This document shows positions 1-58,773 of a stretch of 58,773 nt of DNA, in pieces. Numbering within the stretch: position 1 is the first letter of the stretch; the number at the start of each line of letters is the position of its first letter. The translations under genes and the position numbers were made by a program. Source of the DNA: Candidatus Zixiibacteriota bacterium. Lineage in GTDB: Bacteria > Zixibacteria > MSB-5A5 > GN15 > FEB-12. The notes under the pieces were generated by a model, which was not told where the DNA came from, did not search any database, and saw only the letters and a list, made by a program, of their open reading frames with translations. Where the stretch lies: positions 1 through 58,773 of the forward strand of contig JAJRXM010000016.1 in assembly GCA_024276275.1 (NCBI GenBank), given 5' to 3'.

Positions 1-87
1 CAATTTTTTTCTGTTTTGCTCAAATCTATAATTATCTGAACATTGCCGGTAAGCGAAAACTCCATAGGGCAATCGGTTGCTTTGCGG

Positions 88-151
88 AGAGATTCTACCT
101 CGACTCTTGTCAGCATTCGACCCTCTTCAAAAAAGAGATTCTACCTCGACT
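88..151. repeat. 18-bp direct repeat, two copies
   Basis: The 18-mer AGAGATTCTACCTCGACT occurs at 88-105 and again at 134-151, 46 bases apart. It lies at the 3' end of a decayed TPR reading frame on the minus strand. It may be a duplication left by a rearrangement at the island border, or part of a dispersed repeat. No function can be assigned. Confidence 0.6.
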
Positions 152-333
152 AAAACCATTTCCTCTATTATAAAAAGAAGGGGCATCTGTTGGATTCTTA
201 ACTATAGCTATATCATAATTAATTATTGCTTCTTTATAGTTATCTATAAAGGCATAACCTAAACCTCTGTTATAGTAAAAATGCGATTGTTCAGAGTCTA
301 TCTCTATTGCAGTATTTAAGTCAATTATACCGT
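110..333 (-). pseudogene. Remnant of a tetratricopeptide-repeat protein
   Basis: The minus strand has a 74-codon open stretch bounded by TGA codons at 334-336 and 110-112, with no start codon at its head. Its translation includes YYNRGLGYAFIDNYKEAI and then DAPSFYNRGNGF, the classic spacing of TPR helices (Y.NRG.....Y.EAI..Y..AI...P). The fragment has neither end of a normal TPR gene, so it is a broken remnant. The 18-bp repeats at 88-151 lie in its 3' part. The rest of 1-468 shows nothing convincing. Confidence 0.55.
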
Positions 334-468
334 CTCAAGGTGAGATAAATGAAATTCTACCATTAATCAACACCTTGCTAGATAAAAAATGTTTACCTGG
401 TACAACTCCCCTTAAATCCTTAAACACTGTTGAACGAATTATGCTCGACTACGAAAAGGAGTCAAATT

Positions 469-921
469 ATGGAAAATTACCGTAAAAATTTATCCCAAGA
501 AGAACTTGATCAAGTAATGCTTCAATTACAACAAGATCAATCAGGAGATATGTCCATTGATTCACAACGAGTTATTGTTGTGGGTAATGACGGAAAACTC
601 AGAACTCTAAATGAGATTAAATCAGGTGTTACAATTGATCAACATTCTATGCCAATAACCAACCAAGATACTATAATCAGTGTTTTAGATTGTGGGCATT
701 CTGTAAAAGATTCAACTGATATAAGAATGTGCGATGAGGGGCATACCCTTTGTCCTAAACACGAACTTTACTATTGCTCAAAATGTCGTAAATCTCTCTG
801 CTATAAAGAAATTGAAGAAACTGATGACCATTTAGCTATTTGTAAAAAGTGTAATAGCTCTGCCGCTAAAAAAGTAATTATAGGTATTCTTATAGGATTA
901 GGAATCCTTTTTGGGATTTAG
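469..921 (+). CDS. Tail-anchored zinc-binding membrane protein
   Basis: A 150-residue protein. I chose ATG 469 because an AAAAGGAG ribosome site lies at 454-461; an upstream TTG at 430 is possible but has no such site. The N-terminal 60 residues are polar and Q-rich (LSQEELDQVMLQLQQDQ). The middle has a cluster of Cys/His pairs: CGH, CDEGH, CPKH, CSKC, C, H..C and CKKC, which suggests two zinc-binding knuckles of RING or zinc-ribbon type. The last 20 residues (KKVIIGILIGLGILFGI) form one hydrophobic helix, so the protein is probably tail-anchored with the zinc domain in the cytoplasm. It is six bases upstream of the HerA-like ATPase and almost certainly co-transcribed. The fold and zinc ligands are inferred from residues; the function is unknown. 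Confidence 0.7.
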   Translation: MENYRKNLSQEELDQVMLQLQQDQSGDMSIDSQRVIVVGNDGKLRTLNEIKSGVTIDQHSMPITNQDTIISVLDCGHSVKDSTDIRMCDEGHTLCPKHELYYCSKCRKSLCYKEIEETDDHLAICKKCNSSAAKKVIIGILIGLGILFGI

Positions 922-927
922 GATTTT

Positions 928-3021
928 ATGAAACATAAAATTTCCAAATATGAATTACTACAAACACTAATTGACCAATTAGGAATAACTGAGCCATGGG
1001 TATTAAAGGCGGTAAGAAGCCTTCAATATAGACATAATATGCTTCTTGAGAGAAAACTTACCGTCTTTATTCAACAATATTCTACTAGTCAACAACCAAT
1101 TGAAAATTCACCTTACATTCTTCCCACATCTCAAGCTGAATTACAGGGCGAGATGTCTATAGGGTATGTAATCGGAAGACCTCAAATTAGATGCAAATTA
1201 CCAATCACTCCTTTTGGAAAACATGCATTAATTTGTGGTTCGGTTGGATCAGGAAAGACAGTATTAACTTTAAATATTGCTGAACAGGCACTCCTCAACG
1301 GTGTTAAGGGAATTCGAATAACGGATCCAAAAGCAAATGAGTTCGTAATTTTAGCTCAAAAGTATCCAAATATTTTAATCCTTCATATCAAAAATATAAT
1401 TTTCAATCTCTTTGACCCACCGTTAGGAATGAACAGAGTTGCTTGGTACTCTATCATTGTAAATCATTTTGCCTTATGTTTTAATTTTTGGGAAGGTGGT
1501 GAGTCGCTTATTTTGGATTCACTAATCGAACTTTCACATATTAAAGAAGTAACGCTCACTAATTTGTATAATCACATAATGCATAAAAAAGGATATTCTC
1601 AAAAAGATCATGTTCTAAAATCAACGGTACTCTCAAGACTCAGAATGTTGCAACATCAGTTCGACTCACAAATTGAGAGAAGTTCAGATTTACTCGAAGC
1701 ATTAGCTGAGATTCCTCATATTATAATTGTAGAAGGATTACTCTCAGAAACTGAAAGCTGGTTTAACGAATATCTTCTCCTTTGGGATTTCTACTTTAGA
1801 AAACATAATCCACATAAAAGAACGCTTACACTCAGAATTTATGACGAATGCCAACATAGACTATTCAACAACCAAAAGGAAAAAAATAATCATTTCGGCT
1901 CAGCCACACTTATTTCAAAACTTGCAGACGAATCTCGAGCATTAGGACTCGGAATTGTGGCTATTTCACAAGAACCATCCTCATTGATAAAATCAATTTT
2001 AAATAATTCACATACTAAATTTAGTCTGCGTTTAGGATCAGGTCAGGAAATTAAAATAGCATCAGATGCTATGGGACTCAATAAAGAACAAAGAAATATG
2101 ATACACTATTTAGAAGTTGGAGAGACAATCATAAGGACAGGCACAGGCTATTTGGATCCATATCCAGTTAAAATAGATATGTTCCAATTTAAAAAAGCAC
2201 TTCCTGATCATGAATTTATAAGATATCAAGATGAGTATTGTACGACACTACTTAAAGAAACAATTCATACTCCTATTCCTATTGTGTCTGTGAATGAATC
2301 TTTAGATTCATATGAGCATAATATTGAGAAGAATAAAGATAAAAATATAATTAAATCTAGATATAAAAAGACAAATCGAAGTTTAATAGAAAACTCAAAA
2401 AAGATTTCAAAAAAACAAAACGATCTTGATTCTCTATTTACAATTTGGTTGAACTTACCCGTCCCATTTCTGTCACAAGGGCAGATTATGAAGAAAGCTG
2501 ATATTAAGAGTGGTTCTAAACAAGCAACTTTGAAGAATCAAGCTGTGCGTAGTGGTTTAATTATAACCCACAAGATACAAATTGGTCGAACTTATTCACT
2601 AATTTGGGAACCAACAGAAAAAGCATATGAAATGGTAGGCTTGAATAAACCATCACATTCTTCAAAGGGAGGCTATCTACATCAATTTATTGCTCATCAT
2701 GTCACTCTTTGGGCAAAGAAGCAAGGATTTGATCCTTCTATTGAATATTTTTTAGAGAATAAGAAAGCGGTGGATGTCGTTGTTAAAAGCGATGAAGCAA
2801 TGACGTTTTATGAAATTGTGATTTCAAAACCGTATGAGAAGGAACTCAACAATATTGAAAAAGATTTAGCAACATCACTACAACCTAAAGAGTTAATATT
2901 TTTGGTAGCTGACAATAAAATTGAAAAAATATTTTGTGATGTGTTACAAAGTGCTGATTTGTCGGAAAACGTTCGTTCAATTATTAAAATAAAACTTGCT
3001 GGAGATTTTATAGTCTCATGA
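928..3021 (+). CDS. HerA/VirD4-like P-loop ATPase with C-terminal winged-helix and nuclease-like region
   Basis: A 697-residue ATPase. Walker A is GSVGSGKT at residues 104-111. Walker B is LRIYDEC near 302-308. A polar AISQEPSS segment near 345-352 fits the sensor strand of the FtsK/HerA/VirD4 (DUF87) group. TDPKANEF after Walker A resembles type IV coupling proteins. Residues about 460-540 look like a winged helix (LSQGQIMKKADIKSGSKQATLKNQAV). Residues about 570-690 resemble a degenerate PD-(D/E)XK fold: VDVVV, then YEIVISK, then NNIEKDL. No transmembrane segment is visible, so membrane attachment could come from the upstream tail-anchored zinc protein. The stop overlaps the start of the excisionase-like gene by four bases, giving a three-gene operon. 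The role could be DNA transfer, element maintenance or defence; I cannot choose between these. Confidence 0.75.
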   Translation: MKHKISKYELLQTLIDQLGITEPWVLKAVRSLQYRHNMLLERKLTVFIQQYSTSQQPIENSPYILPTSQAELQGEMSIGYVIGRPQIRCKLPITPFGKHALICGSVGSGKTVLTLNIAEQALLNGVKGIRITDPKANEFVILAQKYPNILILHIKNIIFNLFDPPLGMNRVAWYSIIVNHFALCFNFWEGGESLILDSLIELSHIKEVTLTNLYNHIMHKKGYSQKDHVLKSTVLSRLRMLQHQFDSQIERSSDLLEALAEIPHIIIVEGLLSETESWFNEYLLLWDFYFRKHNPHKRTLTLRIYDECQHRLFNNQKEKNNHFGSATLISKLADESRALGLGIVAISQEPSSLIKSILNNSHTKFSLRLGSGQEIKIASDAMGLNKEQRNMIHYLEVGETIIRTGTGYLDPYPVKIDMFQFKKALPDHEFIRYQDEYCTTLLKETIHTPIPIVSVNESLDSYEHNIEKNKDKNIIKSRYKKTNRSLIENSKKISKKQNDLDSLFTIWLNLPVPFLSQGQIMKKADIKSGSKQATLKNQAVRSGLIITHKIQIGRTYSLIWEPTEKAYEMVGLNKPSHSSKGGYLHQFIAHHVTLWAKKQGFDPSIEYFLENKKAVDVVVKSDEAMTFYEIVISKPYEKELNNIEKDLATSLQPKELIFLVADNKIEKIFCDVLQSADLSENVRSIIKIKLAGDFIVS

Positions 3022-3242
3022 AAAACGGTTCAGAACAGCTGTGGACTATTGAGGAAGTAGCAGAATTTCTTCAAATAAAACCAAGTGTGGTGAAGTATTG
3101 GATATACAATGACACCATACCGTATATCAAGCTTGGTAAATATGTTCGGTTTGAGCGTTCTGAAGTATTAGCATGGGTGAAAGAAAACAAAAAGCAGAAT
3201 AACATGCTGAGTCGAGAAGATTTGAGACAGATTGGGGTTTGA
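3018..3242 (+). CDS. Excisionase-like helix-turn-helix protein
   Basis: A 74-residue protein made almost entirely of one MerR/excisionase-type winged helix-turn-helix (HTH_17): WTIEEVAEFLQIKPSVVKYW, a basic turn, then IPYIKLGKYVRFERSEVLAWV. Proteins of this size and type act as recombination directionality factors or small regulators in integrative elements. Its ATG overlaps the stop of the ATPase gene, so it is the third gene of that operon. The element's tyrosine recombinase lies at 10045-11175, so a role as Xis for that enzyme is plausible but unproven. Confidence 0.75.
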   Translation: MKNGSEQLWTIEEVAEFLQIKPSVVKYWIYNDTIPYIKLGKYVRFERSEVLAWVKENKKQNNMLSREDLRQIGV

Positions 3243-3472
3243 TTACTTCATTCTTAGAATATACCACCAACGACCGTTTCTTTGTTCCGAATTACGAATT
3301 TTACCTTTTCTTAGTTTATTTCTTAATGGCAGTCCTGGTTTAGTCACAGAATCATTTAAAATACCTGCTTCATCGAGCAACTTTGCAGCTTCAACAGCAG
3401 TGATTTCATCAAGTCCCTTTTTTTTTTAAGCATGTCTTGAATATATTTATTGATAGTATCATTATCCGACAT
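3243..3472 (-). pseudogene. Small DNA-binding-like protein, frame broken in an A10 tract
   Basis: On the minus strand an ATG at 3472 opens MSDNDTINKYIQDMLKKK, then hits a run of ten A (T run 3418-3427). After the run another frame continues with GLDEITAVEAAKLLDEAG through RNKLRKGKIRNSEQRNGRWW to a TAA at 3243-3245. Adding one A gives a continuous 76-residue protein. The second half resembles a small winged-helix DNA-binding module (LRKGKI followed by aromatic strand residues). The gene ends tail to tail against the excisionase-like gene. It may be a pseudogene, a homopolymer sequencing error, or expressed by slippage on the A run. Confidence 0.55.
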
Positions 3473-3517
3473 GTTTTTACTCCTTAACGTATTTTGAATA
3501 CAATTACAATTCTGTTA

Positions 3518-4240
3518 TTATCCCCAATTACAATAACTTAAGATGATATCATTGAGATCGTTTTGAATTTGTTTCCAATTAGGATAATAACGAGTTATAA
3601 GTTTTCGAAAATTTTCATTATGTTTTTTTTCAAAAAAGTGCATTAGCTCATGAACAAAAATATATTCGATGCAGGGGATTGGTTTTTTAGCAAGCTCAAG
3701 ATTTATCCAAATACGTTTTTTATCTGGGTTGCACGTACCCCATTTTGTTTTCATTTTTTTTATATATAGTTCATTAATAGTTAATTTGAGTTTTTTCTCC
3801 CATTTTACTTTCAAATCTAACAAGCACTTTCTTAACTCAGTGCGATAATAATCTTCAAACAATTGTTCTTTCTTTTCATAGTTTGTTTGATTATTTACAT
3901 AGAGCTCAATATACTTGTTACTTTTTATTTCAATTCTTGGACGTGATTGGTCAGCAATCACTTTTAACAAATATCTTTTACCAAACAAATAATGACTTTC
4001 ACCCGAAACATATTCACGTTGAGACTGACGTTGTTGATGTAGAAATTTTGCTTGTTGTTTTTTAATCCAAGAGAGCCTTGTTATAATTAACATTCTAATA
4101 GCTTCATCTTCAGTATTTTGTGGTGCGGCTACCCGTACTCTCCCATTAGGAGGATAGACTCCCAGATGAATGTTTTTTATTGCTTTACGCACAACATTCA
4201 CTTCATAGCCCATAACATGTAACATTTTACTAAAACTCAT
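3518..4240 (-). CDS. YgjP-like M48-type metallopeptidase (DUF45)
   Basis: A 240-residue protein with the zinc peptidase motif in YIFVHELMHFFEKKHNENF (HELMH plus a downstream H..NF), preceded by KMKTKWGTCNPDKKRIWINLE. This is the signature of the YgjP/SprT-like DUF45 family. Such genes are very often the last gene of type I restriction-modification operons. Here the start codon overlaps the original 3' end of hsdR (its TAG at 4230-4232), so translation was probably coupled to hsdR. All catalytic residues are present. The exact role of YgjP next to type I systems is not established. Confidence 0.85.
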   Translation of the reverse strand: MSFSKMLHVMGYEVNVVRKAIKNIHLGVYPPNGRVRVAAPQNTEDEAIRMLIITRLSWIKKQQAKFLHQQRQSQREYVSGESHYLFGKRYLLKVIADQSRPRIEIKSNKYIELYVNNQTNYEKKEQLFEDYYRTELRKCLLDLKVKWEKKLKLTINELYIKKMKTKWGTCNPDKKRIWINLELAKKPIPCIEYIFVHELMHFFEKKHNENFRKLITRYYPNWKQIQNDLNDIILSYCNWG

Positions 4241-5515
4241 CCTGGTTTCTTACCAATTCTAATATTTCATCAACATCGTATTTTTCTGCGATATTACATT
4301 TTTCAAGGGCATTTTGAATCACTTTTACCATTTTCGCTCTTTTAATGTATGCCCCTTCCATCCATCAGGCTTATTTTTCAAAATTAAATCAAAGAGAGTA
4401 ATCGATAGTTTTTCGTCTTGATCAAGATTGTCATAAAATGCTCTCATGGCAAGTGTCTTTATTGTTTTTGGGTATTTGTTGCCACCTTCAGAGGATTTGA
4501 GTGATCTTAAATATGCTGTAATTTTTTTAAGATATTCTTTATAGCTGAGTGCATTTTCTCTTCGTTCCTTAATAATTACATCAAGAAGTATAGACATTTT
4601 TTCATAATATTTAGGGTTGGAAGGGGTTTCATCAATGATGAGTTTACGAACATTATTTTCAATTACCTGAGCAACAGACTCTCTATCTTTTTTTATGTGT
4701 GAAGGTAGTTTATCAATAGCATTTTCACCTTCCTTAACAATCAAATCAATGATAGTTAAATCATCAAAAGCACTAATTGTTTTACTTTCATCGGCATCGA
4801 TATAAGCATCAATGAGGTGACGCATCGCTGGTTCGTATGCTTTCAAGTCGATATAATCACCACTGGCTAATTTAATTTCAGAACGTACTTTCTCAAAATA
4901 CACAACTTCTTCTTTAATTTTTTGAGCTTCTTTTTTAGAAAAACCAGCTTGCTCCATATCTCCTGCTAAACTTACATACGCTCTTATGAGCGTTGATGTT
5001 AATTTATAGAGCGTAATACGACGAGGTTCATGTTCTTTGAGGTCTAGAGAGTTTTCCGTGTTACCACAAAAGTATTCAATAAAGTCGCTGGATTCTTTGG
5101 GTGGTTTAACTGATTCGCATAAAGCCCTAATTTTTTCTAAAGCAGTAACTAAATTTTCTTTTCCTGTTTTTATACGATCCTTTAAAAGACCTTCTACATC
5201 ATCAACATCAAAATTATCGAATGCATCTGATGTATAATTTTTAACTGCTTGGTCAAGGCTTTTAAATAAATCTTTATAGTCAATTATATATCCATAATCT
5301 TTATCTTCTCCATCAAGACGGTTCACTCGACAGATTGCTTGAAAGAGTCCATGGTCTTGCATGTTTTTATCAATATAAAGAAAGGTTGCAGGAGGGGCAT
5401 CAAATCCTGTTAGCAGTTTATCTACAACAATAAGAAGCTTCATTTGTCCGGGTTCTTCAACAAATTGTTTCTTTACTTCCTTTTCGAATATATTAGGGTC
5501 TTTTCCATTGAGCAT
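4230..5515 (-). pseudogene. hsdR: HsdR C-terminal part (type I restriction subunit), frameshifted
   Basis: Reads in the HsdR frame from KKMLNGKDP through EEPGQMKLLIVVDKLLTGFD (helicase motor domain 2) and the coiled C-terminal domain. The frame ends early at 4325 (GHTLKERKW). The normal HsdR tail continues in the next frame as MVKVIQNALEKCNIAEKYDV and then VRNQDEF, ending at 4230 inside the start of the metallopeptidase gene. One extra base in the four-T run at 4331-4334 would restore the frame. The upstream end is also out of frame with the fused N-terminal half at 5473-7509. Without the middle of the motor and with two frame breaks it should not yield an active restriction subunit. Confidence 0.85.
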
Positions 5516-7509
5516 TTTTTGAGACCATGACCTTGGAAAAGTTCATAATATTTACAAGCTTCATAAATACTTCCTGCGACCAAGATTGCATTTCCACGAC
5601 CGCTAAGTAAACGGTCATTTTTTTCCATATCTAAAAGGATGTCTGCAACTATCTTGTTTAGTCTTGATTGTGAGCTCAAGACTTTTTGCATAGTTCCCCA
5701 TCTTTTTTTAAGTTCTCTTTTTGCTACATCAGTTAATCCTTTGGTTTTAGCTTCAAACCATTGATCAACTTTTTCAGGGGAGCTAAGTCGTTGATTGATT
5801 TCTCGTGCTTCGTATTGAAGGTCAAGAACCACTTTATCATTTACTGCTTCATCATATTTATATGTATGAATGTATTTTCCAAAAGTTTTGATACTATTTC
5901 TTTTGTCCGCTTTAAGAAGAGGAGTCCCAGTAAAACCGACAAACACTCCTTTAGGTAGGATGGTTGTCATCGCCTTGTGAAGTTTTCCTGATTGTGTTCG
6001 ATGACATTCATCAACAAAAACATAAATATCACCTTTCGCCTTAAAGTCTTTAGGCATTGAATCTCTTAGTTCAGCTAAAAAATCATCAACATCTGTTGAA
6101 GTCTTGCGTCCAAACTTATGAACAAGAGAACACATAAGCCAAGGTTCCGTTGTATTGAGTTTTTTAATGAGGTCTTTACCGCTTTTTGTTCGGTAAATAT
6201 CTTCTTTAACTCCTTTAAAGAAGCGTTCAATTTGATCATCAAGTTCTTGCCTGTCAGTAATAATTAAGACTCTTGAATTGGGAATATTTTCTCGAATCCA
6301 TTTAGCCAGCCAAATCATAGTAAGGCTTTTTCCACTTCCTTGTGTATGCCAAATGATTCCGCCTTTACGCTTTTTAAGATATTTTTGTGATTCCCTAACT
6401 CCAAAATATTGGTTATGTCGACATATCTTTTTAGTACCACTATCAAACACTAAAAAGTCATGGATAATTTCTAGTAGTCGTTCTTTATCGCCTAACTGAA
6501 GAAGAGCTCTATCGAGTTTATTTTTTACCGTAGATTTTTCTTTCCAACTCAAATAATATTTTTCAGGAGTCTCAATAGTCGCATAACGAAGTCCTTCAGT
6601 GTCGTTTCCTGCCATAACCAGCTGAATTGTTGAGAAGAATGGTTTAATAAACATTTCTTTTTGATTGTCTAAGTTTTGTCTTATGTCTTGAGCAACAGAA
6701 ATAGTACTTCGTTTTAATTCTATAACGGCAACGGCAATACCGTTTACATATAAAACAATATCTGGTCGTTTGTCGTGTATTCCAGTAATTGTTACTTCTT
6801 GAGCTATATAGAAATCATTATTGAGCCTATTATTCCAATCAATAAAATGAACTGTTTTCTTATGCTCACCAACTTTTTCCTTAATATCAGCACCATAGCG
6901 AAGAAGTGTATAGACTTCTTTGTTTGCTTCATAGAGACTTTTATTTTGGACATTTGATGCTTTTTGTAACTTCTCAGTTGGAGGAAGGGGTATTAATATT
7001 CTTTTAATATTTGTTTTGGATACTCCATAAACCTTCAGACCAGTAGCTAATCTATTATATTGATCTCGAACTACCTTATTAGAACTAATATACCCCTTAA
7101 AACCATCTACAAATGTATTTTTTTTTGATCTAAATAAAAATGTATGTAATCCCGAAAAAGCTTTAATTTTATTTATATTTGTTACTTCAACACTTTTACA
7201 AATCCCCTCATAATCTTCAGAAGCATCTACGATGATAAGATCACCATCTTTTAATAACGAGTAATGCTTTAACTTTAACTTATCTATTGTTGGTACAGTG
7301 TGCTTTGAAAAATCGAGGAAATAATTCCATTTTGTATGAATATCACCATAGTGGATATAAAAAATATCACCATTTTCAGTTAAATCACTTCTCGAATACG
7401 AGGCACTGGAACAGGAATCAAAAGCATCATCAAATGATATTAATTTCCAATCCTCAGGAATAACACCAACTTCTGTTTGTTTATATCCTGCCTTAACTTT
7501 TTCTACCAT
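5473..7509 (-). pseudogene. HsdS target-recognition domain fused to truncated HsdR
   Basis: A single 678-residue open frame joins two type I subunits. Residues 1-180 are one HsdS target-recognition domain (YKQTEVGVIPEDWKLISFDD ... NIKRILIPLPPTEK). From about residue 181 the sequence is HsdR starting some 60 residues inside that protein (LQKASNVQNKSLYEANKEVY). HsdR parts present: nuclease RPD and ELK (D250, E264, K266), helicase Walker A HTQGSGKS 388-395 and DECH 500-503. The second HsdS half and the HsdR start are missing, so a deletion joined the genes in frame near position 6970. The frame then ends after GHGLKKC, where about 45 residues of HsdR are missing. It overlaps the hsdM stop by seven bases. 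Confidence 0.85.
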
Positions 7510-9917
7510 GTAAAGCCCATCTTCTTCAAATGTCCATCAACTTTTTTAGTTAGTTTATCAATATTTTCAACCAACTTTGGCAGAGGTGTTTCATACCGTT
7601 GGGATAATTCTTTTATTCTTCCCGTAAGCGTTTGAGAAATCCGTTCAATTTCTTCTTCAACTTTATGATGAAGTGTAGCGAACCATTTATCATCAACTAC
7701 TAGTTCTTTTATTTCTTCAACTGTTAGGCTTTTATATTTCTTAAAGAGTTTTTTATCAAGTTCTTTTTCAACAACTTTAATTTTAGTTTTTAATGCTCCT
7801 TCGTTATCTATCATTACAAGATACTTCTTGATAATGTCTAACTCTTCAGAGAATTCTGGATTATCCTTTATCGCTTTTACACGATCTTTAATTGCTCCTT
7901 TAGTAATATCTCCAGATTTTCCTCGACATTCAGAAAACACATCATCTTCTGCCGTATGCTCTTCTTCAAAAGCGTCCTTTTCTTGAATAAGTATCTCTAA
8001 GTCGTTTTGCAAATCTTCAATTTCTTTTTGTTCTTTAGAAAAATACTTATTTATCACAAGCGGTTTAGGAATCAGATCACATTCCCAACCAGTTTCTTTA
8101 CCCTTTTTATTCAGTACTGGATTTATCTCAGCTTTCCAACCAATAAGAGCTATTATAAAAAGATCGTCTTGCATTGTTTCGAACCAATAAGTCATCATAT
8201 GTTGATACATATCATACTTATCAATGAGTTCAAGTTTAGAAAAACAATTAAGCATATCCTCAGAAATTGTATGAATCACTTCTTTTGGTTTACATTCAAT
8301 TTCAAGATTACGTAACAAACTCTCATTGTTCTTTTTCCATTTTTTGAATGCTTTAATTATTTCTTTTGAATACGATGAAAATTCAGCATGCTCATAGATG
8401 GTTGATTTAACTTTATCATTCTCAATTTTCAAAGAACTAAACCCTTTTCGTTTACTACTTGTAAACAAATCAGACTTCATTGTTTTATACACTTGCCAAA
8501 AACTCTCAAGCTTTTGTACATCATAATCTGGGATATCACCTTTTAGATGTGCTTCAATGTTTTGTAAATCTTCATCTTCTTGTGTATCAATATAGCGGGG
8601 GAGGTTTAAGTTGTAATCATTTTTGTCAACAGTTATTTCAGAGTAGGGAACCATGCGAGAATATTTTTCAAGTTCTAATTGTTTAGTGAAGATATCTACA
8701 ATTTTATGCATATCTCTCGAACGAAGCCGATTTTTATTACCATCTTTATAGAACCCTTTACTGGCATCAATCATAAAGATACCTTTTCTTGTTTCAGCAT
8801 TCTCTTTATCTAAAACAATAATACAAGCAGGAATACCAGTTCCATAAAAGAGGTTTGGTGGCAAACCGATAATCCCTTTTATGTATCCTCGAGTGATTAA
8901 ATTTTTTCGGATTTCATATTCTGCATTTCCTCTAAACAACACTCCGTGAGGAAGAATGACAGCACCTTTTGCTGTACTCTTCATTGATTTTATAATATGA
9001 AGTAAAAAGGCATAGTCACCGTTTTTAGCAGGAGGTGCACTTCCCCAATCAGCTGTATTAAATCTTTCAAAGTCATCATCTTCAGGTACGATACCACTAC
9101 TCCAAGATTTCATAGAGAAAGGAGGGTTAGCAACAACATAATCAAATCGTTTTAAAGAGCCATTATCTTCTTTGAATTCAGGTTCAGAAATAGTATTTCC
9201 TCGCCAAACATCAGCAAGTTCATGTCCATGCAGAATCATATTCATTTTTGCGAGTGCTCGAGTTGCTACATCATTTTCCTGTCCATATATTGTAACTTTA
9301 ACTTGAGCTTCGGCAGCAGCCTTAAGTAAGAGCGAGCCAGAGCCACATGTTGGGTCATAGACGGTGGTGTCAGAAGTTTTTGCTTTGTTCATGTTTATGA
9401 CTTTTGCCATAACTTGTGAAACTTCTGAAGGTGTGTAGAATTGTCCTTTACTTTTGCCAGACTCTGTTGCGAAGTGACGCATTAAATACTCGTACGCATC
9501 CCCTAAAATATCATCACCTTCAGCTTTATTTTTGCCAAAATCTAAGTCCTGAAATAAACCAATGAGCTTTGATAGCTTATTTTTCTTATCATTACCTTTT
9601 CCAAGTTTATCAGAATCATCAAAATCCGCTACATCGATTACATTAACAAGATCATTTGCTTCTGCTAAGACTTTAATGAGCTTATTAATACCCTCACCAA
9701 TGTCAGGCTTTCCTTTTAGAAGAACTAAATCATCAAAGCTTCCACCTTTGGGAACATCAATTAAAAACTCGGAATCGACTTTAGATTTATCGCTGACATA
9801 TTTTATGAAAAGAATGACAAGTACATAATCTTTGTATTGTGAAGCGTCCATTCCGCCACGAAGTTCATCACAACTTTTCCATAGAGAGCTATATAATTCA
9901 CTTTTCTTAATTGCCAT
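7503..9917 (-). CDS. hsdM: Type I restriction-modification DNA methyltransferase, M subunit
   Basis: An 804-residue HsdM. The N-terminal HsdM domain (residues 1-150) is followed by the adenine-N6 methyltransferase core, with S-adenosylmethionine motif DPTCGSG at 188-194 and catalytic NPPF at 264-267. The protein is longer than the usual 500-550 residues: about 350 extra C-terminal residues form a Lys/Glu-rich coiled-coil region, as in the long HsdM subclass. It is complete. Because the specificity subunit is reduced to one recognition domain fused to HsdR, modification by HsdM may be lost or changed. The start is close behind a weak GGGAAA site, and an 11-bp inverted repeat lies upstream. Confidence 0.95.
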   Translation of the reverse strand: MAIKKSELYSSLWKSCDELRGGMDASQYKDYVLVILFIKYVSDKSKVDSEFLIDVPKGGSFDDLVLLKGKPDIGEGINKLIKVLAEANDLVNVIDVADFDDSDKLGKGNDKKNKLSKLIGLFQDLDFGKNKAEGDDILGDAYEYLMRHFATESGKSKGQFYTPSEVSQVMAKVINMNKAKTSDTTVYDPTCGSGSLLLKAAAEAQVKVTIYGQENDVATRALAKMNMILHGHELADVWRGNTISEPEFKEDNGSLKRFDYVVANPPFSMKSWSSGIVPEDDDFERFNTADWGSAPPAKNGDYAFLLHIIKSMKSTAKGAVILPHGVLFRGNAEYEIRKNLITRGYIKGIIGLPPNLFYGTGIPACIIVLDKENAETRKGIFMIDASKGFYKDGNKNRLRSRDMHKIVDIFTKQLELEKYSRMVPYSEITVDKNDYNLNLPRYIDTQEDEDLQNIEAHLKGDIPDYDVQKLESFWQVYKTMKSDLFTSSKRKGFSSLKIENDKVKSTIYEHAEFSSYSKEIIKAFKKWKKNNESLLRNLEIECKPKEVIHTISEDMLNCFSKLELIDKYDMYQHMMTYWFETMQDDLFIIALIGWKAEINPVLNKKGKETGWECDLIPKPLVINKYFSKEQKEIEDLQNDLEILIQEKDAFEEEHTAEDDVFSECRGKSGDITKGAIKDRVKAIKDNPEFSEELDIIKKYLVMIDNEGALKTKIKVVEKELDKKLFKKYKSLTVEEIKELVVDDKWFATLHHKVEEEIERISQTLTGRIKELSQRYETPLPKLVENIDKLTKKVDGHLKKMGFTW

Positions 9918-9960
9918 TCGTGTTTCCCATTTTCAGTATTTTAATTGTATTCAAAGTATC

Positions 9961-10006
9961 CCTTAAGATTATATAAAGATTTTCTCTTGATGGAGTAATC
10001 TTAAGG
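9961..10006. promoter_or_regulatory. 11-bp perfect inverted repeat upstream of hsdM
   Basis: CCTTAAGATTA at 9961-9971 is matched by TAATCTTAAGG at 9996-10006, with a 24-base spacer. It lies in the 127-bp gap between the integrase stop and the hsdM start. It could be an operator for the restriction-modification operon or a weak transcription terminator for the integrase. The long spacer and lack of a T run favour an operator. Confidence 0.5.
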
Positions 10007-10044
10007 TAGATAATAGCACCTATATAGGTAAAAATCAATCGAAT

Positions 10045-11175
10045 TTACTTTATCACCACTTGATTAATTGCCTTTTTCATTTGCTCTTTGTATGTATGTG
10101 AATAGATTTTGGTCGTTCTTTCATCCTCATGACCTAATATTTCAGCGACTGTCGCCCTATCAACGCCGTTAATTTGCATGAGTGAACTAAACGTATGTCG
10201 TAAGTCGTGAACTCTGGTGAAATGTTTTAATCCAGCGTTCTCTGAAATGCGAAGAAGAGCATTGCGGAGCATATCGGTTGTGAATTGGTTTCCTTCAATT
10301 GATTTAAAGATGTAGCCGTTACGTTCTTTAATTCTATTTAAAATTGAAAGAGCAGTAGTATTGAGATAGAACTCTCTTTCATACGTTTTTGGTGTCCAAC
10401 CTGCTTTTGCTTGAATTTTTATAGTCCCATGTTTGAGATCAACATCATCCCAAGTCAGGTTGCATAATTCTCCTGAACGTAGTCCAGTGTTGAGTAAAAA
10501 TTGAAATACTTTTAAATATGATTTGTACCGAGTATTCTCTTTAGCCATTTCTCTTATCGTTTTAAGAAATAAATTACACGCTTGAGGGGTTAGAATTATA
10601 GGTTCTCTTTTATCTTTTGGTTTTAATTTCTTAACTTTCTTCGTTGGTACAATAGATATATACTCTCTATCTTTCGCCCAAATGAATGCACTTCGGAGAA
10701 CACTTAGTTCATAATTGACTGTTTGAGGTTTTGGGAGAATTTTCTTTTTATGAGTGCCAATTTTGTCACCTTCAGCAACAGTTTTTAAATCAAGCGATTT
10801 TAGTCGTTTCTGTTGATAGGCTTCTATAGTTTCTGTGTCAATTTTAGAGAGATATTTTATGTTATGTTTATACATCTTAAGAAAGGTTACAAAGATATTA
10901 ATTATCGAGATATATCGTTTTGCTGTATTGGTTGAAGTATGGAGTTTAATGTGTTCAGCATATTTTTCAAAGAATTCATCAACTCTTATGTCCTTAGCAT
11001 TGAATCCTATTTTTTCGAGTAGCTGAGAGTTCTCCAAAGAATCAACCTGCTTCTTTAAAGCAACCGCATTTTGTTTTGTACCAGCTTTTAGCCATTTATG
11101 CTTGCCATGAACAGAGACCACTACATAATATGTCTTTTTGCCAGTTTTATTTGATTTAGATTGTATACTTGCCAT
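10045..11175 (-). CDS. Tyrosine recombinase (island integrase)
   Basis: A 376-residue phage-type integrase. An N-terminal AP2-like arm-binding region (SKSNKTGKKTYYVVVSVHGK) and SAM-like core-binding domain precede the catalytic domain. The catalytic set is visible: TGLRSGEL (Arg), HDLRHTF (His and Arg), LGHEDERTTKIYSH (His and nucleophile Tyr). The gene reads away from the tRNA-Ser(GGA) 3' end, 123 bases from it, the usual position for the integrase of a tRNA-targeted island. It is probably responsible for insertion of the region left of 11.3 kb. Confidence 0.95.
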   Translation of the reverse strand: MASIQSKSNKTGKKTYYVVVSVHGKHKWLKAGTKQNAVALKKQVDSLENSQLLEKIGFNAKDIRVDEFFEKYAEHIKLHTSTNTAKRYISIINIFVTFLKMYKHNIKYLSKIDTETIEAYQQKRLKSLDLKTVAEGDKIGTHKKKILPKPQTVNYELSVLRSAFIWAKDREYISIVPTKKVKKLKPKDKREPIILTPQACNLFLKTIREMAKENTRYKSYLKVFQFLLNTGLRSGELCNLTWDDVDLKHGTIKIQAKAGWTPKTYEREFYLNTTALSILNRIKERNGYIFKSIEGNQFTTDMLRNALLRISENAGLKHFTRVHDLRHTFSSLMQINGVDRATVAEILGHEDERTTKIYSHTYKEQMKKAINQVVIK

Positions 11176-11294
11176 AGATACCTACTTAATTTAAGTGAAA
11201 AGTAGTTAGAAAATCATTAGAAATATACAATAACGGCGAGGTGATTGTCAATAACTTATTGATATGTAAGGGATTTAATTGTTAGAACTTTTTA

Positions 11295-11326
11295 AAGCGG
11301 AGAGGCAGGGATTCGAACCCTGGATA
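11295..11326 (-). other. Putative attachment core at tRNA-Ser(GGA) 3' end
   Basis: This 32-bp segment covers the T-arm and acceptor 3' strand of the tRNA-Ser(GGA) gene plus three bases beyond it. It is identical to 51057-51088 in the other tRNA-Ser gene. It adjoins the integrase gene. Part of the identity is expected because serine tRNAs share these arms, so the exact crossover site is not resolved. The far att copy of the island is not in the window. Confidence 0.6.
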
Positions 11327-11383
11327 GGGGTTACCTATACACGCTTTCCAAGCGTGCGCATTCAGCCGCTCTGCCACCTCTCC
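11298..11383 (-). tRNA. tRNA-Ser (anticodon GGA)
   Basis: On the minus strand the sequence begins GGAGAGGTGGCAGAG and ends GCCTCTCCG, giving a seven-pair acceptor stem. The anticodon arm is CACGC-TTGGAAA-GCGTG with GGA as anticodon, followed by a long variable arm (type II tRNA) and the T-arm GGTTCGAATCC. The 86-base length fits tRNA-Ser. CCA is not encoded. An island is inserted at its 3' end. Confidence 0.95.
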
Positions 11384-11542
11384 GGATTTGGTACAAAAAG
11401 TTCTGATGCTCCAGAACAGGTTTCTAATGTAATCAAAAGTTATAAAAACACAAGAACGAAATGTAACTTCATGGCTGACAACAAATAACATTGAACAAAC
11501 AGAACTAATCTTTATTCGTTAATTAGTAGAAATTATATATTA

Positions 11543-12022
11543 TTAATAATCAGCGAGACGGTATTCGGTTCTTCGTCTATATAAACCTTCAGAGTGCTCC
11601 ATCATATTTTCTGATAAAAATTCCTGACGAACTGTCAAACGGTCATCATGAAATTTTCCGATAATACGGTCAACATCTGCTTCCGAGTATTCTCGATTTG
11701 GTTCAAACTGTGCTAAAATATATTCCAGTAAGAATTTTCGTTTACTCGGCTGTGTCGGTAGTTGTTCGGTAATTTTTGAGTTCCCAACTTGAGCAGTCTC
11801 TTTTGTTTTGCCTTTAACTTTTTTATTCTTATTAGAATGTGTCTCTAGCCAGGCAAATACAGCGTGTTCGGGGATACGCCAATCTTTCCCTAATTTGTAA
11901 GCTTCAATTTCGCCTGATTGAACTTTGCGGGTAATAACCTGCACATTCATTTTCAGTTTTTCAGCCAGTTCGGCAGTTGTCAAAAACTCCGTTTTTTTTA
12001 TCAATCCTTCGTAGTAGTCCAT
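11543..12022 (-). CDS. HTH_17 plus DUF2087 transcriptional regulator
   Basis: A 159-residue protein with two domains. Residues 14-60 are an excisionase-type winged helix (LTTAELAEKLKMNVQVITRK ... IEAYKLGKDWRIPEHAVFAW). After a Lys/Thr-rich linker, residues 92-155 match DUF2087 (KRKFLLEYILAQFEPNREYS, DVDRIIGKFHDD, RQEFLSENMMEHSEGLYRR). DUF2087 is found in small bacterial regulators. The gene is divergent from the kamA-like gene across a roughly 535-bp gap and lies next to the tRNA on the backbone side. The ligand and targets are unknown. Confidence 0.8.
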   Translation of the reverse strand: MDYYEGLIKKTEFLTTAELAEKLKMNVQVITRKVQSGEIEAYKLGKDWRIPEHAVFAWLETHSNKNKKVKGKTKETAQVGNSKITEQLPTQPSKRKFLLEYILAQFEPNREYSEADVDRIIGKFHDDRLTVRQEFLSENMMEHSEGLYRRRTEYRLADY

Positions 12023-12557
12023 CCTGATAGCAACCTCAATTATAAAATTTATATGTATACGATACGTGATTTCAATGTAGTAATAAGTAAATCAGTACGT
12101 CGTAAAAATGATAATAAGTTTTGTTTTTGACGTATTGTCAAACATAATATCTGCTTTTAACGGATTATTTTATAAAGTAATTATTTCTATACGGTATTCA
12201 ATAAATAAAATAGATTGTTCTAGTACACTATCAACTAAATAAATAGTTCTAAAAATAACAAGCTGAGGTCATAAATATGGACATTGAACATAAGTATGAT
12301 TTTCTTAGCAAAGATTAAGTTATTGATTAACAACGAATAGCGGCAAATAGGAAGGTTTTATCTGTAGTTTTTTCAAAATTTTTTGAATATCTTTGCTTGC
12401 CATAACGTATTAATAGTAGTATTTTACTTAAGCAGGTTATATAAATAATCTTGTTTATACATAAAATATAAAGATTTGATTTTTTCTGTACAGATATGTA
12501 AAACATATCATTCGATTGTCGTACTTCCACAGAAAACTGAACAGAAAGGCATTTACT
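12023..12557. other. AT-rich divergent intergenic region
   Basis: No gene is supported here. An inverted repeat TACGTC (12096-12101) / GACGTA (12129-12134) lies about 75-110 bases upstream of the HTH-DUF2087 gene and could be its operator. A 13-codon frame at about 12276 has a GAGG site but no other support. No lysine riboswitch-like structure was recognised before the aminomutase gene. Confidence 0.35.
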
Positions 12558-13730
12558 ATGGGCATACATAAAAAAGATACCCCTGATAAAAGGCAAAAAG
12601 CCCGTTTTGTATTAAATTTAGATAAAATCCCTCAGCTTTCAGATGATGAAAAAAATAAACTTCAGAAAGTTAACGAAAAATATGTTTTCCGTGCTAATGA
12701 CTACTATCTAAATCTTATTGATTGGAACGATCCGAATGATCCTATTCGGAAACTGATTATTCCGCACGAAAATGAATTGACTGAATGGGGACAACTCGAT
12801 GCATCCAACGAGGGACAGATTACAGTACGAAAGGGTGTCCAACACAAATACGGTACTACAGTTTTATTGCTGGTTAACGAGGTATGTGCATCATATTGTC
12901 GGTATTGTTTCCGCAAACGTTTGTTTATGAATGGAAATGATGAAGTCACTTATGATATTACACCGGGAATTGATTATATTCGGAAACACAAAGAGGTAAA
13001 CAATGTGCTTCTGACCGGTGGTGACCCGATGATTTTAAAAACTCCGAAACTTGAAAAAATTATTGCTGAACTTCGTGAAATTGATCATGTCAAAATTATT
13101 CGGATAGGTTCTAAAATGCCGGCTTTTAATCCGTTTCGTTTTCTAAACGATGAATCCCTTTTTGAAATGTTTAAAAAGTATTCGCAACCGGATAAACGAA
13201 TCTACATGATGTGTCACTTTGACCATGTACGGGAACTTACTCCTGAGGCAAAACAGGTCGTCCAGCGTCTGATGGAGTCGGGTGTTGTATGTGTTAATCA
13301 AAATCCGATAATACGAGGTATCTCCGATGACCCCGATACATTGGCAGACTTGTGGAACGAACTTTCCTATATGGGTGTCTCTCAGTACTATGTTTTCCAA
13401 TGCCGTCCGACAGCAGGCAATGAACCGTATTCACTTCCGATAGTCGAAGCATATCATAAAATTGAGGAAGCGAAAAAGAAATGTTCGGGGATATCCAAGA
13501 GACTTAAGTTTGCGATGTCGCATGAATCGGGAAAAATTGAAATAGTCGGTGTTGACCAAAAACATATTTATTTAAAATACCATCGGGCAAAACATCAGAA
13601 GGATGAGCAACGGATGCTTGTATGTCATCGTGATGATAAAGCTGCCTGGTTAGATGAACTTCGTCCTGTCGACGGACACCGTAATGAATTTTATGATGAG
13701 ATTGTCCAAAAACGTATTAATATAAATTGA
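12558..13730 (+). CDS. KamA-family radical SAM aminomutase (lysine 2,3-aminomutase-like)
   Basis: A 390-residue radical SAM enzyme. The [4Fe-4S] motif is C110-x3-C114-x2-C117 in NEVCASYCRYCFRKR, and the SAM-binding GGDP follows (LLTGGDPMI). The layout matches KamA-type aminomutases, which move an amino group from C2 to C3 of lysine or glutamate-like substrates with pyridoxal phosphate. I chose ATG 12558 because AGAAAGG lies at 12543-12549; a TTG 14 codons upstream is less likely. Lysine is the default substrate guess, but residues alone do not separate KamA, EpmB-like and glutamate mutase subtypes. The gene is monocistronic with a terminator-like hairpin downstream. Confidence 0.85.
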   Translation: MGIHKKDTPDKRQKARFVLNLDKIPQLSDDEKNKLQKVNEKYVFRANDYYLNLIDWNDPNDPIRKLIIPHENELTEWGQLDASNEGQITVRKGVQHKYGTTVLLLVNEVCASYCRYCFRKRLFMNGNDEVTYDITPGIDYIRKHKEVNNVLLTGGDPMILKTPKLEKIIAELREIDHVKIIRIGSKMPAFNPFRFLNDESLFEMFKKYSQPDKRIYMMCHFDHVRELTPEAKQVVQRLMESGVVCVNQNPIIRGISDDPDTLADLWNELSYMGVSQYYVFQCRPTAGNEPYSLPIVEAYHKIEEAKKKCSGISKRLKFAMSHESGKIEIVGVDQKHIYLKYHRAKHQKDEQRMLVCHRDDKAAWLDELRPVDGHRNEFYDEIVQKRININ

Positions 13731-13814
13731 TAGATTTGTAGGTCGCGGTTCCGATTCAAAAAAATATAATTGAAAGAAACCCGACAAATATATTTGAAGA
13801 TTGCTTCGTAGGTA

Positions 13815-13842
13815 AGGTCTCTCTGAGGCCTGACTTTTTATT
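13815..13842 (+). terminator. Intrinsic terminator after the kamA-like gene
   Basis: AGGTCTC (13815-13821), loop TCT, GAGGCCT (13825-13831) forms a seven-pair stem with one G-U pair, followed by GACTTTTTATTTT. The stem core resembles the GTCAGGTCTC palindrome at 40278-40300, so it may also be a diverged member of that repeat family. Confidence 0.6.
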
Positions 13843-13926
13843 TTATTTGCCAAATATTGATTTCCCAAGCTCATCTAATTTTACCGAAGCATCATCTGTA
13901 ATTTTTTTTTAAACTTTCTGTATGCG

Positions 13927-13949
13927 GCAGACGTCCTCGTCTGCTTTTT
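13927..13949. repeat. Short hairpin with T tract
   Basis: GCAGACG (13927-13933), loop TCCT, CGTCTGC (13938-13944), then TTTTT. It lies in the convergent gap between the kamA-like gene and the DinB-like gene. It could serve as a second terminator or be a REP-type palindrome. Confidence 0.5.
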
Positions 13950-14007
13950 CTAGCTATCCTTTAACTATCGAAACTCACTCCACCCTATTAAACTACTTCC
14001 CAAACAT

Positions 14008-14520
14008 CTATTTATTAAATTTTTGCGACTGACCTTTTGCAATTGAAAGAGTCCTCCACTTATCACCACAAAGATGTTTTGCCAGTAATACTATCTCACC
14101 AATATGATAACTATAATGTGTCAGCTGACGGTTGACCGCCTCGAACACAAAATGATCTTCATTACGTATTTTGATGATTGTATCTAAATCATTGACGGTG
14201 AGACTATCCAAACTGTCAAAAAGGATTTTCCATCCCGACTCCCAATAATCTATGAGAGAAGCTCTGGTATCAGTTTCAAGTATCAAAAACTCGTTGTCAC
14301 GATGACGGCTTTTTTTTTCACCGTCTGTTGTCAAAAAATCAGACCACCGAGAATGTTGATTCCCGGCAATATGTTTGACGATAACAGCAATTGAGTTTGC
14401 ATTTTCATCTATAAGATGAAAAAACTGCTCATCGGAAACTTGTACCATAGCTTTTTCGGCAAGTGATTTCATCTTCTGAAATTCAGCAATGATATTTTTA
14501 AGATAATTTTCAAGATTCAT
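14008..14520 (-). CDS. DinB-superfamily protein (DUF1572-like)
   Basis: A 170-residue four-helix-bundle protein of the DinB/YfiT group, closest in style to DUF1572: NYLKNIIAEFQKMKSLAEKA at the start, IVKHIAGNQHSRW in the middle, and LTHYSYHIGEIVLLAKHLCG near the end. The His residues in the two last motifs are the expected metal ligands. Members of this superfamily include thiol-dependent hydrolases and transferases, but most DUF1572 proteins are uncharacterised. It starts four bases downstream of the broken SDR gene and was probably in its operon. Confidence 0.8.
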   Translation of the reverse strand: MNLENYLKNIIAEFQKMKSLAEKAMVQVSDEQFFHLIDENANSIAVIVKHIAGNQHSRWSDFLTTDGEKKSRHRDNEFLILETDTRASLIDYWESGWKILFDSLDSLTVNDLDTIIKIRNEDHFVFEAVNRQLTHYSYHIGEIVLLAKHLCGDKWRTLSIAKGQSQKFNK

Positions 14521-14523
14521 ACA

Positions 14524-15282
14524 CTACTCTTTATGCACTGAAGTTGCCGAGCCTTGGGCTGTCGGGAATATAATTACTTCTGCTATCTGCACATGAGACG
14601 GTCGTGAAGTTATCCAGATTACCGCATCAGCAATATCATCAGGTTCTAACGCTTTATATCCTTTGTAGACTTTTTTCGCTTTTTCATTATCTCCGTAAAA
14701 CCGCACATCTGAAAACTCTGTTTCGACCAGACCCGGGTCGATTGTTGAAACTCTCAAAGGCGTATCGACCAAATCAAGTCTCATTCCTTTGGTGAGAGCA
14801 TCCACAGCATGTTTTGTGGCACAATATACATTACCGCCGGGGTAGACTTCATGACCGGCTATCGAACCGATATTGACAATATGCCCTGATTTCCGTCTCA
14901 CCATACCGGGAATAACTGCTCTGCTCATATATAGCAGACCTTTGATATTAGTATCAATCATTTCCTACCAGCCGTCGATATTTCCCTCATGCAGTTTATC
15001 CAAACCCCGTCCTAAGCCTGCATTATTGACCAAAATATCAATCGCCTGCCATTCTTTTGGCAAGTCAGAGATAGCGTTATCTATATCATCCCGCTTTTGT
15101 ACATCTAACTCAATTAAGTAACAATCAATTTTGAGTTCTTCGGCAAGTTTTAAAAGTCGATCTTTACGTCTGGCACAAAGTATTAATTTTGCACCTTCAT
15201 GAGCAAATTTGTATGCGGCAGCTTTGCCGATTCCCGATGATGCTCCCGTAATCAGTACGATTTTATCTTTTAATGATGACAT
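14524..15282 (-). pseudogene. Short-chain dehydrogenase/reductase with in-frame TAG
   Basis: A complete classical SDR of about 252 codons, interrupted by one in-frame TAG at 14962-14964. The N-terminal half has the cofactor motif TGASSGIG and the structural NNAG. The second half has the active-site region NIGSIAGHEVYPGGNVYCATKH with Ser and YxxxK. Family members usually read DDWQxMIDTN at the break, where this gene has DGW-stop-EMIDTN, so a CAG to TAG change explains it. The product would be a YdfG-like NADP-dependent oxidoreductase. Downstream ATG codons could start the C-terminal half, but that lacks the cofactor site. Confidence 0.9.
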
Positions 15283-15797
15283 TTTGTTTTCCTTATATAA
15301 ATGAAGAAATCTTTTTTTACAATGTAAATTCTACAGTTCGATACGTCAATCATTCAGGAAAAGAAAAATAGGCAAACATGTCAAAGAACGGAAAAATACG
15401 TTAAAATCGTCTTGCTTCTGTATTATTGTTGATAACTGATGACAAAAAAGAGTGCATTCCGTTGGATATTTCTAACATGAAGTCATTACTATATTTAATT
15501 CCTGTTCAAATAACCTGTTATGGTCTTTACACTATTTATGTAGGAAAATGACAATAATTTAAACAGATACTCATTTGAACTTTTAAATTACGGGGTAGAA
15601 TTTGTCTTGTAAGGTGTTGTGATATAATAAAATAACATTTGATGAAAACAATGTTTTACCGATTTATGATTCGGCATGAATTGTGCATAAGATATTATTT
15701 GAAATACTAAACTAATATCTAATTGTATCCGATAAATACAGTATGGTTTTGTTCCCATACTTTTCGGGTACGGTTGTAAGAACTCGGAGAGACGATT
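15283..15797. other. Intergenic region with a hairpin
   Basis: About 515 bases without a supported gene. AGTATGG (15740-15746) and CCATACT (15755-15761) form a seven-pair hairpin followed by TTTTC, about 37 bases upstream of the small gene at 15798. A TATAAT at 15623-15628 has a poor TTGTCT -35 match 15 bases away. The hairpin could be a leader element or a weak terminator of an unannotated transcript. Confidence 0.3.
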
Positions 15798-15947
15798 ATG
15801 GCAGCAACATCAAAGAAGAAAGAGCAATACATTCCGTTACCGAAAAAGACCTATTGGCATTTATACAGTCTGCAAAATTTGGAATCGGATAAGTTGGCAA
15901 AAACAGTCAATAAAATTTTGAAGCGAGAATATACTTTAGTGAAATAG
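15798..15947 (+). CDS. Small basic protein of unknown function (49 residues)
   Basis: ATG 15798 with a CGGAGAGA ribosome site at 15785-15792 opens a 49-residue frame, MAATSKKKEQYIPLPKKTYW through NKILKREYTLVK. It is lysine-rich, has no Cys or membrane segment, and looks like a folded small helical protein rather than random sequence. It lies 133 bases upstream of the M23 peptidase on the same strand. No family recognised. Confidence 0.55.
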   Translation: MAATSKKKEQYIPLPKKTYWHLYSLQNLESDKLAKTVNKILKREYTLVK

Positions 15948-16080
15948 AAATTTTATTAAAAACTTGACTTCAACGGTTATTGCGTTTAGATTCTGCCGTC
16001 TGTGTATAAATGTGAATAACCGGTTATTTTAAACATGATAGTTTGAGAGGTACCGGTACTTTGAAAGAGATATTGATATT

Positions 16081-16986
16081 GTGTTTAAAAAGAAACTAAC
16101 TTTTATGCTTATCCCCAATTCAGATGGGGTCCTAAAACAGTTTAAAATTCCGACTGTTGCAATCTATGCTGTCATCTTTTTTGCGGTAAGTTTGGTCGCC
16201 GGCAATTTTTATTTATCGGCAGAGTATTTTACCCAAAAAGTCGACAAGTCTGAAATTGAAAAACTTCGTACTGAAAATTTAGAACTAAAAGAAAAATACG
16301 AACAACTCCGGTGGAACCTCTCAGAAGTAGAGGACCGTTATGCTGTGCTGGTTGATAAAGAAGTGAAAATTAGAACTCTTTTTGACCTTCCTGAAATCAA
16401 TGCCGAAGAAAGACAGCTCGGTATAGGTGGTCCTACCTCACCTTCTCTTGTAGATTTGAGCGAAACGGCACAAACTGCTTTGGCAACTGAATTTGAAATC
16501 GACAAACTTCTTAGATTGTCAAACTTCGAGTTAGAAAAATATAATGATGTCGAAAAAGAGCTTAGTAATGTTAAAGACCGGTTAGAACATACTCCGTCTA
16601 TTTGGCCGACCAAGGGATGGAACTCTCGCGGATATGGGATGAGACATGATCCGTTTACCGGTTATAAACAAATGCACCGCGGGATTGATATTGCCAACCA
16701 TACCGGTACTCCGGTTATTGCGACTGCAGACGGTAGAATAAAAGTTTCAAGCTATCAAGCTGCCGGAATGGGTAAATACATTACTATCGACCACGGTTAC
16801 GGATTTCAAACAAGATACGGTCATCTTTCAAAACGCTTAGTCAAACGTGGTCAAAAAGTAAAACGAGGCGATGTTATTGGCTATATGGGTTCAACAGGTT
16901 ATTCAACAGGACCTCATCTTCATTATGAAGTTATCCGAAACGGTAAATTCTTATCTCCTAAGAAATATATTTTAAATAAAAAATAG
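16081..16986 (+). CDS. M23 family (LytM/NlpD-like) murein peptidase, membrane-anchored
   Basis: A 301-residue protein starting at GTG. Residues 20-42 form one transmembrane helix (VAIYAVIFFAVSLVAGNFYL). Residues 55-90 are a coiled coil (EKLRTENLELKEKYEQLRWN). The C-terminal LytM domain has MHRGIDIA (zinc His and Asp) and GPHLHYEV (HxH), so the active site looks complete. Such proteins cleave peptide cross-links or activate amidases in cell-wall remodelling and division. The coiled-coil anchor resembles EnvC/MepM-type enzymes. It is followed by a strong terminator. Confidence 0.9.
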   Translation: MFKKKLTFMLIPNSDGVLKQFKIPTVAIYAVIFFAVSLVAGNFYLSAEYFTQKVDKSEIEKLRTENLELKEKYEQLRWNLSEVEDRYAVLVDKEVKIRTLFDLPEINAEERQLGIGGPTSPSLVDLSETAQTALATEFEIDKLLRLSNFELEKYNDVEKELSNVKDRLEHTPSIWPTKGWNSRGYGMRHDPFTGYKQMHRGIDIANHTGTPVIATADGRIKVSSYQAAGMGKYITIDHGYGFQTRYGHLSKRLVKRGQKVKRGDVIGYMGSTGYSTGPHLHYEVIRNGKFLSPKKYILNKK

Positions 16987-17002
16987 TATAAATTTTATTT
17001 AA

Positions 17003-17032
17003 AAAAACCGCTCTTTTTAGAGCGGTTTTTTT
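17003..17032 (+). terminator. Strong intrinsic terminator after the M23 peptidase
   Basis: CCGCTCT (17008-17014), loop TTTT, AGAGCGG (17019-17025), flanked by an A run on the left and a T run on the right, which extend the stem. The symmetrical A and T tracts allow it to work in both directions. Confidence 0.9.
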
Positions 17033-17130
17033 ATCTCTTTTAATATCAACCAGATACAACTTCTAATGTAGATTGTCAAAGTCCGTTATTTTGTATTATT
17101 TTCTTTAGTTTCTCTCAATAATTGTGTATA

Positions 17131-17159
17131 TTACTTATAGTTTACTAATAAGTAAACTA
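17131..17159. promoter_or_regulatory. Overlapping palindromes upstream of ECF sigma gene
   Basis: TAGTTTACT (17138-17146), AATA, AGTAAACTA (17151-17159) is a perfect nine-base inverted repeat. A second pair, TTACTTA (17131-17137) and TAAGTAA (17149-17155), interleaves with it. Both end about 50 bases before the sigma factor start, a suitable place for a dimeric repressor or activator site. No T tract follows, so it is not a terminator. Confidence 0.5.
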
Positions 17160-17207
17160 TTTAACTGTTGTAGGAAACTTTTAAAATAAACAGGTGTTAT
17201 TACATAT

Positions 17208-17840
17208 ATGATACAAGAAAAGACCGCCCCAATTACTCAAAAGGCAACTGATTTGTTTAATGATGATGAACTGGCTGTAAAAGAGCTTATCCGTAAGTTT
17301 AAAGACGGAAATCAAGCTGCATTCTCTGAGTTAGTGAACAGATATCGATCACAGGTAGCATCTATTGCTTATAAACTGGTAATGGATTTTGATGAAGCTG
17401 CTGATATTACGCAGGATGTATTTGTGAAAATGTCTAAAAATATTCACAAATATGATGAATCGAAAAAATTCTATACCTGGCTGTACCGGATTACGGTTAA
17501 TGCTTCGATAGATTTTATGCGTAAAAATAAACGGCATCGTCATGAACCGTTAGAACATGCATTCCAGGCATCAGTTAAAGAGCAAAACTTGCCCGATCAG
17601 GAATATAATAGAGAACGAATTCAAAGTTATATTGCTTCTGCCGCTGATACTTTAAATGATAAACAAAAATCGGCATTTGTGCTTCGTGATGTAAAAGGCT
17701 CTAAAATATCTGAAGTAGCTGATATAATGGATATGCCCGAGGCGACGGTCAGATGGTATCTGCATCGAGCCCGTACAAAAATCAAAAAAGAATTACTTCG
17801 CAAATGTCCGCATTTATTAATAATGTTCGGTTTGAAATAA
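17208..17840 (+). CDS. RNA polymerase sigma factor, RpoE/ECF type
   Basis: A 210-residue ECF sigma factor. Region 2 is FSELVNRYRSQVASIAYKLV through DITQDVFVKM and FYTWLYRITVNASIDFMRK. Region 4 is LNDKQKSAFVLRDVKGSKIS and ATVRWYLHRARTKIKKEL. An N-terminal extension of about 30 residues precedes region 2. No anti-sigma gene is adjacent; the next gene is the copper ATPase copA, 38 bases downstream on the same strand. A link to metal or envelope stress is possible but only suggested by position. Confidence 0.9.
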   Translation: MIQEKTAPITQKATDLFNDDELAVKELIRKFKDGNQAAFSELVNRYRSQVASIAYKLVMDFDEAADITQDVFVKMSKNIHKYDESKKFYTWLYRITVNASIDFMRKNKRHRHEPLEHAFQASVKEQNLPDQEYNRERIQSYIASAADTLNDKQKSAFVLRDVKGSKISEVADIMDMPEATVRWYLHRARTKIKKELLRKCPHLLIMFGLK

Positions 17841-17878
17841 CTTCCTTTACAAGACAAAAATAATCATTATTATACCAC

Positions 17879-20080
17879 ATGGCAAATTCTGAAGAACTCA
17901 CACTTAAGATAGAAGGCATGCATTGTGCAGGCTGTGTTTCTGTAATTGAAAAAGGTGTCGATAAACTAAACGGTGTTGATTCCTGCAATGTAAATCTGGC
18001 TATTCATTCTGCTACAATAGAATTTGACTCTGAAATAACCTCTGAAAAAATAATTCAAACGATTGAAGAATTAGGCTATAAAGCTACAATCGGTCGACCC
18101 GATATTCTAGCTGCCAATGAAAAAGAGCGTAAAAAAACAAAAGCTGATTTCATCTTATCTTTTGTTCTGGCACTACCGCTTATGGTAATTGCTATGTCGC
18201 CGATGTTTTTTGGCCATATTATATTCGGAGAACTTTACAATGCTATTACTCAAGCAGTTTTGGCAGGCATTGTAATTTTTTATTCCGGTAAATCAATTAT
18301 TAAAGATGCCTTTTTACAAACGAGATATTTTCGGGCAAACATGAACAGCTTGATTGCAATGGGTTCTTTGTCTGCATATTTTTGGTCTCTCTATGTTTTG
18401 TATAAAATAATGAACGGCAAAACCGACATGCTTTACTTTGAATCAGGGGCAATGATTATCACGCTTATTTTATTGGGAAGATTCTTAGAAGCAAAGTCAA
18501 AAGGAAAAGCCGGTGAAGCTATAGAAGCTTTGTTAAAATTAACACCGTCAAAAGCTATGGCCGTAATCAACGGTGTCGAGATTGAAATTGATACCTCTGT
18601 TGTTAAAGAAGGCATGACATTGTTGGTCCGTCCGGGTGAAAGAATTCCGGCAGACGGAAAACTAACTGAAAACAATCCGTTTATCGATGAGTCTATGCTA
18701 ACCGGTGAATCTATGCCGGTGGAAAAAAAAGAGAGTGACTCTGTGTACGGTGGTTCTTTAAACGGCACCATTCCGTTTAAAATGATAGTGACTGCTTCAG
18801 GTGATAAAACATTTTTAGCATCTATCATTAGATTAGTTTCAGATGCACAGTCGAAAAAAGCACCTGTACAAAAATTGGCCGATAGAGTATCATCTGTTTT
18901 TGTTCCGATAGTTCTCGGTATAGCCTTGATCACCGCAGCCTGTTGGTACTTTTTTGCACCTAATGACCCTATGTTTATCCGTTCGGTAATTTCTGTACTT
19001 ATTATTGCCTGTCCTTGTTCATTAGGTCTGGCGACACCGACTGCTATCTTAGCAGGAACCGGACGAGCCGCAAAAGAAGGTATTATTATTCGGGGTGGAG
19101 ATATCTTAGAAAAAGTTACAAAAGTAGATTCTATTATTTTTGATAAAACAGGAACGTTGACACATGGTGAGTTAGAAATTGCCTTTTTGAAATCTTTTGG
19201 AGAAAAATCTGATACAGAATTTTTGACAATTGTAGCATCTGCCGAAAAACAATCTGAACATCCTGTTGCGAATGCTATAGTGAAGCATGCAGAGAATAAT
19301 AAGGTTGAGTTTGTTACAATACAAAATATTGAGTCGCTACCCGGTGCAGGTCTCAAAGGTGATTACGACGGAAGAAAACTTCTTATCGGGAATAAACATC
19401 TGATGGATCAGGAAAACATTGATATTTCAACAGCTGAAAAATTTGCCGAAGATCAAATGGACAAAGGGAGAACTATTGTCTATGCAGCTTTGGAAAACAG
19501 AGTCATTGGTGTTATTGCTCTTGCCGATAAAATAAGATCAGAAGCAAAAGAAGTAATCGGTAATTTGAGAAAAATTATTAAAGAAGTTACTATGCTCTCA
19601 GGTGACAGTCGCAAAACAGCATGTGGTGTTGCTCGGTCTATCGGTTTGGAAAATTTTGAAGCGGAAGTGCGACCGGATCAAAAACAAATGATTGTAGAAT
19701 CTCTCCAAAAGGCAGGTTACACAATTGCAATGGTCGGTGACGGTATCAACGATGCTCCCGCATTGGCAAAAGCAGATGTCGGTATTGCTATTGGAACCGG
19801 TACAGATATCGCAATCGAATCATCCGACATTGTGTTAGTACAGACAGAATTATATTCTGTCGAAAAATTATTTGTACTTTCAAAACAAACTCTTCGAGTA
19901 ATAAAACAAAATCTCTTTTGGGCGTTTATATATAATATCTTGGCTATTCCGGTTGCAGCAGGTCTATTTTATCCTATTTTTGGGATAACTTTATCACCTA
20001 TGTTAGCCGCCGCCGCCATGTCTTTTTCTTCACTATTTGTCGTTTCAAATTCATTACGTCTCAATAAGCTTGAACTCTAA
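17879..20080 (+). CDS. copA: Copper-translocating P1B-type ATPase
   Basis: A 733-residue P1B ATPase that exports Cu(I) across the inner membrane. One N-terminal heavy-metal domain carries GMHCAGC (C16, C19). The transmembrane metal site is CPC at 378-380. The phosphorylation site is DKTGT at D422, followed by SEHPVANAI and the hinge GDGINDAPAL. YN in NLFWAFIYN and MSFSS near the end are the other Cu(I)-type ligands. Complete and in good order. It follows the ECF sigma gene by 38 bases. No copZ or csoR was seen nearby. Confidence 0.95.
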   Translation: MANSEELTLKIEGMHCAGCVSVIEKGVDKLNGVDSCNVNLAIHSATIEFDSEITSEKIIQTIEELGYKATIGRPDILAANEKERKKTKADFILSFVLALPLMVIAMSPMFFGHIIFGELYNAITQAVLAGIVIFYSGKSIIKDAFLQTRYFRANMNSLIAMGSLSAYFWSLYVLYKIMNGKTDMLYFESGAMIITLILLGRFLEAKSKGKAGEAIEALLKLTPSKAMAVINGVEIEIDTSVVKEGMTLLVRPGERIPADGKLTENNPFIDESMLTGESMPVEKKESDSVYGGSLNGTIPFKMIVTASGDKTFLASIIRLVSDAQSKKAPVQKLADRVSSVFVPIVLGIALITAACWYFFAPNDPMFIRSVISVLIIACPCSLGLATPTAILAGTGRAAKEGIIIRGGDILEKVTKVDSIIFDKTGTLTHGELEIAFLKSFGEKSDTEFLTIVASAEKQSEHPVANAIVKHAENNKVEFVTIQNIESLPGAGLKGDYDGRKLLIGNKHLMDQENIDISTAEKFAEDQMDKGRTIVYAALENRVIGVIALADKIRSEAKEVIGNLRKIIKEVTMLSGDSRKTACGVARSIGLENFEAEVRPDQKQMIVESLQKAGYTIAMVGDGINDAPALAKADVGIAIGTGTDIAIESSDIVLVQTELYSVEKLFVLSKQTLRVIKQNLFWAFIYNILAIPVAAGLFYPIFGITLSPMLAAAAMSFSSLFVVSNSLRLNKLEL

Positions 20081-20249
20081 CTATTATTTCTTATAACTCT
20101 TAGTATTACTGATAGTTATGCCGTTATTGCGGTTATAGTAAAGCTCTGAAGCTGTTTAACAATTGCACAGAAAATATAAATATTTAGGGTATCATGTCGA
20201 TACTATACTGTATTGAAACAATAATTTATCATGTATAAAGACCCTGAAA

Positions 20250-21011
20250 ATGACTACTAAAGAAAAAGATATAAAAACGTATGTGGATGAAAATAATAAA
20301 AACGAGCAAGAAAATAAATGGCTAGAAATATTTTCTCTTTTTATTCATGATTTAGAGTCACCGCTTGCATCAATGAAGTATCTTTTGAAAATCATTGAAG
20401 AGGGAAATTTCGACTATTCAAAAGACCTTCATAAAACATTAGTAGACTCCTCACAAGTTGCCCTAAAAAGAGCTGAATCAATACTATATGATATTATGGC
20501 AATTGCCAAATCCGGTAAAGTAGGTATTCCTGTATCACTCGTAACAATAGTTCCTGATACTTTAATTCAAGAAACGATTGATATGATTAAGGCATCTGCT
20601 CAGGAACGGAATATCACCGTTACTTTTACAAACAATTCTGGAAATACCCCTGTTACCGCTGACCCGAAACTTTTAAAAAGAGCTTTAGATAATTTATTAT
20701 ATAATGCGATACGACACACTCCTTCAGGTGGCAATATCGCAGTCTATACCGATCTCGGGAAAAAAAATTTGTATATACATATAAAAGATTCAGGTAGTGG
20801 ACTCGGTGATTTAGAACCTGAATTATTATTTGAAAAATTTGGGCAGATTAAACTTCGTGCCGAAGGAAAACATCGAGGTGTCGGACTTGGTTTATATTTT
20901 TGTAGACTGGCAGCAACAGCAATGGGAGGTACTATTTTTGCCTCTGACCATGAAAAGGGAGGAGCTGTGTTTACTATCGGGCTATTAAAGGGAGCAGATT
21001 TACATGGATGA
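20250..21011 (+). CDS. Cytoplasmic sensor histidine kinase
   Basis: A 253-residue kinase without membrane segments or an obvious input domain. The H-box is LFIHDLESPLASMKYLL, with the phospho-acceptor His near residue 31. The ATPase domain has NLLYNAIRHTPSGG (N-box), DSGSGLGD (G1) and GVGLGLYFCR (G2). Its last eight bases overlap the start of the cheV-like gene, so the two are translated together. The pairing suggests the kinase phosphorylates the receiver of the CheV-like partner. The signal is unknown; regulation by a separate sensor is likely since it has no sensory part. Confidence 0.9.
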   Translation: MTTKEKDIKTYVDENNKNEQENKWLEIFSLFIHDLESPLASMKYLLKIIEEGNFDYSKDLHKTLVDSSQVALKRAESILYDIMAIAKSGKVGIPVSLVTIVPDTLIQETIDMIKASAQERNITVTFTNNSGNTPVTADPKLLKRALDNLLYNAIRHTPSGGNIAVYTDLGKKNLYIHIKDSGSGLGDLEPELLFEKFGQIKLRAEGKHRGVGLGLYFCRLAATAMGGTIFASDHEKGGAVFTIGLLKGADLHG

Positions 21012-21972
21012 TACAAAAATTAATGCGGACTCGTATTTAAAAACCGGTTCTAACGAGTTACGGATATTAGAATATCGTGCTGCCGGAATTTCATTTGGGA
21101 TAAATATTCTCAAAGTTTCAAAAATTGTTTCTCATATAACTCAATTAATTCAAGTTCCCGAATCTCATCCATCTATTCAAGGCGTATTTAAAGATATGAA
21201 TCGCTTAGTACCTATAATTGATTTAGCAACTGTATTAGGTGAGTATAAAGAAAAAGGGAAACACGACAAAGTTATAGTAACAGAATTTTTCGGACTTTTA
21301 ACCGGTTTCCATGTAGATAGAATTGACTGGATTCATCATTTTAAATGGGAAGATGTCATTGATGCAAAACATGTTTTTTCAGGCATCGACCAAAAATATG
21401 TTCTTGGAATTGTGAAACCGACAGAAGACCATATGGTGCTTTTACTTGATTACGAAACAATACTTTTAGATATTCGACCGGAATTCAAAGAAAATGCAAA
21501 AGTTACCTGTACCGACAATATCAATGATATGAGTCATAAAAAAATTCTCGTAGCAGAAGATTCACCTGCTGTGCGTGCTATGCTTGTGAATGAACTGCAA
21601 ACCTTCGGATGCGATGTTGTTGAAGCAACCGACGGTCTAGAAGGATGGGAAGCATATAAAAAAGAATCTTTCGACCTTGTAATTAGTGATGTTGAAATGC
21701 CACAAATGGACGGTTTAGCTCTGACTATGAGAATAAGACAGTCAGAACGACCTGATACACCTGTAATTGTCTATTCTTCTATCGGTGACATGGGTATGAA
21801 AGCACGGGCAAAATATTTAAAAGCTGACGCACATATTACAAAACTAAATCTCAACAAACTTATTATTTCGGCCGGGAAACTGATGAACGGTGAGAAGATT
21901 GATTTTGATTCTGCCGACAACGATATAGAAACCAATAGCTCCGAAACAGCTACGACAATTACTTTAGATTAA
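21004..21972 (+). CDS. CheV-like coupling protein (CheW domain plus receiver)
   Basis: A 322-residue protein. Residues 15-160 form a CheW-type coupling domain (ILEYRAAGISFGINILKVSK ... VPIIDLATVLG). Residues 180-300 are a response-regulator receiver: ILVAEDSPAVR, phospho-Asp in DLVISDVEMPQMDG, VIVYSS, then a Lys in ITKLN. This is CheV architecture, which links chemoreceptors to CheA and tunes adaptation. No cheA, cheY or receptor gene lies nearby. Instead it is fused translationally to a soluble histidine kinase. A terminator follows. Confidence 0.9.
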   Translation: MDDTKINADSYLKTGSNELRILEYRAAGISFGINILKVSKIVSHITQLIQVPESHPSIQGVFKDMNRLVPIIDLATVLGEYKEKGKHDKVIVTEFFGLLTGFHVDRIDWIHHFKWEDVIDAKHVFSGIDQKYVLGIVKPTEDHMVLLLDYETILLDIRPEFKENAKVTCTDNINDMSHKKILVAEDSPAVRAMLVNELQTFGCDVVEATDGLEGWEAYKKESFDLVISDVEMPQMDGLALTMRIRQSERPDTPVIVYSSIGDMGMKARAKYLKADAHITKLNLNKLIISAGKLMNGEKIDFDSADNDIETNSSETATTITLD

Positions 21973-21986
21973 AATTAATATGAACC

Positions 21987-22013
21987 GAAAACCCGCTTCC
22001 GGCGGTTTTTTTT
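21987..22013 (+). terminator. Intrinsic terminator after the kinase-cheV pair
   Basis: AAAA(C)CCGC, loop TTCCG, GCGG then TTTTTTTT, centred near 21999. The stem includes one bulged C. It separates the kinase-cheV pair from the next two-component system. Confidence 0.8.
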
Positions 22014-22088
22014 ATATCAGTGCAATTTAGCAAACCTTTTGCCTCTCCATAATAAATGTGTTACATTATAAAAAAATATAGGACTGTT

Positions 22089-23090
22089 ATGGCAAGACTT
22101 GTGTTATCTTCAAAAAAAGCGTTTGTACTATTTATTAGTATCACGATTCTCCTTATTGCCCAAGCTATTTGGTGGATAACCTTAATGGCTCAACTTTTTG
22201 ATGAAAAAGTTGAGATGGTAAACGAATTGGGTGCCGATGAAATGTATGTTGAGTTGATTCATCGGGAGGAAGTCTCAAGACAGATAATGATAGGACTTGA
22301 AGGTATTTTCTTTTTACTGCTTGTCGGAATAGGTGCCTGGCTTATTTATCGTACTCTTGTAAAAAATGAAGAACTAAAATTTGCCCAACAAAATTTTCTC
22401 ATGTCGGTAACGCACGAAATTAAAACTCCTTTGGCATCTATGAAAATTTATCTTGATACCCTTAATTCAAAAAAAATTCCTGAAGAAAAAAAACATACTA
22501 TTATCCCCCGCTTAAAAGATGATGTAAACCGTCTTGAAAAACTTGTTGAGAATATATTAGAAGCTGGCAGGTTTGAAAAAAGTGGCTATGTAATAAACAG
22601 CGACTATTTTGATTTAGCGGCAATGATAAAAACAGATTTGGATAAACTGAAAAAATTTACCGTTAATCAAAAACTGGAAATTATAACAGAAAATATCCCC
22701 GATGAATTTATTTTCTATGGCGACAGGTTTGCTTTGAGTAGGGCATTTGAAGCAATAATTGAAAATTCTCTAAAATATAACGATAAAGATACAGTTTTAA
22801 TAAAAGTCGGTTTTAAATCTGATAATAAATACGTATATATTTCAATTGCTGATAACGGTGTCGGATTAGAACAAAAAGACTTGCAACTCATTTTCGACCG
22901 ATTCTATCGTGTAGGTGAAGTATTGAATATTAGTAAACCCGGAAGCGGACTGGGCTTGTTTCTTTGTAAAGAAATCATAAAAGCTCATAAAGGAACAATT
23001 TATGTTGAATCTGACGGTCTCGGTTTAGGTGTTAATTTTAAAATTCAGTTAAAGGTTATAAAACAAAATGAAAACAATTCTTTTAGTTGA
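22089..23090 (+). CDS. Membrane sensor histidine kinase
   Basis: A 333-residue kinase using ATG 22089 (AGGA at 22080-22083); an upstream ATG at 22056 would add 11 residues. Two transmembrane helices (about residues 10-35 and 75-97) enclose a short periplasmic loop of about 40 residues. H-box: FLMSVTHEIKTPLASMKIYL. ATPase domain: IIENSLKYND, DNGVGL, GSGLGLFLCK. There is no HAMP domain between TM2 and the H-box. It overlaps the response regulator gene by 23 bases and is its cognate partner. The very small sensor loop suggests sensing within the membrane or through a partner protein. Confidence 0.9.
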   Translation: MARLVLSSKKAFVLFISITILLIAQAIWWITLMAQLFDEKVEMVNELGADEMYVELIHREEVSRQIMIGLEGIFFLLLVGIGAWLIYRTLVKNEELKFAQQNFLMSVTHEIKTPLASMKIYLDTLNSKKIPEEKKHTIIPRLKDDVNRLEKLVENILEAGRFEKSGYVINSDYFDLAAMIKTDLDKLKKFTVNQKLEIITENIPDEFIFYGDRFALSRAFEAIIENSLKYNDKDTVLIKVGFKSDNKYVYISIADNGVGLEQKDLQLIFDRFYRVGEVLNISKPGSGLGLFLCKEIIKAHKGTIYVESDGLGLGVNFKIQLKVIKQNENNSFS

Positions 23091-23766
23091 AGATGATCCG
23101 AATGTTGCCGACGGATTGGTGATAAATTTAGAGGCTGACGGATATCAGGTTATGCATGTTGACAATGGTAATCAAGTCTTACAAGAGTTTGAAAAAGGGA
23201 ATTTTGATTTGATATTAATGGATATCATGCTGCCGGGTAAAGACGGATTGACTCTCACAAAAGAGATTCGGAAAACCGGTTCTGTTATTCCGGTAATATT
23301 TATCACCGCCCGTGACCAAACTGACCAGAAAGTTGACGGACTTTTAGCAGGTGGGGATGACTATATTACTAAACCGTTTGATGTCTCAGAACTTTTGGCA
23401 CGCATTCAAGGTATTTTCCGCAGACAGGCATGGCTAGACCCGGGTGAAACAACTGAAAACGAATTCGAATTTGACGGTCGTTCTATTAATTTTACTACAT
23501 ATACAGCAAAAGGACCGGGGGGAGAAGTACAACTTACAAGAAAAGAATGTATGGTCATGAAGTATCTTATTGAACGAACCGGAAAAGTTGTCAGTCGAGA
23601 CCATCTTTTAGATGCTGTCTGGGGGTATCATACCTACCCAACTAACCGTACTATCGATAATTTTATTCTACGCCTACGAAAGATCTTTGAGGATGACCCT
23701 AAACAGTCTGTTTATATTGAGACTATTCGAGGTGTCGGATACCGTTTTACAGGAGTAAAAGCATAA
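23068..23766 (+). CDS. OmpR/PhoB-family response regulator
   Basis: A 232-residue regulator. The receiver domain has the acidic pair EDDP, phospho-Asp in DLILMDIMLPGKDG, Thr in ITARD and Lys in ITKPFD. The C-terminal winged helix runs from VQLTRKECMVMKYL to TIRGVGYRF, typical of OmpR/PhoB transcription factors. Its start lies inside the kinase gene. Targets cannot be told from the sequence. The roughly 200 bases after it contain no gene. Confidence 0.95.
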   Translation: MKTILLVEDDPNVADGLVINLEADGYQVMHVDNGNQVLQEFEKGNFDLILMDIMLPGKDGLTLTKEIRKTGSVIPVIFITARDQTDQKVDGLLAGGDDYITKPFDVSELLARIQGIFRRQAWLDPGETTENEFEFDGRSINFTTYTAKGPGGEVQLTRKECMVMKYLIERTGKVVSRDHLLDAVWGYHTYPTNRTIDNFILRLRKIFEDDPKQSVYIETIRGVGYRFTGVKA

Positions 23767-23965
23767 ACTTCTATTGGACTGATTTTTATTCTCGGTAACT
23801 CTTTTATAGGCAGAATCTTAGACAGATATGTCTTTTTAAATAGTCTCAAACCTCATCTTCTGCGTATAATTGTAAACTGTCTTGACTAAATTAAATTCAT
23901 AAGTATATTAGTCATACATAACACAAAAATTATAAAGAATACGGGTTCAAATTTAGCTGATTTAT

Positions 23966-24499
23966 ATGAATTATTTGTTTATAAAAGCCCAAAATGGGGA
24001 TAAAAACGCCGAAGATAAGATTTTTCAATATTTATTTGTAAGATTTTGTTATCTCGCCAAACAAAGAGTTGGGGAGGGAGCTTGTGAAGATATTGCTCAA
24101 GAAGCTTGTCTGACCGTCCTTGAGAAGTACCATTCACTAGCTGCTTCTGTTGAGTTTGAGGCGTGGGCGTATAAAGTGCTCCGTAACAAGATAGGAAATT
24201 ACTATCAAAAACTTACTTCAGAAGCAAATTATATTGTTGTTGATGATAAGACGGTAGAATATGCTCATCCGAAGGATGCAAACCCAAGACTTCGAGTTAG
24301 GATTCTTGATTGTTTGAAAAATGTATATAAAGTAAATCCGAGATATCATCGGATATTACAACTTGTATCTGAAGGATATAAAACTGATGAGATTTGTAGG
24401 GAATTAAACGTGAACCCAAACAATCTGTATGTTCTTTTAAATCGGAGTCGTAAACTTTTGAAAGATTGTTTAAAACATAAAGATAAAAACAAATTATGA
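23966..24499 (+). CDS. ECF-type sigma factor of the CHAT cassette
   Basis: A 177-residue sigma-70 family protein. Region 2 is IFQYLFVRFCYLAKQRVGEG, then CEDIAQEACLTVLEKYHSL and FEAWAYKVLRNKIGNYY. Region 4 is YHRILQLVSEGYKTDEICRE followed by NPNNLYVLLNRSRKLLKDCL. It diverges from standard ECF factors in region 4. Its stop overlaps the ATG of the zinc-finger/transmembrane partner gene by four bases, the usual coupling for a sigma/anti-sigma pair. A TPR-CHAT protein gene follows, so the sigma factor may control or be controlled by that protease module. Confidence 0.85.
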   Translation: MNYLFIKAQNGDKNAEDKIFQYLFVRFCYLAKQRVGEGACEDIAQEACLTVLEKYHSLAASVEFEAWAYKVLRNKIGNYYQKLTSEANYIVVDDKTVEYAHPKDANPRLRVRILDCLKNVYKVNPRYHRILQLVSEGYKTDEICRELNVNPNNLYVLLNRSRKLLKDCLKHKDKNKL

Positions 24500-25134
24500 A
24501 AAAAGAATGTATTCAGAAAGAAATCGGTAAGCAGTTACATGCTTATGAATTATCTGCTCTTAATGAAGAGATGAAAGCAGAATTTGAACTTCATATTTTG
24601 AAATGTGAATCATGTTTTAAAGAATTACAGGGATTTGAAAAAGAAGCGGCGATTTTAAAACAAGAAATATTTACTGAAGGTCTTGAGAAAGTTTCTTCAA
24701 AAAAAGTAAAACCTCTTTGGGAAAATTTCACTATATCTTCTGCTGTTTTGGCAACTTTAGTTGTTATGTTGATTTATCCGGCATTTTTAGGGTTAACAAC
24801 TACACCTGATTCATCAGTTAGTACAGTTGAATCCATTGTTTTAGTTCCGGTTCGGTCTGCTGATAACAGATACAGTCTAAACCAAGAAAACGACATTGTT
24901 ATTTCTTTTGTATATCCTGATGTAGATAAAAATAAATCGTATATTGTAGAAATATTTAATAACGATCAAAAAGTTATCACACTTGATGACTATAAAGATT
25001 TTGATAGATACAATACAGGCCGCATACTTATTTCAAAAGGAATTCTGACTCCCGGAAACTTTCAACTTCGTATTATAGAAAATAGTGAGAGTTCTAATAA
25101 TGTAATACAGGAATTTAATTTCCAAATTCTATAA
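24496..25134 (+). CDS. Putative transmembrane anti-sigma factor
   Basis: A 212-residue protein. The N-terminal part has the zinc-finger anti-sigma pattern with H-x3-C-x2-C in LHILKCESCFKEL, plus HAYELSALNEEMKAEFELH. One transmembrane helix follows (ISSAVLATLVVMLIYPAFLG, about residues 80-98). The C-terminal 110 residues form a predicted all-beta extracytoplasmic domain (DIVISFVYPDVDKNKSYIVE). It is translationally coupled to the ECF sigma gene, so sequestration of that sigma factor at the inner membrane is the likely role. Confidence 0.8.
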   Translation: MKKECIQKEIGKQLHAYELSALNEEMKAEFELHILKCESCFKELQGFEKEAAILKQEIFTEGLEKVSSKKVKPLWENFTISSAVLATLVVMLIYPAFLGLTTTPDSSVSTVESIVLVPVRSADNRYSLNQENDIVISFVYPDVDKNKSYIVEIFNNDQKVITLDDYKDFDRYNTGRILISKGILTPGNFQLRIIENSESSNNVIQEFNFQIL

Positions 25135-25432
25135 TATCTTTTAGTTAAAAGTTGTAGTGTTGTGCCTGCTATACAGAAAATCAATGTTTTCTTTCAGTTA
25201 TTCATTCAGAAGAAAACATATATTAGATAAAAATTTCAAAAAATCTCCCTTTTATATTGTTTATCTTAACACAAATTTGTCCTTTATAGCAGAGCAGTAT
25301 TTCGTTCAGTAAAAGAAAGTCTTGCTCTGAGAGATTTTCTTGGTATCTTATAAAGATACTGAAATACAAAAACGGATAATGTCTTTATTCTTTATCAATT
25401 CTGTGTTACTAAAGTGCTTTACAAGGGCTTGT
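25135..25432. other. Intergenic region before the TPR-CHAT gene
   Basis: About 300 AT-rich bases. No gene, clear hairpin terminator or repeat is evident. The distance suggests that the TPR-CHAT gene may have its own promoter, although all three genes of the cassette point the same way. Confidence 0.3.
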
Positions 25433-28400
25433 ATGTCGTTTAATCTCCAAAAAGTTATTTTTATTATTTGTACTGTTCTGTTTACATTTATTCAGGTACA
25501 TGCTATTTAAAATGTAGAATATCAGAACCCAAAAATCAAAAAAATCTCCAAATTATATGAACTTTCAGATTCTTTATATAATGCCTATAATCTTGAGTCT
25601 GCTAAAAAGCTTTATGAGCAAAATCTAGACAAGATTATTGCCGAATACGGCCATTTTTCGCAAGAATCAATTTTTGGCTTTTACAAACTTGCCCTCTGTG
25701 AGTTTCAATTAGGAAATTATATGCTTACGGACTCTCTTCTTTCAGAGGCGATTTTGATGCAAAACAGTTTTGATTCTACAAGCTTGATGGCAGGTCGATT
25801 ATGGTATAAAAAAAGTGAGGTAGGTAATTTACTTTGTGACTGTAAAGAAATTATACCTATAGCCGAGAGGGCGGTTGCATTACTTAAGAAAAATCTCGGG
25901 GGAAATCACCCGGAAGTTGCCTATGCTATGGAAATACTCGGTTATGTATTAGCACATGATTACAGATATGATGAATCAGTTAAGGTATTAAAAAAATCTC
26001 TCAAAATACTAGAAAATAACTTTGGAGAAAAAAGTGAAAAACTAAGCAGGTCTCTTTGCTATTTATCACGTATCGGAGTTATTCAGTATGATGCTAAAAA
26101 TGTTTTACCATATTTTAACAGAGCAATCTCTTACGTTACAGAAAATGACATAGAATCAAAAAAAAGAATAGCAGATTTATACCAATTCCATGCTCATCTT
26201 TACTATGGATTTAGCGACTATGAAACAGCTCTCAAATCAGCATTGATATCAGTTGAAGCAGGTATTGAATCATTTGGCGAATATCATCCAAGAACTAGTG
26301 AGTATATTTCTCTCTTAAGTCGGATCTATCAAAAATTAGGAAAATATGAACTTGCTGAACCACTAATGCTAAAAATTAAAAATATCTATGAGAGAACGTA
26401 TGGGTTTGATAATCCGGTAATGTATTATTCATATATTAATTTGGGTGAATTATATATTTCACAAGGTAGGTATGATGAGGCAGAGTACTATTTTACACAG
26501 TGCCTAAAGATACCGGATATAAAAAAGTCTCTTAGAATTGGGATACTGACCAACTTAGCAGAAATCTATCTTGAATTAGGGAAACTTGAAAAAGCTGAAC
26601 AACTAAGCAATGAAATTATAGAATTTAGAAGAAAACAATTTGGGGGAAATCATCCGAGTGTTGCACTTTCTCTGAAGCTTTTGGCGAATATCTATTACAA
26701 ACAGAATAACTTTATTACTGCTCAAAATACATATTTAAAAATTCTTGATATTTTTAAATATAGTTATGGCGATAATTCTTTATTTGCAGCATCTACTTTA
26801 TCTGACTTAGCTCAATTGTATAGTGCTTTTGATATGCCGAAAAAAGCAGAAGCATGTCTTACGAAAGTTGTCGCTATCAGAACAAACAAATTTTTACCTG
26901 ACCATCCCTTAGTCGCTAAATCTTATCTTGATTTAGCCGTATCTCAATTGAGTCAAGATGAAACCGACAACGCATTTGAAAATATGTTAAAAGGGCTTCA
27001 TGGTCGACGAGAATTTATAGATCGTGTTTTTCATTATGCTTCTACAGAACAAAAATTACTTTACACAAAGAACCATCCTCTCATATATGACCCTCTTTTT
27101 ATTTTGGCTTTGGAAACAAATACACAAAAAACTATCAAGGCAGCATCGGAGATGATTTTGAGAGGAAAGGCATTAGTTATTGATGCTTTGTCAGGTGATA
27201 AAGCTATTGCTGCATGTGAAAGTGATAGGGAGATAGTATAATTAGTCGAAAGATATACTGATATTTGTACTCGGATTTCTGCTTTGGCTTTGTCTGCCCG
27301 ATATAATTCTATTGAAGACTTAGAAGATGCGAAGTTGGAAGAATATTATAAAACGAGAGATTCTTTAGAAGTAGCTTTGAGTATGAGTTGTTCTGTCTTT
27401 GACTTTTCACTTAGTCAAAAAGATGTAACTATACAAAATGTTGCTTCAGAACTTTCAAAAAAAACATTGTATATTGAATACATTAAATACCATCCGATTT
27501 TAGACAATAATACTGTAACAAATTATTTGGGCTACTCCTTAGATAATACGGGAAGTATTTCAATTGTTGATTTAGGTGATGCGAATGCAATTGACAGATA
27601 TATATTACAGGCACGAAAGAAAATGCAGGAATCGAGATTTCAAGTATATTCTAAAAAATCAATTTTCTTAGAGAAAGAACTAAAAGAGATTACTAAAGTA
27701 TTATATGAAAAGTTAGTAAAGCCGTTTAAAAAACAACTTAAAGGGAAACAAAAATTATTAATAGCACCCGATTCTGATTTAAACTTGATTCCGTTTGAGA
27801 TATTTGTAAATAAGAAAAATCAATATTTAATAGAAAATTATGAAATAAGCTATCTTTCATCCGGTCGAGATCTCTTACGAAAATACGATGAGTTTGAAGA
27901 ATCTAAAGGTCTAATAGTTGTTGCCTCACCTGATTTTAATAGTAAAAACAGTTTTCAAAAATATATTCTATCAAAAAAATTCAGAAAAGATTTGATTCTA
28001 AGCTTTCCCCTGTAAGATCGTTAACTACAAATACAGATTGTCTTACGAGTGCATTTTCTCTACTTTCTTACAGCCAAGAAGAAGGTCAGCAGTTGATTAA
28101 TCTATTTAAAAAAGAATATGTAAATGAAGTCGCAGAACTTTATTATGATAAAGCTGCAACGACAACAATTTTATCTAAATGGCAGAACCCTCCCAGGTAT
28201 GTTCATCTTTCAACGCATGGATTCTTTTGTCAGGATGATGATATTTATTTAAAAAATCCACTCTTAAGATCAGGGCTAGCTTTTACCGGGGCTAATTATA
28301 CTATAATGGGTGACATGGTCACACCATATACGTATGATGACGGACTTTTGACAGCTCTTGAGGTTACCGGGTTAAATCTCATCGGTACAGAACTTGTGAC

Positions 28401-28698
28401 TCTTTCTGCTTGCGAAACGGGTATCGGTGAGACGATAAGCGGTGAAGGTGTTTTTGGTCTGCGGAGAGCATTTCAAATTGCCGGTGCAGAGTCGATACTA
28501 ATGAGCATGTGGAAAATTCCTGATAAAGAAACTTCAGACCTCATGGTTCGTTTTTATGAAAAATTATTTTCCGGTGCCTCAAAACAAAAAGCACTTCGTG
28601 ATTCAGAACTTGAAATCCTGAAAGAATCAAGAGTAAAGTTTGGTCACGGTCATCCATTCCTATGGGGCGGCTTTATCTTAACCGGTAATCCGAATTAA
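25433..28698 (+). pseudogene. Exported TPR-CHAT protease-like protein, three lesions
   Basis: Starting at ATG 25433 (AAGGG at 25423-25427), the frame encodes a signal peptide (VIFIICTVLFTFIQVHA), then many TPR units (for example YDEAEYYFTQCLKIPDI), and ends with a CHAT domain. The caspase-like dyad is present: His in VHLSTHGFF and Cys in VTLSACETG. Full length would be about 1088 residues. The frame is broken three times: TAA at 25508-25510 right after the signal peptide, TAA at 27239-27241, and a one-base loss in the A7 run at 27973-27979. Both stops fit CAA to TAA changes. The domain order matches CHAT proteins, which act as cysteine proteases or scaffolds. It lies downstream of the ECF/anti-sigma pair. 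Confidence 0.9.
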
Positions 28699-28769
28699 TA
28701 TAAACTCTATATTATACCTACAAAATTTACTAATTAAGGGTTTGAGGATTGTAGGTTACTTTGATGTCT

Positions 28770-29192
28770 TTACGCACAGAAAATTCTGACTTTTTCTTTT
28801 TCTGTGTCTATATCAATAGAGCTTTCAGAGAGAGCAAGCATGATAATGTCAATATCTTTTGATTCGATATTATTTAAATCAAGATGAATCCCTTTACTAC
28901 TCAAGTGAGAATTGATTTCACTTTTTGAACTCTCAGGTATCATCGAACCAAGTTTCATTCCTGCTTTTAAAAGCATAATAGGAATTTTAATATCAACATT
29001 TTCATGCTTACTGCCTAAGCCGGCTTCTTTTTCAACTTTAACATGTAAAAACTTCGGTTTTTTTCTATCACTTCGGTTTTCAGCTTTTTGTTCTGCATTG
29101 TTTTCAAGAGCGGCAATCAGTCGTTCGGCTTCATCGGCATTGATTGTTCCGGAAGCAAGCATCTCCAGTATTTTTTTTCTTTGTTCAGTCAT
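28770..29192 (-). CDS. SHOCT-like/DUF4097-associated small protein
   Basis: A 140-residue protein. The first 30 residues, QRKKILEMLASGTINADEAE, match the short helical domain found at the N-termini of YvlB/LiaX-like and DUF4097 proteins. The rest is a compact domain (DIKIPIMLLKAGMKLGSMIP) without membrane helices. Its start overlaps the end of the DUF2089 gene by eight bases. The pair is a recurrent arrangement in which the DUF2089 protein is thought to be the regulator. Function unknown. Confidence 0.75.
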   Translation of the reverse strand: MTEQRKKILEMLASGTINADEAERLIAALENNAEQKAENRSDRKKPKFLHVKVEKEAGLGSKHENVDIKIPIMLLKAGMKLGSMIPESSKSEINSHLSSKGIHLDLNNIESKDIDIIMLALSESSIDIDTEKEKVRIFCA

Positions 29193-29559
29193 GGTTCTTT
29201 CCTTTTTTTAGTTCTGTAATTGCGTCATCAACAGATATTTCACCTCGTTCTAATTTTTCTAATACTCCAACCCTTTCTACAGTTGTTTCAACTTCTACAA
29301 AATCGAGTTGACTGCCGATTCGGTTAAGACGGCTTTTAACTGTCGGGTAGCTGATACCAAAATGTTTTTCCATCTCTTTAATCGAACCGTGCGATTTAAC
29401 AAATACAGCGACAAAAACCTGGTCATCCTGACTTAATTGAGCTATTGGCGGTAATTCAAACTGACCCTCAATTGTGATATTATCATCAGTTTTAACTTTT
29501 ATTACTGTAATAGGTTTGTTTTCAGTTATTTTAGTTACATATGACCAATCTTTATTCAT
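29185..29559 (-). CDS. DUF2089-family HTH regulator
   Basis: A 124-residue protein. Residues 40-85 form a helix-turn-helix: LSQDDQVFVAVFVKSHGSIK followed by HFGISYPTVKSRLNRI. The C-terminal piece (VLEKLERGEISVDDAITELK) resembles the short helical domain in its neighbour. This matches DUF2089 proteins, predicted transcription regulators usually found with SHOCT/DUF4097 envelope proteins. It is the first gene of a two-gene minus-strand operon, divergent from pth. Confidence 0.8.
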   Translation of the reverse strand: MNKDWSYVTKITENKPITVIKVKTDDNITIEGQFELPPIAQLSQDDQVFVAVFVKSHGSIKEMEKHFGISYPTVKSRLNRIGSQLDFVEVETTVERVGVLEKLERGEISVDDAITELKKGKNHD

Positions 29560-29742
29560 AACTACTCCTAAATTAAGATATTTAATATATTATACGATAA
29601 AACTTAAATAAGTTTCATGTAAATTAAAATAAATAAGAAAAGTTAATTGCGGTGAATAGAATTATTAAGATATTCTATTTGTAATATGGTTTTTTCAGCT
29701 CAACTGCCTGAGTTACAATAACATAAACGGCATATTAATACC

Positions 29743-29770
29743 TTGACATCTTCCCCCTATTTCGTATATT
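29743..29770 (+). promoter_or_regulatory. Sigma-70-type promoter of pth
   Basis: TTGACA at 29743-29748 and TATATT at 29765-29770 with a 16-base spacer lie 27 bases before the pth start. This is the best -35/-10 pair in the window and probably drives pth and perhaps the S6/S18/L9 operon that follows. Confidence 0.65.
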
Positions 29771-29797
29771 TTTGCCTGCCTGAAAAGGCTGAAAATT

Positions 29798-30364
29798 ATG
29801 ATTTCATTGCTCTTAGGTCTCGGAAATATCGGTCGGAAATATCATCATACTCGGCATAATGTCGGAATAGATGTATTAACACAATTTGCCTCTGATAAAA
29901 TGAAAATGCCCGAACAATGTGAATCATACGAAAAAGCGGAAATTGTTGTCGATGATAAAAATATTATAATTGCTATACCGACACAATTTATGAATAACTC
30001 CGGTTATGCCGCGACTGCTCTTTTACATCGATATTCTCTAACACCAAACGAGATGCTTGTTATCGTTGATGATTTTAATTTACCTCTTGGAACTTTGCGA
30101 ATTCGTAAATCAGGTTCTGACGGAGGTCATAACGGCTTGGCATCTATAATTGAACAGCTTGAAACAAATCAGTTTCCCCGTTTGCGTGTAGGGATTGGAC
30201 CTCTGCCTGATGATAGTTCTGTTGTAGATTTTGTGTTAGGCACGTTCAAAGAAGATGAGCAGAAGATTGTAAATAAAATGATTACAGATGCTTCCGAAGC
30301 TGCCCGGTTTGTTATTACAGACGGCATTGATGAAGCAATGAAAAAATATAATAACCCTGCTTAG
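29798..30364 (+). CDS. pth: Peptidyl-tRNA hydrolase
   Basis: A 188-residue Pth that releases peptides from stalled peptidyl-tRNA in the cytoplasm. The N-terminus LLLGLGNIGRKYHHTRHNVG carries the conserved Asn10 and the catalytic His20. MNNSG, VDDFNLPLG and GSDGGHNGLASI are the other family signatures. Full length. It lies 60 bases ahead of rpsF, a common gene order (often rplY-pth-rpsF), so co-expression is likely. Confidence 0.97.
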   Translation: MISLLLGLGNIGRKYHHTRHNVGIDVLTQFASDKMKMPEQCESYEKAEIVVDDKNIIIAIPTQFMNNSGYAATALLHRYSLTPNEMLVIVDDFNLPLGTLRIRKSGSDGGHNGLASIIEQLETNQFPRLRVGIGPLPDDSSVVDFVLGTFKEDEQKIVNKMITDASEAARFVITDGIDEAMKKYNNPA

Positions 30365-30424
30365 CAGTTTTTAAATATTCAGCTAAGCCGTAACCGTTAA
30401 CCACGTCCGTAGGGAGAATATTTA

Positions 30425-30949
30425 GTGAGAATCTACGAGACCACTTTTATTATCAATCCTCAGTCTGATGATGCTACAATTGAAAAGCATGTCGGCGATA
30501 TCAAGGATATCATTACCAACACAAACGGCAAGATTATAAACGAAAACCATATGGGTACTCGTCGTCTTGCATACGAAATCAACAAACTGACTCAAGGTTA
30601 CTATGCTACATTCCTTTATGAAGCACCGACCGAAGTCCTACCTATGTTGGATCGTCATTTTAAAGTCAACGAAGCGTATATACGCGATTTGACAGTCCGT
30701 ATCGAATGTGATCCGGAAGATTATCTAAAACAACAGGATCCGTTTGGTAAGCATGGTTCAGAACGTCGCCATGATTCTTCAGGACCTAATAGACCATCTC
30801 GAGAGACCGCTTCTGACACAGAAGATAGCGAAAAAGCTGTTGAGGTTGAAACAGTACCGGAAGATGTTCCTACTGAGAAAACTCCTGATGAAGATACTCA
30901 AAAGATTGATACTCCGTCAGAAGATAAACCGTCAGATGAGGAATTATAA
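30425..30949 (+). CDS. rpsF: Ribosomal protein bS6
   Basis: A GTG start at 30425 follows AGGGAGA at 30412-30418. Residues 1-95 are the ferredoxin-like S6 fold (MRIYETTFIINPQSDDATIE ... RIECDPED). The remaining 80 residues are a low-complexity tail rich in Glu, Asp, Ser and Pro (KAVEVETVPEDVPTEKTPDE), much longer than the usual short S6 tail. S6 binds S18 in the 30S platform. The next gene is rpsR; the ssb gene often found between them is absent here. Confidence 0.97.
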   Translation: MRIYETTFIINPQSDDATIEKHVGDIKDIITNTNGKIINENHMGTRRLAYEINKLTQGYYATFLYEAPTEVLPMLDRHFKVNEAYIRDLTVRIECDPEDYLKQQDPFGKHGSERRHDSSGPNRPSRETASDTEDSEKAVEVETVPEDVPTEKTPDEDTQKIDTPSEDKPSDEEL

Positions 30950-30952
30950 CCT

Positions 30953-30984
30953 CACCGATTATCGGTGTTGATTATAATATCAAC
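30953..30984 (+). promoter_or_regulatory. Tandem hairpins between rpsF and rpsR
   Basis: CACCGA (30953-30958), TTA, TCGGTG (30962-30967) and, sharing one base, GTTGAT (30967-30972), TATAAT, ATCAAC (30979-30984) form two back-to-back stem-loops in the 56-base gap. Neither is followed by a T tract. They could be mRNA processing or stability elements, or a binding structure for the S6:S18 complex. Confidence 0.5.
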
Positions 30985-31005
30985 AAACTATAAAGGAAAA
31001 GAATA

Positions 31006-31233
31006 ATGGCAGTAATCAGAGGAAAAAAAATCTGTCGTTTTTGTGAAAACAAAATCAATATGATTAATTATAAAGATGAACGTATCTTAAAACGTTTTAC
31101 AAATGAACGCGGCAAAATTATTCCACGTCGTGTTACAGGAAACTGTGCGATGCATCAGCGTAAACTAACTACCGCTATTAAACGTGGACGGGTGTTGGCG
31201 ATTGTAGCATTTGAAGCAGAGTCATACCGCTAG
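31006..31233 (+). CDS. rpsR: Ribosomal protein bS18
   Basis: A 75-residue S18. The body INYKDERILKRFTNERGKII through PRRVTGNCAMHQRKLTTAIK is typical. CRFCENK and CAMH supply four possible zinc ligands, so this is a C+ type S18. GGAAAAG precedes the start. It lies between rpsF and the DUF2232 membrane protein gene. Confidence 0.97.
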   Translation: MAVIRGKKICRFCENKINMINYKDERILKRFTNERGKIIPRRVTGNCAMHQRKLTTAIKRGRVLAIVAFEAESYR

Positions 31234-31235
31234 AA

Positions 31236-32246
31236 ATGAAAACTTTGGTTCAGAAAAGTCATCTTGCTCCTAAAATCGGATGGGATGTGTATGGAACAAT
31301 TTTTGCTATGTTCCTCTTTACACTTTTAGAATTCGGTTTAAAGGGAGTAGATTTGCCGGTTATATTAATTCTAGGGATGAGTTCTGTTAGTTATTTTTTA
31401 ATACTAGTTCTCTATGTCGGAATTGCGACGCTTGCGTATAAAGGTCATACCTGGCTTTTATGGGGAAGCGGACTGGCGGTATATATTGTCGGTTATATGT
31501 TTACCGGGCTAGACTTTGTTTGGACAATGTTTTCAGAGTGGAGTATGATTTTTCTTGGAGGAGTAGTCATAGGTCGATTAAGCTTGAAAGAAGAAGCACA
31601 ACAAAAAGTATTCACGGTCGGTTTGGTTGTAGTCCTGTTGTTTGCAATGGCGATGTATTTACCGCTATTGAAAAGAATAACAGCAGACTTTACAACTGTT
31701 TCAGCAGATATGCTTACTAAAGCTGCGATATCATTACCGGATGCAGGCTATTCTGCCGAGGAAACTGCATCACTTATTTCCGGTATCAATAAAACTTTAT
31801 CTTTTACCGGTCGAGTGATACCGTCTATTTTGTTGTTAAGTTCTGTATTTCAGTATGCTGTGGCGTATTTAATGTTTGTGTTTTTACTTTCAAAAAGAGA
31901 AAATACGGAGTCAAAAATAGCACCATTTCAAATGTGGAAAATGCCTTTCTATCTGTCTATAATTTTATTAGTCGGTGCGGGTATGCGGTTTTTCGGAAAT
32001 GATTCTTTGAGTCTAATTGGCGACAATATTTTGGTCTTTTTGGCTATCTTTTACTCTATCAGTGGTTTATCTCTTATGGAGTACTATTTAAAAAAGTTTA
32101 AACTTCCTCCATTTGTTAAATTTAGTTTTTATTTATTGATATTTTTCACGCAACTGTTCGGATTTATTGTAGCCGTTTTTGTAGGTTTTATTGACAGCTT
32201 CAAAGATTTCAGAAACAGAGAACAGTTGAATTTACAAAACGAATAA
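31236..32246 (+). CDS. DUF2232 (YybS-like) integral membrane protein
   Basis: A 336-residue protein with about eight transmembrane helices, starting two bases after the rpsR stop. Helices include VYGTIFAMFLFTLLEFGL, LLWGSGLAVYIVGYMFTGL and VVVLLFAMAMYLPLL; a central extracytoplasmic loop holds TTVSADMLTKAAISLPDAGY. Position between rpsR and rplI and the helix layout match DUF2232/YybS proteins, which are often encoded in this operon and have no proven role. Translation is probably coupled to rpsR. Confidence 0.85.
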   Translation: MKTLVQKSHLAPKIGWDVYGTIFAMFLFTLLEFGLKGVDLPVILILGMSSVSYFLILVLYVGIATLAYKGHTWLLWGSGLAVYIVGYMFTGLDFVWTMFSEWSMIFLGGVVIGRLSLKEEAQQKVFTVGLVVVLLFAMAMYLPLLKRITADFTTVSADMLTKAAISLPDAGYSAEETASLISGINKTLSFTGRVIPSILLLSSVFQYAVAYLMFVFLLSKRENTESKIAPFQMWKMPFYLSIILLVGAGMRFFGNDSLSLIGDNILVFLAIFYSISGLSLMEYYLKKFKLPPFVKFSFYLLIFFTQLFGFIVAVFVGFIDSFKDFRNREQLNLQNE

Positions 32247-32280
32247 TGTAGATTATATTATAGAAGGAAAGGAACAAACG

Positions 32281-32727
32281 ATGAAACTCATTTTACGTGA
32301 AGATGTTCCCGATGTAGGATCTGCCGGGCAGACTATTGAGGTCAAAGACGGTTTCGGACGCAATTATTTGCTTCCCCGCAACCTGGCAATTCCCGCAACC
32401 AAAGCGAATTTAAAAGCTATTGGCGAGATTCAAAAACAAGCGGAACTTCGTGTGAAAAAACTTCGCAAAGGTGCGGAACTTATTAAAGATAAAATTGAAA
32501 AACTCTCTTTATCTTTTGAAGTAAATGTCGGTGAAGATGATAAACTTTTTGGTTCTGTCACAAATGCCGACATAGCCGAACGCTTAAAAGCAGAAGGTAT
32601 TATTGTTGATAAACGTTCTATTGAACTTGAAGCACCGATTAAGGTCTTAGGCGTATATACTACTCCTATTAAGATTGAAAAAGAAGTTATTGCCAATCTG
32701 AAGTATTGGGTAATTAAACAATCATAA
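32281..32727 (+). CDS. rplI: Ribosomal protein bL9
   Basis: A 148-residue L9. The N-terminal RNA-binding domain reads MKLILREDVPDVGSAGQTIE and VKDGFGRNYLLPRNLAIPAT. A long connecting helix and the C-terminal domain (LFGSVTNADIAERLKAEGII) follow. AAGGAAAGGAA lies just upstream. Complete and typical. Confidence 0.97.
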   Translation: MKLILREDVPDVGSAGQTIEVKDGFGRNYLLPRNLAIPATKANLKAIGEIQKQAELRVKKLRKGAELIKDKIEKLSLSFEVNVGEDDKLFGSVTNADIAERLKAEGIIVDKRSIELEAPIKVLGVYTTPIKIEKEVIANLKYWVIKQS

Positions 32728-32731
32728 TGTT

Positions 32732-33229
32732 ATGAGTATGTTAGAAGCAAAAGTTGAAGGTTTAGCGCTTGATATGACAACCAATTCCCCGGTTGTCATA
32801 CTAGCGCCCCTGACTGTCAATAAGGTGCTTCCGATATGGATCGGTCATGCCGAGGCATGGGGGATTGCAATCCAACTTACCGGGATTGAATCTCAAAGGC
32901 CGATGACGTATGACTTGCTTAAAGAAATTATCGATGCTACCAAAGCTACTATTGTAAAAGTAGAAATTACAGAATTAAAAGAACAAACATTTTATGCCAA
33001 AATTTATCTGCAATCTTCTGAGAACTCTATTATAGAAATAGATGCCAGACCGTCAGACTCAATTGCTTTGGCACTTAAAATGAAAGCTCCAATTTTTGTT
33101 TGCGATACATTGTTAAATGTTTCAGAAGAGCAATCTCAAGCGGAGAATTCTATGCCGACTGACCCTGATTCACTCAGAGAGAGATTGAAAAAAATTAATC
33201 CCGAAGACTTTGGGAATTATTCTCTATAA
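32732..33229 (+). CDS. Bifunctional nuclease family protein (DUF151)
   Basis: A 165-residue protein of the BFN/DUF151 family: LTVNKVLPIWIGHAEAWGIA, RPMTYDLLKEII, and the signature DARPSDSIALALKMKAPIFV. Homologues in Thermotoga and plants are reported to have nuclease activity or to act in transcription. It begins four bases after rplI and ends directly at the ATG of the next gene, so it belongs to the ribosomal operon. A second Met two codons in is an equally good start. Confidence 0.9.
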   Translation: MSMLEAKVEGLALDMTTNSPVVILAPLTVNKVLPIWIGHAEAWGIAIQLTGIESQRPMTYDLLKEIIDATKATIVKVEITELKEQTFYAKIYLQSSENSIIEIDARPSDSIALALKMKAPIFVCDTLLNVSEEQSQAENSMPTDPDSLRERLKKINPEDFGNYSL

Positions 33230-35014
33230 ATGATACAAAGTAAAATAAAATTTATTATTATTTTCTCGTTGCTATTATTGATAGCTGTATCGTTGTCAGC
33301 GGAGACTATAAATGATACACCTGAGATAGTGTCACTTTATACAAAAGGCAAAAGACTCCTTCGTCAAGGTGATTACTTTCAAGCGGGAAGAATCTTTTCT
33401 GAATTAGAGGGAAGATTTCCGGAATCAAAGAATCTTGAGCTCTTTGTATTTCATCGGGCAAAATCAAAATACTACTTTGCTGAATATAATGAAGCAGTAG
33501 CAGGTTTTTCATATTTTGTTTCACGATTTAAAAATTCCGCATACAAAGCAGAAGCATATTTCTTTTTAGCTAATTCATTATACTTAAAATCAGATGTCGA
33601 CAAGGCAGTAAAAACATATATCAATGCTTATCGTTTTTCTACCTCTGACTCATTTGATAAGCTAATTGTTGCTTCATTACAAGCAGCATTTCAAAATGCG
33701 TCATCTTTGTCATTAACCGAAGTAGATTTAGAAAAATTATCTCAAGAAAAAAAATGCACCCTTATTAAACCGCTTGCGGATATCTATATTGATAGAGGAG
33801 ATGTTGAAAAAGCGGAAAGAATTTTAGCTGTCTGTGTACAAAATGTTTCTACATCAGACAGACGGGTAATAGCTGATAGACTGGAAAATAAACCTCTGGA
33901 AATTGCGATGGTGCTTCCGTTGTCCGGTGAGTTAGAATCGTATGGTGAAGAAATTTACAACGGTGCCGTGATTGCTGCTGATATATACAGGCAGTCAAAT
34001 AACAAACTACTAAAAATTGTTCCATATGATACAAAAGGCGACCCGATAGAAGCTGCCCAAATAATTTCGCAACTATCTATTTCTCAAACTACAGATATTA
34101 TTGTCGGACCTCTTACCAGCGAGGAAGCTTCGGTGGCATCGGCAGTTCTAAACTGCGGCTCACTTCCGATGATTGTCCCTGCGGCAACAGAAGCAGGACT
34201 TACGAGATTATCCGCAAATTCATTTCAGCTATCGCCAAACATAGAACTTGAATCTATATCGCTTGCCGACTATGCCTACAATCAATTGAATGCCGATTCT
34301 GTTGTTATTATATCGTCATCTATAACAGACCATATACGCATGACCCGAGCATTCGAAACACATTTTAAAAAACTTGGCGGAACAGTTGTTGCTGTTGAGT
34401 ACTATCGGTCTCGTGATAAAGATTTTGGGAAATATATACGTGATATAAAATCAATTTTGTTAGGACATCCGACTGATTCTACATTTTATATTACTGAAGA
34501 CGGCGATACGCTTGATTTTGAATTGTTACCAGCATACGTCGATTGTATTTTTATGCCGGGAATTCCGAAACAATTAAAACAATTGATTCCTCAAATTCAT
34601 TTTTATAATCTGAACGGTTTCTACTTAGGAACCGACGGGTGGGGAGATCGTACTGTGTATAGACTTGGTGAAAATGTTACCAAGGGTGCTGTGTTTGCCT
34701 CACCGTTTTTAGAGGGTAAACTTTCCGATGAGTTTATGACATTAGCAGCAGCTTACGATAGTCGATATGGAAAACGACCTCAACGATTGGCCTCTTTAGG
34801 GTATGATGCTATCCGTTTGATTACTCAGGCGATTAAAGAGGGAATCAGCCGCGAATCTATTGCCGAACAATTACAACTTATACAGAATTATAGCGGTGCT
34901 TCGGGACAAATATCATTTGGTGAATACCGTGAAAATATTGAGATGCCTTTGTACTTGATTCAGAATAAAAAAGCAAACTCGCTTGAATCTCTTGAGACAG
35001 AAATAATAGAATAA
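33230..35014 (+). CDS. Periplasmic receptor/penicillin-binding protein activator-like protein
   Basis: A 594-residue exported protein. Residues 1-24 are a signal peptide (FIIIFSLLLLIAVSLSA). Residues 30-200 are TPR-like (YTKGKRLLRQGDYFQAGRIF, AYKAEAYFFLANSLYLKSDV). From about 215 to the end it is a type I periplasmic-binding fold like LivJ or LpoA: EIAMVLPLSGELESYGEEIY, IIVGPLTSEEASVASAV, RPQRLASLGYDAI. TPR plus Peripla_BP_6 is the architecture of LpoA-type activators of penicillin-binding proteins. No permease genes adjoin it, which favours that reading over ABC transport. Its ATG directly follows the previous stop. Confidence 0.8.
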   Translation: MIQSKIKFIIIFSLLLLIAVSLSAETINDTPEIVSLYTKGKRLLRQGDYFQAGRIFSELEGRFPESKNLELFVFHRAKSKYYFAEYNEAVAGFSYFVSRFKNSAYKAEAYFFLANSLYLKSDVDKAVKTYINAYRFSTSDSFDKLIVASLQAAFQNASSLSLTEVDLEKLSQEKKCTLIKPLADIYIDRGDVEKAERILAVCVQNVSTSDRRVIADRLENKPLEIAMVLPLSGELESYGEEIYNGAVIAADIYRQSNNKLLKIVPYDTKGDPIEAAQIISQLSISQTTDIIVGPLTSEEASVASAVLNCGSLPMIVPAATEAGLTRLSANSFQLSPNIELESISLADYAYNQLNADSVVIISSSITDHIRMTRAFETHFKKLGGTVVAVEYYRSRDKDFGKYIRDIKSILLGHPTDSTFYITEDGDTLDFELLPAYVDCIFMPGIPKQLKQLIPQIHFYNLNGFYLGTDGWGDRTVYRLGENVTKGAVFASPFLEGKLSDEFMTLAAAYDSRYGKRPQRLASLGYDAIRLITQAIKEGISRESIAEQLQLIQNYSGASGQISFGEYRENIEMPLYLIQNKKANSLESLETEIIE

Positions 35015-35044
35015 ATTTAGATAAAATATACATTGGAGAATATG

Positions 35045-35242
35045 ATGGATAAAAATGTTGCTCTCAAAATGGTCATAAACGGTGAAGAACGTGATGTGAC
35101 GTATGAAGAACTTGCTTTATCAAATAACCTTGCTCAGGAAGCACTGGTGCGGGTATTGATTGAAAAAAAACTGATGGAACCGAAAGAACTAATGGATATG
35201 ATGGAAACTGTTAAAAAAGAACGGTACCGTAAACCGGAATAA
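35045..35242 (+). CDS. Small conserved-looking protein of unknown function
   Basis: A 65-residue acidic helical protein: KNVALKMVINGEERDVTYEE then LAQEALVRVLIEKKLMEPKE. ATG 35045 is six bases behind GGAG (35035-35038); ATG 35042 or a TTG at 35033 are alternatives. No Cys, signal or membrane helix. It lies in a run of same-strand genes downstream of the L9 operon. No family recognised. Confidence 0.6.
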   Translation: MDKNVALKMVINGEERDVTYEELALSNNLAQEALVRVLIEKKLMEPKELMDMMETVKKERYRKPE

Positions 35243-35250
35243 TTATTATA

Positions 35251-35723
35251 ATGCAAAATAAAGACTCACAAATTATATCATCAACAGAAAACACTACTGC
35301 AGAATTATTGCAATGGACAACTCATCCTATTAAAACTCGTCCATTAGCAGCTGTACTGGTTTCTGCCTTTATTTTGTTTATACCGTTTCTCGTTTTGTCA
35401 TTGACATCTTCAAAGATATTTGGATTTCTTTCATTGGCGGTTCTTTTTGCTTCCGTTGCGAAGTTTTATTTTCCTACATATTTTACCCTAACAGATAACG
35501 AAGCGATTATTAAAAGTTCGACTCAGACAATCAAAAAAAATGGTCAGAGTTTCGTTCATACTATCCTGACAAAAACGGAGTGCTTCTTTCTCCGTTTATA
35601 GAAAAATCTCGTCTGGAAAATTTTCGGGGTATCTATTTGATTTTTAATGACAACGGTGATAAAGTAATGGAAATTGTTAAGCAAAAAATTACGATGGATA
35701 CAGAACAGGATAAATTGATATGA
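35251..35723 (+). pseudogene. Membrane protein of unknown function, frame broken at A8 tract
   Basis: ATG 35251 opens a protein with two transmembrane helices (LAAVLVSAFILFIPFLVLSL and FGFLSLAVLFASVAKFYF). In the A8 run at 35533-35540 the natural frame is lost. With one more A it continues KKKWSEFRSYYPDKNGVLLS and ends with TEQDKLI at a TGA (35721-35723) that overlaps the next ATG. The restored protein has about 157 residues, a two-helix anchor followed by a beta-rich PH-like domain (IYLIFNDNGDKVMEIVKQ). Without the correction it ends 25 residues after the break. Confidence 0.75.
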
Positions 35724-36204
35724 GTTTTTTTAAAGGAAGCATGGAACTCCCTGAACCGGAAAAAAATGCACTCCCTCCCGATGAAGATGCTGTATTAGAA
35801 AAACTTGCCAAGATGGTAGTTAAGAGGGGTTTTTCTGTCCCTGCTATAATGTTTTTGGAATCTATCAAACCTCTTAATTATATTACTTCACAGGCACTTG
35901 TCTTTTTGAACCGATTGTACAAACAGTATTTTCTTTCCAAGATTATGATACTTTTCGTTTGGCTCTTGAAAAACGTGAAACGATGGAAATTATTATTTTA
36001 AAGATTGAACATCACGATGCCATAGCTCATCGACGTGAAAAACGTATTAAAAAGTTTTATAAACAAGAAAAGAAAAATTGGAAATGGTACCAACGCTACT
36101 TAGGCGTTTTTATTCCAAAAATTGAATATCCTCCCGAAGTATTAAATGACCCTGAAGAATTACAGGAAAGCTCACCGAAAAATCCGCCACCTCCACCTAG
36201 CTGA
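35720..36204 (+). pseudogene. Hypothetical protein, frame broken at T5 tract
   Basis: ATG 35720 overlaps the previous stop. The first frame reads SMELPEPEKNALPPDEDAVL and AKMVVKRGFSVPAIMFLESI, then goes wrong after a T5 run at 35903-35907. One more T gives FFEPIVQTVFSFQDYDTFRL, joining the downstream frame EKRETMEIIILKIEHHDAIA to a proline-rich end at 36204. The full product would be about 161 residues with no signal peptide. The Pro/Glu-rich N-terminus followed by one amphipathic segment is typical of small membrane-associated proteins. Function unknown. Confidence 0.75.
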
Positions 36205-36765
36205 TTATTTTTTTCCCTTTTGCAGTATTTTATTTATCTGACGCAGTTTATATTTTTCAATAGCATGAGAAAGAGAGTCGGCATACGGAGATTTTAACTC
36301 CGTGAGTTTTAATAAATTGATGTCAGCATTTTTAATATCATTTAAAACCAAATAAGTTTCACCCATATACTCTAGTGCTTGTGCATAATTTGAATCAAGT
36401 TTCAAGGCTTGATGAAAGGCAGTTAGTGACAGGTCCGGTTTGCCGATTTTCCTGTAACAGTATCCTAAATTGTTAAATGCTTCTTTCATCGTCGGGTCTA
36501 TATCTATTGTTTCTTTGAAATCAGAAATAGCCTTTTCATATTCTTTTTTTGCTTTAGCTTCCGAGGTTGCACGGTAGTTATACGCAAAAGCCGAATCGCC
36601 GACCTGTATAATTTATTTAGCTTTGCGTATGTGATTAATACCACTTTTAAAAGTAATTTGAGCTTTTTCATTACTTGTGTCAGTATCTGATTTTTTACTA
36701 AATATGTTTAGTGTTGTTATAAAAGAAAAAATGATAAGATATAAAACAATTTTAAATTTTTGCAT
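36205..36765 (-). pseudogene. Exported TPR protein with in-frame TAA
   Basis: On the minus strand ATG 36765 encodes a signal peptide (KFKIVLYLIIFSFITTLNIF) and about 50 residues, then a TAA at 36613-36615. After the stop the same frame continues VGDSAFAYNYRATSEAKAKK into TPR units (MKEAFNNLGYCYRKIGKPDL, YAQALEYMGETYLVLNDIKN). A CAA codon at the stop would give a 186-residue secreted TPR protein. It is convergent with the broken genes at 35251-36204. Confidence 0.8.
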
Positions 36766-36847
36766 ACTAATATCTCTTGTTATGAGTACGTAATAAAAAG
36801 GCGGAAGATCAAAAGAAATTCCGCCTGTTTAATGCTATAAGAAAATC

Positions 36848-38776
<1,929 letters not shown>

Positions 38777-38788
38777 CTATATTTCCTT

Positions 38789-39100
38789 TCAATGTTTTAT
38801 CAACCTAATCTGTTTTATTGATCGTCCAAACGGATAGCTGTTAATTTGAGAAATTATCTCATCAGATTTCATAGAGATTTCCTGTCTCCAGGCATCATCG
38901 GTAACAGCTACAAACAGAACTCCTTTTTCATATCGTATAGCTTTTGCTCTTTGGGCTAATTCTTTGCCTACGATATCAGGCCATTTTTCTACGACCATCC
39001 ATCCGTAATAAGTTTTAGAAATTCCGAATGTGCTCATTATTTTGCCTATAACACCTGAAATAGGCTGGGGTCTGTTTTTTTTCTGAGAGTTATTTTCCAT
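38789..39100 (-). CDS. dciA: DciA-like (DUF721) replication protein
   Basis: A 103-residue DUF721 protein. Residues 30-100 hold the domain: TYYGWMVVEKWPDIVGKELA, ALRYEKG-type strand (IRYEKGVLFVAVTDDAWRQE) and ISQINSYPFG. DciA proteins load or assist the replicative helicase DnaB where DnaC is absent. The dciA-gyrB order is widely conserved near dnaA/recF; those genes are not in the window. Good family match. Confidence 0.85.
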   Translation of the reverse strand: MENNSQKKNRPQPISGVIGKIMSTFGISKTYYGWMVVEKWPDIVGKELAQRAKAIRYEKGVLFVAVTDDAWRQEISMKSDEIISQINSYPFGRSIKQIRLIKH

Positions 39101-39253
39101 TAGTTATATCTATTCAAAGTAATTAATTACGTATCTTATAAAGATAGTTCTTTTTTATACGGTTTGCAAGGAAAAAATGTTTCTTAAGATGGTGTGTAAC
39201 AGGAGGTTATGTGCGTGTGAAAGGGGGTAGAATTAAACAAAAAACTATCTCTA

Positions 39254-39291
39254 AAAAAGGGAATCAGCAGACAAAAAAATGTCTGCTGATT
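39254..39291 (-). terminator. Intrinsic terminator downstream of the GIN-domain gene
   Basis: AATCAGCAGAC (39262-39272) and GTCTGCTGATT (39281-39291) form an 11-bp perfect stem with an eight-base loop. Read on the minus strand it is followed by CCCTTTTTTAG. It lies about 55 bases after the stop of the gene at 39347. Confidence 0.8.
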
Positions 39292-39346
39292 ATGGAGGAG
39301 GTCGCAGTAATTACAAAAATTCTGTAAATACCGCTATGATGATTTT

Positions 39347-40015
39347 TTACCTTTTTCGTTTTTTTATAGAACCCGAGCCTGAAATTTTGCTGTTGACATA
39401 TTCCGGGTTGCCATAGTAGACAATGTCACCTGAGCCGGAGACTTTGCCGTCAAAACTTTTTTGAGCATATACTAAAATATCACCGGAACCGCTTACTTTG
39501 GCATAGACATCTTCGGCAATCAAATCGCGGGTGTCAATATCACCGGAGCCGGAGAGATGGATTTCTAAATCTTTTACTTTTCCGTTTGCTGTTAAATCGC
39601 CAGAACCCGAGAGTTGATATTCAAAAAAGTCGGCATCTAACTCATCGATAATTATATCACCCGAACCGGAAAGTTTAACATATTCAAGTTTCGGAACAGT
39701 GATTTCGATTTTGCAAGTACGTCTTGAGGAATATGAACCGTGTGAGTCAAGGATTAGAGTCTTACCGTTTACTTCAGTTTCAATTTTATCAAGTAAGTTG
39801 TCATCAAATGTCACGTTGACAGATTGTTTGTCTCCGACTGTTATAAAAACATCAAACGAACCTGTTGCTTTAATTCTTTTAAAAGAATCTACATCTCTTG
39901 TTTCTGTTTGCATATCACCCGACCCTTTTTCGCCTTTACTGAAAAAACTGAACCCGCCGGCGAATGATGATGTTGCGAATGCGAGTATAGACAGGCATGT
40001 TATAATTTTTTTCAT
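39347..40015 (-). CDS. Secreted GIN-domain (DUF2807) protein
   Basis: A 222-residue protein. ATG 40015 gives a clean signal peptide (KIITCLSILAFATSSFAGGF) with AAAAGG upstream; ATG 40084 would add 23 residues. The mature part is a right-handed beta-solenoid of the DUF2807/GIN type with repeated SGSGDI-type turns: LSGSGDIIIDELDADFFEYQ, LSGSGDLTANGKVKDLEIHL, VSGSGDILVYAQ, ISGSGSIKKRK. GIN domains occur in putative autotransporter adhesins of Bacteroidetes and relatives. Likely periplasmic or surface; role unknown. Confidence 0.85.
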   Translation of the reverse strand: MKKIITCLSILAFATSSFAGGFSFFSKGEKGSGDMQTETRDVDSFKRIKATGSFDVFITVGDKQSVNVTFDDNLLDKIETEVNGKTLILDSHGSYSSRRTCKIEITVPKLEYVKLSGSGDIIIDELDADFFEYQLSGSGDLTANGKVKDLEIHLSGSGDIDTRDLIAEDVYAKVSGSGDILVYAQKSFDGKVSGSGDIVYYGNPEYVNSKISGSGSIKKRKR

Positions 40016-40277
40016 TCTGTAAATACCTTTTTTCATTTGTTCATGTTTATATTGTATTACGGAAAAATATCTGATGAGTTTCAATTATTTTATGCATTAT
40101 TAAAAGATGAGATTACCATTCACATAGGCGAACCTACGGCTCGTTTTGTACCTGTAGGTACAGGTTTGCCTGTAACGTTTGTAAAACCCTATGATGTTTC
40201 CATAACTACTCTTCTCTAATGTTATCTCAAACTTGATTTGGGAACCATATAATTGAGGCTATTTTTGATTTTTGTAG

Positions 40278-40330
40278 GTCAGGTCTCCCTGAGACCTGAC
40301 GATATAGGGGCGTTTCGCGAAACGCCCCTA
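40278..40330. repeat. REP-like pair of palindromes
   Basis: GTCAGGTCTC (40278-40287), CCT, GAGACCTGAC (40291-40300) is followed after four bases by a perfect 26-base palindrome at 40305-40330 with half-site TAGGGGCGTTTCG. A diverged relative of the first stem is at 13815-13831. Two strong GC-rich palindromes in an AT-rich gap are typical of REP/REPIN-type dispersed repeats. Confidence 0.7.
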
Positions 40331-40453
40331 CGAATACTGGATCCGTAATCAAGCTGGGAATTGACATTATAGAAACATGAGATTGCCACACTCCCTTTGG
40401 TCGTTCTCAATGACTAAAAAATGAAAGCCGCTTCGACAGGTTCCCTTACTATA

Positions 40454-40486
40454 TAAAAAAAGCCTCCTTATATATAGGGAGGCTTT
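40454..40486 (-). terminator. Intrinsic terminator of the zinc-ribbon gene
   Basis: AAAGCCTCC (40459-40467) and GGAGGCTTT (40478-40486) form a nine-pair stem with a TA-rich loop. On the minus strand it is followed by a T run (A run 40454-40460). It lies 155 bases after the stop of the gene at 40641. Confidence 0.75.
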
Positions 40487-40640
40487 CAGGAACGTACCAT
40501 GGAGATACTTTCGTAAGAGTTTTAGATGCGTATATCTGCTACTCTTAATTGATAATTATTTTTCTTTCATAAAACAACAATGTTAGGTTTCCGATCAAGC
40601 AGTGAATGACATTGGGGAAGTACGAAATAACATGTGACAG

Positions 40641-41093
40641 TTAGACCGGTTCATAAGGAACATATTCAACCGTTTTCAGTTTTTTCCGTCCCGGATATTT
40701 TGTAGACGGGATAAAGAAATCGGCACCTTCACGTCGACGCATCCGAACCGTAAAATCCTGACATCCCTGACACCTACTGATTTTGCCGATAAATTCTTTT
40801 TTAATCCGACGTCTTTTCTTATGAGTAGGGGCGTAGACAGCTTTACCGATAATCTTGTATCCTTTTTGAGGATCATCACGGTCTATAAATTCAACACCGT
40901 TTTCAATTTCGTTGCATCCTTCTTTATACAAAGTCGCCCCCGGGCATTCAATAAAGATATACCCGTCATCATAGGTCTCATCATCAAATAGATGCGTATT
41001 AGTCAAATCTTTTGAATTACATTCAGAACAAAGCCAAACACCTTGTTTTTGAATCATTTGGTTATTACAGTTAATACAATTTTTTTCAGCCAT
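40641..41093 (-). CDS. Zinc-ribbon protein of unknown function
   Basis: A 150-residue protein. The N-terminal zinc ribbon has CINCNNQ and CSECNS (two CxxC pairs). A second set, CQGCQ near residue 112, may bind zinc with CPG and CNE in the middle. The C-terminus is basic (MRRREGADFFIPSTKYPGRK and KKRRRIKKEFIGK), so nucleic-acid binding is possible. It stands alone between a 195-base gap and a terminator. No family recognised. Confidence 0.7.
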   Translation of the reverse strand: MAEKNCINCNNQMIQKQGVWLCSECNSKDLTNTHLFDDETYDDGYIFIECPGATLYKEGCNEIENGVEFIDRDDPQKGYKIIGKAVYAPTHKKRRRIKKEFIGKISRCQGCQDFTVRMRRREGADFFIPSTKYPGRKKLKTVEYVPYEPV

Positions 41094-41288
41094 AGAAGTT
41101 CACCCTTCTGTTCTTTGCTGTTTACTACTGATATAAGTTGTTTCACTTATACCTTTTGCAAGAGCTTTGCCAAACCGAAATAATCATTGTAATCAGTTGT
41201 GTTTCAGTATGATAGCCTTATAGGCGGGTGTGTTGTAATTTGAGAAAAAGTGAAATTTTATTGGAATTCTCCAAGTCTCTATTGGAGA

Positions 41289-41624
41289 TTATCCCTTAAA
41301 AATAAGAAATAGTGAACAGACAGAGACTGTAACAGGTAGAAGAGCTACAAAAGAGTATGGGGCAAACAATGACCCCGCAAATGCCAATACAATAGATGGA
41401 ATGACTAAGTATTTTAAGGTAGAAAATGCCATCCGTGCTACTAATGAAAGAAGAAACAAACCTAAAGCTGCAATGACAATATACGATGCGTATAATCCGT
41501 TCTGCCCAAACTGTTCCAATATGAAACCTTTGGCAGAACCTATGACAGATGAATACTCATCCGCTTTGAGAGTTGCGTTATCTAAAAAACTTTTGGCCTG
41601 AGTCATCAAATCAATAGTTTGCAT
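41289..41624 (-). CDS. Small membrane protein, four helices
   Basis: A 111-residue protein. ATG 41624 is preferred, with GAGGAAG just upstream; an earlier start at 41648 adds eight residues. The N-terminal 40 residues are polar (MTQAKSFLDNATLKADEYSS); then follow hydrophobic helices ASYIVIAALGLFLLSLVARM, YLVIPSIVLAFAGSLFAPYS and ALLPVTVSVCSLFLIF. Its start overlaps the 3' end of the acidic protein gene at 41611. Unknown function. Confidence 0.7.
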   Translation of the reverse strand: MQTIDLMTQAKSFLDNATLKADEYSSVIGSAKGFILEQFGQNGLYASYIVIAALGLFLLSLVARMAFSTLKYLVIPSIVLAFAGSLFAPYSFVALLPVTVSVCSLFLIFKG

Positions 41625-41844
41625 CTTCTTCCTCTTCCAATGGTTCAATGGTCAATGAAGACTCTCCGACACGAGTGAGACCTTCCATCCGTTTTGTTAA
41701 GAAATTTTTAGATGTTATCCATTTGTGGGAAAGTTCTAAAATTTCTTCCTGGTCAACATCAGATTCCCAATCAAGAACAACTTGATCTATCGAGTTGTCA
41801 TTTACAATTAAATCTTCCATTGTGAGCACAAACTTCACTTTCAT
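41611..41844 (-). CDS. Small acidic protein of unknown function
   Basis: A 77-residue acidic protein (KFVLTMEDLIVNDNSIDQVV, EEILELSHKWITSKNFL) ending in a Glu-rich tail. It is translated just before and overlaps the small membrane protein, so the two are a pair. The hydrophobic/acidic pattern gives no family match. Confidence 0.65.
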   Translation of the reverse strand: MKVKFVLTMEDLIVNDNSIDQVVLDWESDVDQEEILELSHKWITSKNFLTKRMEGLTRVGESSLTIEPLEEEEDANY

Positions 41845-42072
41845 AACGTACCGTCCTATTAAAAGGCTTAATGTTCACTTTTATTCTTATCCGGTTCTTT
41901 TCCAAGGTTGGTGCCGTGTAGGAAAAAAACTTGTACATTCTATTTAAGTTGTTGTATGGAAAGTTGTTAGGTTTATAGAAAAATGATTATTACTGTTTAA
42001 ATATGGCTATAAATACTAAACGATAAGCAGGAACTATAGGAGAAATCCTATATATTGTAGTGCATAAAAAAT

Positions 42073-42108
42073 CCCCGATAGATGTTATATCTAACGGGGA
42101 ATTCGTTT
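42073..42108 (+). terminator. Hairpin with T tract
   Basis: CCCCG (42073-42077), an inner stem TAGAT/ATCTA and CGGGG (42095-42099), then GTTTTT. No plus-strand gene precedes it within 900 bases, so it may end an unannotated RNA or act for read-through from the left. An A run on the other side allows minus-strand termination too. Confidence 0.55.
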
Positions 42109-42573
42109 TTACGGATGTAGATCGAGTATGAAAATAAATCAGTTTTTTCGGTTTGGACCTGACGAATAAATGAATTCTGTTTTTTGTTAGCGAAAAAACA
42201 GCAGATATTTGTCAATACATAATAGCTGATTTGTTTTCTTTAGAAGTCAAACGTCTTAAATCTCTTTGGCTATCTTAAATATTTAATTCTAAAAGATAGT
42301 CAAATTTACTCCATATACAATCCTCCATATTGACAGTTATATTCGTGCGGAAAGGCATTGTATGTTACGCGTTGTGGAGCAGTTAAATGAGGATTATCTA
42401 ACTGTATAGATGTGAGAGTGTTAAGGGAACACAACGCACTTCAATTATATACAATATATTATGCGTAGATATATAGTCAATAAAAGATGAAGGAGTCGCA
42501 TTTATTGCGTTTATGGTGTGATAAAGGGTGTTATAAATATTGTTGCTCTCTTTCAAATCTACAGTAACCCCCT

Positions 42574-42591
42574 ACCTGCGGACGCAGGTAT
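42574..42591. repeat. Palindrome TACCTGCG/CGCAGGTA
   Basis: Eight-base perfect inverted repeat with a GA spacer, preceded by a run of C. REP-like. No coding role. Confidence 0.5.
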
Positions 42592-42640
42592 CCAGAACTT
42601 ATTTCAAACTTTTTTGTTTTCGAGATATTTTTGATGAACT

Positions 42641-42660
42641 GTCAGGAACCTATTCCTGAC
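42641..42660. repeat. Palindrome GTCAGGAA/TTCCTGAC
   Basis: Eight-base inverted repeat with CCTA loop. A related short palindrome built on GTCAGGAA is at 52585-52602 (AGTGTCA, GGAA, TGACACT), suggesting a second small repeat family. Confidence 0.5.
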
Positions 42661-42784
42661 AACAAATTAAGAATTTTCTATAATTTGTATTTTTTCCTCA
42701 ATCAAATCATATAGTTTATATAAAATCTTTCTATGTGTTACAGTTTTAGCTCCGACTTCTCTGAAAAAGTAAAATAGAGTACTG

Positions 42785-45172
42785 TTATTTTATTAGCAGC
42801 ATTTTCTTTTCAGATACGAAATTATCTGCTTTTAATCTATACAGATAGATTCCACTTGACAAATTAGATGCGTCCCATGCAACAGTATGTGTCCCTACCG
42901 TTTTATAACTATCTACAAGAGTGCTGACTTTCTGCCCTAAAATGTTGAACACTTCAAGAGTTACATTACTGTTTTTTGGCAACGTAAACAATATTTCAGT
43001 TGTGGGATTAAATGGGTTAGGGTAGTTTTGATGAAGTGTGTACTCGCTTGGAATTGATAAATGCGCTTCATCAAAAGCAATATCAGTCGAGACATTATAC
43101 TTAGTCCAGCGAGCAATATTGTTTGATTCTATTCCTCCAGCCATAAAAAATTGCCCAAAGACATATAATTCATCTTGAAAAACTCGTAAGTCACTAACCA
43201 AAGGTACGGGTGAGTTCCAGCCGGGATAATTGGTTATTCCAGAACCAAGAGGTGAAAAAGTTGCACCATCCCAAATGGCAATATTATTTGCTGCTACTCC
43301 ACCAATTGAATCAAAATTTCCTCCAAGAACCATTTGATTATTGTATTCTACAACTGAACCAATATAATCATTATTTTCACCAAAATTTAAATTAATACTT
43401 GACCAATTATTACCATCCCAAAATGCTATATTTTCTGCTTGAACTCCATTTACTTCATTAAAATATCCGGTAATTACAAGGGTGTCATTTTTTACTATCA
43501 TCTTACCTATATATGAATAATTTGTATTTGTAGATGTTACGAGTGCAGTCCAGTTATTTCCATCCCACATGGCTAAATTTTTAGCGGGTGTTGTACCAAC
43601 AGAGTCGAACGATCCACTCATAATTAGATTATTATTATAAATAATAAAAGAACCAACATCATCGTTAGGTTGTTGGTCAAATGGAACCCACATATCATTT
43701 TCTCGATAGGCGAGTGTTACAGTATCAGAGTCAATAACTAAATAACTTCCACCAACTATAAGTTGGTTATGATAATGAATAAAATCATGAGGTTGACACA
43801 TTGAAGTAAAACCTATATCAGTCCAAGTTGTGCCATCATACATAGCAGCAGAGTTTACACTTATTCCTCCAATTTCAGAGAACCATCCGCCCGCATAAAG
43901 AGTATCTTGATGGCTATATAAACCTGCTACATTTACACCGTCAGTAACTCCTAATGGAATCCATTTTTCACTATCAAACATTGCAATTTTATTAGATATT
44001 TCATTTCCTACATAATCAAAAAATCCGGTAATCACAATTTTATTCTGAAACAGTACAGACTCATTTGTATTCCATAATAGACCGTTATCATAATTAAGTT
44101 TCCATTCATTTCTGTTCCACATAGCACTTCGATGATAATAAAGTTGACCGCTTAAATTTGTTCGACCAAACACAAAAAGTGAATCACCTAAAATGCCCAT
44201 TGATAAATCATTCCCAAGTAAATTATCACCAATAGAACTCCAACTAGTGCCGTCCCATGTCAATATCGTTGCCCCGGGTAATAAACTGTCTGTATATCTC
44301 GTACTTACTGTAATTTGATTATTATAAATTATTAAATCAGATACTTCATTGAGAGAATCTGAAAAAGGTAAATATCTTAAACTATCTAGACTATTATATA
44401 CACCAATTTTATTATTCTGGTATAAATCTCCAGCTACCACAAGCATTGTATCCCATACTACGATATCAGTAACACTATACCCAGGTGAATAATAAAAAGT
44501 TACCCAGCTATTATTATTCCGTTTTGTCAAAGCATTCATATTTTGTAAATCTATATATGTAAAGTCACCACCTACGATTAATTGATTATTATAAACAGTA
44601 AGGGCATTGATTTTACCATTAAATGTACCATCCAATTTTCCCCATAGAGAACCATCCCAAACAGCAATTGACCATGCGTACGAATTACTATCTTTCTGAA
44701 ACCAGCCTCCAACAAATAAAGAGTCATTCATAACAGTCATTGCTTCAATATTTCCATTTAACCCAGTATCAAGCGTTGACCATGAAAAACCATCCCATTC
44801 AGAAATTGAATTTCCATTATTACCATGTCCACCAACTATGAGTTTGTTTTTATATTCAACCATTGACCTTCCATAAAATGAAGTACCATTACTCAGAGGG
44901 ACATATTCGATGCCATCCCAAGCGAGAATATTAGATATCTTGTTTGGAATAGGTTGATACGATGATAACCGACCACATGCAATTGGTTGATTATTATATA
45001 CAATCATATCATACACATTTTGAGCTGCTGATGTTCCAGACTGACGACCAAACCCTCTATCCCAATAAATATCATCAGGGTGTTCTTGGGCAATTATCAT
45101 TGGGACGATACAGATACATATTAAAACATATAATAATAATTTTGTTTTTAACTCTGTTTTCTTTATAGCCAT
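42785..45172 (-). CDS. Secreted beta-propeller-like repeat protein with T9SS-type C-terminal sorting domain
   Basis: A 795-residue secreted protein. ATG 45172 follows GGAGG; a signal peptide (LLLYVLICICIVPMIIAQ) comes next. The mature region is a series of about fifteen 40-50-residue repeats of the form W.G..W..L....V..L.VYNNQLIVGG.F (for example LTVYNNQLIVGGDFTYIDLQ), consistent with kelch-like propellers. The last 85 residues are a type A sorting module: HQNYPNPFNPTTEILFTLPK, NILGQKVSTLVD, WDASNLSSGIYLYRL. This targets proteins to the type IX secretion system or to the cell surface in the FCB group. No T9SS machinery genes lie in the window. Confidence 0.9.
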   Translation of the reverse strand: MAIKKTELKTKLLLYVLICICIVPMIIAQEHPDDIYWDRGFGRQSGTSAAQNVYDMIVYNNQPIACGRLSSYQPIPNKISNILAWDGIEYVPLSNGTSFYGRSMVEYKNKLIVGGHGNNGNSISEWDGFSWSTLDTGLNGNIEAMTVMNDSLFVGGWFQKDSNSYAWSIAVWDGSLWGKLDGTFNGKINALTVYNNQLIVGGDFTYIDLQNMNALTKRNNNSWVTFYYSPGYSVTDIVVWDTMLVVAGDLYQNNKIGVYNSLDSLRYLPFSDSLNEVSDLIIYNNQITVSTRYTDSLLPGATILTWDGTSWSSIGDNLLGNDLSMGILGDSLFVFGRTNLSGQLYYHRSAMWNRNEWKLNYDNGLLWNTNESVLFQNKIVITGFFDYVGNEISNKIAMFDSEKWIPLGVTDGVNVAGLYSHQDTLYAGGWFSEIGGISVNSAAMYDGTTWTDIGFTSMCQPHDFIHYHNQLIVGGSYLVIDSDTVTLAYRENDMWVPFDQQPNDDVGSFIIYNNNLIMSGSFDSVGTTPAKNLAMWDGNNWTALVTSTNTNYSYIGKMIVKNDTLVITGYFNEVNGVQAENIAFWDGNNWSSINLNFGENNDYIGSVVEYNNQMVLGGNFDSIGGVAANNIAIWDGATFSPLGSGITNYPGWNSPVPLVSDLRVFQDELYVFGQFFMAGGIESNNIARWTKYNVSTDIAFDEAHLSIPSEYTLHQNYPNPFNPTTEILFTLPKNSNVTLEVFNILGQKVSTLVDSYKTVGTHTVAWDASNLSSGIYLYRLKADNFVSEKKMLLIK

Positions 45173-45364
45173 TAGTGCCTCCACCATCTATTTATAGTTA
45201 TATCATCATAATAAATAATCTAAAATTTCATTTTGAGTTTATCAATATAAAAATAGAGAGCAGTGTATTGTTTAAAACTTGTGAGGTCATTTTCTCTACA
45301 ACCTTGTACTTTATTCACATCCCACACTCTAACACGTAACACTAAATAAATTTGGAGAAAAAAC

Positions 45365-45481
45365 ATGTACAAAAACACTACAATAAATATTATCAAAAAT
45401 GGCTTTAAGCCATTTTTAAAGGCAAAGCCATTTCGCTCTAATCATATCCTACCGTTTTACTTACAGCGAAAAAGAGCATGA
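45365..45481 (+). CDS. Possible 38-residue basic peptide
   Basis: ATG 45365 is preceded by GGAG at 45353-45356 and opens a 38-residue Lys/Arg-rich frame (MYKNTTINIIKNGFKPFLKA ... QRKRA). A perfect palindrome lies within it (45395-45417), so the frame may be incidental to a hairpin or bidirectional terminator. No homologue is recognised. Confidence 0.25.
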   Translation: MYKNTTINIIKNGFKPFLKAKPFRSNHILPFYLQRKRA

Positions 45482-45569
45482 AAAAACAAATAAAAAAAGA
45501 TGTTTTATATGTGACTGAAGCAATTTTCAATATGAAAAAATCAGCCTCAATGCCCTGTCTATAGTGGTT

Positions 45570-45697
45570 TGTTGAAAAGTCCAGTATTTCTTTCAAGACC
45601 CTTCGACAGGCTCAGGGTGACTTGAAAGACAATAACTTATGATTTGTCATACTGAGTTTGTCGAAGTATGTTCCAATAAGAGAGGGTTTATCAACAA
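45570..45697. repeat. REPIN-like nested inverted repeat
   Basis: CTTCGACAGGCTCAGGGTGAC begins at 45601 (its first 20 bases are CTTCGACAGGCTCAGGGTGA). It is matched in inverted orientation at 45646-45666, 17 of 21 positions. Outer arms TTGTTGA (45570-45576) and TCAACAA (45691-45697) enclose it. A partial copy of the arm occurs at 40431-40445. This is the architecture of a small non-coding mobile or REPIN-type repeat. Confidence 0.65.
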
Positions 45698-45795
45698 GTC
45701 TTATAGTGGCAGAACTTTCACCTGTTGTACCGATAATAGAGAGGTTAATGGAAAATCCCTAAAGTTATGCAGACGTTTTCCGATAGTGTTCTTAT

Positions 45796-46518
45796 ATGGA
45801 ACAAGACTTTCTCATTCAGGAAATTACCAGAGCGGAATCAAATAAAAAAGCCCGCAAGGTATTAGAAACCAAATATCAAAAACCGCTTTGGCGTGAATAT
45901 TTGGAAACAGCAGTTATCGCATTAGTAGCTGCGATAATTCTGCGTATTTTTGTTGTCTCTGCTTACAGAGTCAGCTCATCGTCAATGGAAGATACAATTT
46001 TTGAGGGTGACTATATTTTTGTAAATAAACTCGCGTATGATTTCGGTAACGACCCGCAACCGGGTGATATAATTGTATTCAAGTATCCGAATAACCCTGA
46101 AAAACATTATATAAAACGGATTACCGCAACCGGTGCCGATGTTGTTCAAATTGCTGATAAAGTAGTATATGTAAATGAAGAAGTAGCCGAGATTCCTCCC
46201 GGTTCCAAACAGACAGATAAACGAAACATTCCGGGTGACCTTTCATTTCGGGATAATTTTGGACCTTATAATGTGCCGATTGATCAGTATTTTGTTATGG
46301 GTGATAATCGTGATGACAGCCGTGACAGTCGGTTTTGGGGTTCTGTTCCAAGAGAGAATATCTTGGGCAAAGCTGTTTTTGTCTACTGGTCTTGGACACC
46401 CGGTGATGCCCCCGCATGGGAGTTTCCATATATAATCGAAACAGTACAATGGGTTGGATACGGATTGTTTAACTTTCCATCACATATTCGTTGGGAACGG
46501 CTCGGTTCTGCATTATAA
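45796..46518 (+). CDS. lepB: Signal peptidase I
   Basis: A 240-residue leader peptidase that cleaves signal peptides on the outer face of the inner membrane. One N-terminal transmembrane helix (VIALVAAIILRIFVVSAYRV) anchors it. Catalytic Ser63 precedes Met64 in SSSSMEDTIFEGDYIFVNKL, and the general base Lys107 is in HYIKRITATG. Box E is FVMGDNRDDSRDSRFWG. Complete. It is eight bases ahead of hemW, so the two form an operon. Confidence 0.95.
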   Translation: MEQDFLIQEITRAESNKKARKVLETKYQKPLWREYLETAVIALVAAIILRIFVVSAYRVSSSSMEDTIFEGDYIFVNKLAYDFGNDPQPGDIIVFKYPNNPEKHYIKRITATGADVVQIADKVVYVNEEVAEIPPGSKQTDKRNIPGDLSFRDNFGPYNVPIDQYFVMGDNRDDSRDSRFWGSVPRENILGKAVFVYWSWTPGDAPAWEFPYIIETVQWVGYGLFNFPSHIRWERLGSAL

Positions 46519-46525
46519 TTAGGGC

Positions 46526-47659
46526 ATGTCAATTTCGCTATATGTCCATTTCCCTTTTTGTACAAATAAATGTCATTACTGCGACTTTTATAAAGAAGTG
46601 TATGACTCTTCTCAAGAAGAGATATTCTATAATGCACTTGCTGTCGAGCTAGAACTTGCTGTTGAAAAAATATCAGACCGCACAATTTCTACTATTTTTA
46701 TCGGAGGCGGGACACCCTCGCTGACCAATCTTGACCTCTTTGAAAAATTTATACAGAAAGTTAAACAAAATTTCAGTTTGGTACCGAATGTAGAATTTTC
46801 ATTGGAATGTAATCCCGAGTCAATAAATCTTGAAGTTCTCACCCGACTCAAAGAAATTGGTGTCACCCGACCGACTTATGGATTGCAGTCTTTTAATTCA
46901 GAGACGCTGAAAACATTAGGTCGTGACCATAATGTGCATCAGTCGCATCAGGCTATATATTTCAGTAATGCTTTAGGGTTTAAAACTTTCGGGGTAGATT
47001 TAATTTTTGGCGTACCGAAACAACCCTCTCAAATGTTTTCATCCGATGTTGAGCAGCTGATTGATTTGGATCCGCCTCATATTTCGTTTTATCAATTATT
47101 GTTTGAACCAAATACACCTTTGTATACAAAATATATGAATAAACGAATTTTCCCTCTTGATGACGAACTTGTGCTGGCGATGTATAAATCAGGTTGTGAA
47201 AAATTTAAAGATGCTGGTTATGTGCGGTATGAAATCTGCTCGTTTGCCAAACCGTATCATGAGTGTCGGCATAATATATCCTATTGGGATGGGTCGGACT
47301 ATTTAGGACTGGGTCCGTCGGCACATTCGTTTATAGGCGGTGTGCGTTTTTATAACAGTTCCAGTTTGAAGGAGTATTTTTCTTCGCTTGAAAAACGGGA
47401 ACTTCCGAGAGAGATTGATGAGTCGGGTATTGAAGAGCGGATTTCAGAAGCAATTCTATTGGGTCTTCGTACTGAGTGGGGTGTGAATAAAAAGAAATTT
47501 TTCAAACGGTTTGAGAAAGATGTTTTTGACTACTTGGATGAAGTGCAAGTAGATAGGTTACAACAGTCTGGACATTTGATAGTTGATGATGAAAAGTTGA
47601 AGCTGACTGATGAAGGTTTTTTTGTCATTGATGAAGTAACGCGTTTGTTGGTGAAGTAA
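46526..47659 (+). CDS. hemW: HemW-like radical SAM protein
   Basis: A 377-residue member of the HemN/HemW group. The radical SAM cluster motif C12-x3-C16-x2-C19 is in FPFCTNKCHYCDF. IFIGGGTPSL binds SAM, and LECNPES, GLQSFN and GLGPSAHSF are HemW signatures. The N-terminus lacks the extra Cys region of true HemN oxidases, so heme insertion (HemW) is the likelier role than coproporphyrinogen oxidation. Directly follows lepB. Confidence 0.9.
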   Translation: MSISLYVHFPFCTNKCHYCDFYKEVYDSSQEEIFYNALAVELELAVEKISDRTISTIFIGGGTPSLTNLDLFEKFIQKVKQNFSLVPNVEFSLECNPESINLEVLTRLKEIGVTRPTYGLQSFNSETLKTLGRDHNVHQSHQAIYFSNALGFKTFGVDLIFGVPKQPSQMFSSDVEQLIDLDPPHISFYQLLFEPNTPLYTKYMNKRIFPLDDELVLAMYKSGCEKFKDAGYVRYEICSFAKPYHECRHNISYWDGSDYLGLGPSAHSFIGGVRFYNSSSLKEYFSSLEKRELPREIDESGIEERISEAILLGLRTEWGVNKKKFFKRFEKDVFDYLDEVQVDRLQQSGHLIVDDEKLKLTDEGFFVIDEVTRLLVK

Positions 47660-48295
47660 TTATTTTCTGAATTTATAATTTTGGATACTGACTCCAATAG
47701 AGTGATCAATATTAAAATTGTTTAAGTTGTTTATTTCATCAAGAACTTCTAAAGCATATCTTCTCAAGATAATATCTTGACCGTTTCCAAAGGTGGTCAT
47801 TAAATCAGAAATTCTAAGAGTAGACATTCCAATATCTTCTTGTGAAGTCAATGAATGCATAGAGACTAAATAATCGGTATATCCATTTTGAGATAAAAAG
47901 CTATTTGGTGTTCTATAAGAACTTTTTGGATCATAAGTTTTAGTAGCAGATTTTAGAATAAGAGTATCTCCATTTTGTACAATTATCCCATAAACCCCAA
48001 AAGGGTGAAAAAGTATATCAGGGAGTTGTTCAATTTTGTCTATTGTCTTATTTTGTATCTCAACTAATGTATCATTCTTATGTTGAATAGTTTCTAATAT
48101 ACCTTTTATGGATGCTTTTGTTAATCCATGATAATGAATATATGAAAGCCCTAAATTTTGACCGCTTAGTTGATATTTTGCAAAAGGAATGAGAGAAAAT
48201 TTACTTCCATCATCATTGTTCGGTAAGTCGTCACTGGCATAAGCTAACATGGGTAAACGATCTCCGTCACCAATAGCAAGCCCCGTACTTATCAT
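47660..48295 (-). CDS. Hypothetical protein, probably the 3' part of a split outer-membrane gene
   Basis: A 211-residue frame without a signal peptide: SGLAIGDG-type start (TGLAIGDGDRLPMLAYASDD), SLIPFAKYQLSGQNLGLSYI, and strands typical of an outer-membrane or lipoprotein beta domain. It overlaps the stop of the lipoprotein gene at 48292-48690 by four bases. Adding one base in the A5 run at 48301-48305 joins the two frames as ESIFWQMISTGLAIGDG, so this is probably one gene of about 343 residues broken by a one-base loss. If the overlap is genuine it would instead be a coupled second gene. Confidence 0.55.
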   Translation of the reverse strand: MISTGLAIGDGDRLPMLAYASDDLPNNDDGSKFSLIPFAKYQLSGQNLGLSYIHYHGLTKASIKGILETIQHKNDTLVEIQNKTIDKIEQLPDILFHPFGVYGIIVQNGDTLILKSATKTYDPKSSYRTPNSFLSQNGYTDYLVSMHSLTSQEDIGMSTLRISDLMTTFGNGQDIILRRYALEVLDEINNLNNFNIDHSIGVSIQNYKFRK

Positions 48296-48690
48296 TTGCC
48301 AAAAATACTTTCCTCAGACGCATAAGAAACGCCTACTTCAAAATATGGGTTCCTATTCAGACCAAAAAATTGATTCAAATGGATAAAAGTATTCCAATAC
48401 TGATTCTCATTGATTTCATTATAATTGACATAAGATAGATGAGAGATAAAAAATGGAAACTGAAAACCACCTCCAACAGTGTTGGTATTATCAATTCCGG
48501 TATAATAACTTAATTCTGGAATGATCAAATTTGTTATATTGTTATCGAAATTAAAATGCCAGTTAACAGATATCAGATATTCTTTGCTTTCAAGGGGGCG
48601 GGGAGGCAGAAAATGATGTGTTGTTCCGCAACCGTTGAAAAATATCAAAATCAATAATGATGTTATTATTATTTTTGTTCTATAATTCAT
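48292..48690 (-). CDS. Putative lipoprotein, probably the 5' part of a split gene
   Basis: A 132-residue frame with a lipoprotein signal (KIIITSLLILIFFNGCGTTH, lipobox FNGC). The mature part is beta-rich (LISVNWHFNFDNNITNLIIP, YYTGIDNTNTVGGGFQFPFF). It ends SYASEESIFGK at a TGA that overlaps the next ATG. The continuation in the other frame fits an outer-membrane beta-barrel or lipoprotein, so the gene is likely truncated by loss of one base in the A5 run at 48301-48305. Confidence 0.65.
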   Translation of the reverse strand: MNYRTKIIITSLLILIFFNGCGTTHHFLPPRPLESKEYLISVNWHFNFDNNITNLIIPELSYYTGIDNTNTVGGGFQFPFFISHLSYVNYNEINENQYWNTFIHLNQFFGLNRNPYFEVGVSYASEESIFGK

Positions 48691-48732
48691 ATTTCTATTC
48701 TACAAATCTTCCTGCATGAAAAAATAAGGGTT

Positions 48733-49325
48733 TTAATCAATATCGCATTCAACAGGAGGTGGACCTTTGTGAAAAATAAAGTCGTATAAATAGTCTAAAT
48801 CATCTGAATTTAATAATGTGTCACCGTTTGTATCAAAGTTTTGGTCGCAAACAGTATACGAGTAGAATTTATTATTGATTAGACGAGATAACATAACAAT
48901 ATCCGCGATATTGTAGTTTCCGTCTAAATTTACATCACCTCTAAATTCTCGAATACAGCATTTATACTTTTCTATAGATTTCATCTGAAAAACTGTTTTT
49001 TTATATTGTCTGTATCCGTGCGAGAATATTGTGGAGGGATTGGAGGTTGAATATAATACGGAACTTCTATATTTGAGACAAGTTTGTAATAGCCTGTTAC
49101 TAAAACAGTATCACCTGCTGTAAAACGAGTATTATTATCAATTGATACAAGATATGTTCTATATATAGAAAATGAACTATATATTGGACTTAGAAATAGC
49201 TTAGCGGGACTACTAGTTTTGTGTAAAATCCCGGTATAATAAACCATTTTGTGATCAGATGTAGAGTCTGAGAGCACAGAACCGTCTGAAATTATAAATA
49301 CAAGTATTAGTAAAGTTAAACGCAA
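48733..49325 (-). pseudogene. Secreted dockerin-like protein, frame broken in an A/T tract
   Basis: The first frame (49325-48981) starts with a signal peptide (MRLTLLILVFIISDGSVLSD) and a beta-rich domain (YYTGILHKTSSPAKLFLSPI). The second (48984-48733) holds two EF-hand/dockerin-like calcium loops, GDVNLDGNYNIADIVMLSRL and FDTNGDTLLNSDDLDYLYDF, ending HKGPPPVECDID. Adding one base in the seven-base run at 48995-49001 or the five-base run at 48978-48982 joins them. Such repeats near a GPPP tail are typical of secreted proteins in Zixibacteria-like genomes. The intact protein would have about 197 residues. Confidence 0.7.
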
Positions 49326-49443
49326 CTTTTCCCCTAGGTTATATTACAAAGTATTTCTATTATAAATAAGATAGATAAACTTGTCAAATAAATTTGTTTT
49401 TTTAACTCTTTTCAAGATAATTAATATTTTCTATATTCCCTCT

Positions 49444-49920
49444 ATGAATAATGATAGATATTACGATTACATGGAGCTTGCCTTTCGCGAGGCTGAGGAA
49501 GCATATAAAATAAACGAAGTACCGGTTGGTGCGGTTGTTGTTTTTGAAGATAAAATTATCGGACGGGGGCATAATCAGGTCGAGTCGCTACACGATGCCA
49601 CCGCTCATGCCGAGATAATTGCTTTGTCGGCAGCATATAATCATTTTAATGACTGGCGGCTGGAAAACTGTGTATTGGTTTCGACTTTGGAACCGTGTGC
49701 TATGTGTGCCGGGGCGGCGGTTTTGTCGCGCATAAAAACGATTGTGTATGGTGCCACCGATGCAAAGTTCGGTGCCTGTTGCTCAATATTTAGTATCCCT
49801 GAAGAAAAAAAACTGAATCATCAGATAGAAGTAGTAGGCGGAATTATGAAAGATGATGTTGCATCGCTAATGAAACATTTCTTTTCTGAAATTCGCAAAA
49901 AGAAAGGGAGAATAAATTGA
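49444..49920 (+). CDS. tadA: tRNA-specific adenosine deaminase
   Basis: A 158-residue protein (ATG 49444) that converts adenosine to inosine at position 34 of tRNA-Arg(ACG). The zinc site is HAE in ATAHAEIIAL and PCAMC in LEPCAMCAGA; the catalytic Glu is the E of HAE. NEVPVGAVVV and GATDAKFGACCS are further signatures. An upstream TTG at 49381 would add a hydrophobic stretch that does not belong to the family. It overlaps the next membrane protein gene by four bases. Confidence 0.93.
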   Translation: MNNDRYYDYMELAFREAEEAYKINEVPVGAVVVFEDKIIGRGHNQVESLHDATAHAEIIALSAAYNHFNDWRLENCVLVSTLEPCAMCAGAAVLSRIKTIVYGATDAKFGACCSIFSIPEEKKLNHQIEVVGGIMKDDVASLMKHFFSEIRKKKGRIN

Positions 49921-50435
49921 TTGAATGGACTGATGATGTAGAGAAAGATTATAAGCGTTCGACGCTATTAGCCCTTATTTTTTTTATCATGGGACCGTTA
50001 GCATATTTGATAGTTACTCACTTTGCCCATATAGAAATTACAGCAAACGGTCAAAATGATATTTTGTTTTATATCCTTCTTATTCTGGCAGTTATCTATC
50101 CTATCGCTATTCCACTAATAGAAAATTTTCAAATTAAACTGTATCATAAAAATATATCTGAAACTAATGCTCCTAATTTATCGATGTCTGTATTATCAAA
50201 GACAAAGAGTAAACAAGCGACACCTTCAGGATTATATCTTATATTATTCATAATCAAAGGGTCGTTTATCGAATCATCATTTATTTTTGGGTTAGTTGTT
50301 TATTTAGTTTCAGGTGATATTACGCGAATGCTTTACTTCTATCCTATAGGTATCGCTTGGTCGTTGATACATTATCCTACAAAACCGAGATATGAAAAAT
50401 TTCTGGAGAAAGTAAAAGCTAATGAGCCTGTCTGA
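49917..50435 (+). CDS. Four-helix membrane protein of unknown function
   Basis: A 172-residue protein starting at TTG 49917, inside the tadA stop. Helices: LLALIFFIMGPLAYLIVTHF, DILFYILLILAVIYPIAIPL, LYLILFIIKGSFIESSFIFG and ITRMLYFYPIGIAWSLIHYP. No catalytic motif. It overlaps the following membrane protein gene by 14 bases. The two may form a complex. Family not recognised. Confidence 0.75.
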   Translation: MIEWTDDVEKDYKRSTLLALIFFIMGPLAYLIVTHFAHIEITANGQNDILFYILLILAVIYPIAIPLIENFQIKLYHKNISETNAPNLSMSVLSKTKSKQATPSGLYLILFIIKGSFIESSFIFGLVVYLVSGDITRMLYFYPIGIAWSLIHYPTKPRYEKFLEKVKANEPV

Positions 50436-50943
50436 ACAAAGATTTGATAAATATAATTTACATCGTATGATTATTAAACCGTTGTATCTTGGGGTTTTAC
50501 TCAACATTGTCATACCAGGGGCATTGTTGTTTGTCTGCTATTACCTGCATAACAATGATTCATATACAAATCGAATAGTCGAGTTAGAGTCAGCCAACAC
50601 GCTCTTTATTGTCTTTGCCGTTTTAGCACTCATCAATTCCGGGGCAGCACTTTGGATGAGACAAAAATTGTATGTGACACCGCTGGTTACGAGTAAAGAA
50701 AAGCTGGAGGAAGAGCTTACAATCGCATTGCTTGAAAAAATAAGACCAATCTATTTGTTGATATCGTTTATAGCTGTGTATGGTATCAGTTACTATTTTT
50801 TAACAACACGGTTTCAAGAGTCGGCATTTTTTGTAGTCTTTTCATTTTTAGTTTTTCAGGTTGTTCGCCCGAGACTCGGCTTTATACAAAAACTTATTGA
50901 TGCTCAACTGAAATTGCTTGAAACTAAACAGTTGAAGACATAG
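50422..50943 (+). CDS. Four-helix membrane protein, paralogue-like partner
   Basis: A 173-residue protein with helices LYLGVLLNIVIPGALLFVCY, TLFIVFAVLALINSGAALWM, IYLLISFIAVYGISYYFLTT and SAFFVVFSFLVFQVVRPRLG. The end (FIQKLIDAQLKLLETKQ) is amphipathic. It is similar in layout to the preceding gene, suggesting an old duplication. It is the last backbone gene before the tRNA-Ser(CGA) and the island. Confidence 0.75.
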   Translation: MSLSEQRFDKYNLHRMIIKPLYLGVLLNIVIPGALLFVCYYLHNNDSYTNRIVELESANTLFIVFAVLALINSGAALWMRQKLYVTPLVTSKEKLEEELTIALLEKIRPIYLLISFIAVYGISYYFLTTRFQESAFFVVFSFLVFQVVRPRLGFIQKLIDAQLKLLETKQLKT

Positions 50944-50999
50944 TAAGTATTATTCCTTTACAATTGCCGTAAAAATGTTAGATTGGGTTTTCAAATTTC

Positions 51000-51085
51000 G
51001 GAGAGGTGGCAGAGTGGTCGAATGCGATGGTCTCGAACACCATTATACTCACAAGGTATCCAGGGTTCGAATCCCTGCCTCTCCG
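51000..51085 (+). tRNA. tRNA-Ser (anticodon CGA)
   Basis: Starts GGAGAGGTGGCAGAG and ends GCCTCTCCG. The anticodon arm is ATGGT-CTCGAAC-ACCAT with CGA. A long variable arm and GGTTCGAATCC T-loop make it a type II tRNA of 86 bases. CCA is not encoded. Together with tRNA-Ser(GGA) at 11298-11383 it frames the backbone segment; an integrase gene begins 112 bases downstream. Confidence 0.95.
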
Positions 51086-51088
51086 CTT
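51057..51088 (+). other. Putative attachment core at tRNA-Ser(CGA) 3' end
   Basis: Identical over 32 bases to the complement of 11295-11326. It covers the T-arm, the 3' acceptor strand and three bases beyond the tRNA. The adjacent integrase gene supports use as an attachment site for the right-hand island. The other att copy is outside the window. Confidence 0.6.
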
Positions 51089-51196
51089 ATATCAATGTCA
51101 CATATTCTATCTAACTGCTTGACAATAACTTATCTTTTTTGTATTTTCTTGTTGTAAGTATTTCTGACAAATATCTGCCAAACAAGGAATTATTTT

Positions 51197-52255
51197 ATGG
51201 CGAGAATTTACAGTTATAAGAATAAGAACGGAAAATCTACTTGGTTTCTTGACTACTCTTTTAAAGGTAAAAGATACCGTAAGAGAGTAGGGACTTCTAA
51301 AAAAGTTGCACTCCTTGAACTAAAAGATATTGAAGTAAAAATATCAAAGGGTGAGTACAAATTTGAACCTAATCAAATTTCAATTATAGACTTTTTTGAG
51401 GTTTACAAAAAATACTCATCTGTTAATCATGCTCATTCAACCTATAATAGATACCGTGCTATTGTTGATAATTTTCTAACATATTTGGATTCTAAAAAAG
51501 ATATTGTATATTTATCTGATTTACATTCTGAACTCTTTGAAGATTTTAAGATTTTTCGTCGCACCACTCCACTCAATCACAGAGAATTTGCTAAATCTAA
51601 TACTGTAAATATGGAACTAGTTACACTTGGTACTATTTTTAATTATGCTATAAAGTGTAATTATTTAAAAGAGAATCCGACTAATGGTGTAAGTAAATTA
51701 AAAGTAACTGATGCTAAGAAACCACGTTTCCTAACCGAAGAGGAAGTTGACTTACTACTACAAAACTGTGGAGAGTATCTCTATCCTTTATTTTTTACTT
51801 TTTTGAACACAGGTATGAGATTGGGTGAGTTGCTTCATCTTACATGGGATGATATAGATCTGAAGCAAAAGAAAATTCATATTGTATCAAAAGAATTTTG
51901 GAATCCTAAAACTGGTGAACGAACCATCCCCATGAATGATGAAATGAAGGGATTACTAAAAGAACTCAAATCAAAATCAAATGGTTCAATGTTTGTTTTT
52001 CCGGGACAGAATGGTGATAGGTTGAAGATCAAACTTCGTGAGCGGTTTATGATAGTAACAAAAAATTGTGGATTTCCTGATGTTACAAAAATTCATTCTC
52101 TACGTCATACTTTCGCATCGCATTTGGTGATGAAAGGTGTTGATTTACCTACAGTCAAAAACCTGATGGGACATTCCGATATTCAAACGACAATGATTTA
52201 TGCTCATTTGGCTCCCGATCACTTGGCTGACGCAGTTGAGAAATTAGAGTTTTAA
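51197..52255 (+). CDS. Tyrosine recombinase (right-hand island integrase)
   Basis: A 352-residue integrase. N-terminal AP2-like arm-binding region (ARIYSYKNKNGKSTWFLDYS), SAM-like core-binding region, and the catalytic domain: TGMRLGEL (Arg), HSLRHTF (His, Arg), MGHSDIQTTMIYAH (His and Tyr nucleophile). It is clearly different from the left-hand integrase though of the same family, so the two islands are not simple copies. Position next to tRNA-Ser(CGA) supports insertion there. Confidence 0.95.
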   Translation: MARIYSYKNKNGKSTWFLDYSFKGKRYRKRVGTSKKVALLELKDIEVKISKGEYKFEPNQISIIDFFEVYKKYSSVNHAHSTYNRYRAIVDNFLTYLDSKKDIVYLSDLHSELFEDFKIFRRTTPLNHREFAKSNTVNMELVTLGTIFNYAIKCNYLKENPTNGVSKLKVTDAKKPRFLTEEEVDLLLQNCGEYLYPLFFTFLNTGMRLGELLHLTWDDIDLKQKKIHIVSKEFWNPKTGERTIPMNDEMKGLLKELKSKSNGSMFVFPGQNGDRLKIKLRERFMIVTKNCGFPDVTKIHSLRHTFASHLVMKGVDLPTVKNLMGHSDIQTTMIYAHLAPDHLADAVEKLEF

Positions 52256-52357
52256 AATTTTAATTTTTATTATGGATAAATATCTCTAATATGATTAAGT
52301 TTAAGAAGCTATTTTTGTTTAACACACTCAAGACATTCCCATAATATCCTCAGGTGA

Positions 52358-52570
52358 GTGTTAATTAAAATTACTCAAAAAGCTGAGATAGATAATTTTA
52401 CTCAGGTGCATTCATTGATACATACTTTTGCTAGTCATCTTATAATGAATGGAGTTGATTTGCCAACTGTACAAAAATTACTTGGTCATTCTGATATTCA
52501 AACCACAATGATTTATGCTCATTTAGCTCCTAATCACTTAGTTGAAAGTGTGAATAAGTTAGGATATTGA
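52358..52570 (+). pseudogene. C-terminal remnant of a second tyrosine recombinase
   Basis: A 70-codon frame starting at GTG matches only the last 60 residues of an integrase: HSLIHTFASHLIMNGVDLPT, LLGHSDIQTTMIYAHLAPNH. It resembles the end of the integrase at 51197 but is diverged. The conserved catalytic Arg of HxxR is Ile here (HSLIHTF), so it is inactive. It marks an earlier insertion at the same tRNA locus or a duplication. Confidence 0.85.
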
Positions 52571-52584
52571 TTTTTTTCTAATAT

Positions 52585-52602
52585 AGTGTCAGGAATGACA
52601 CT
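52585..52602. repeat. Short palindrome AGTGTCA-GGAA-TGACACT
   Basis: Seven-base perfect inverted repeat in the gap between the integrase remnant and the RHS reading frame, with the GTCAGGAA core also seen at 42641. Confidence 0.4.
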
Positions 52603-52630
52603 TCTTGGCTTTATAATTCTAAAGAAGTGA

Positions 52631-55600
52631 GAACTCATAGTTCGGAGTCTGATTTGGATTCTAACTTCAAAAGAATTTATTGAAGCAGCATATCAGAATA
52701 AAAAGGATAAAATAACAGGTTATCGATCTATATGGAATGAATTAGAACAAAAATGGGATACAACAGATTTAGTCCCTTTAACATCAAATTTTGCTACTGA
52801 AAAATTTACAATTCCTAGTGTTTATAATGGTAGATTCTATCTGGTCGATGCTCTTGAGGGATTTTATTCATTTCAAGTGTATAAAGATTCATTTTTAGGT
52901 AAACCTAGCGTTCCTGTGGTTGACAAAGTTAAATTTTATAAAAATAATCTGAGTGATCCCGTTGTGACAGATTTTTCTTATGCCGGTGGTATTATGGATG
53001 TTGGTGGTGATGCTTTACGATTTTCGAGGACATCCGTCTCCCAACCTTTTCTTGAAAGTGAATCTTCATCAAAAAGGGGATTATCAATACATCAATTTTT
53101 TAATGATATTAAATTCGTTGACCAAGATTTGTTAGTAGTAGATACTACTGAAGGGACGACAACAGATAGTTGTATTTTTTGGCATAGGGGAGTTTGTGCG
53201 GTAAGTGTTGATAATCCTATTTTTGATTACATTTTGGATGGAGTTCAATACTACTCTGCTACTTTAGATTCTGTAGAACAATTATCTACGGAATCTAAAT
53301 TTGATTTTTCAAAGAATTATTTTTCAATTCGTGAATTTGAATATAATTCTGGAAAATTTTATAAAACTTTTCTCGATTCTACTTATAGCAGAACTGACAG
53401 CTTAGATTCATTTACAAAGATTGAATATGATAGTACAAATATGCTACCTTCAAGTACTTGGAGAAGGCAAGTGATAAACTCTGATACTTCATATTTTGTT
53501 GATTCTGTTATATACGCTTATGAAATTGATACAATAATGGAAAACAGCAATGCGTTGATTCAACCTTATGAACAAATTAGCTTTTATGATTCAGTCCCTA
53601 ATTCTTCCGGTGATGAAGTTTTATTATCGAAGACTAGAATAGAATACGAAAAACATGGTAGTTGGAAACCTGTAAGATCATATATTTGGAAAGACCTTAG
53701 TGACGCAAATTCAATTATAAAGACTTCAGAAGTATCTTCTTTTAGTACTAAAGGATATCCCTTAGTAACTACTGATATTTCTGGAATAACTAATTGTATC
53801 AAATTGGACTCTTCAGCTTTTAACGTAATTGTAGAAGCAAAAAATAGTCTCCCGGGTGATCTTCTCGTTCAGGATTTTGAACAATTCAGAAATGATTATC
53901 GATGGGATAATTGGGATAATGGTGATATCGTTTTACAATTTCTTGATTCTACAAATGTTTTTACAGGAACTTATAGCTGTCTGTTAATTGACAAACCAAG
54001 TTCAGGTCCAACATGGGGTCCAAACAGAACTATTTTGTCCGATAGCTTGACAGATTCTTTATACACTTTTTCGTGTTGGGTTAAATCTAACTATTCTGTT
54101 GATATAACAGTTTTAAGCTATTGTGATAACGATAATTATTGTGATATTGGCAATACACTTACTAAAACTTTTAATAATTTAGATTCTAGCAAATGGACTC
54201 GCATTGATGGAACATTTAACTTAGCTGAAACCATTGATAGCTTGTATAAAATAAAAGTTTTTATAAACCTCAGTGAATATACAGGTACTGATTCAGTATT
54301 TGCATATTTTGATAACTTTAGATTTCATCCATATGATGCCATTGTGTCTACATCGGTTTTCGATAAGAATAATGGCCTTCTTTTATCTTCGTCAAATAAT
54401 AATAACTACCCATTTAGATACTATTATGATGATTTATTTAGAGTAAAAAATACATCAGATCATAGAAATAAAATTCTAACAAAAATAGACTATCAATTAA
54501 CCTATGATACTCTCCAAATTTATAAAAAGAATAGCTATATCTGGTCCGCAGAAGCAAAGACTTCAGGATCGAAAATAGTTTACTCCGATCATGATCAATT
54601 GATTTCATATTCTTTGAAAATGTATAACTTCTCTGCGAGTGATACGTCTTGGTCTAAAATTTATATAAATAATCAGTGTATTGATTCGCTGGTTGATTAT
54701 GGAGGAGCTGGTACTATATATGATTCATTAAAAAACACTATTTTTGTCTATAAAAATGATACTGTTTATATTGAAGTAAATTATGCTCCAAATGGTTTTT
54801 ATGATGGATATGCAACTGCTCAGATAAGTTATGAAACATCAAGATATCCTCCTTACGATGTAGAAAACCCAAACTATGTGTTAACAACTACATTTTCAGA
54901 TAATGACTCTATAATAACAGCAAATTTTTATGATGGTTCAGGAAATGTTATTCAAACTCGATCCAGTGGTTATAATGACAGTACGGTTTTAGTATCTTTC
55001 TCAGATTATGATATCTATGGAAATATTTTGAAAAACTATAAAACTTATTATGATGATCATGCTCCTCTCATTGATACAGTTATTTCAATCGATACTACTT
55101 TTGATGGGATTGATGGAGGTTACCATCGTAATAGTGATTTTGCCTCAGATTCCTTAGCAGATATTGATACTATTTACTTTTTTATATGGGAGGATGGATA
55201 TTTTGACTATAGTTTATCATCGTTAAATAGAAAAACTGATGAAGGAATATCTATTTATCTTAAAGACACTTTGATTATTGATTTTGTAAATCATGATCAA
55301 GCCTTAGATGATATCAACCCTTGTTATGCGGATATTTATAATGACTCTGTAGGCACATTTTTAGTGAATCAAGGTGATAATATTAAGATTATACTTAATA
55401 ATTCAATAACATGCGACCTCTCCAGTAATGAAATAAAAGAAACATATTGCTCAATCTTATATTCTATTTTTACCTATAGCGAATTTGACACTACAATAAC
55501 AATAGATACGGTAATTGTTAACGGTATAACCGATTATGATTATGACAGTACTTACAGTAAAGTTGATGCTTATTATAGTGATACCGGAGCCGGACTTGAT

Positions 55601-58600
55601 CATGGCGGAGTACCCTATTCCGAGAAAGAATATTCTAAAGGCATAAAATCAAAACTGACAAGATCAGCATCAGCAGGTTCTACTTGGGCTTTGGATTCAG
55701 GTTATGAGTCAGAATATATTTCTTATACAGATACTCTTGCTAAAGAATTAGTGAGTATGTCCTATGACCCGGACTCTGTACTAGTTCTTTCAAAAACAGA
55801 TCGTTGGGGCAGATATGAAAAAAAATATAGTTTGATATGGGATAACTCTATAGATGATTACGATTCCGTACTTACATATTCGTTTAAAGATCGAAAAGGA
55901 CAAGTAACGTCTGTTTGGATTGATACTTCTCTAGCTGTTACTACAAACGATTCTATCAAAATTCGTGAATATTTCTATAATGATTTAGGTCAACTAACTG
56001 CAGAATGGCGAGTTGATTACGGTACTATTCGTATGCTTTATGATTTAGCAGGAAATAAACGGTTTATGCAAAATGATAAACGACTTGCCGAAGATAATTC
56101 TGTATATTTTAAGTATGATGATCAAGGCAGGATAATTGAGGAAGGTGTTATCGATTCTGCCTCTATTTATTTCGATCAAACTTATGCTGATAGTCTAAAT
56201 TTCCCTGAAACAGGTCAGGCTTATACTTATACCTCTAAATACAAATACACATATGACTATATTCAACGTATTCAAGGGACAGATACTTTAGAATGCAATT
56301 GTCCCGGTCAATTAGTCCGTACGGAAAAAATAGGTAGCTATCAGTATTTTAAAGAATTTTATACTTTCCCATCGGGTGACTCAGATATGACAATTATTAG
56401 GTTACCTCAACCTGTTTTACCTTCTCTAAAAGCTATTACACGTAGATACAATATGGATGGCTCGATGAAATCAATGACAGTATATCCACATTGGCCATCT
56501 ATTTCTGACAACAGAACTTACTCATACGATTACTATAATAATGGTCAACTCAAATCAATTAATGACGGCTCTTTTATGTTAGATGAAGAGCGTACATTTG
56601 CTGAATACGAGTATAATATTGATGGTTCAGTTGATTTAGTCCGATATGGAGTATATCATTCTACTCCTATATCTGGTCCAATATCTGATACTACACAAAT
56701 CATTCGGTATTCTTATGATACACGTGGCATGCTAACCAGTATAGCAGATACTGCCAATGTTATTGCTTCTAATTATGGTTCAGGTGAAGATTCGCTTCAT
56801 TTTGGATTATCGTTAGAATATCTTGATTCTGTCAATGGTGGATTTGCCAACGGAAGAGTCCATAAAATAAATAGCAGTAGCTCAACAGGTTCATCTGTAT
56901 CACAAAATAACTATGAATATGATTATAATAACTTAGGTTGGCTTACATTAGCAGATAACATAACCGATAATAATTTAGATAGAGAGTACATCTACAATAG
57001 ATTAGGTAACCGCAAGACTTTAATATCCGGTAATGACACTATAGTTTATGTTTATGACACATTAAGTGATTCCGGTTCTTCAATATTGTTAAATTATACC
57101 GGTATGAATAAAAACTATACGTATGACCAAATCGGTAATATGACTTCTGATTCTTCAAGAAACATCAATCTAATGACGTATGAATATCGTAATTTAATGG
57201 ACTACTCAAAGATGACTTCTACGGTTGATGCAAACAGTTCTGATGAATTGTTTATGACTTACGATGAAACAGGAATGCGTATAAAAAAAGAATTTAAATA
57301 TAAATATTGGGATGATTGTTTTGGAGGTGGTATAGAAAACTTCTCTTCAGGTTCCGGTTCATCTGATTTAACTCAACAAAGCGGCAATTTATCAAATTTT
57401 GAAGCATCTAACTTAGGTAGCGGAGGAACCGAAGCATTAGGAGCCGGACCGGGCGGAGAACAATGCCTGAAAACTGCTTCCGTACATACCTATTACCTAT
57501 ATGACAACGGCGTTTTATTGGCGACTTTTGATGAAAACGACAATGTTTTAGAGTCATTTGTAAATTCACAGGAAGGAATGATAGCATCATACAAAAACGA
57601 TGATGACAACTTACTTTACTATTACCTGCGTGATCAAATTGGTTCACCTCGTGTAATTCTACATTCAACTCCGACAGCCTCTACAAAAACTACCGTTGCT
57701 CAAAGTATTAACTATCATCCTTTTGGTGCTGTCTCGGTTGCTATCGGTTCGTATGATACTCCGTATAAGTTTACAGGTAAAGAAAATGACTTACATGGTA
57801 ATTTTGAATTTACTTATTTTGGTGCAAGATACTATAATCCTGAGACCGGTTATTTCAGTTCAATCGACAAAGCAGGGCAATTTACCAGTGGATATCTGTA
57901 TGGTGGCAATAATCCGATCAGTACTATTGATCCTGATGGTAACTTTGCGACATGGGTTGTAGCACTTGCTGGTGTTGGAATAGCAATGAATTATCAAGCC
58001 AATGAACAACGGATGGAAGGAATTCCTTGGTATATGAATTTAGCCATTAGTTCTTTTCAGGCATATATTAGTTATCAATCTGCAGGAGCAGCATCAGGTT
58101 ATGGGGGTGCTAATCTACTCTATAGTATCGGAGCAGGAGTTAGGGATGCTACAGCGTTGACTGTTATATCTAATGTATCAAATTTGAACGACCTAAGTTC
58201 AATAAAAGTAACTGATCAACTAGGATTTACAATAGCAAGTGGAATTTCTAATGGAGCTCTAAACTCCCAACAAGCGAATAATTTTATTAATACAGGAGAG
58301 CTTAGATCGTATAAATCTACATGGGACAGAACTTTTAATGATCTAAACAGGATATTTGCAGGTGAAGTAAGTGGTGAAAGAATGAAAGAAATATTATCTA
58401 AATATCAAAAATTAGGTATTATTCCAGCTGGTCGTTTATCACTAACTAATAAAGTTATAACTAATAGAGAAATAAAATTAATTGATACAAAAATGGAAGC
58501 TTCGAGTCACATCTCTAAAGCTAGTAAAGCTATTAAAGGTAAATTCGGAGCCGATGTCATCTTTAATTACGAATATTTTGCTTCGGAAAGTGGAAGCTAT

Positions 58601-58651
58601 TTAAGACATATTAATTATAATATTCCTAGAGGTGAACCTCCCCCGAATTGA
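52631..58651 (+). pseudogene. Giant RHS/YD-repeat protein, 5'-truncated and capped by an IS
   Basis: An open frame of about 2006 codons runs from just after a TGA (52628-52630). The first 82 codons have no ATG, GTG or TTG; the first possible start is GTG 52877 (1924 residues), and no signal peptide is present, so the 5' end of the gene is missing. A jelly-roll carbohydrate-binding-like domain lies at about residues 328-488 counted from GTG 52877 (DLLVQDFEQFRNDYRWDNW). YD repeats follow (YSYDTRGMLTSIADT). The RHS core ends YYLRDQIGSPRVILHSTP, NFEFTYFGARYYNPETGYFS, GNNPISTIDPDG. The variable C-terminal region after residue 1690 has no recognised toxin. The final residues GEPPPN seem to come from an IS3-type left end. 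Confidence 0.8.
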
Positions 58652-58773
58652 CGGACAGCAAGTTAAGAAGTATATTCCGTTATAGGAGGTGTCCAATGAC
58701 ACGAAGACGTAAATATGACCGTCAATTTAAGATAGAAGCTGTTCGTTTAGTAACAGAGAACGGTCGCAAAGCA
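58633..58773 (+). mobile_element. Left end of an IS3-family insertion sequence
   Basis: From 58633 the sequence TGAACCTCCCCCGAATTGAC has the look of an IS3-family left inverted repeat (TGA, C-rich stretch, AT-rich, GGAC). The transposase OrfA begins 63 bases in. The element continues beyond the window, so its length and right end cannot be seen. Confidence 0.65.
58696..58773 (+). CDS. IS3-family transposase OrfA, N-terminus only
   Basis: ATG 58696 with a strong AGGAGGT site at 58684-58690 encodes 26 residues, TRRRKYDRQFKIEAVRLVTE, before the window ends. The pattern RKYDRQFKIEAVRLV is the first helix of the HTH_Tnp_1 domain of IS3 OrfA proteins. A programmed frameshift to OrfB would lie outside the window. 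Confidence 0.85.
   Translation, partial: MTRRRKYDRQFKIEAVRLVTENGRKA

Follow-up and report, generated by a model that had tools for sequence, protein, structure and literature searches.

A conserved zinc-protein and HerA-type ATPase–nuclease gene pair, a candidate DNA-processing and transfer module of tRNA-Ser-targeted integrative elements in Zixiibacteriota

A zinc-ligand protein and a HerA/VirD4-type ATPase, the latter fused to a winged helix and a PD-(D/E)XK-like domain, are a genuine gene module that is conserved in integrative elements of the Zixiibacteriota and has not yet been given a name. Its function rests on analogy with described systems: the pair would most likely process and move the DNA of the element that carries it, and we lean towards reading it as the DNA-processing and transfer module of tRNA-Ser-targeted integrative elements, composed of a fusion between a coupling ATPase and a divergent MOBC-like relaxase, together with a zinc adaptor. 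The pair lies at the left end of the window (the whole 58,773-nucleotide stretch analysed), which corresponds to contig C80 in a metagenome-assembled Zixiibacteriota genome of 3.39 Mb. The element is cut at left by the contig end, so that the gene set seen is its right part only; a remnant of a TPR-like gene sits at this end (positions 100–345, minus strand). The features of the module and its element are the following:

469–921, plus strand: zinc-ligand protein, 150 amino acids (ATG at 469, stop at 921; open reading frame and homologue conservation)
730–852, plus strand: conserved cysteine cluster C88, C103, C106, C111, C125, C128 (homologue alignment)
862–918, plus strand: hydrophobic C-terminal tail of the zinc protein (hydropathy)
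928–3021, plus strand: HerA/VirD4-type ATPase fused to a winged helix and a PD-(D/E)XK-like domain, 697 amino acids (ATG at 928)
1237–1260, plus strand: Walker A (GSVGSGKT), G104-x5-K110 (G104, G107, G109 and K110 invariant in 16 homologues)
1831–1848, plus strand: Walker B with catalytic E307 at nucleotide 1846 (alignment of homologues)
2410–2613, plus strand: winged-helix domain, residues 495–562 (model mca4d44190a54; MarR-type folds, Z about 9)
2674–2997, plus strand: PD-(D/E)XK-like domain, residues 583–690 (model, structure matches and invariant residues)
3018–3242, plus strand: excisionase-like HTH_17 gene (TIGR01764 excise, 1.9e-9; start overlapping the ATPase stop)
10045–11175, minus strand: tyrosine integrase of the element (Phage_integrase, 5.9e-30)
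11297–11383, minus strand: tRNA-Ser(GGA), likely attachment site (18-base 3' end recurring on contig C79)

The zinc-protein ATG at 469 is preceded by an AAGGAG motif, and the start of the HTH_17 gene (3018) lies inside the ATPase stop, so that the zinc protein, the ATPase and the HTH_17 gene look like one operon and, as far as the sequence tells, are probably translated together. Full-length homologues at 36–39% identity in other genera argue that the pair is not due to chance. In all 12 Zixiibacteriota loci with readable upstream sequence (the window, L012, L013, L014, L015, L016, L048, L049, L050, L051, L052 and contig G071:C440), the zinc gene stands directly before the ATPase gene; at L022 and L047, which are contig ends, the ATPase shares its reading frame with a zinc-protein-like stretch. 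When 129 genomes of the phylum were searched with a profile, all 13 strong matches to the zinc protein (E below 1e-9) fell at these ATPase loci, with three weaker ones besides. Beyond the phylum, a cysteine-rich protein directly precedes the fused ATPase in three Verrucomicrobiota loci (L023, L140 and L141). The initial annotation had proposed the two genes as an undescribed pair, to be checked by a search for co-occurring homologues: they are found together in all loci where both are visible, their relatives include no known coupling protein with a known partner, and the pair thus stands as uncharacterised, conserved and co-occurring. Note that a conserved 380-residue protein with many hydrophobic stretches and no clear family match, a candidate membrane channel, is encoded upstream of the Verrucomicrobiota pair (L140 146–1288, L141 3487–4629). 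Note also that near-identical 660-residue ATPase–nuclease proteins, preceded by a conserved gene of about 220–240 amino acids, occur at three places in one genome (L057, L058 and L060 in G055), a possible multicopy element, and once in another (L059 in G054).

The zinc protein of the window contains eight cysteines and five histidines. Its CxxC motif taken alone is barely beyond chance (shuffle 0.044); the cysteine pattern is kept in homologues at only 12–29% identity. The hydrophobic tail is present in two of 12 homologues, the window protein (2.08) and one other (2.71), and most of the remaining homologues end in a short basic/hydrophobic tail, often near KLFIDPFVE. Thus, of the clustered zinc ligands and C-terminal anchor originally described, the cysteine cluster is conserved and the tail is indeed there in the window, but a membrane anchor is not a general property of this protein. 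The structure model of the zinc protein is of moderate confidence (pLDDT 76.5, pTM 0.49).

The motor residues of the ATPase are all intact, in agreement with the Walker A and B motifs first reported: 16 homologues, among them a second ATPase common in these elements, show no variation in Walker A, E307, R337 and Q348, and the protein is an FtsK-HerA superfamily ATPase with intact Walker motifs. Its DUF87/HerA match is barely over the Pfam cut-off (23.6 versus 23.2 bits), its best NCBIfam match is CedD, with CedD, HerA and mad8 as weaker kin, and a PDB sequence search returns the HerA core only (4d2i, 5.4e-10). The window ATPase thus matches DUF87, HerA and CedD, and is not recognised by the coupling-protein profiles TrwB_AAD_bind and TraG-D_C. 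No transmembrane helix is seen, the best 19-residue hydropathy being 1.49 at residue 255, as the initial annotation had stated. Plasmid and phage searches yielded no full-length homologue, only partial ATPase matches, and a viral contig search yielded no homologue.

Four loci have a split ATPase gene (L014 13129–13132, L050 11236–11243, L048 3949–3952 and L016 about 7400–7421), each time at the same point, after the Walker A helix and before the strand that precedes FDRK. The stop and start overlap or lie two bases apart and the relative frames differ, which argues against one programmed frameshift; the split ATPase of these loci looks like a translationally coupled two-gene motor. At least two changes are required on the tree to account for the split state, and the ATPase of L016 and L048 has an additional downstream break.

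The C-terminal part of the fusion was modelled from eight sequences (model mca4d44190a54), and the folded part is mostly above pLDDT 90. The winged helix noted at the outset is confirmed by this confident model, and its matches among solved structures are MarR-type proteins. Residues 583–690 run helix, three strands, helix, strand, which is the order of the PD-(D/E)XK core, and match 1y88 (the best, Z 10.6), 3dnx (9.1) and the repair endonuclease 2vld (8.7); the Foldseek listing also has CRISPR ancillary nucleases and an R2 retrotransposon protein. A viral structure library gave weak matches, mostly to unnamed proteins, with no MobC identified. The only invariant residues of the domain among 20 homologues from two phyla are H585, E606, D616, E629 and N642, which map to helix 1, strands 1–3 and helix 2 of the model in an active-site-like placement. 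The domain therefore looks like an enzyme and, judging from this conservation, is probably not a relic. Structure prediction, the check suggested for the nuclease-like fold, thus confirms that fold, but the degeneracy ascribed to the domain is unlikely given five invariant candidate active-site residues. The usual PD-(D/E)XK lysine, two residues past the strand-3 acid, is missing, so that nuclease activity is a prediction. Seven loci (L014, L015, L016, L022 and L048–L050) encode the C-terminal part as a gene of its own immediately after the ATPase gene, so that the window protein joins two units that are separate elsewhere.

The two-domain plan, with a winged helix ahead of a PD-(D/E)XK-like domain, is that of the MOBC relaxase TraX (PMC12857230), and it is shared by TraX of pAD1, MobC of CloDF13 and the protein described here; in the latter, however, no curated profile exceeds its cut-off, the lysine is off its usual place, the domain is fused to a motor, and nicking is predicted. 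The family matched most often is NF041423 (MobC replication-relaxation), in four of 20 homologues with a best E value of 9.8e-6. These matches are weak but co-linear; L023 and L141 have two matching stretches each, of which the best falls on the winged helix in the former and on the nuclease part in the latter. The matches reach 21.8–25 bits in homologues against a cut-off of 200, and the window protein has no match. Pfam Replic_Relax (PF13814) does not match the domain. In profile–profile comparison with Replic_Relax, the winged helix supplies the signal (E 2e-7), and the nuclease part on its own gives no significant match (0.044); for column-shuffled and reversed controls, the best whole-profile value was never under 0.2. 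The order H..D..E is common to the domain and Replic_Relax (H124, D176 and E193-x-D195 in the latter), in a part for which the nuclease-only profile comparison is not significant. Because the curated MobC and Replic_Relax cut-offs are failed and the profile signal is borne by the winged helix, we do not file the domain as a MOBC relaxase. Verrucomicrobiota carry this domain joined to ATPases that match TrwB_AAD_bind (1e-10 to 1e-12), and serine recombinases adjoin two of three fused-ATPase loci. A literature search on coupling protein–relaxase fusions and on MADS yielded nothing useful.

A second element type is seen on contig C76 of the same genome (L081 1367–6748 and 10582–12234). It encodes a double zinc ribbon plus hydrophobic protein, a canonical Replic_Relax protein (1e-21), a VirD4-like ATPase and an HTH_17-like gene, then ThiF/E1, a second Replic_Relax protein and a serine-recombinase-like gene; small genes of this element may be E2- and ubiquitin-like. 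This gene set parallels the module of the window in canonical form. Across the 129 Zixiibacteriota genomes, 15 encode Replic_Relax proteins that pass the cut-off.

The integrative setting and the excisionase-like neighbour indicated by the initial annotation are both found: the window holds a site-specific integrase, an excisionase-like gene and a likely attachment site at a tRNA. Every locus read far enough has both an integrase and an HTH_17 gene along with the pair, a tRNA-Ser adjoins the integrase of the window and those of L012, L013, L015, L016 and L052, and the recurring order is zinc protein, ATPase/nuclease, excisionase, (cargo), integrase. The 18 bases at the 3' end of the window tRNA-Ser are repeated on contig C79 ahead of a second integrase (L095 257–1672), which is 83% identical to that of the window and lies behind a partial tRNA-Ser end; this arrangement fits a tandem insertion. 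Repeats of tRNA 3' ends (at least 14 bases) were not found at the opposite end of the other elements in the stretches read, so that the ends of these elements are not defined.

A type I restriction–modification locus does adjoin the pair, as first noted, but it appears damaged (4325–7509), does not recur with the pair in other loci and falls outside the conserved module: a target-recognition half of HsdS is fused in frame to HsdR, HsdR is broken by a frameshift into two overlapping frames, and HsdM (7503–9917) looks whole. This locus bears on whether the pair might be a HerA–nuclease defence system that degrades invading DNA and is carried as cargo. In its favour are the restriction–modification genes beside the pair and weak PADLOC matches of the ATPase to HerA and mad8 (6e-15) and of the HTH protein to mad1; in Sir2-HerA and MADS defence, as here, a HerA-type ATPase is combined with an effector. 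However, the effector and the neighbours here are different: the effector domain has no Sir2 or DUF4297 match, neither it nor the zinc protein has a NurA match in Pfam or NCBIfam, and the conserved neighbours are an integrase and an excisionase, with no other defence genes. The mad1–mad8 set is incomplete, weak partial matches being confined to the HTH, ATPase and type I restriction–modification genes among the seven proteins scanned, and the same domain sits on coupling-type ATPases. A defence role, which lacks specific support, is thus less likely, and we regard it as rather improbable; of the transfer or defence setting initially envisaged, the integrative context of the pair, together with fusions of MobC-like and coupling-protein type, favours transfer or mobilisation.

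Many of the elements also encode a second HerA-like ATPase of about 440 amino acids (L012 14065–15396, L013 13248–14540, L014 5625–6959, L015 14296–15606 and L051 2786–4126), which matches TrwB_AAD_bind and lies mostly in a conserved block with coiled-coil, small winged-helix-like and degenerate N6-methyltransferase-like genes; it was not found elsewhere in the genome of the window, whose element is itself truncated by the contig end. A trio of E1 (ThiF), JAB and E2-like genes is next to the pair in L014, L016, L048, L050, L051 and L052. Assignment to the PRTRC cassette was considered and rejected, the ParB and ThiF matches being far below the cut-off. ParB and primase-like genes are present in some elements (L016), as would be expected if the motor and nuclease initiated or resolved replication or partition of the excised element instead of transferring it, and relaxases with extra recombination roles exist, TraX among them (PMC5714925). 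Yet ParB and primase are not constant neighbours, and a separate pumping ATPase would be unusual for an initiator; we consider such a role very unlikely.

Transfer of the element's own DNA, the reading that we prefer, is suggested by the IME-like gene order, the NF041423 matches and the fusions recognised by the TrwB profile, which together point to DNA processing for transfer. Published IMEs follow the order coupling protein, relaxase, excisionase, integrase, including those of the VirD4 + MobC (Replic_Relax) class (PMC5357655). The latter likewise unite an ATPase, a winged helix plus nuclease protein, an excisionase and an integrase in one chromosomal element, and differ from the present elements in that (i) the motor here is HerA/CedD-like, and fused to or directly before a much diverged nuclease; (ii) a zinc protein comes first; (iii) no helper type IV secretion system is detected; and (iv) the integrase is a tyrosine, not a serine, enzyme. 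Indeed, neither the VirB4 N-terminal domain (PF03135) nor TrbL (PF04610; TrbL/VirB6) was found in any of the 129 genomes of the phylum by single-family searches, which divergent forms may escape; both searches recover Caulobacter among the controls. No type IV helper is therefore visible, and the elements may use either a diverged channel or another route, as proposed for TdtA (PMC5365140). No oriT was identified, which counts against the transfer model.

The TdtA system is also the basis of a different reading, in which the pair would be a TdtA/NurA-like machine donating double-stranded DNA by means of a HerA-type motor and an end-processing nuclease, with neither relaxase nor type IV channel. 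In Thermus thermophilus, the HerA-like ATPase TdtA, together with a nuclease and a restriction–modification enzyme of a tRNA-inserted element, drives DNA donation (PMC5365140), and this element, ICETh1, resembles ours in combining a HerA-like ATPase, a nuclease (NurA-like there), an integrase and restriction–modification genes at a tRNA. The closest sequence kin of our motor are HerA and CedD, not VirD4, VirB4 and TrbL go undetected in the phylum, and several elements hold a second HerA-like ATPase, all consistent with such a machine. Against this, the nuclease is not NurA but belongs to another family and is fused, its winged helix and fold resemble MobC proteins, the zinc partner is undescribed in ICETh1, and no export pore was found; we hold this reading to be unlikely. 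The archaeal DNA import ATPases CedD and CedB (PMC11868833) likewise have a HerA-type core, but no CedA-type channel gene is recognised here, and CedD is described with a transmembrane domain and without a nuclease domain. Bolder, and in our view doubtful to a like degree, is the idea of a DNA transfer machine that is independent of type IV systems and encoded by the elements themselves, which would be made of one or two HerA-type motors (in some loci a two-chain motor divided between Walker A and Walker B), the fused relaxase-like nuclease, the zinc adaptor and small membrane proteins.

For the coupling ATPase–relaxase reading that we favour, the gene pair, its motifs, predicted fold, conservation, co-occurrence and element context are direct observations, and we infer from them the following course of events. 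The ATPase, as a ring-forming and presumably hexameric DNA pump of the FtsK-HerA superfamily, would act as the coupling motor. The winged helix and PD-(D/E)XK-like domain would work like a MOBC relaxase, recognising a site on the excised element, nicking or trimming it and handing the element DNA to the attached motor for transfer. The zinc protein may be an adaptor that brings the motor to DNA or to the membrane.

A motor that carries a relaxase-like domain would combine in one protein two conjugation steps usually divided between separate proteins. The domain also marks related Verrucomicrobiota elements that profile libraries leave unnamed, and a single gene pair offers a handle for testing transfer in a phylum in which no recognisable type IV secretion system was found.

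Follow-up and report, generated by a model that had tools for sequence, protein, structure and literature searches.

Fragmented RHS genes and insertions of insertion sequences (ISs) are both well known in general. The closest described counterparts of the locus analysed here are the orphan rhs of Salmonella, which, according to the published account (PMC3967940), carry neither translation-start nor export signals, look like a piece moved away from a complete gene, are located behind a full main rhs gene together with an immunity gene of their own, and are expressed after joining that main gene. A literature search for Zixibacteria combined with Rhs and toxin yielded no paper. Here, we describe an open reading frame (ORF) of a Candidatus Zixiibacteriota genome that is, with high probability, the remnant of a formerly complete RHS polymorphic-toxin gene, one that was carried by a tRNA-Ser island, lost its 5′ part by rearrangement, received an IS3-type element in its tip, and has recently become a pseudogene.

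The window, that is, the whole stretch of 58,773 nucleotides that was analysed, constitutes one entire contig (C80) of the draft genome G000 (3.39 Mb in 100 contigs, 95.4% complete), and absences reported for G000 are to be read as absences within the searched sequence of a 95% complete, 100-contig draft. RHS cores were found in 29 of the 80 genomes of the order, which makes this type of gene commonplace in the lineage; among three congeners (G047, G048, and G049), only G048 has one. The whole ORF, used as the query in a first scan of genome contigs, found no relative, and the three loci matched in a genome-contig scan by an alignment of the RHS core (A2) are MAGs named Candidatus Zixiibacteriota, including JAJRSF010000038.1.

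The ORF (52631-58651, plus strand) follows an in-frame TGA at 52628-52630 and runs through 2006 open codons to a TGA stop at 58649-58651. A sequence-only reading of the window had described it as an RHS gene without a signal peptide whose first 82 codons contain no start. This count is exact, since ATG, GTG, and TTG are absent until the GTG at 52877, and no signal peptide is recognizable by eye from that GTG onward; the designation as an RHS gene holds for the core, but RHS similarity starts only at about residue 35, codons 8-35 matching another protein. The RHS-associated core (TIGR03696) covers residues 1695-1770 with an E value of 7.3e-14 (52 bits against a cut-off of 32.5), whereas for YD repeats the TIGR01643 match stayed below its cut-off (E 0.17). 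In the searched sequence of G000, this ORF is the sole RHS match, and its RHS portion, of about 1970 codons, is very long. The features of the locus are collected in Table 1.

Table 1. Coordinates of the features around the RHS fragment, numbered from the first base of the window.
Feature	Position	Strand	Basis or remark
tRNA-Ser (CGA), presumed island integration site	51000..51086	+	ARAGORN
Tyrosine integrase, 352 aa, complete	51197..52255	+	PF00589 E 4.2e-33, PF13102 E 2.8e-11
Second integrase of the same family, C-terminal remnant, 70 aa	52358..52570	+	PF00589 E 1e-15
22-nt pattern	52640..52661	+	single in G000 and in G048, each time behind the integrase
PD-(D/E)XK-like gene piece, in frame, codons 8-35	52652..52735	+	tblastn to G001:C101
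RHS gene fragment	52733..58632	+	5′ part missing; core 57713-57940; tip from 57941
AGG, expected 3-bp target duplication, left side	58630..58632	+	no partner found
IS3-type left end (type A), truncated where the contig stops	58633..58773	+	repeated copies; OrfA start at 58696

At the 3′ end, the left-end motif TGAACCTCCCCC... of an IS begins at 58633, as does the terminal sequence TGAACCTCCCCCGAATTGACGGACAG. Within G000, this left end occurs in five contexts, at the ends of contigs C80, C64, C20, C78, and C39, with C64 and C20 carrying the identical terminal stretch next to other flanks and C78 and C39 a variant. The congener G049 has it in 15 places with a slightly different tip, and these two are the only ones of the 54 family genomes in which the left end is present. 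The variants read TGAACC and TAACCC in G000 and TAAACC in G049. Inside the element, the 26 residues of an OrfA start (58696-58773) match HTH_Tnp_1 over the cut-off (E 1.5e-5). Right ends were located at four places in G000 (type A on C69 and C45, type B on C34 and C19) and at 12 places in G049, and the IS ends of both genomes sit at or near contig ends. Type-A right ends carry CA, and the inverted ends are imperfect as judged by eye. The OrfB tail (the last 33-35 residues) matches rve_2 with an E value of 9.8e-8 in one G049 copy and of 1.5e-3, below the cut-off, in G000 type B; the transposase domain rve (PF00665) had no match in G000, and the complete IS, sought in plasmid records, had none there. 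Codons 2002-2006 (EPPPN) and the stop are supplied by the element, as is the third base of codon 2001. The proposal that an IS3-type left end provides the last five residues and the stop is supported by 20 copies with different flanks, by the OrfA start, and by right ends of apparent IS3 type.

For the right half, the first 300 bases of 95 contigs, together with the starts of the other five, were compared among themselves and against five known ends, after which G000 was searched with the right-end sequence. Of the right IS end and 3-bp target repeat that the sequence-only reading had envisaged beyond the window, the former was found four times in G000, on other contigs, but none of these four is followed by AGG. 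An immunity gene displaced by the element, as that reading proposed, would have to lie beyond the end of the contig. The right flank of C69 (AAC) is the same as the left flank of C20, a pairing that chance could explain with six pairings possible. That of C45 is TAT, so this contig is ruled out by the target repeat as the right-side partner of the window (TAT versus AGG), while recombination between IS copies could still link the two. For 7 of the 12 right flanks of G049, the first three bases recur at a left flank, compared with 1-6 in shifted controls, which hints at a 3-bp target repeat for this IS. Two further multi-copy repeats, at 13 and 7 contig starts of G000, are probably further insertion sequences.

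The residues between the core and the element form a variable C-terminal tip behind a conserved boundary. Alignment with other RHS proteins, by which the tail was to be checked, works for the core region, which the relatives have in common, and fails for the tip: alignments of the whole ORF with relatives fade between residues 1774 and 1887, in the first half of the tip, and the tip alone found no relative in the 79 other genomes of the order. Plasmid records and viral contigs (the latter in a scan seeded by six exact peptide patterns only) likewise contained no relative of the tip, and a domain search gave no Pfam match. An NCBIfam match (E 0.042, far below the cut-off) and a PDB match (E 0.88) are meaningless.

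Behind the core match, the tip spans 236 codons, five of them from the IS. Tips were measured for the 30 of 68 core matches that had a locus, the window included; after three open at contig ends had been set aside, the 26 others ranged from 84 to 330 codons (median 198), 9 of them being as long as that of the window or longer. This range is in keeping with the alternative that the IS landed directly after the original end of the tip and cost it no more than a few residues, a course of events that is compatible with the 5′ loss but that we regard as unlikely. Five other RHS ORFs sharing a core motif, few and motif-chosen (15 loci examined, six ORFs matched including that of the window), extend 280-304 residues behind the same point, versus 232 in the window, and three more of like core (G078, G066, and G027, picked by eye afterwards) have 287-309 versus 236. 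The fold predicted from the single sequence for the last 181 residues ends in a strand pair at the junction, with a mean pLDDT so poor (50.6) that it is hardly evidence. Because RHS ORFs of like core have longer tips, a loss of some 50-75 residues from the tip is favoured, although unproven. The truncation suspected in the sequence-only reading is likely and agrees with the motif-matched ORFs, while the observed length remains inside the general range.

Upstream of the ORF, the tRNA-Ser, the complete integrase, and the integrase remnant identify the region as a tRNA island. In blastn comparisons, the same tRNA neighbourhood is found in G048 and G047, where similarity ends at 51088 and other genes lie beyond; G047 has a 37-nt repeat of the tRNA end. 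The far side of the G000 island, where such a repeat would be expected, is not on the contig. The remnant is about 79% identical in DNA to the 3′ end of the integrase of G048:C38, which itself lies behind a tRNA-Ser and is followed, about 3.7 kb further on, by the start of a damaged RHS gene, so that RHS cargo behind a tRNA-Ser integrase is seen in two congeners (G000 and G048). Related integrases are present on C87 (in two overlapping frames, behind a tRNA-Ser), on C95 (near the tmRNA gene), and on C35 (no tRNA within the stretch read). Contig C45 of G000 carries behind a tRNA-Ser(GCT) an N-terminal integrase fragment (L221 3229-3789), which is then cut and whose 132 residues are 89% identical to the integrase of the window. 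Elsewhere in the window, adjoining a tRNA-Ser(GGA) and an integrase, the ORF at 5473-7509 looks by eye as if the start of a specificity subunit had been joined to a type I restriction subunit, the rest lying at 4325-5515; it may be a further patchwork gene of a tRNA-Ser island.

The RHS genes of G048:C38, which holds two copies, and of G018:C7 have a core region like that of the window, the identity being 64% for the first and 50% for the second G048 copy, and 48% for G018. The full-length homologues among them, the second G048 copy, of 2630 aa, and the G018 gene, of 2847 aa when counted from the first TTG that could serve as its start, keep a long N-terminal part, with a signal-peptide-like stretch near the start as judged by eye, whereas the window ORF is without it. 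In BLASTP alignments, residue 79 of the window ORF corresponds to residue 919 of the second G048 copy and residue 90 to residue 991 of the G018 protein; for the first G048 copy, residue 35 corresponds to residue 961, including a 127-residue foreign front. By these offsets, the homologues extend further N-terminally by about 830-940 residues, which is roughly what the window ORF has lost; for the proteins of 2630 and 2847 aa, the additional upstream part amounts to about 875-936 residues. A profile of three rows made from the N-terminal parts of homologues (A1) matches two places in G048 and none in G000, G047, or G049. The N-terminal export or delivery part is absent from the ORF, and none was found elsewhere in G000; the missing 5′ end reported by the sequence-only reading is thus supported by comparison with longer homologues. 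The first G048 copy (L063 5695-14685) is also damaged: at its 5′ end it is joined in frame to a piece of a restriction helicase (ResIII), and two in-frame stops break up its reading frame. Behind the full-length RHS gene of G018:C7 lie two ORFs, a small one (L065 10323-10811) that looks by eye like an immunity protein and one of 496 codons (L065 11549-13036) that comprises core and tip.

What directly precedes the RHS portion is not RHS. Residues 8-35 align in tblastn with a protein of G001:C101 (28 aligned, 22 positive), 149 residues of which weakly resemble PDDEXK_5 (E 3.5e-4, below the cut-off), and DNA similarity to the post-integrase region of G048:C38 extends to 52661 and ends there. On these similarities, the ORF is a patchwork of a few post-integrase codons, a putatively nuclease-like fragment, and then RHS from 52733. 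Window positions 52628-52661 and L063 2070-2103 (G048:C38) form a block that ends in 26 identical bases, with surroundings of about 79% identity; similarity stops directly at this block in both G000 and G048, and it possibly represents a recombination site behind the integrases.

With 82 codons lacking a start and no export part, the fragment could also be read as a Salmonella-type orphan RHS tip, which would be silent at present but kept as a reserve for recombination with an intact RHS gene. PMC3967940 describes fragments of this sort, and the 496-codon ORF of G018 shows a core-plus-tip unit behind a full-length gene. However, neither a second RHS core nor an N-terminal RHS part was found in G000, no immunity gene is visible, and the IS sits within the tip, which leaves this reading quite improbable. 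Still harder to credit is an assembly chimera, in which a misjoin at about 52650-52733 or at the IS end would conceal a gene that is intact in the cell: contig C80 does terminate inside a multi-copy element, and contig ends of G000 overlap one another by about 141 nt in an end-versus-end comparison, but the IS end recurs at 20 places with differing flanks, and both the 22-nt pattern and the RHS piece are single-copy in G000, so no multi-copy repeat is seen at the 5′ junction.

We return to decay of an RHS gene. A deletion or rearrangement behind the island integrases, as we infer, would have removed the first ~830-940 codons, including the start and the export signal, and left the remaining RHS part joined in frame to the nuclease-like gene piece, a junction shown by homology. 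An IS3-type element, shown by its left end, entered the variable tip later or independently, closing the frame after five foreign codons. An unconstrained frame of 2006 codons would be expected to gather about 3.3 stops at 1% substitution (a simple estimate in which indels are not counted), and yet it remains open, which points either to recent damage or to a residual constraint; recent damage is more likely than selection still acting on the frame. Since neither a start nor an export part nor a further RHS gene was found, the fragment is in all likelihood either not produced or not delivered, as befits a recent pseudogene, and a frame that lacks a start and an export part and ends in foreign codons is most likely no functional toxin. 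Two further points run counter to decay: sequence of G000 outside that searched could hold the missing 5′ part, the right flank, or an additional RHS gene, and the length of the tip is normal among RHS cores generally. The fragment is nevertheless most likely an ordinary case of gene decay, an RHS gene broken at both ends. It is highly unlikely that it is still translated from an internal GTG and acts inside the cell, with the end given by the IS altering or killing the tip; if this were true, the joining of RHS genes to defence-type gene pieces (nuclease-like here, restriction helicase in G048) within tRNA-Ser islands would constitute a recurrent route of remodelling.

Read as decay, the locus provides an example of how an RHS gene breaks down within a tRNA island, in a candidate phylum that has received little study. 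It also carries a warning for annotation, as the 1924-residue protein predicted from the GTG at 52877 has no true RHS toxin start and probably no true end.

In comparison with known systems, the element resembles the IS3 family in its HTH_Tnp_1 OrfA start, its apparently rve_2-type OrfB end, its imperfect inverted ends, the CA at type-A right ends, and a possible 3-bp target repeat; its interior is not assembled, and the left end exists in several variants. Set against the orphan rhs of Salmonella (PMC3967940), the window fragment differs in having no main rhs gene found in the same genome, in a tip cut by an IS, and in the great length of its RHS portion (about 1970 codons), whereas it resembles them in lacking a start for 82 codons and an export part.
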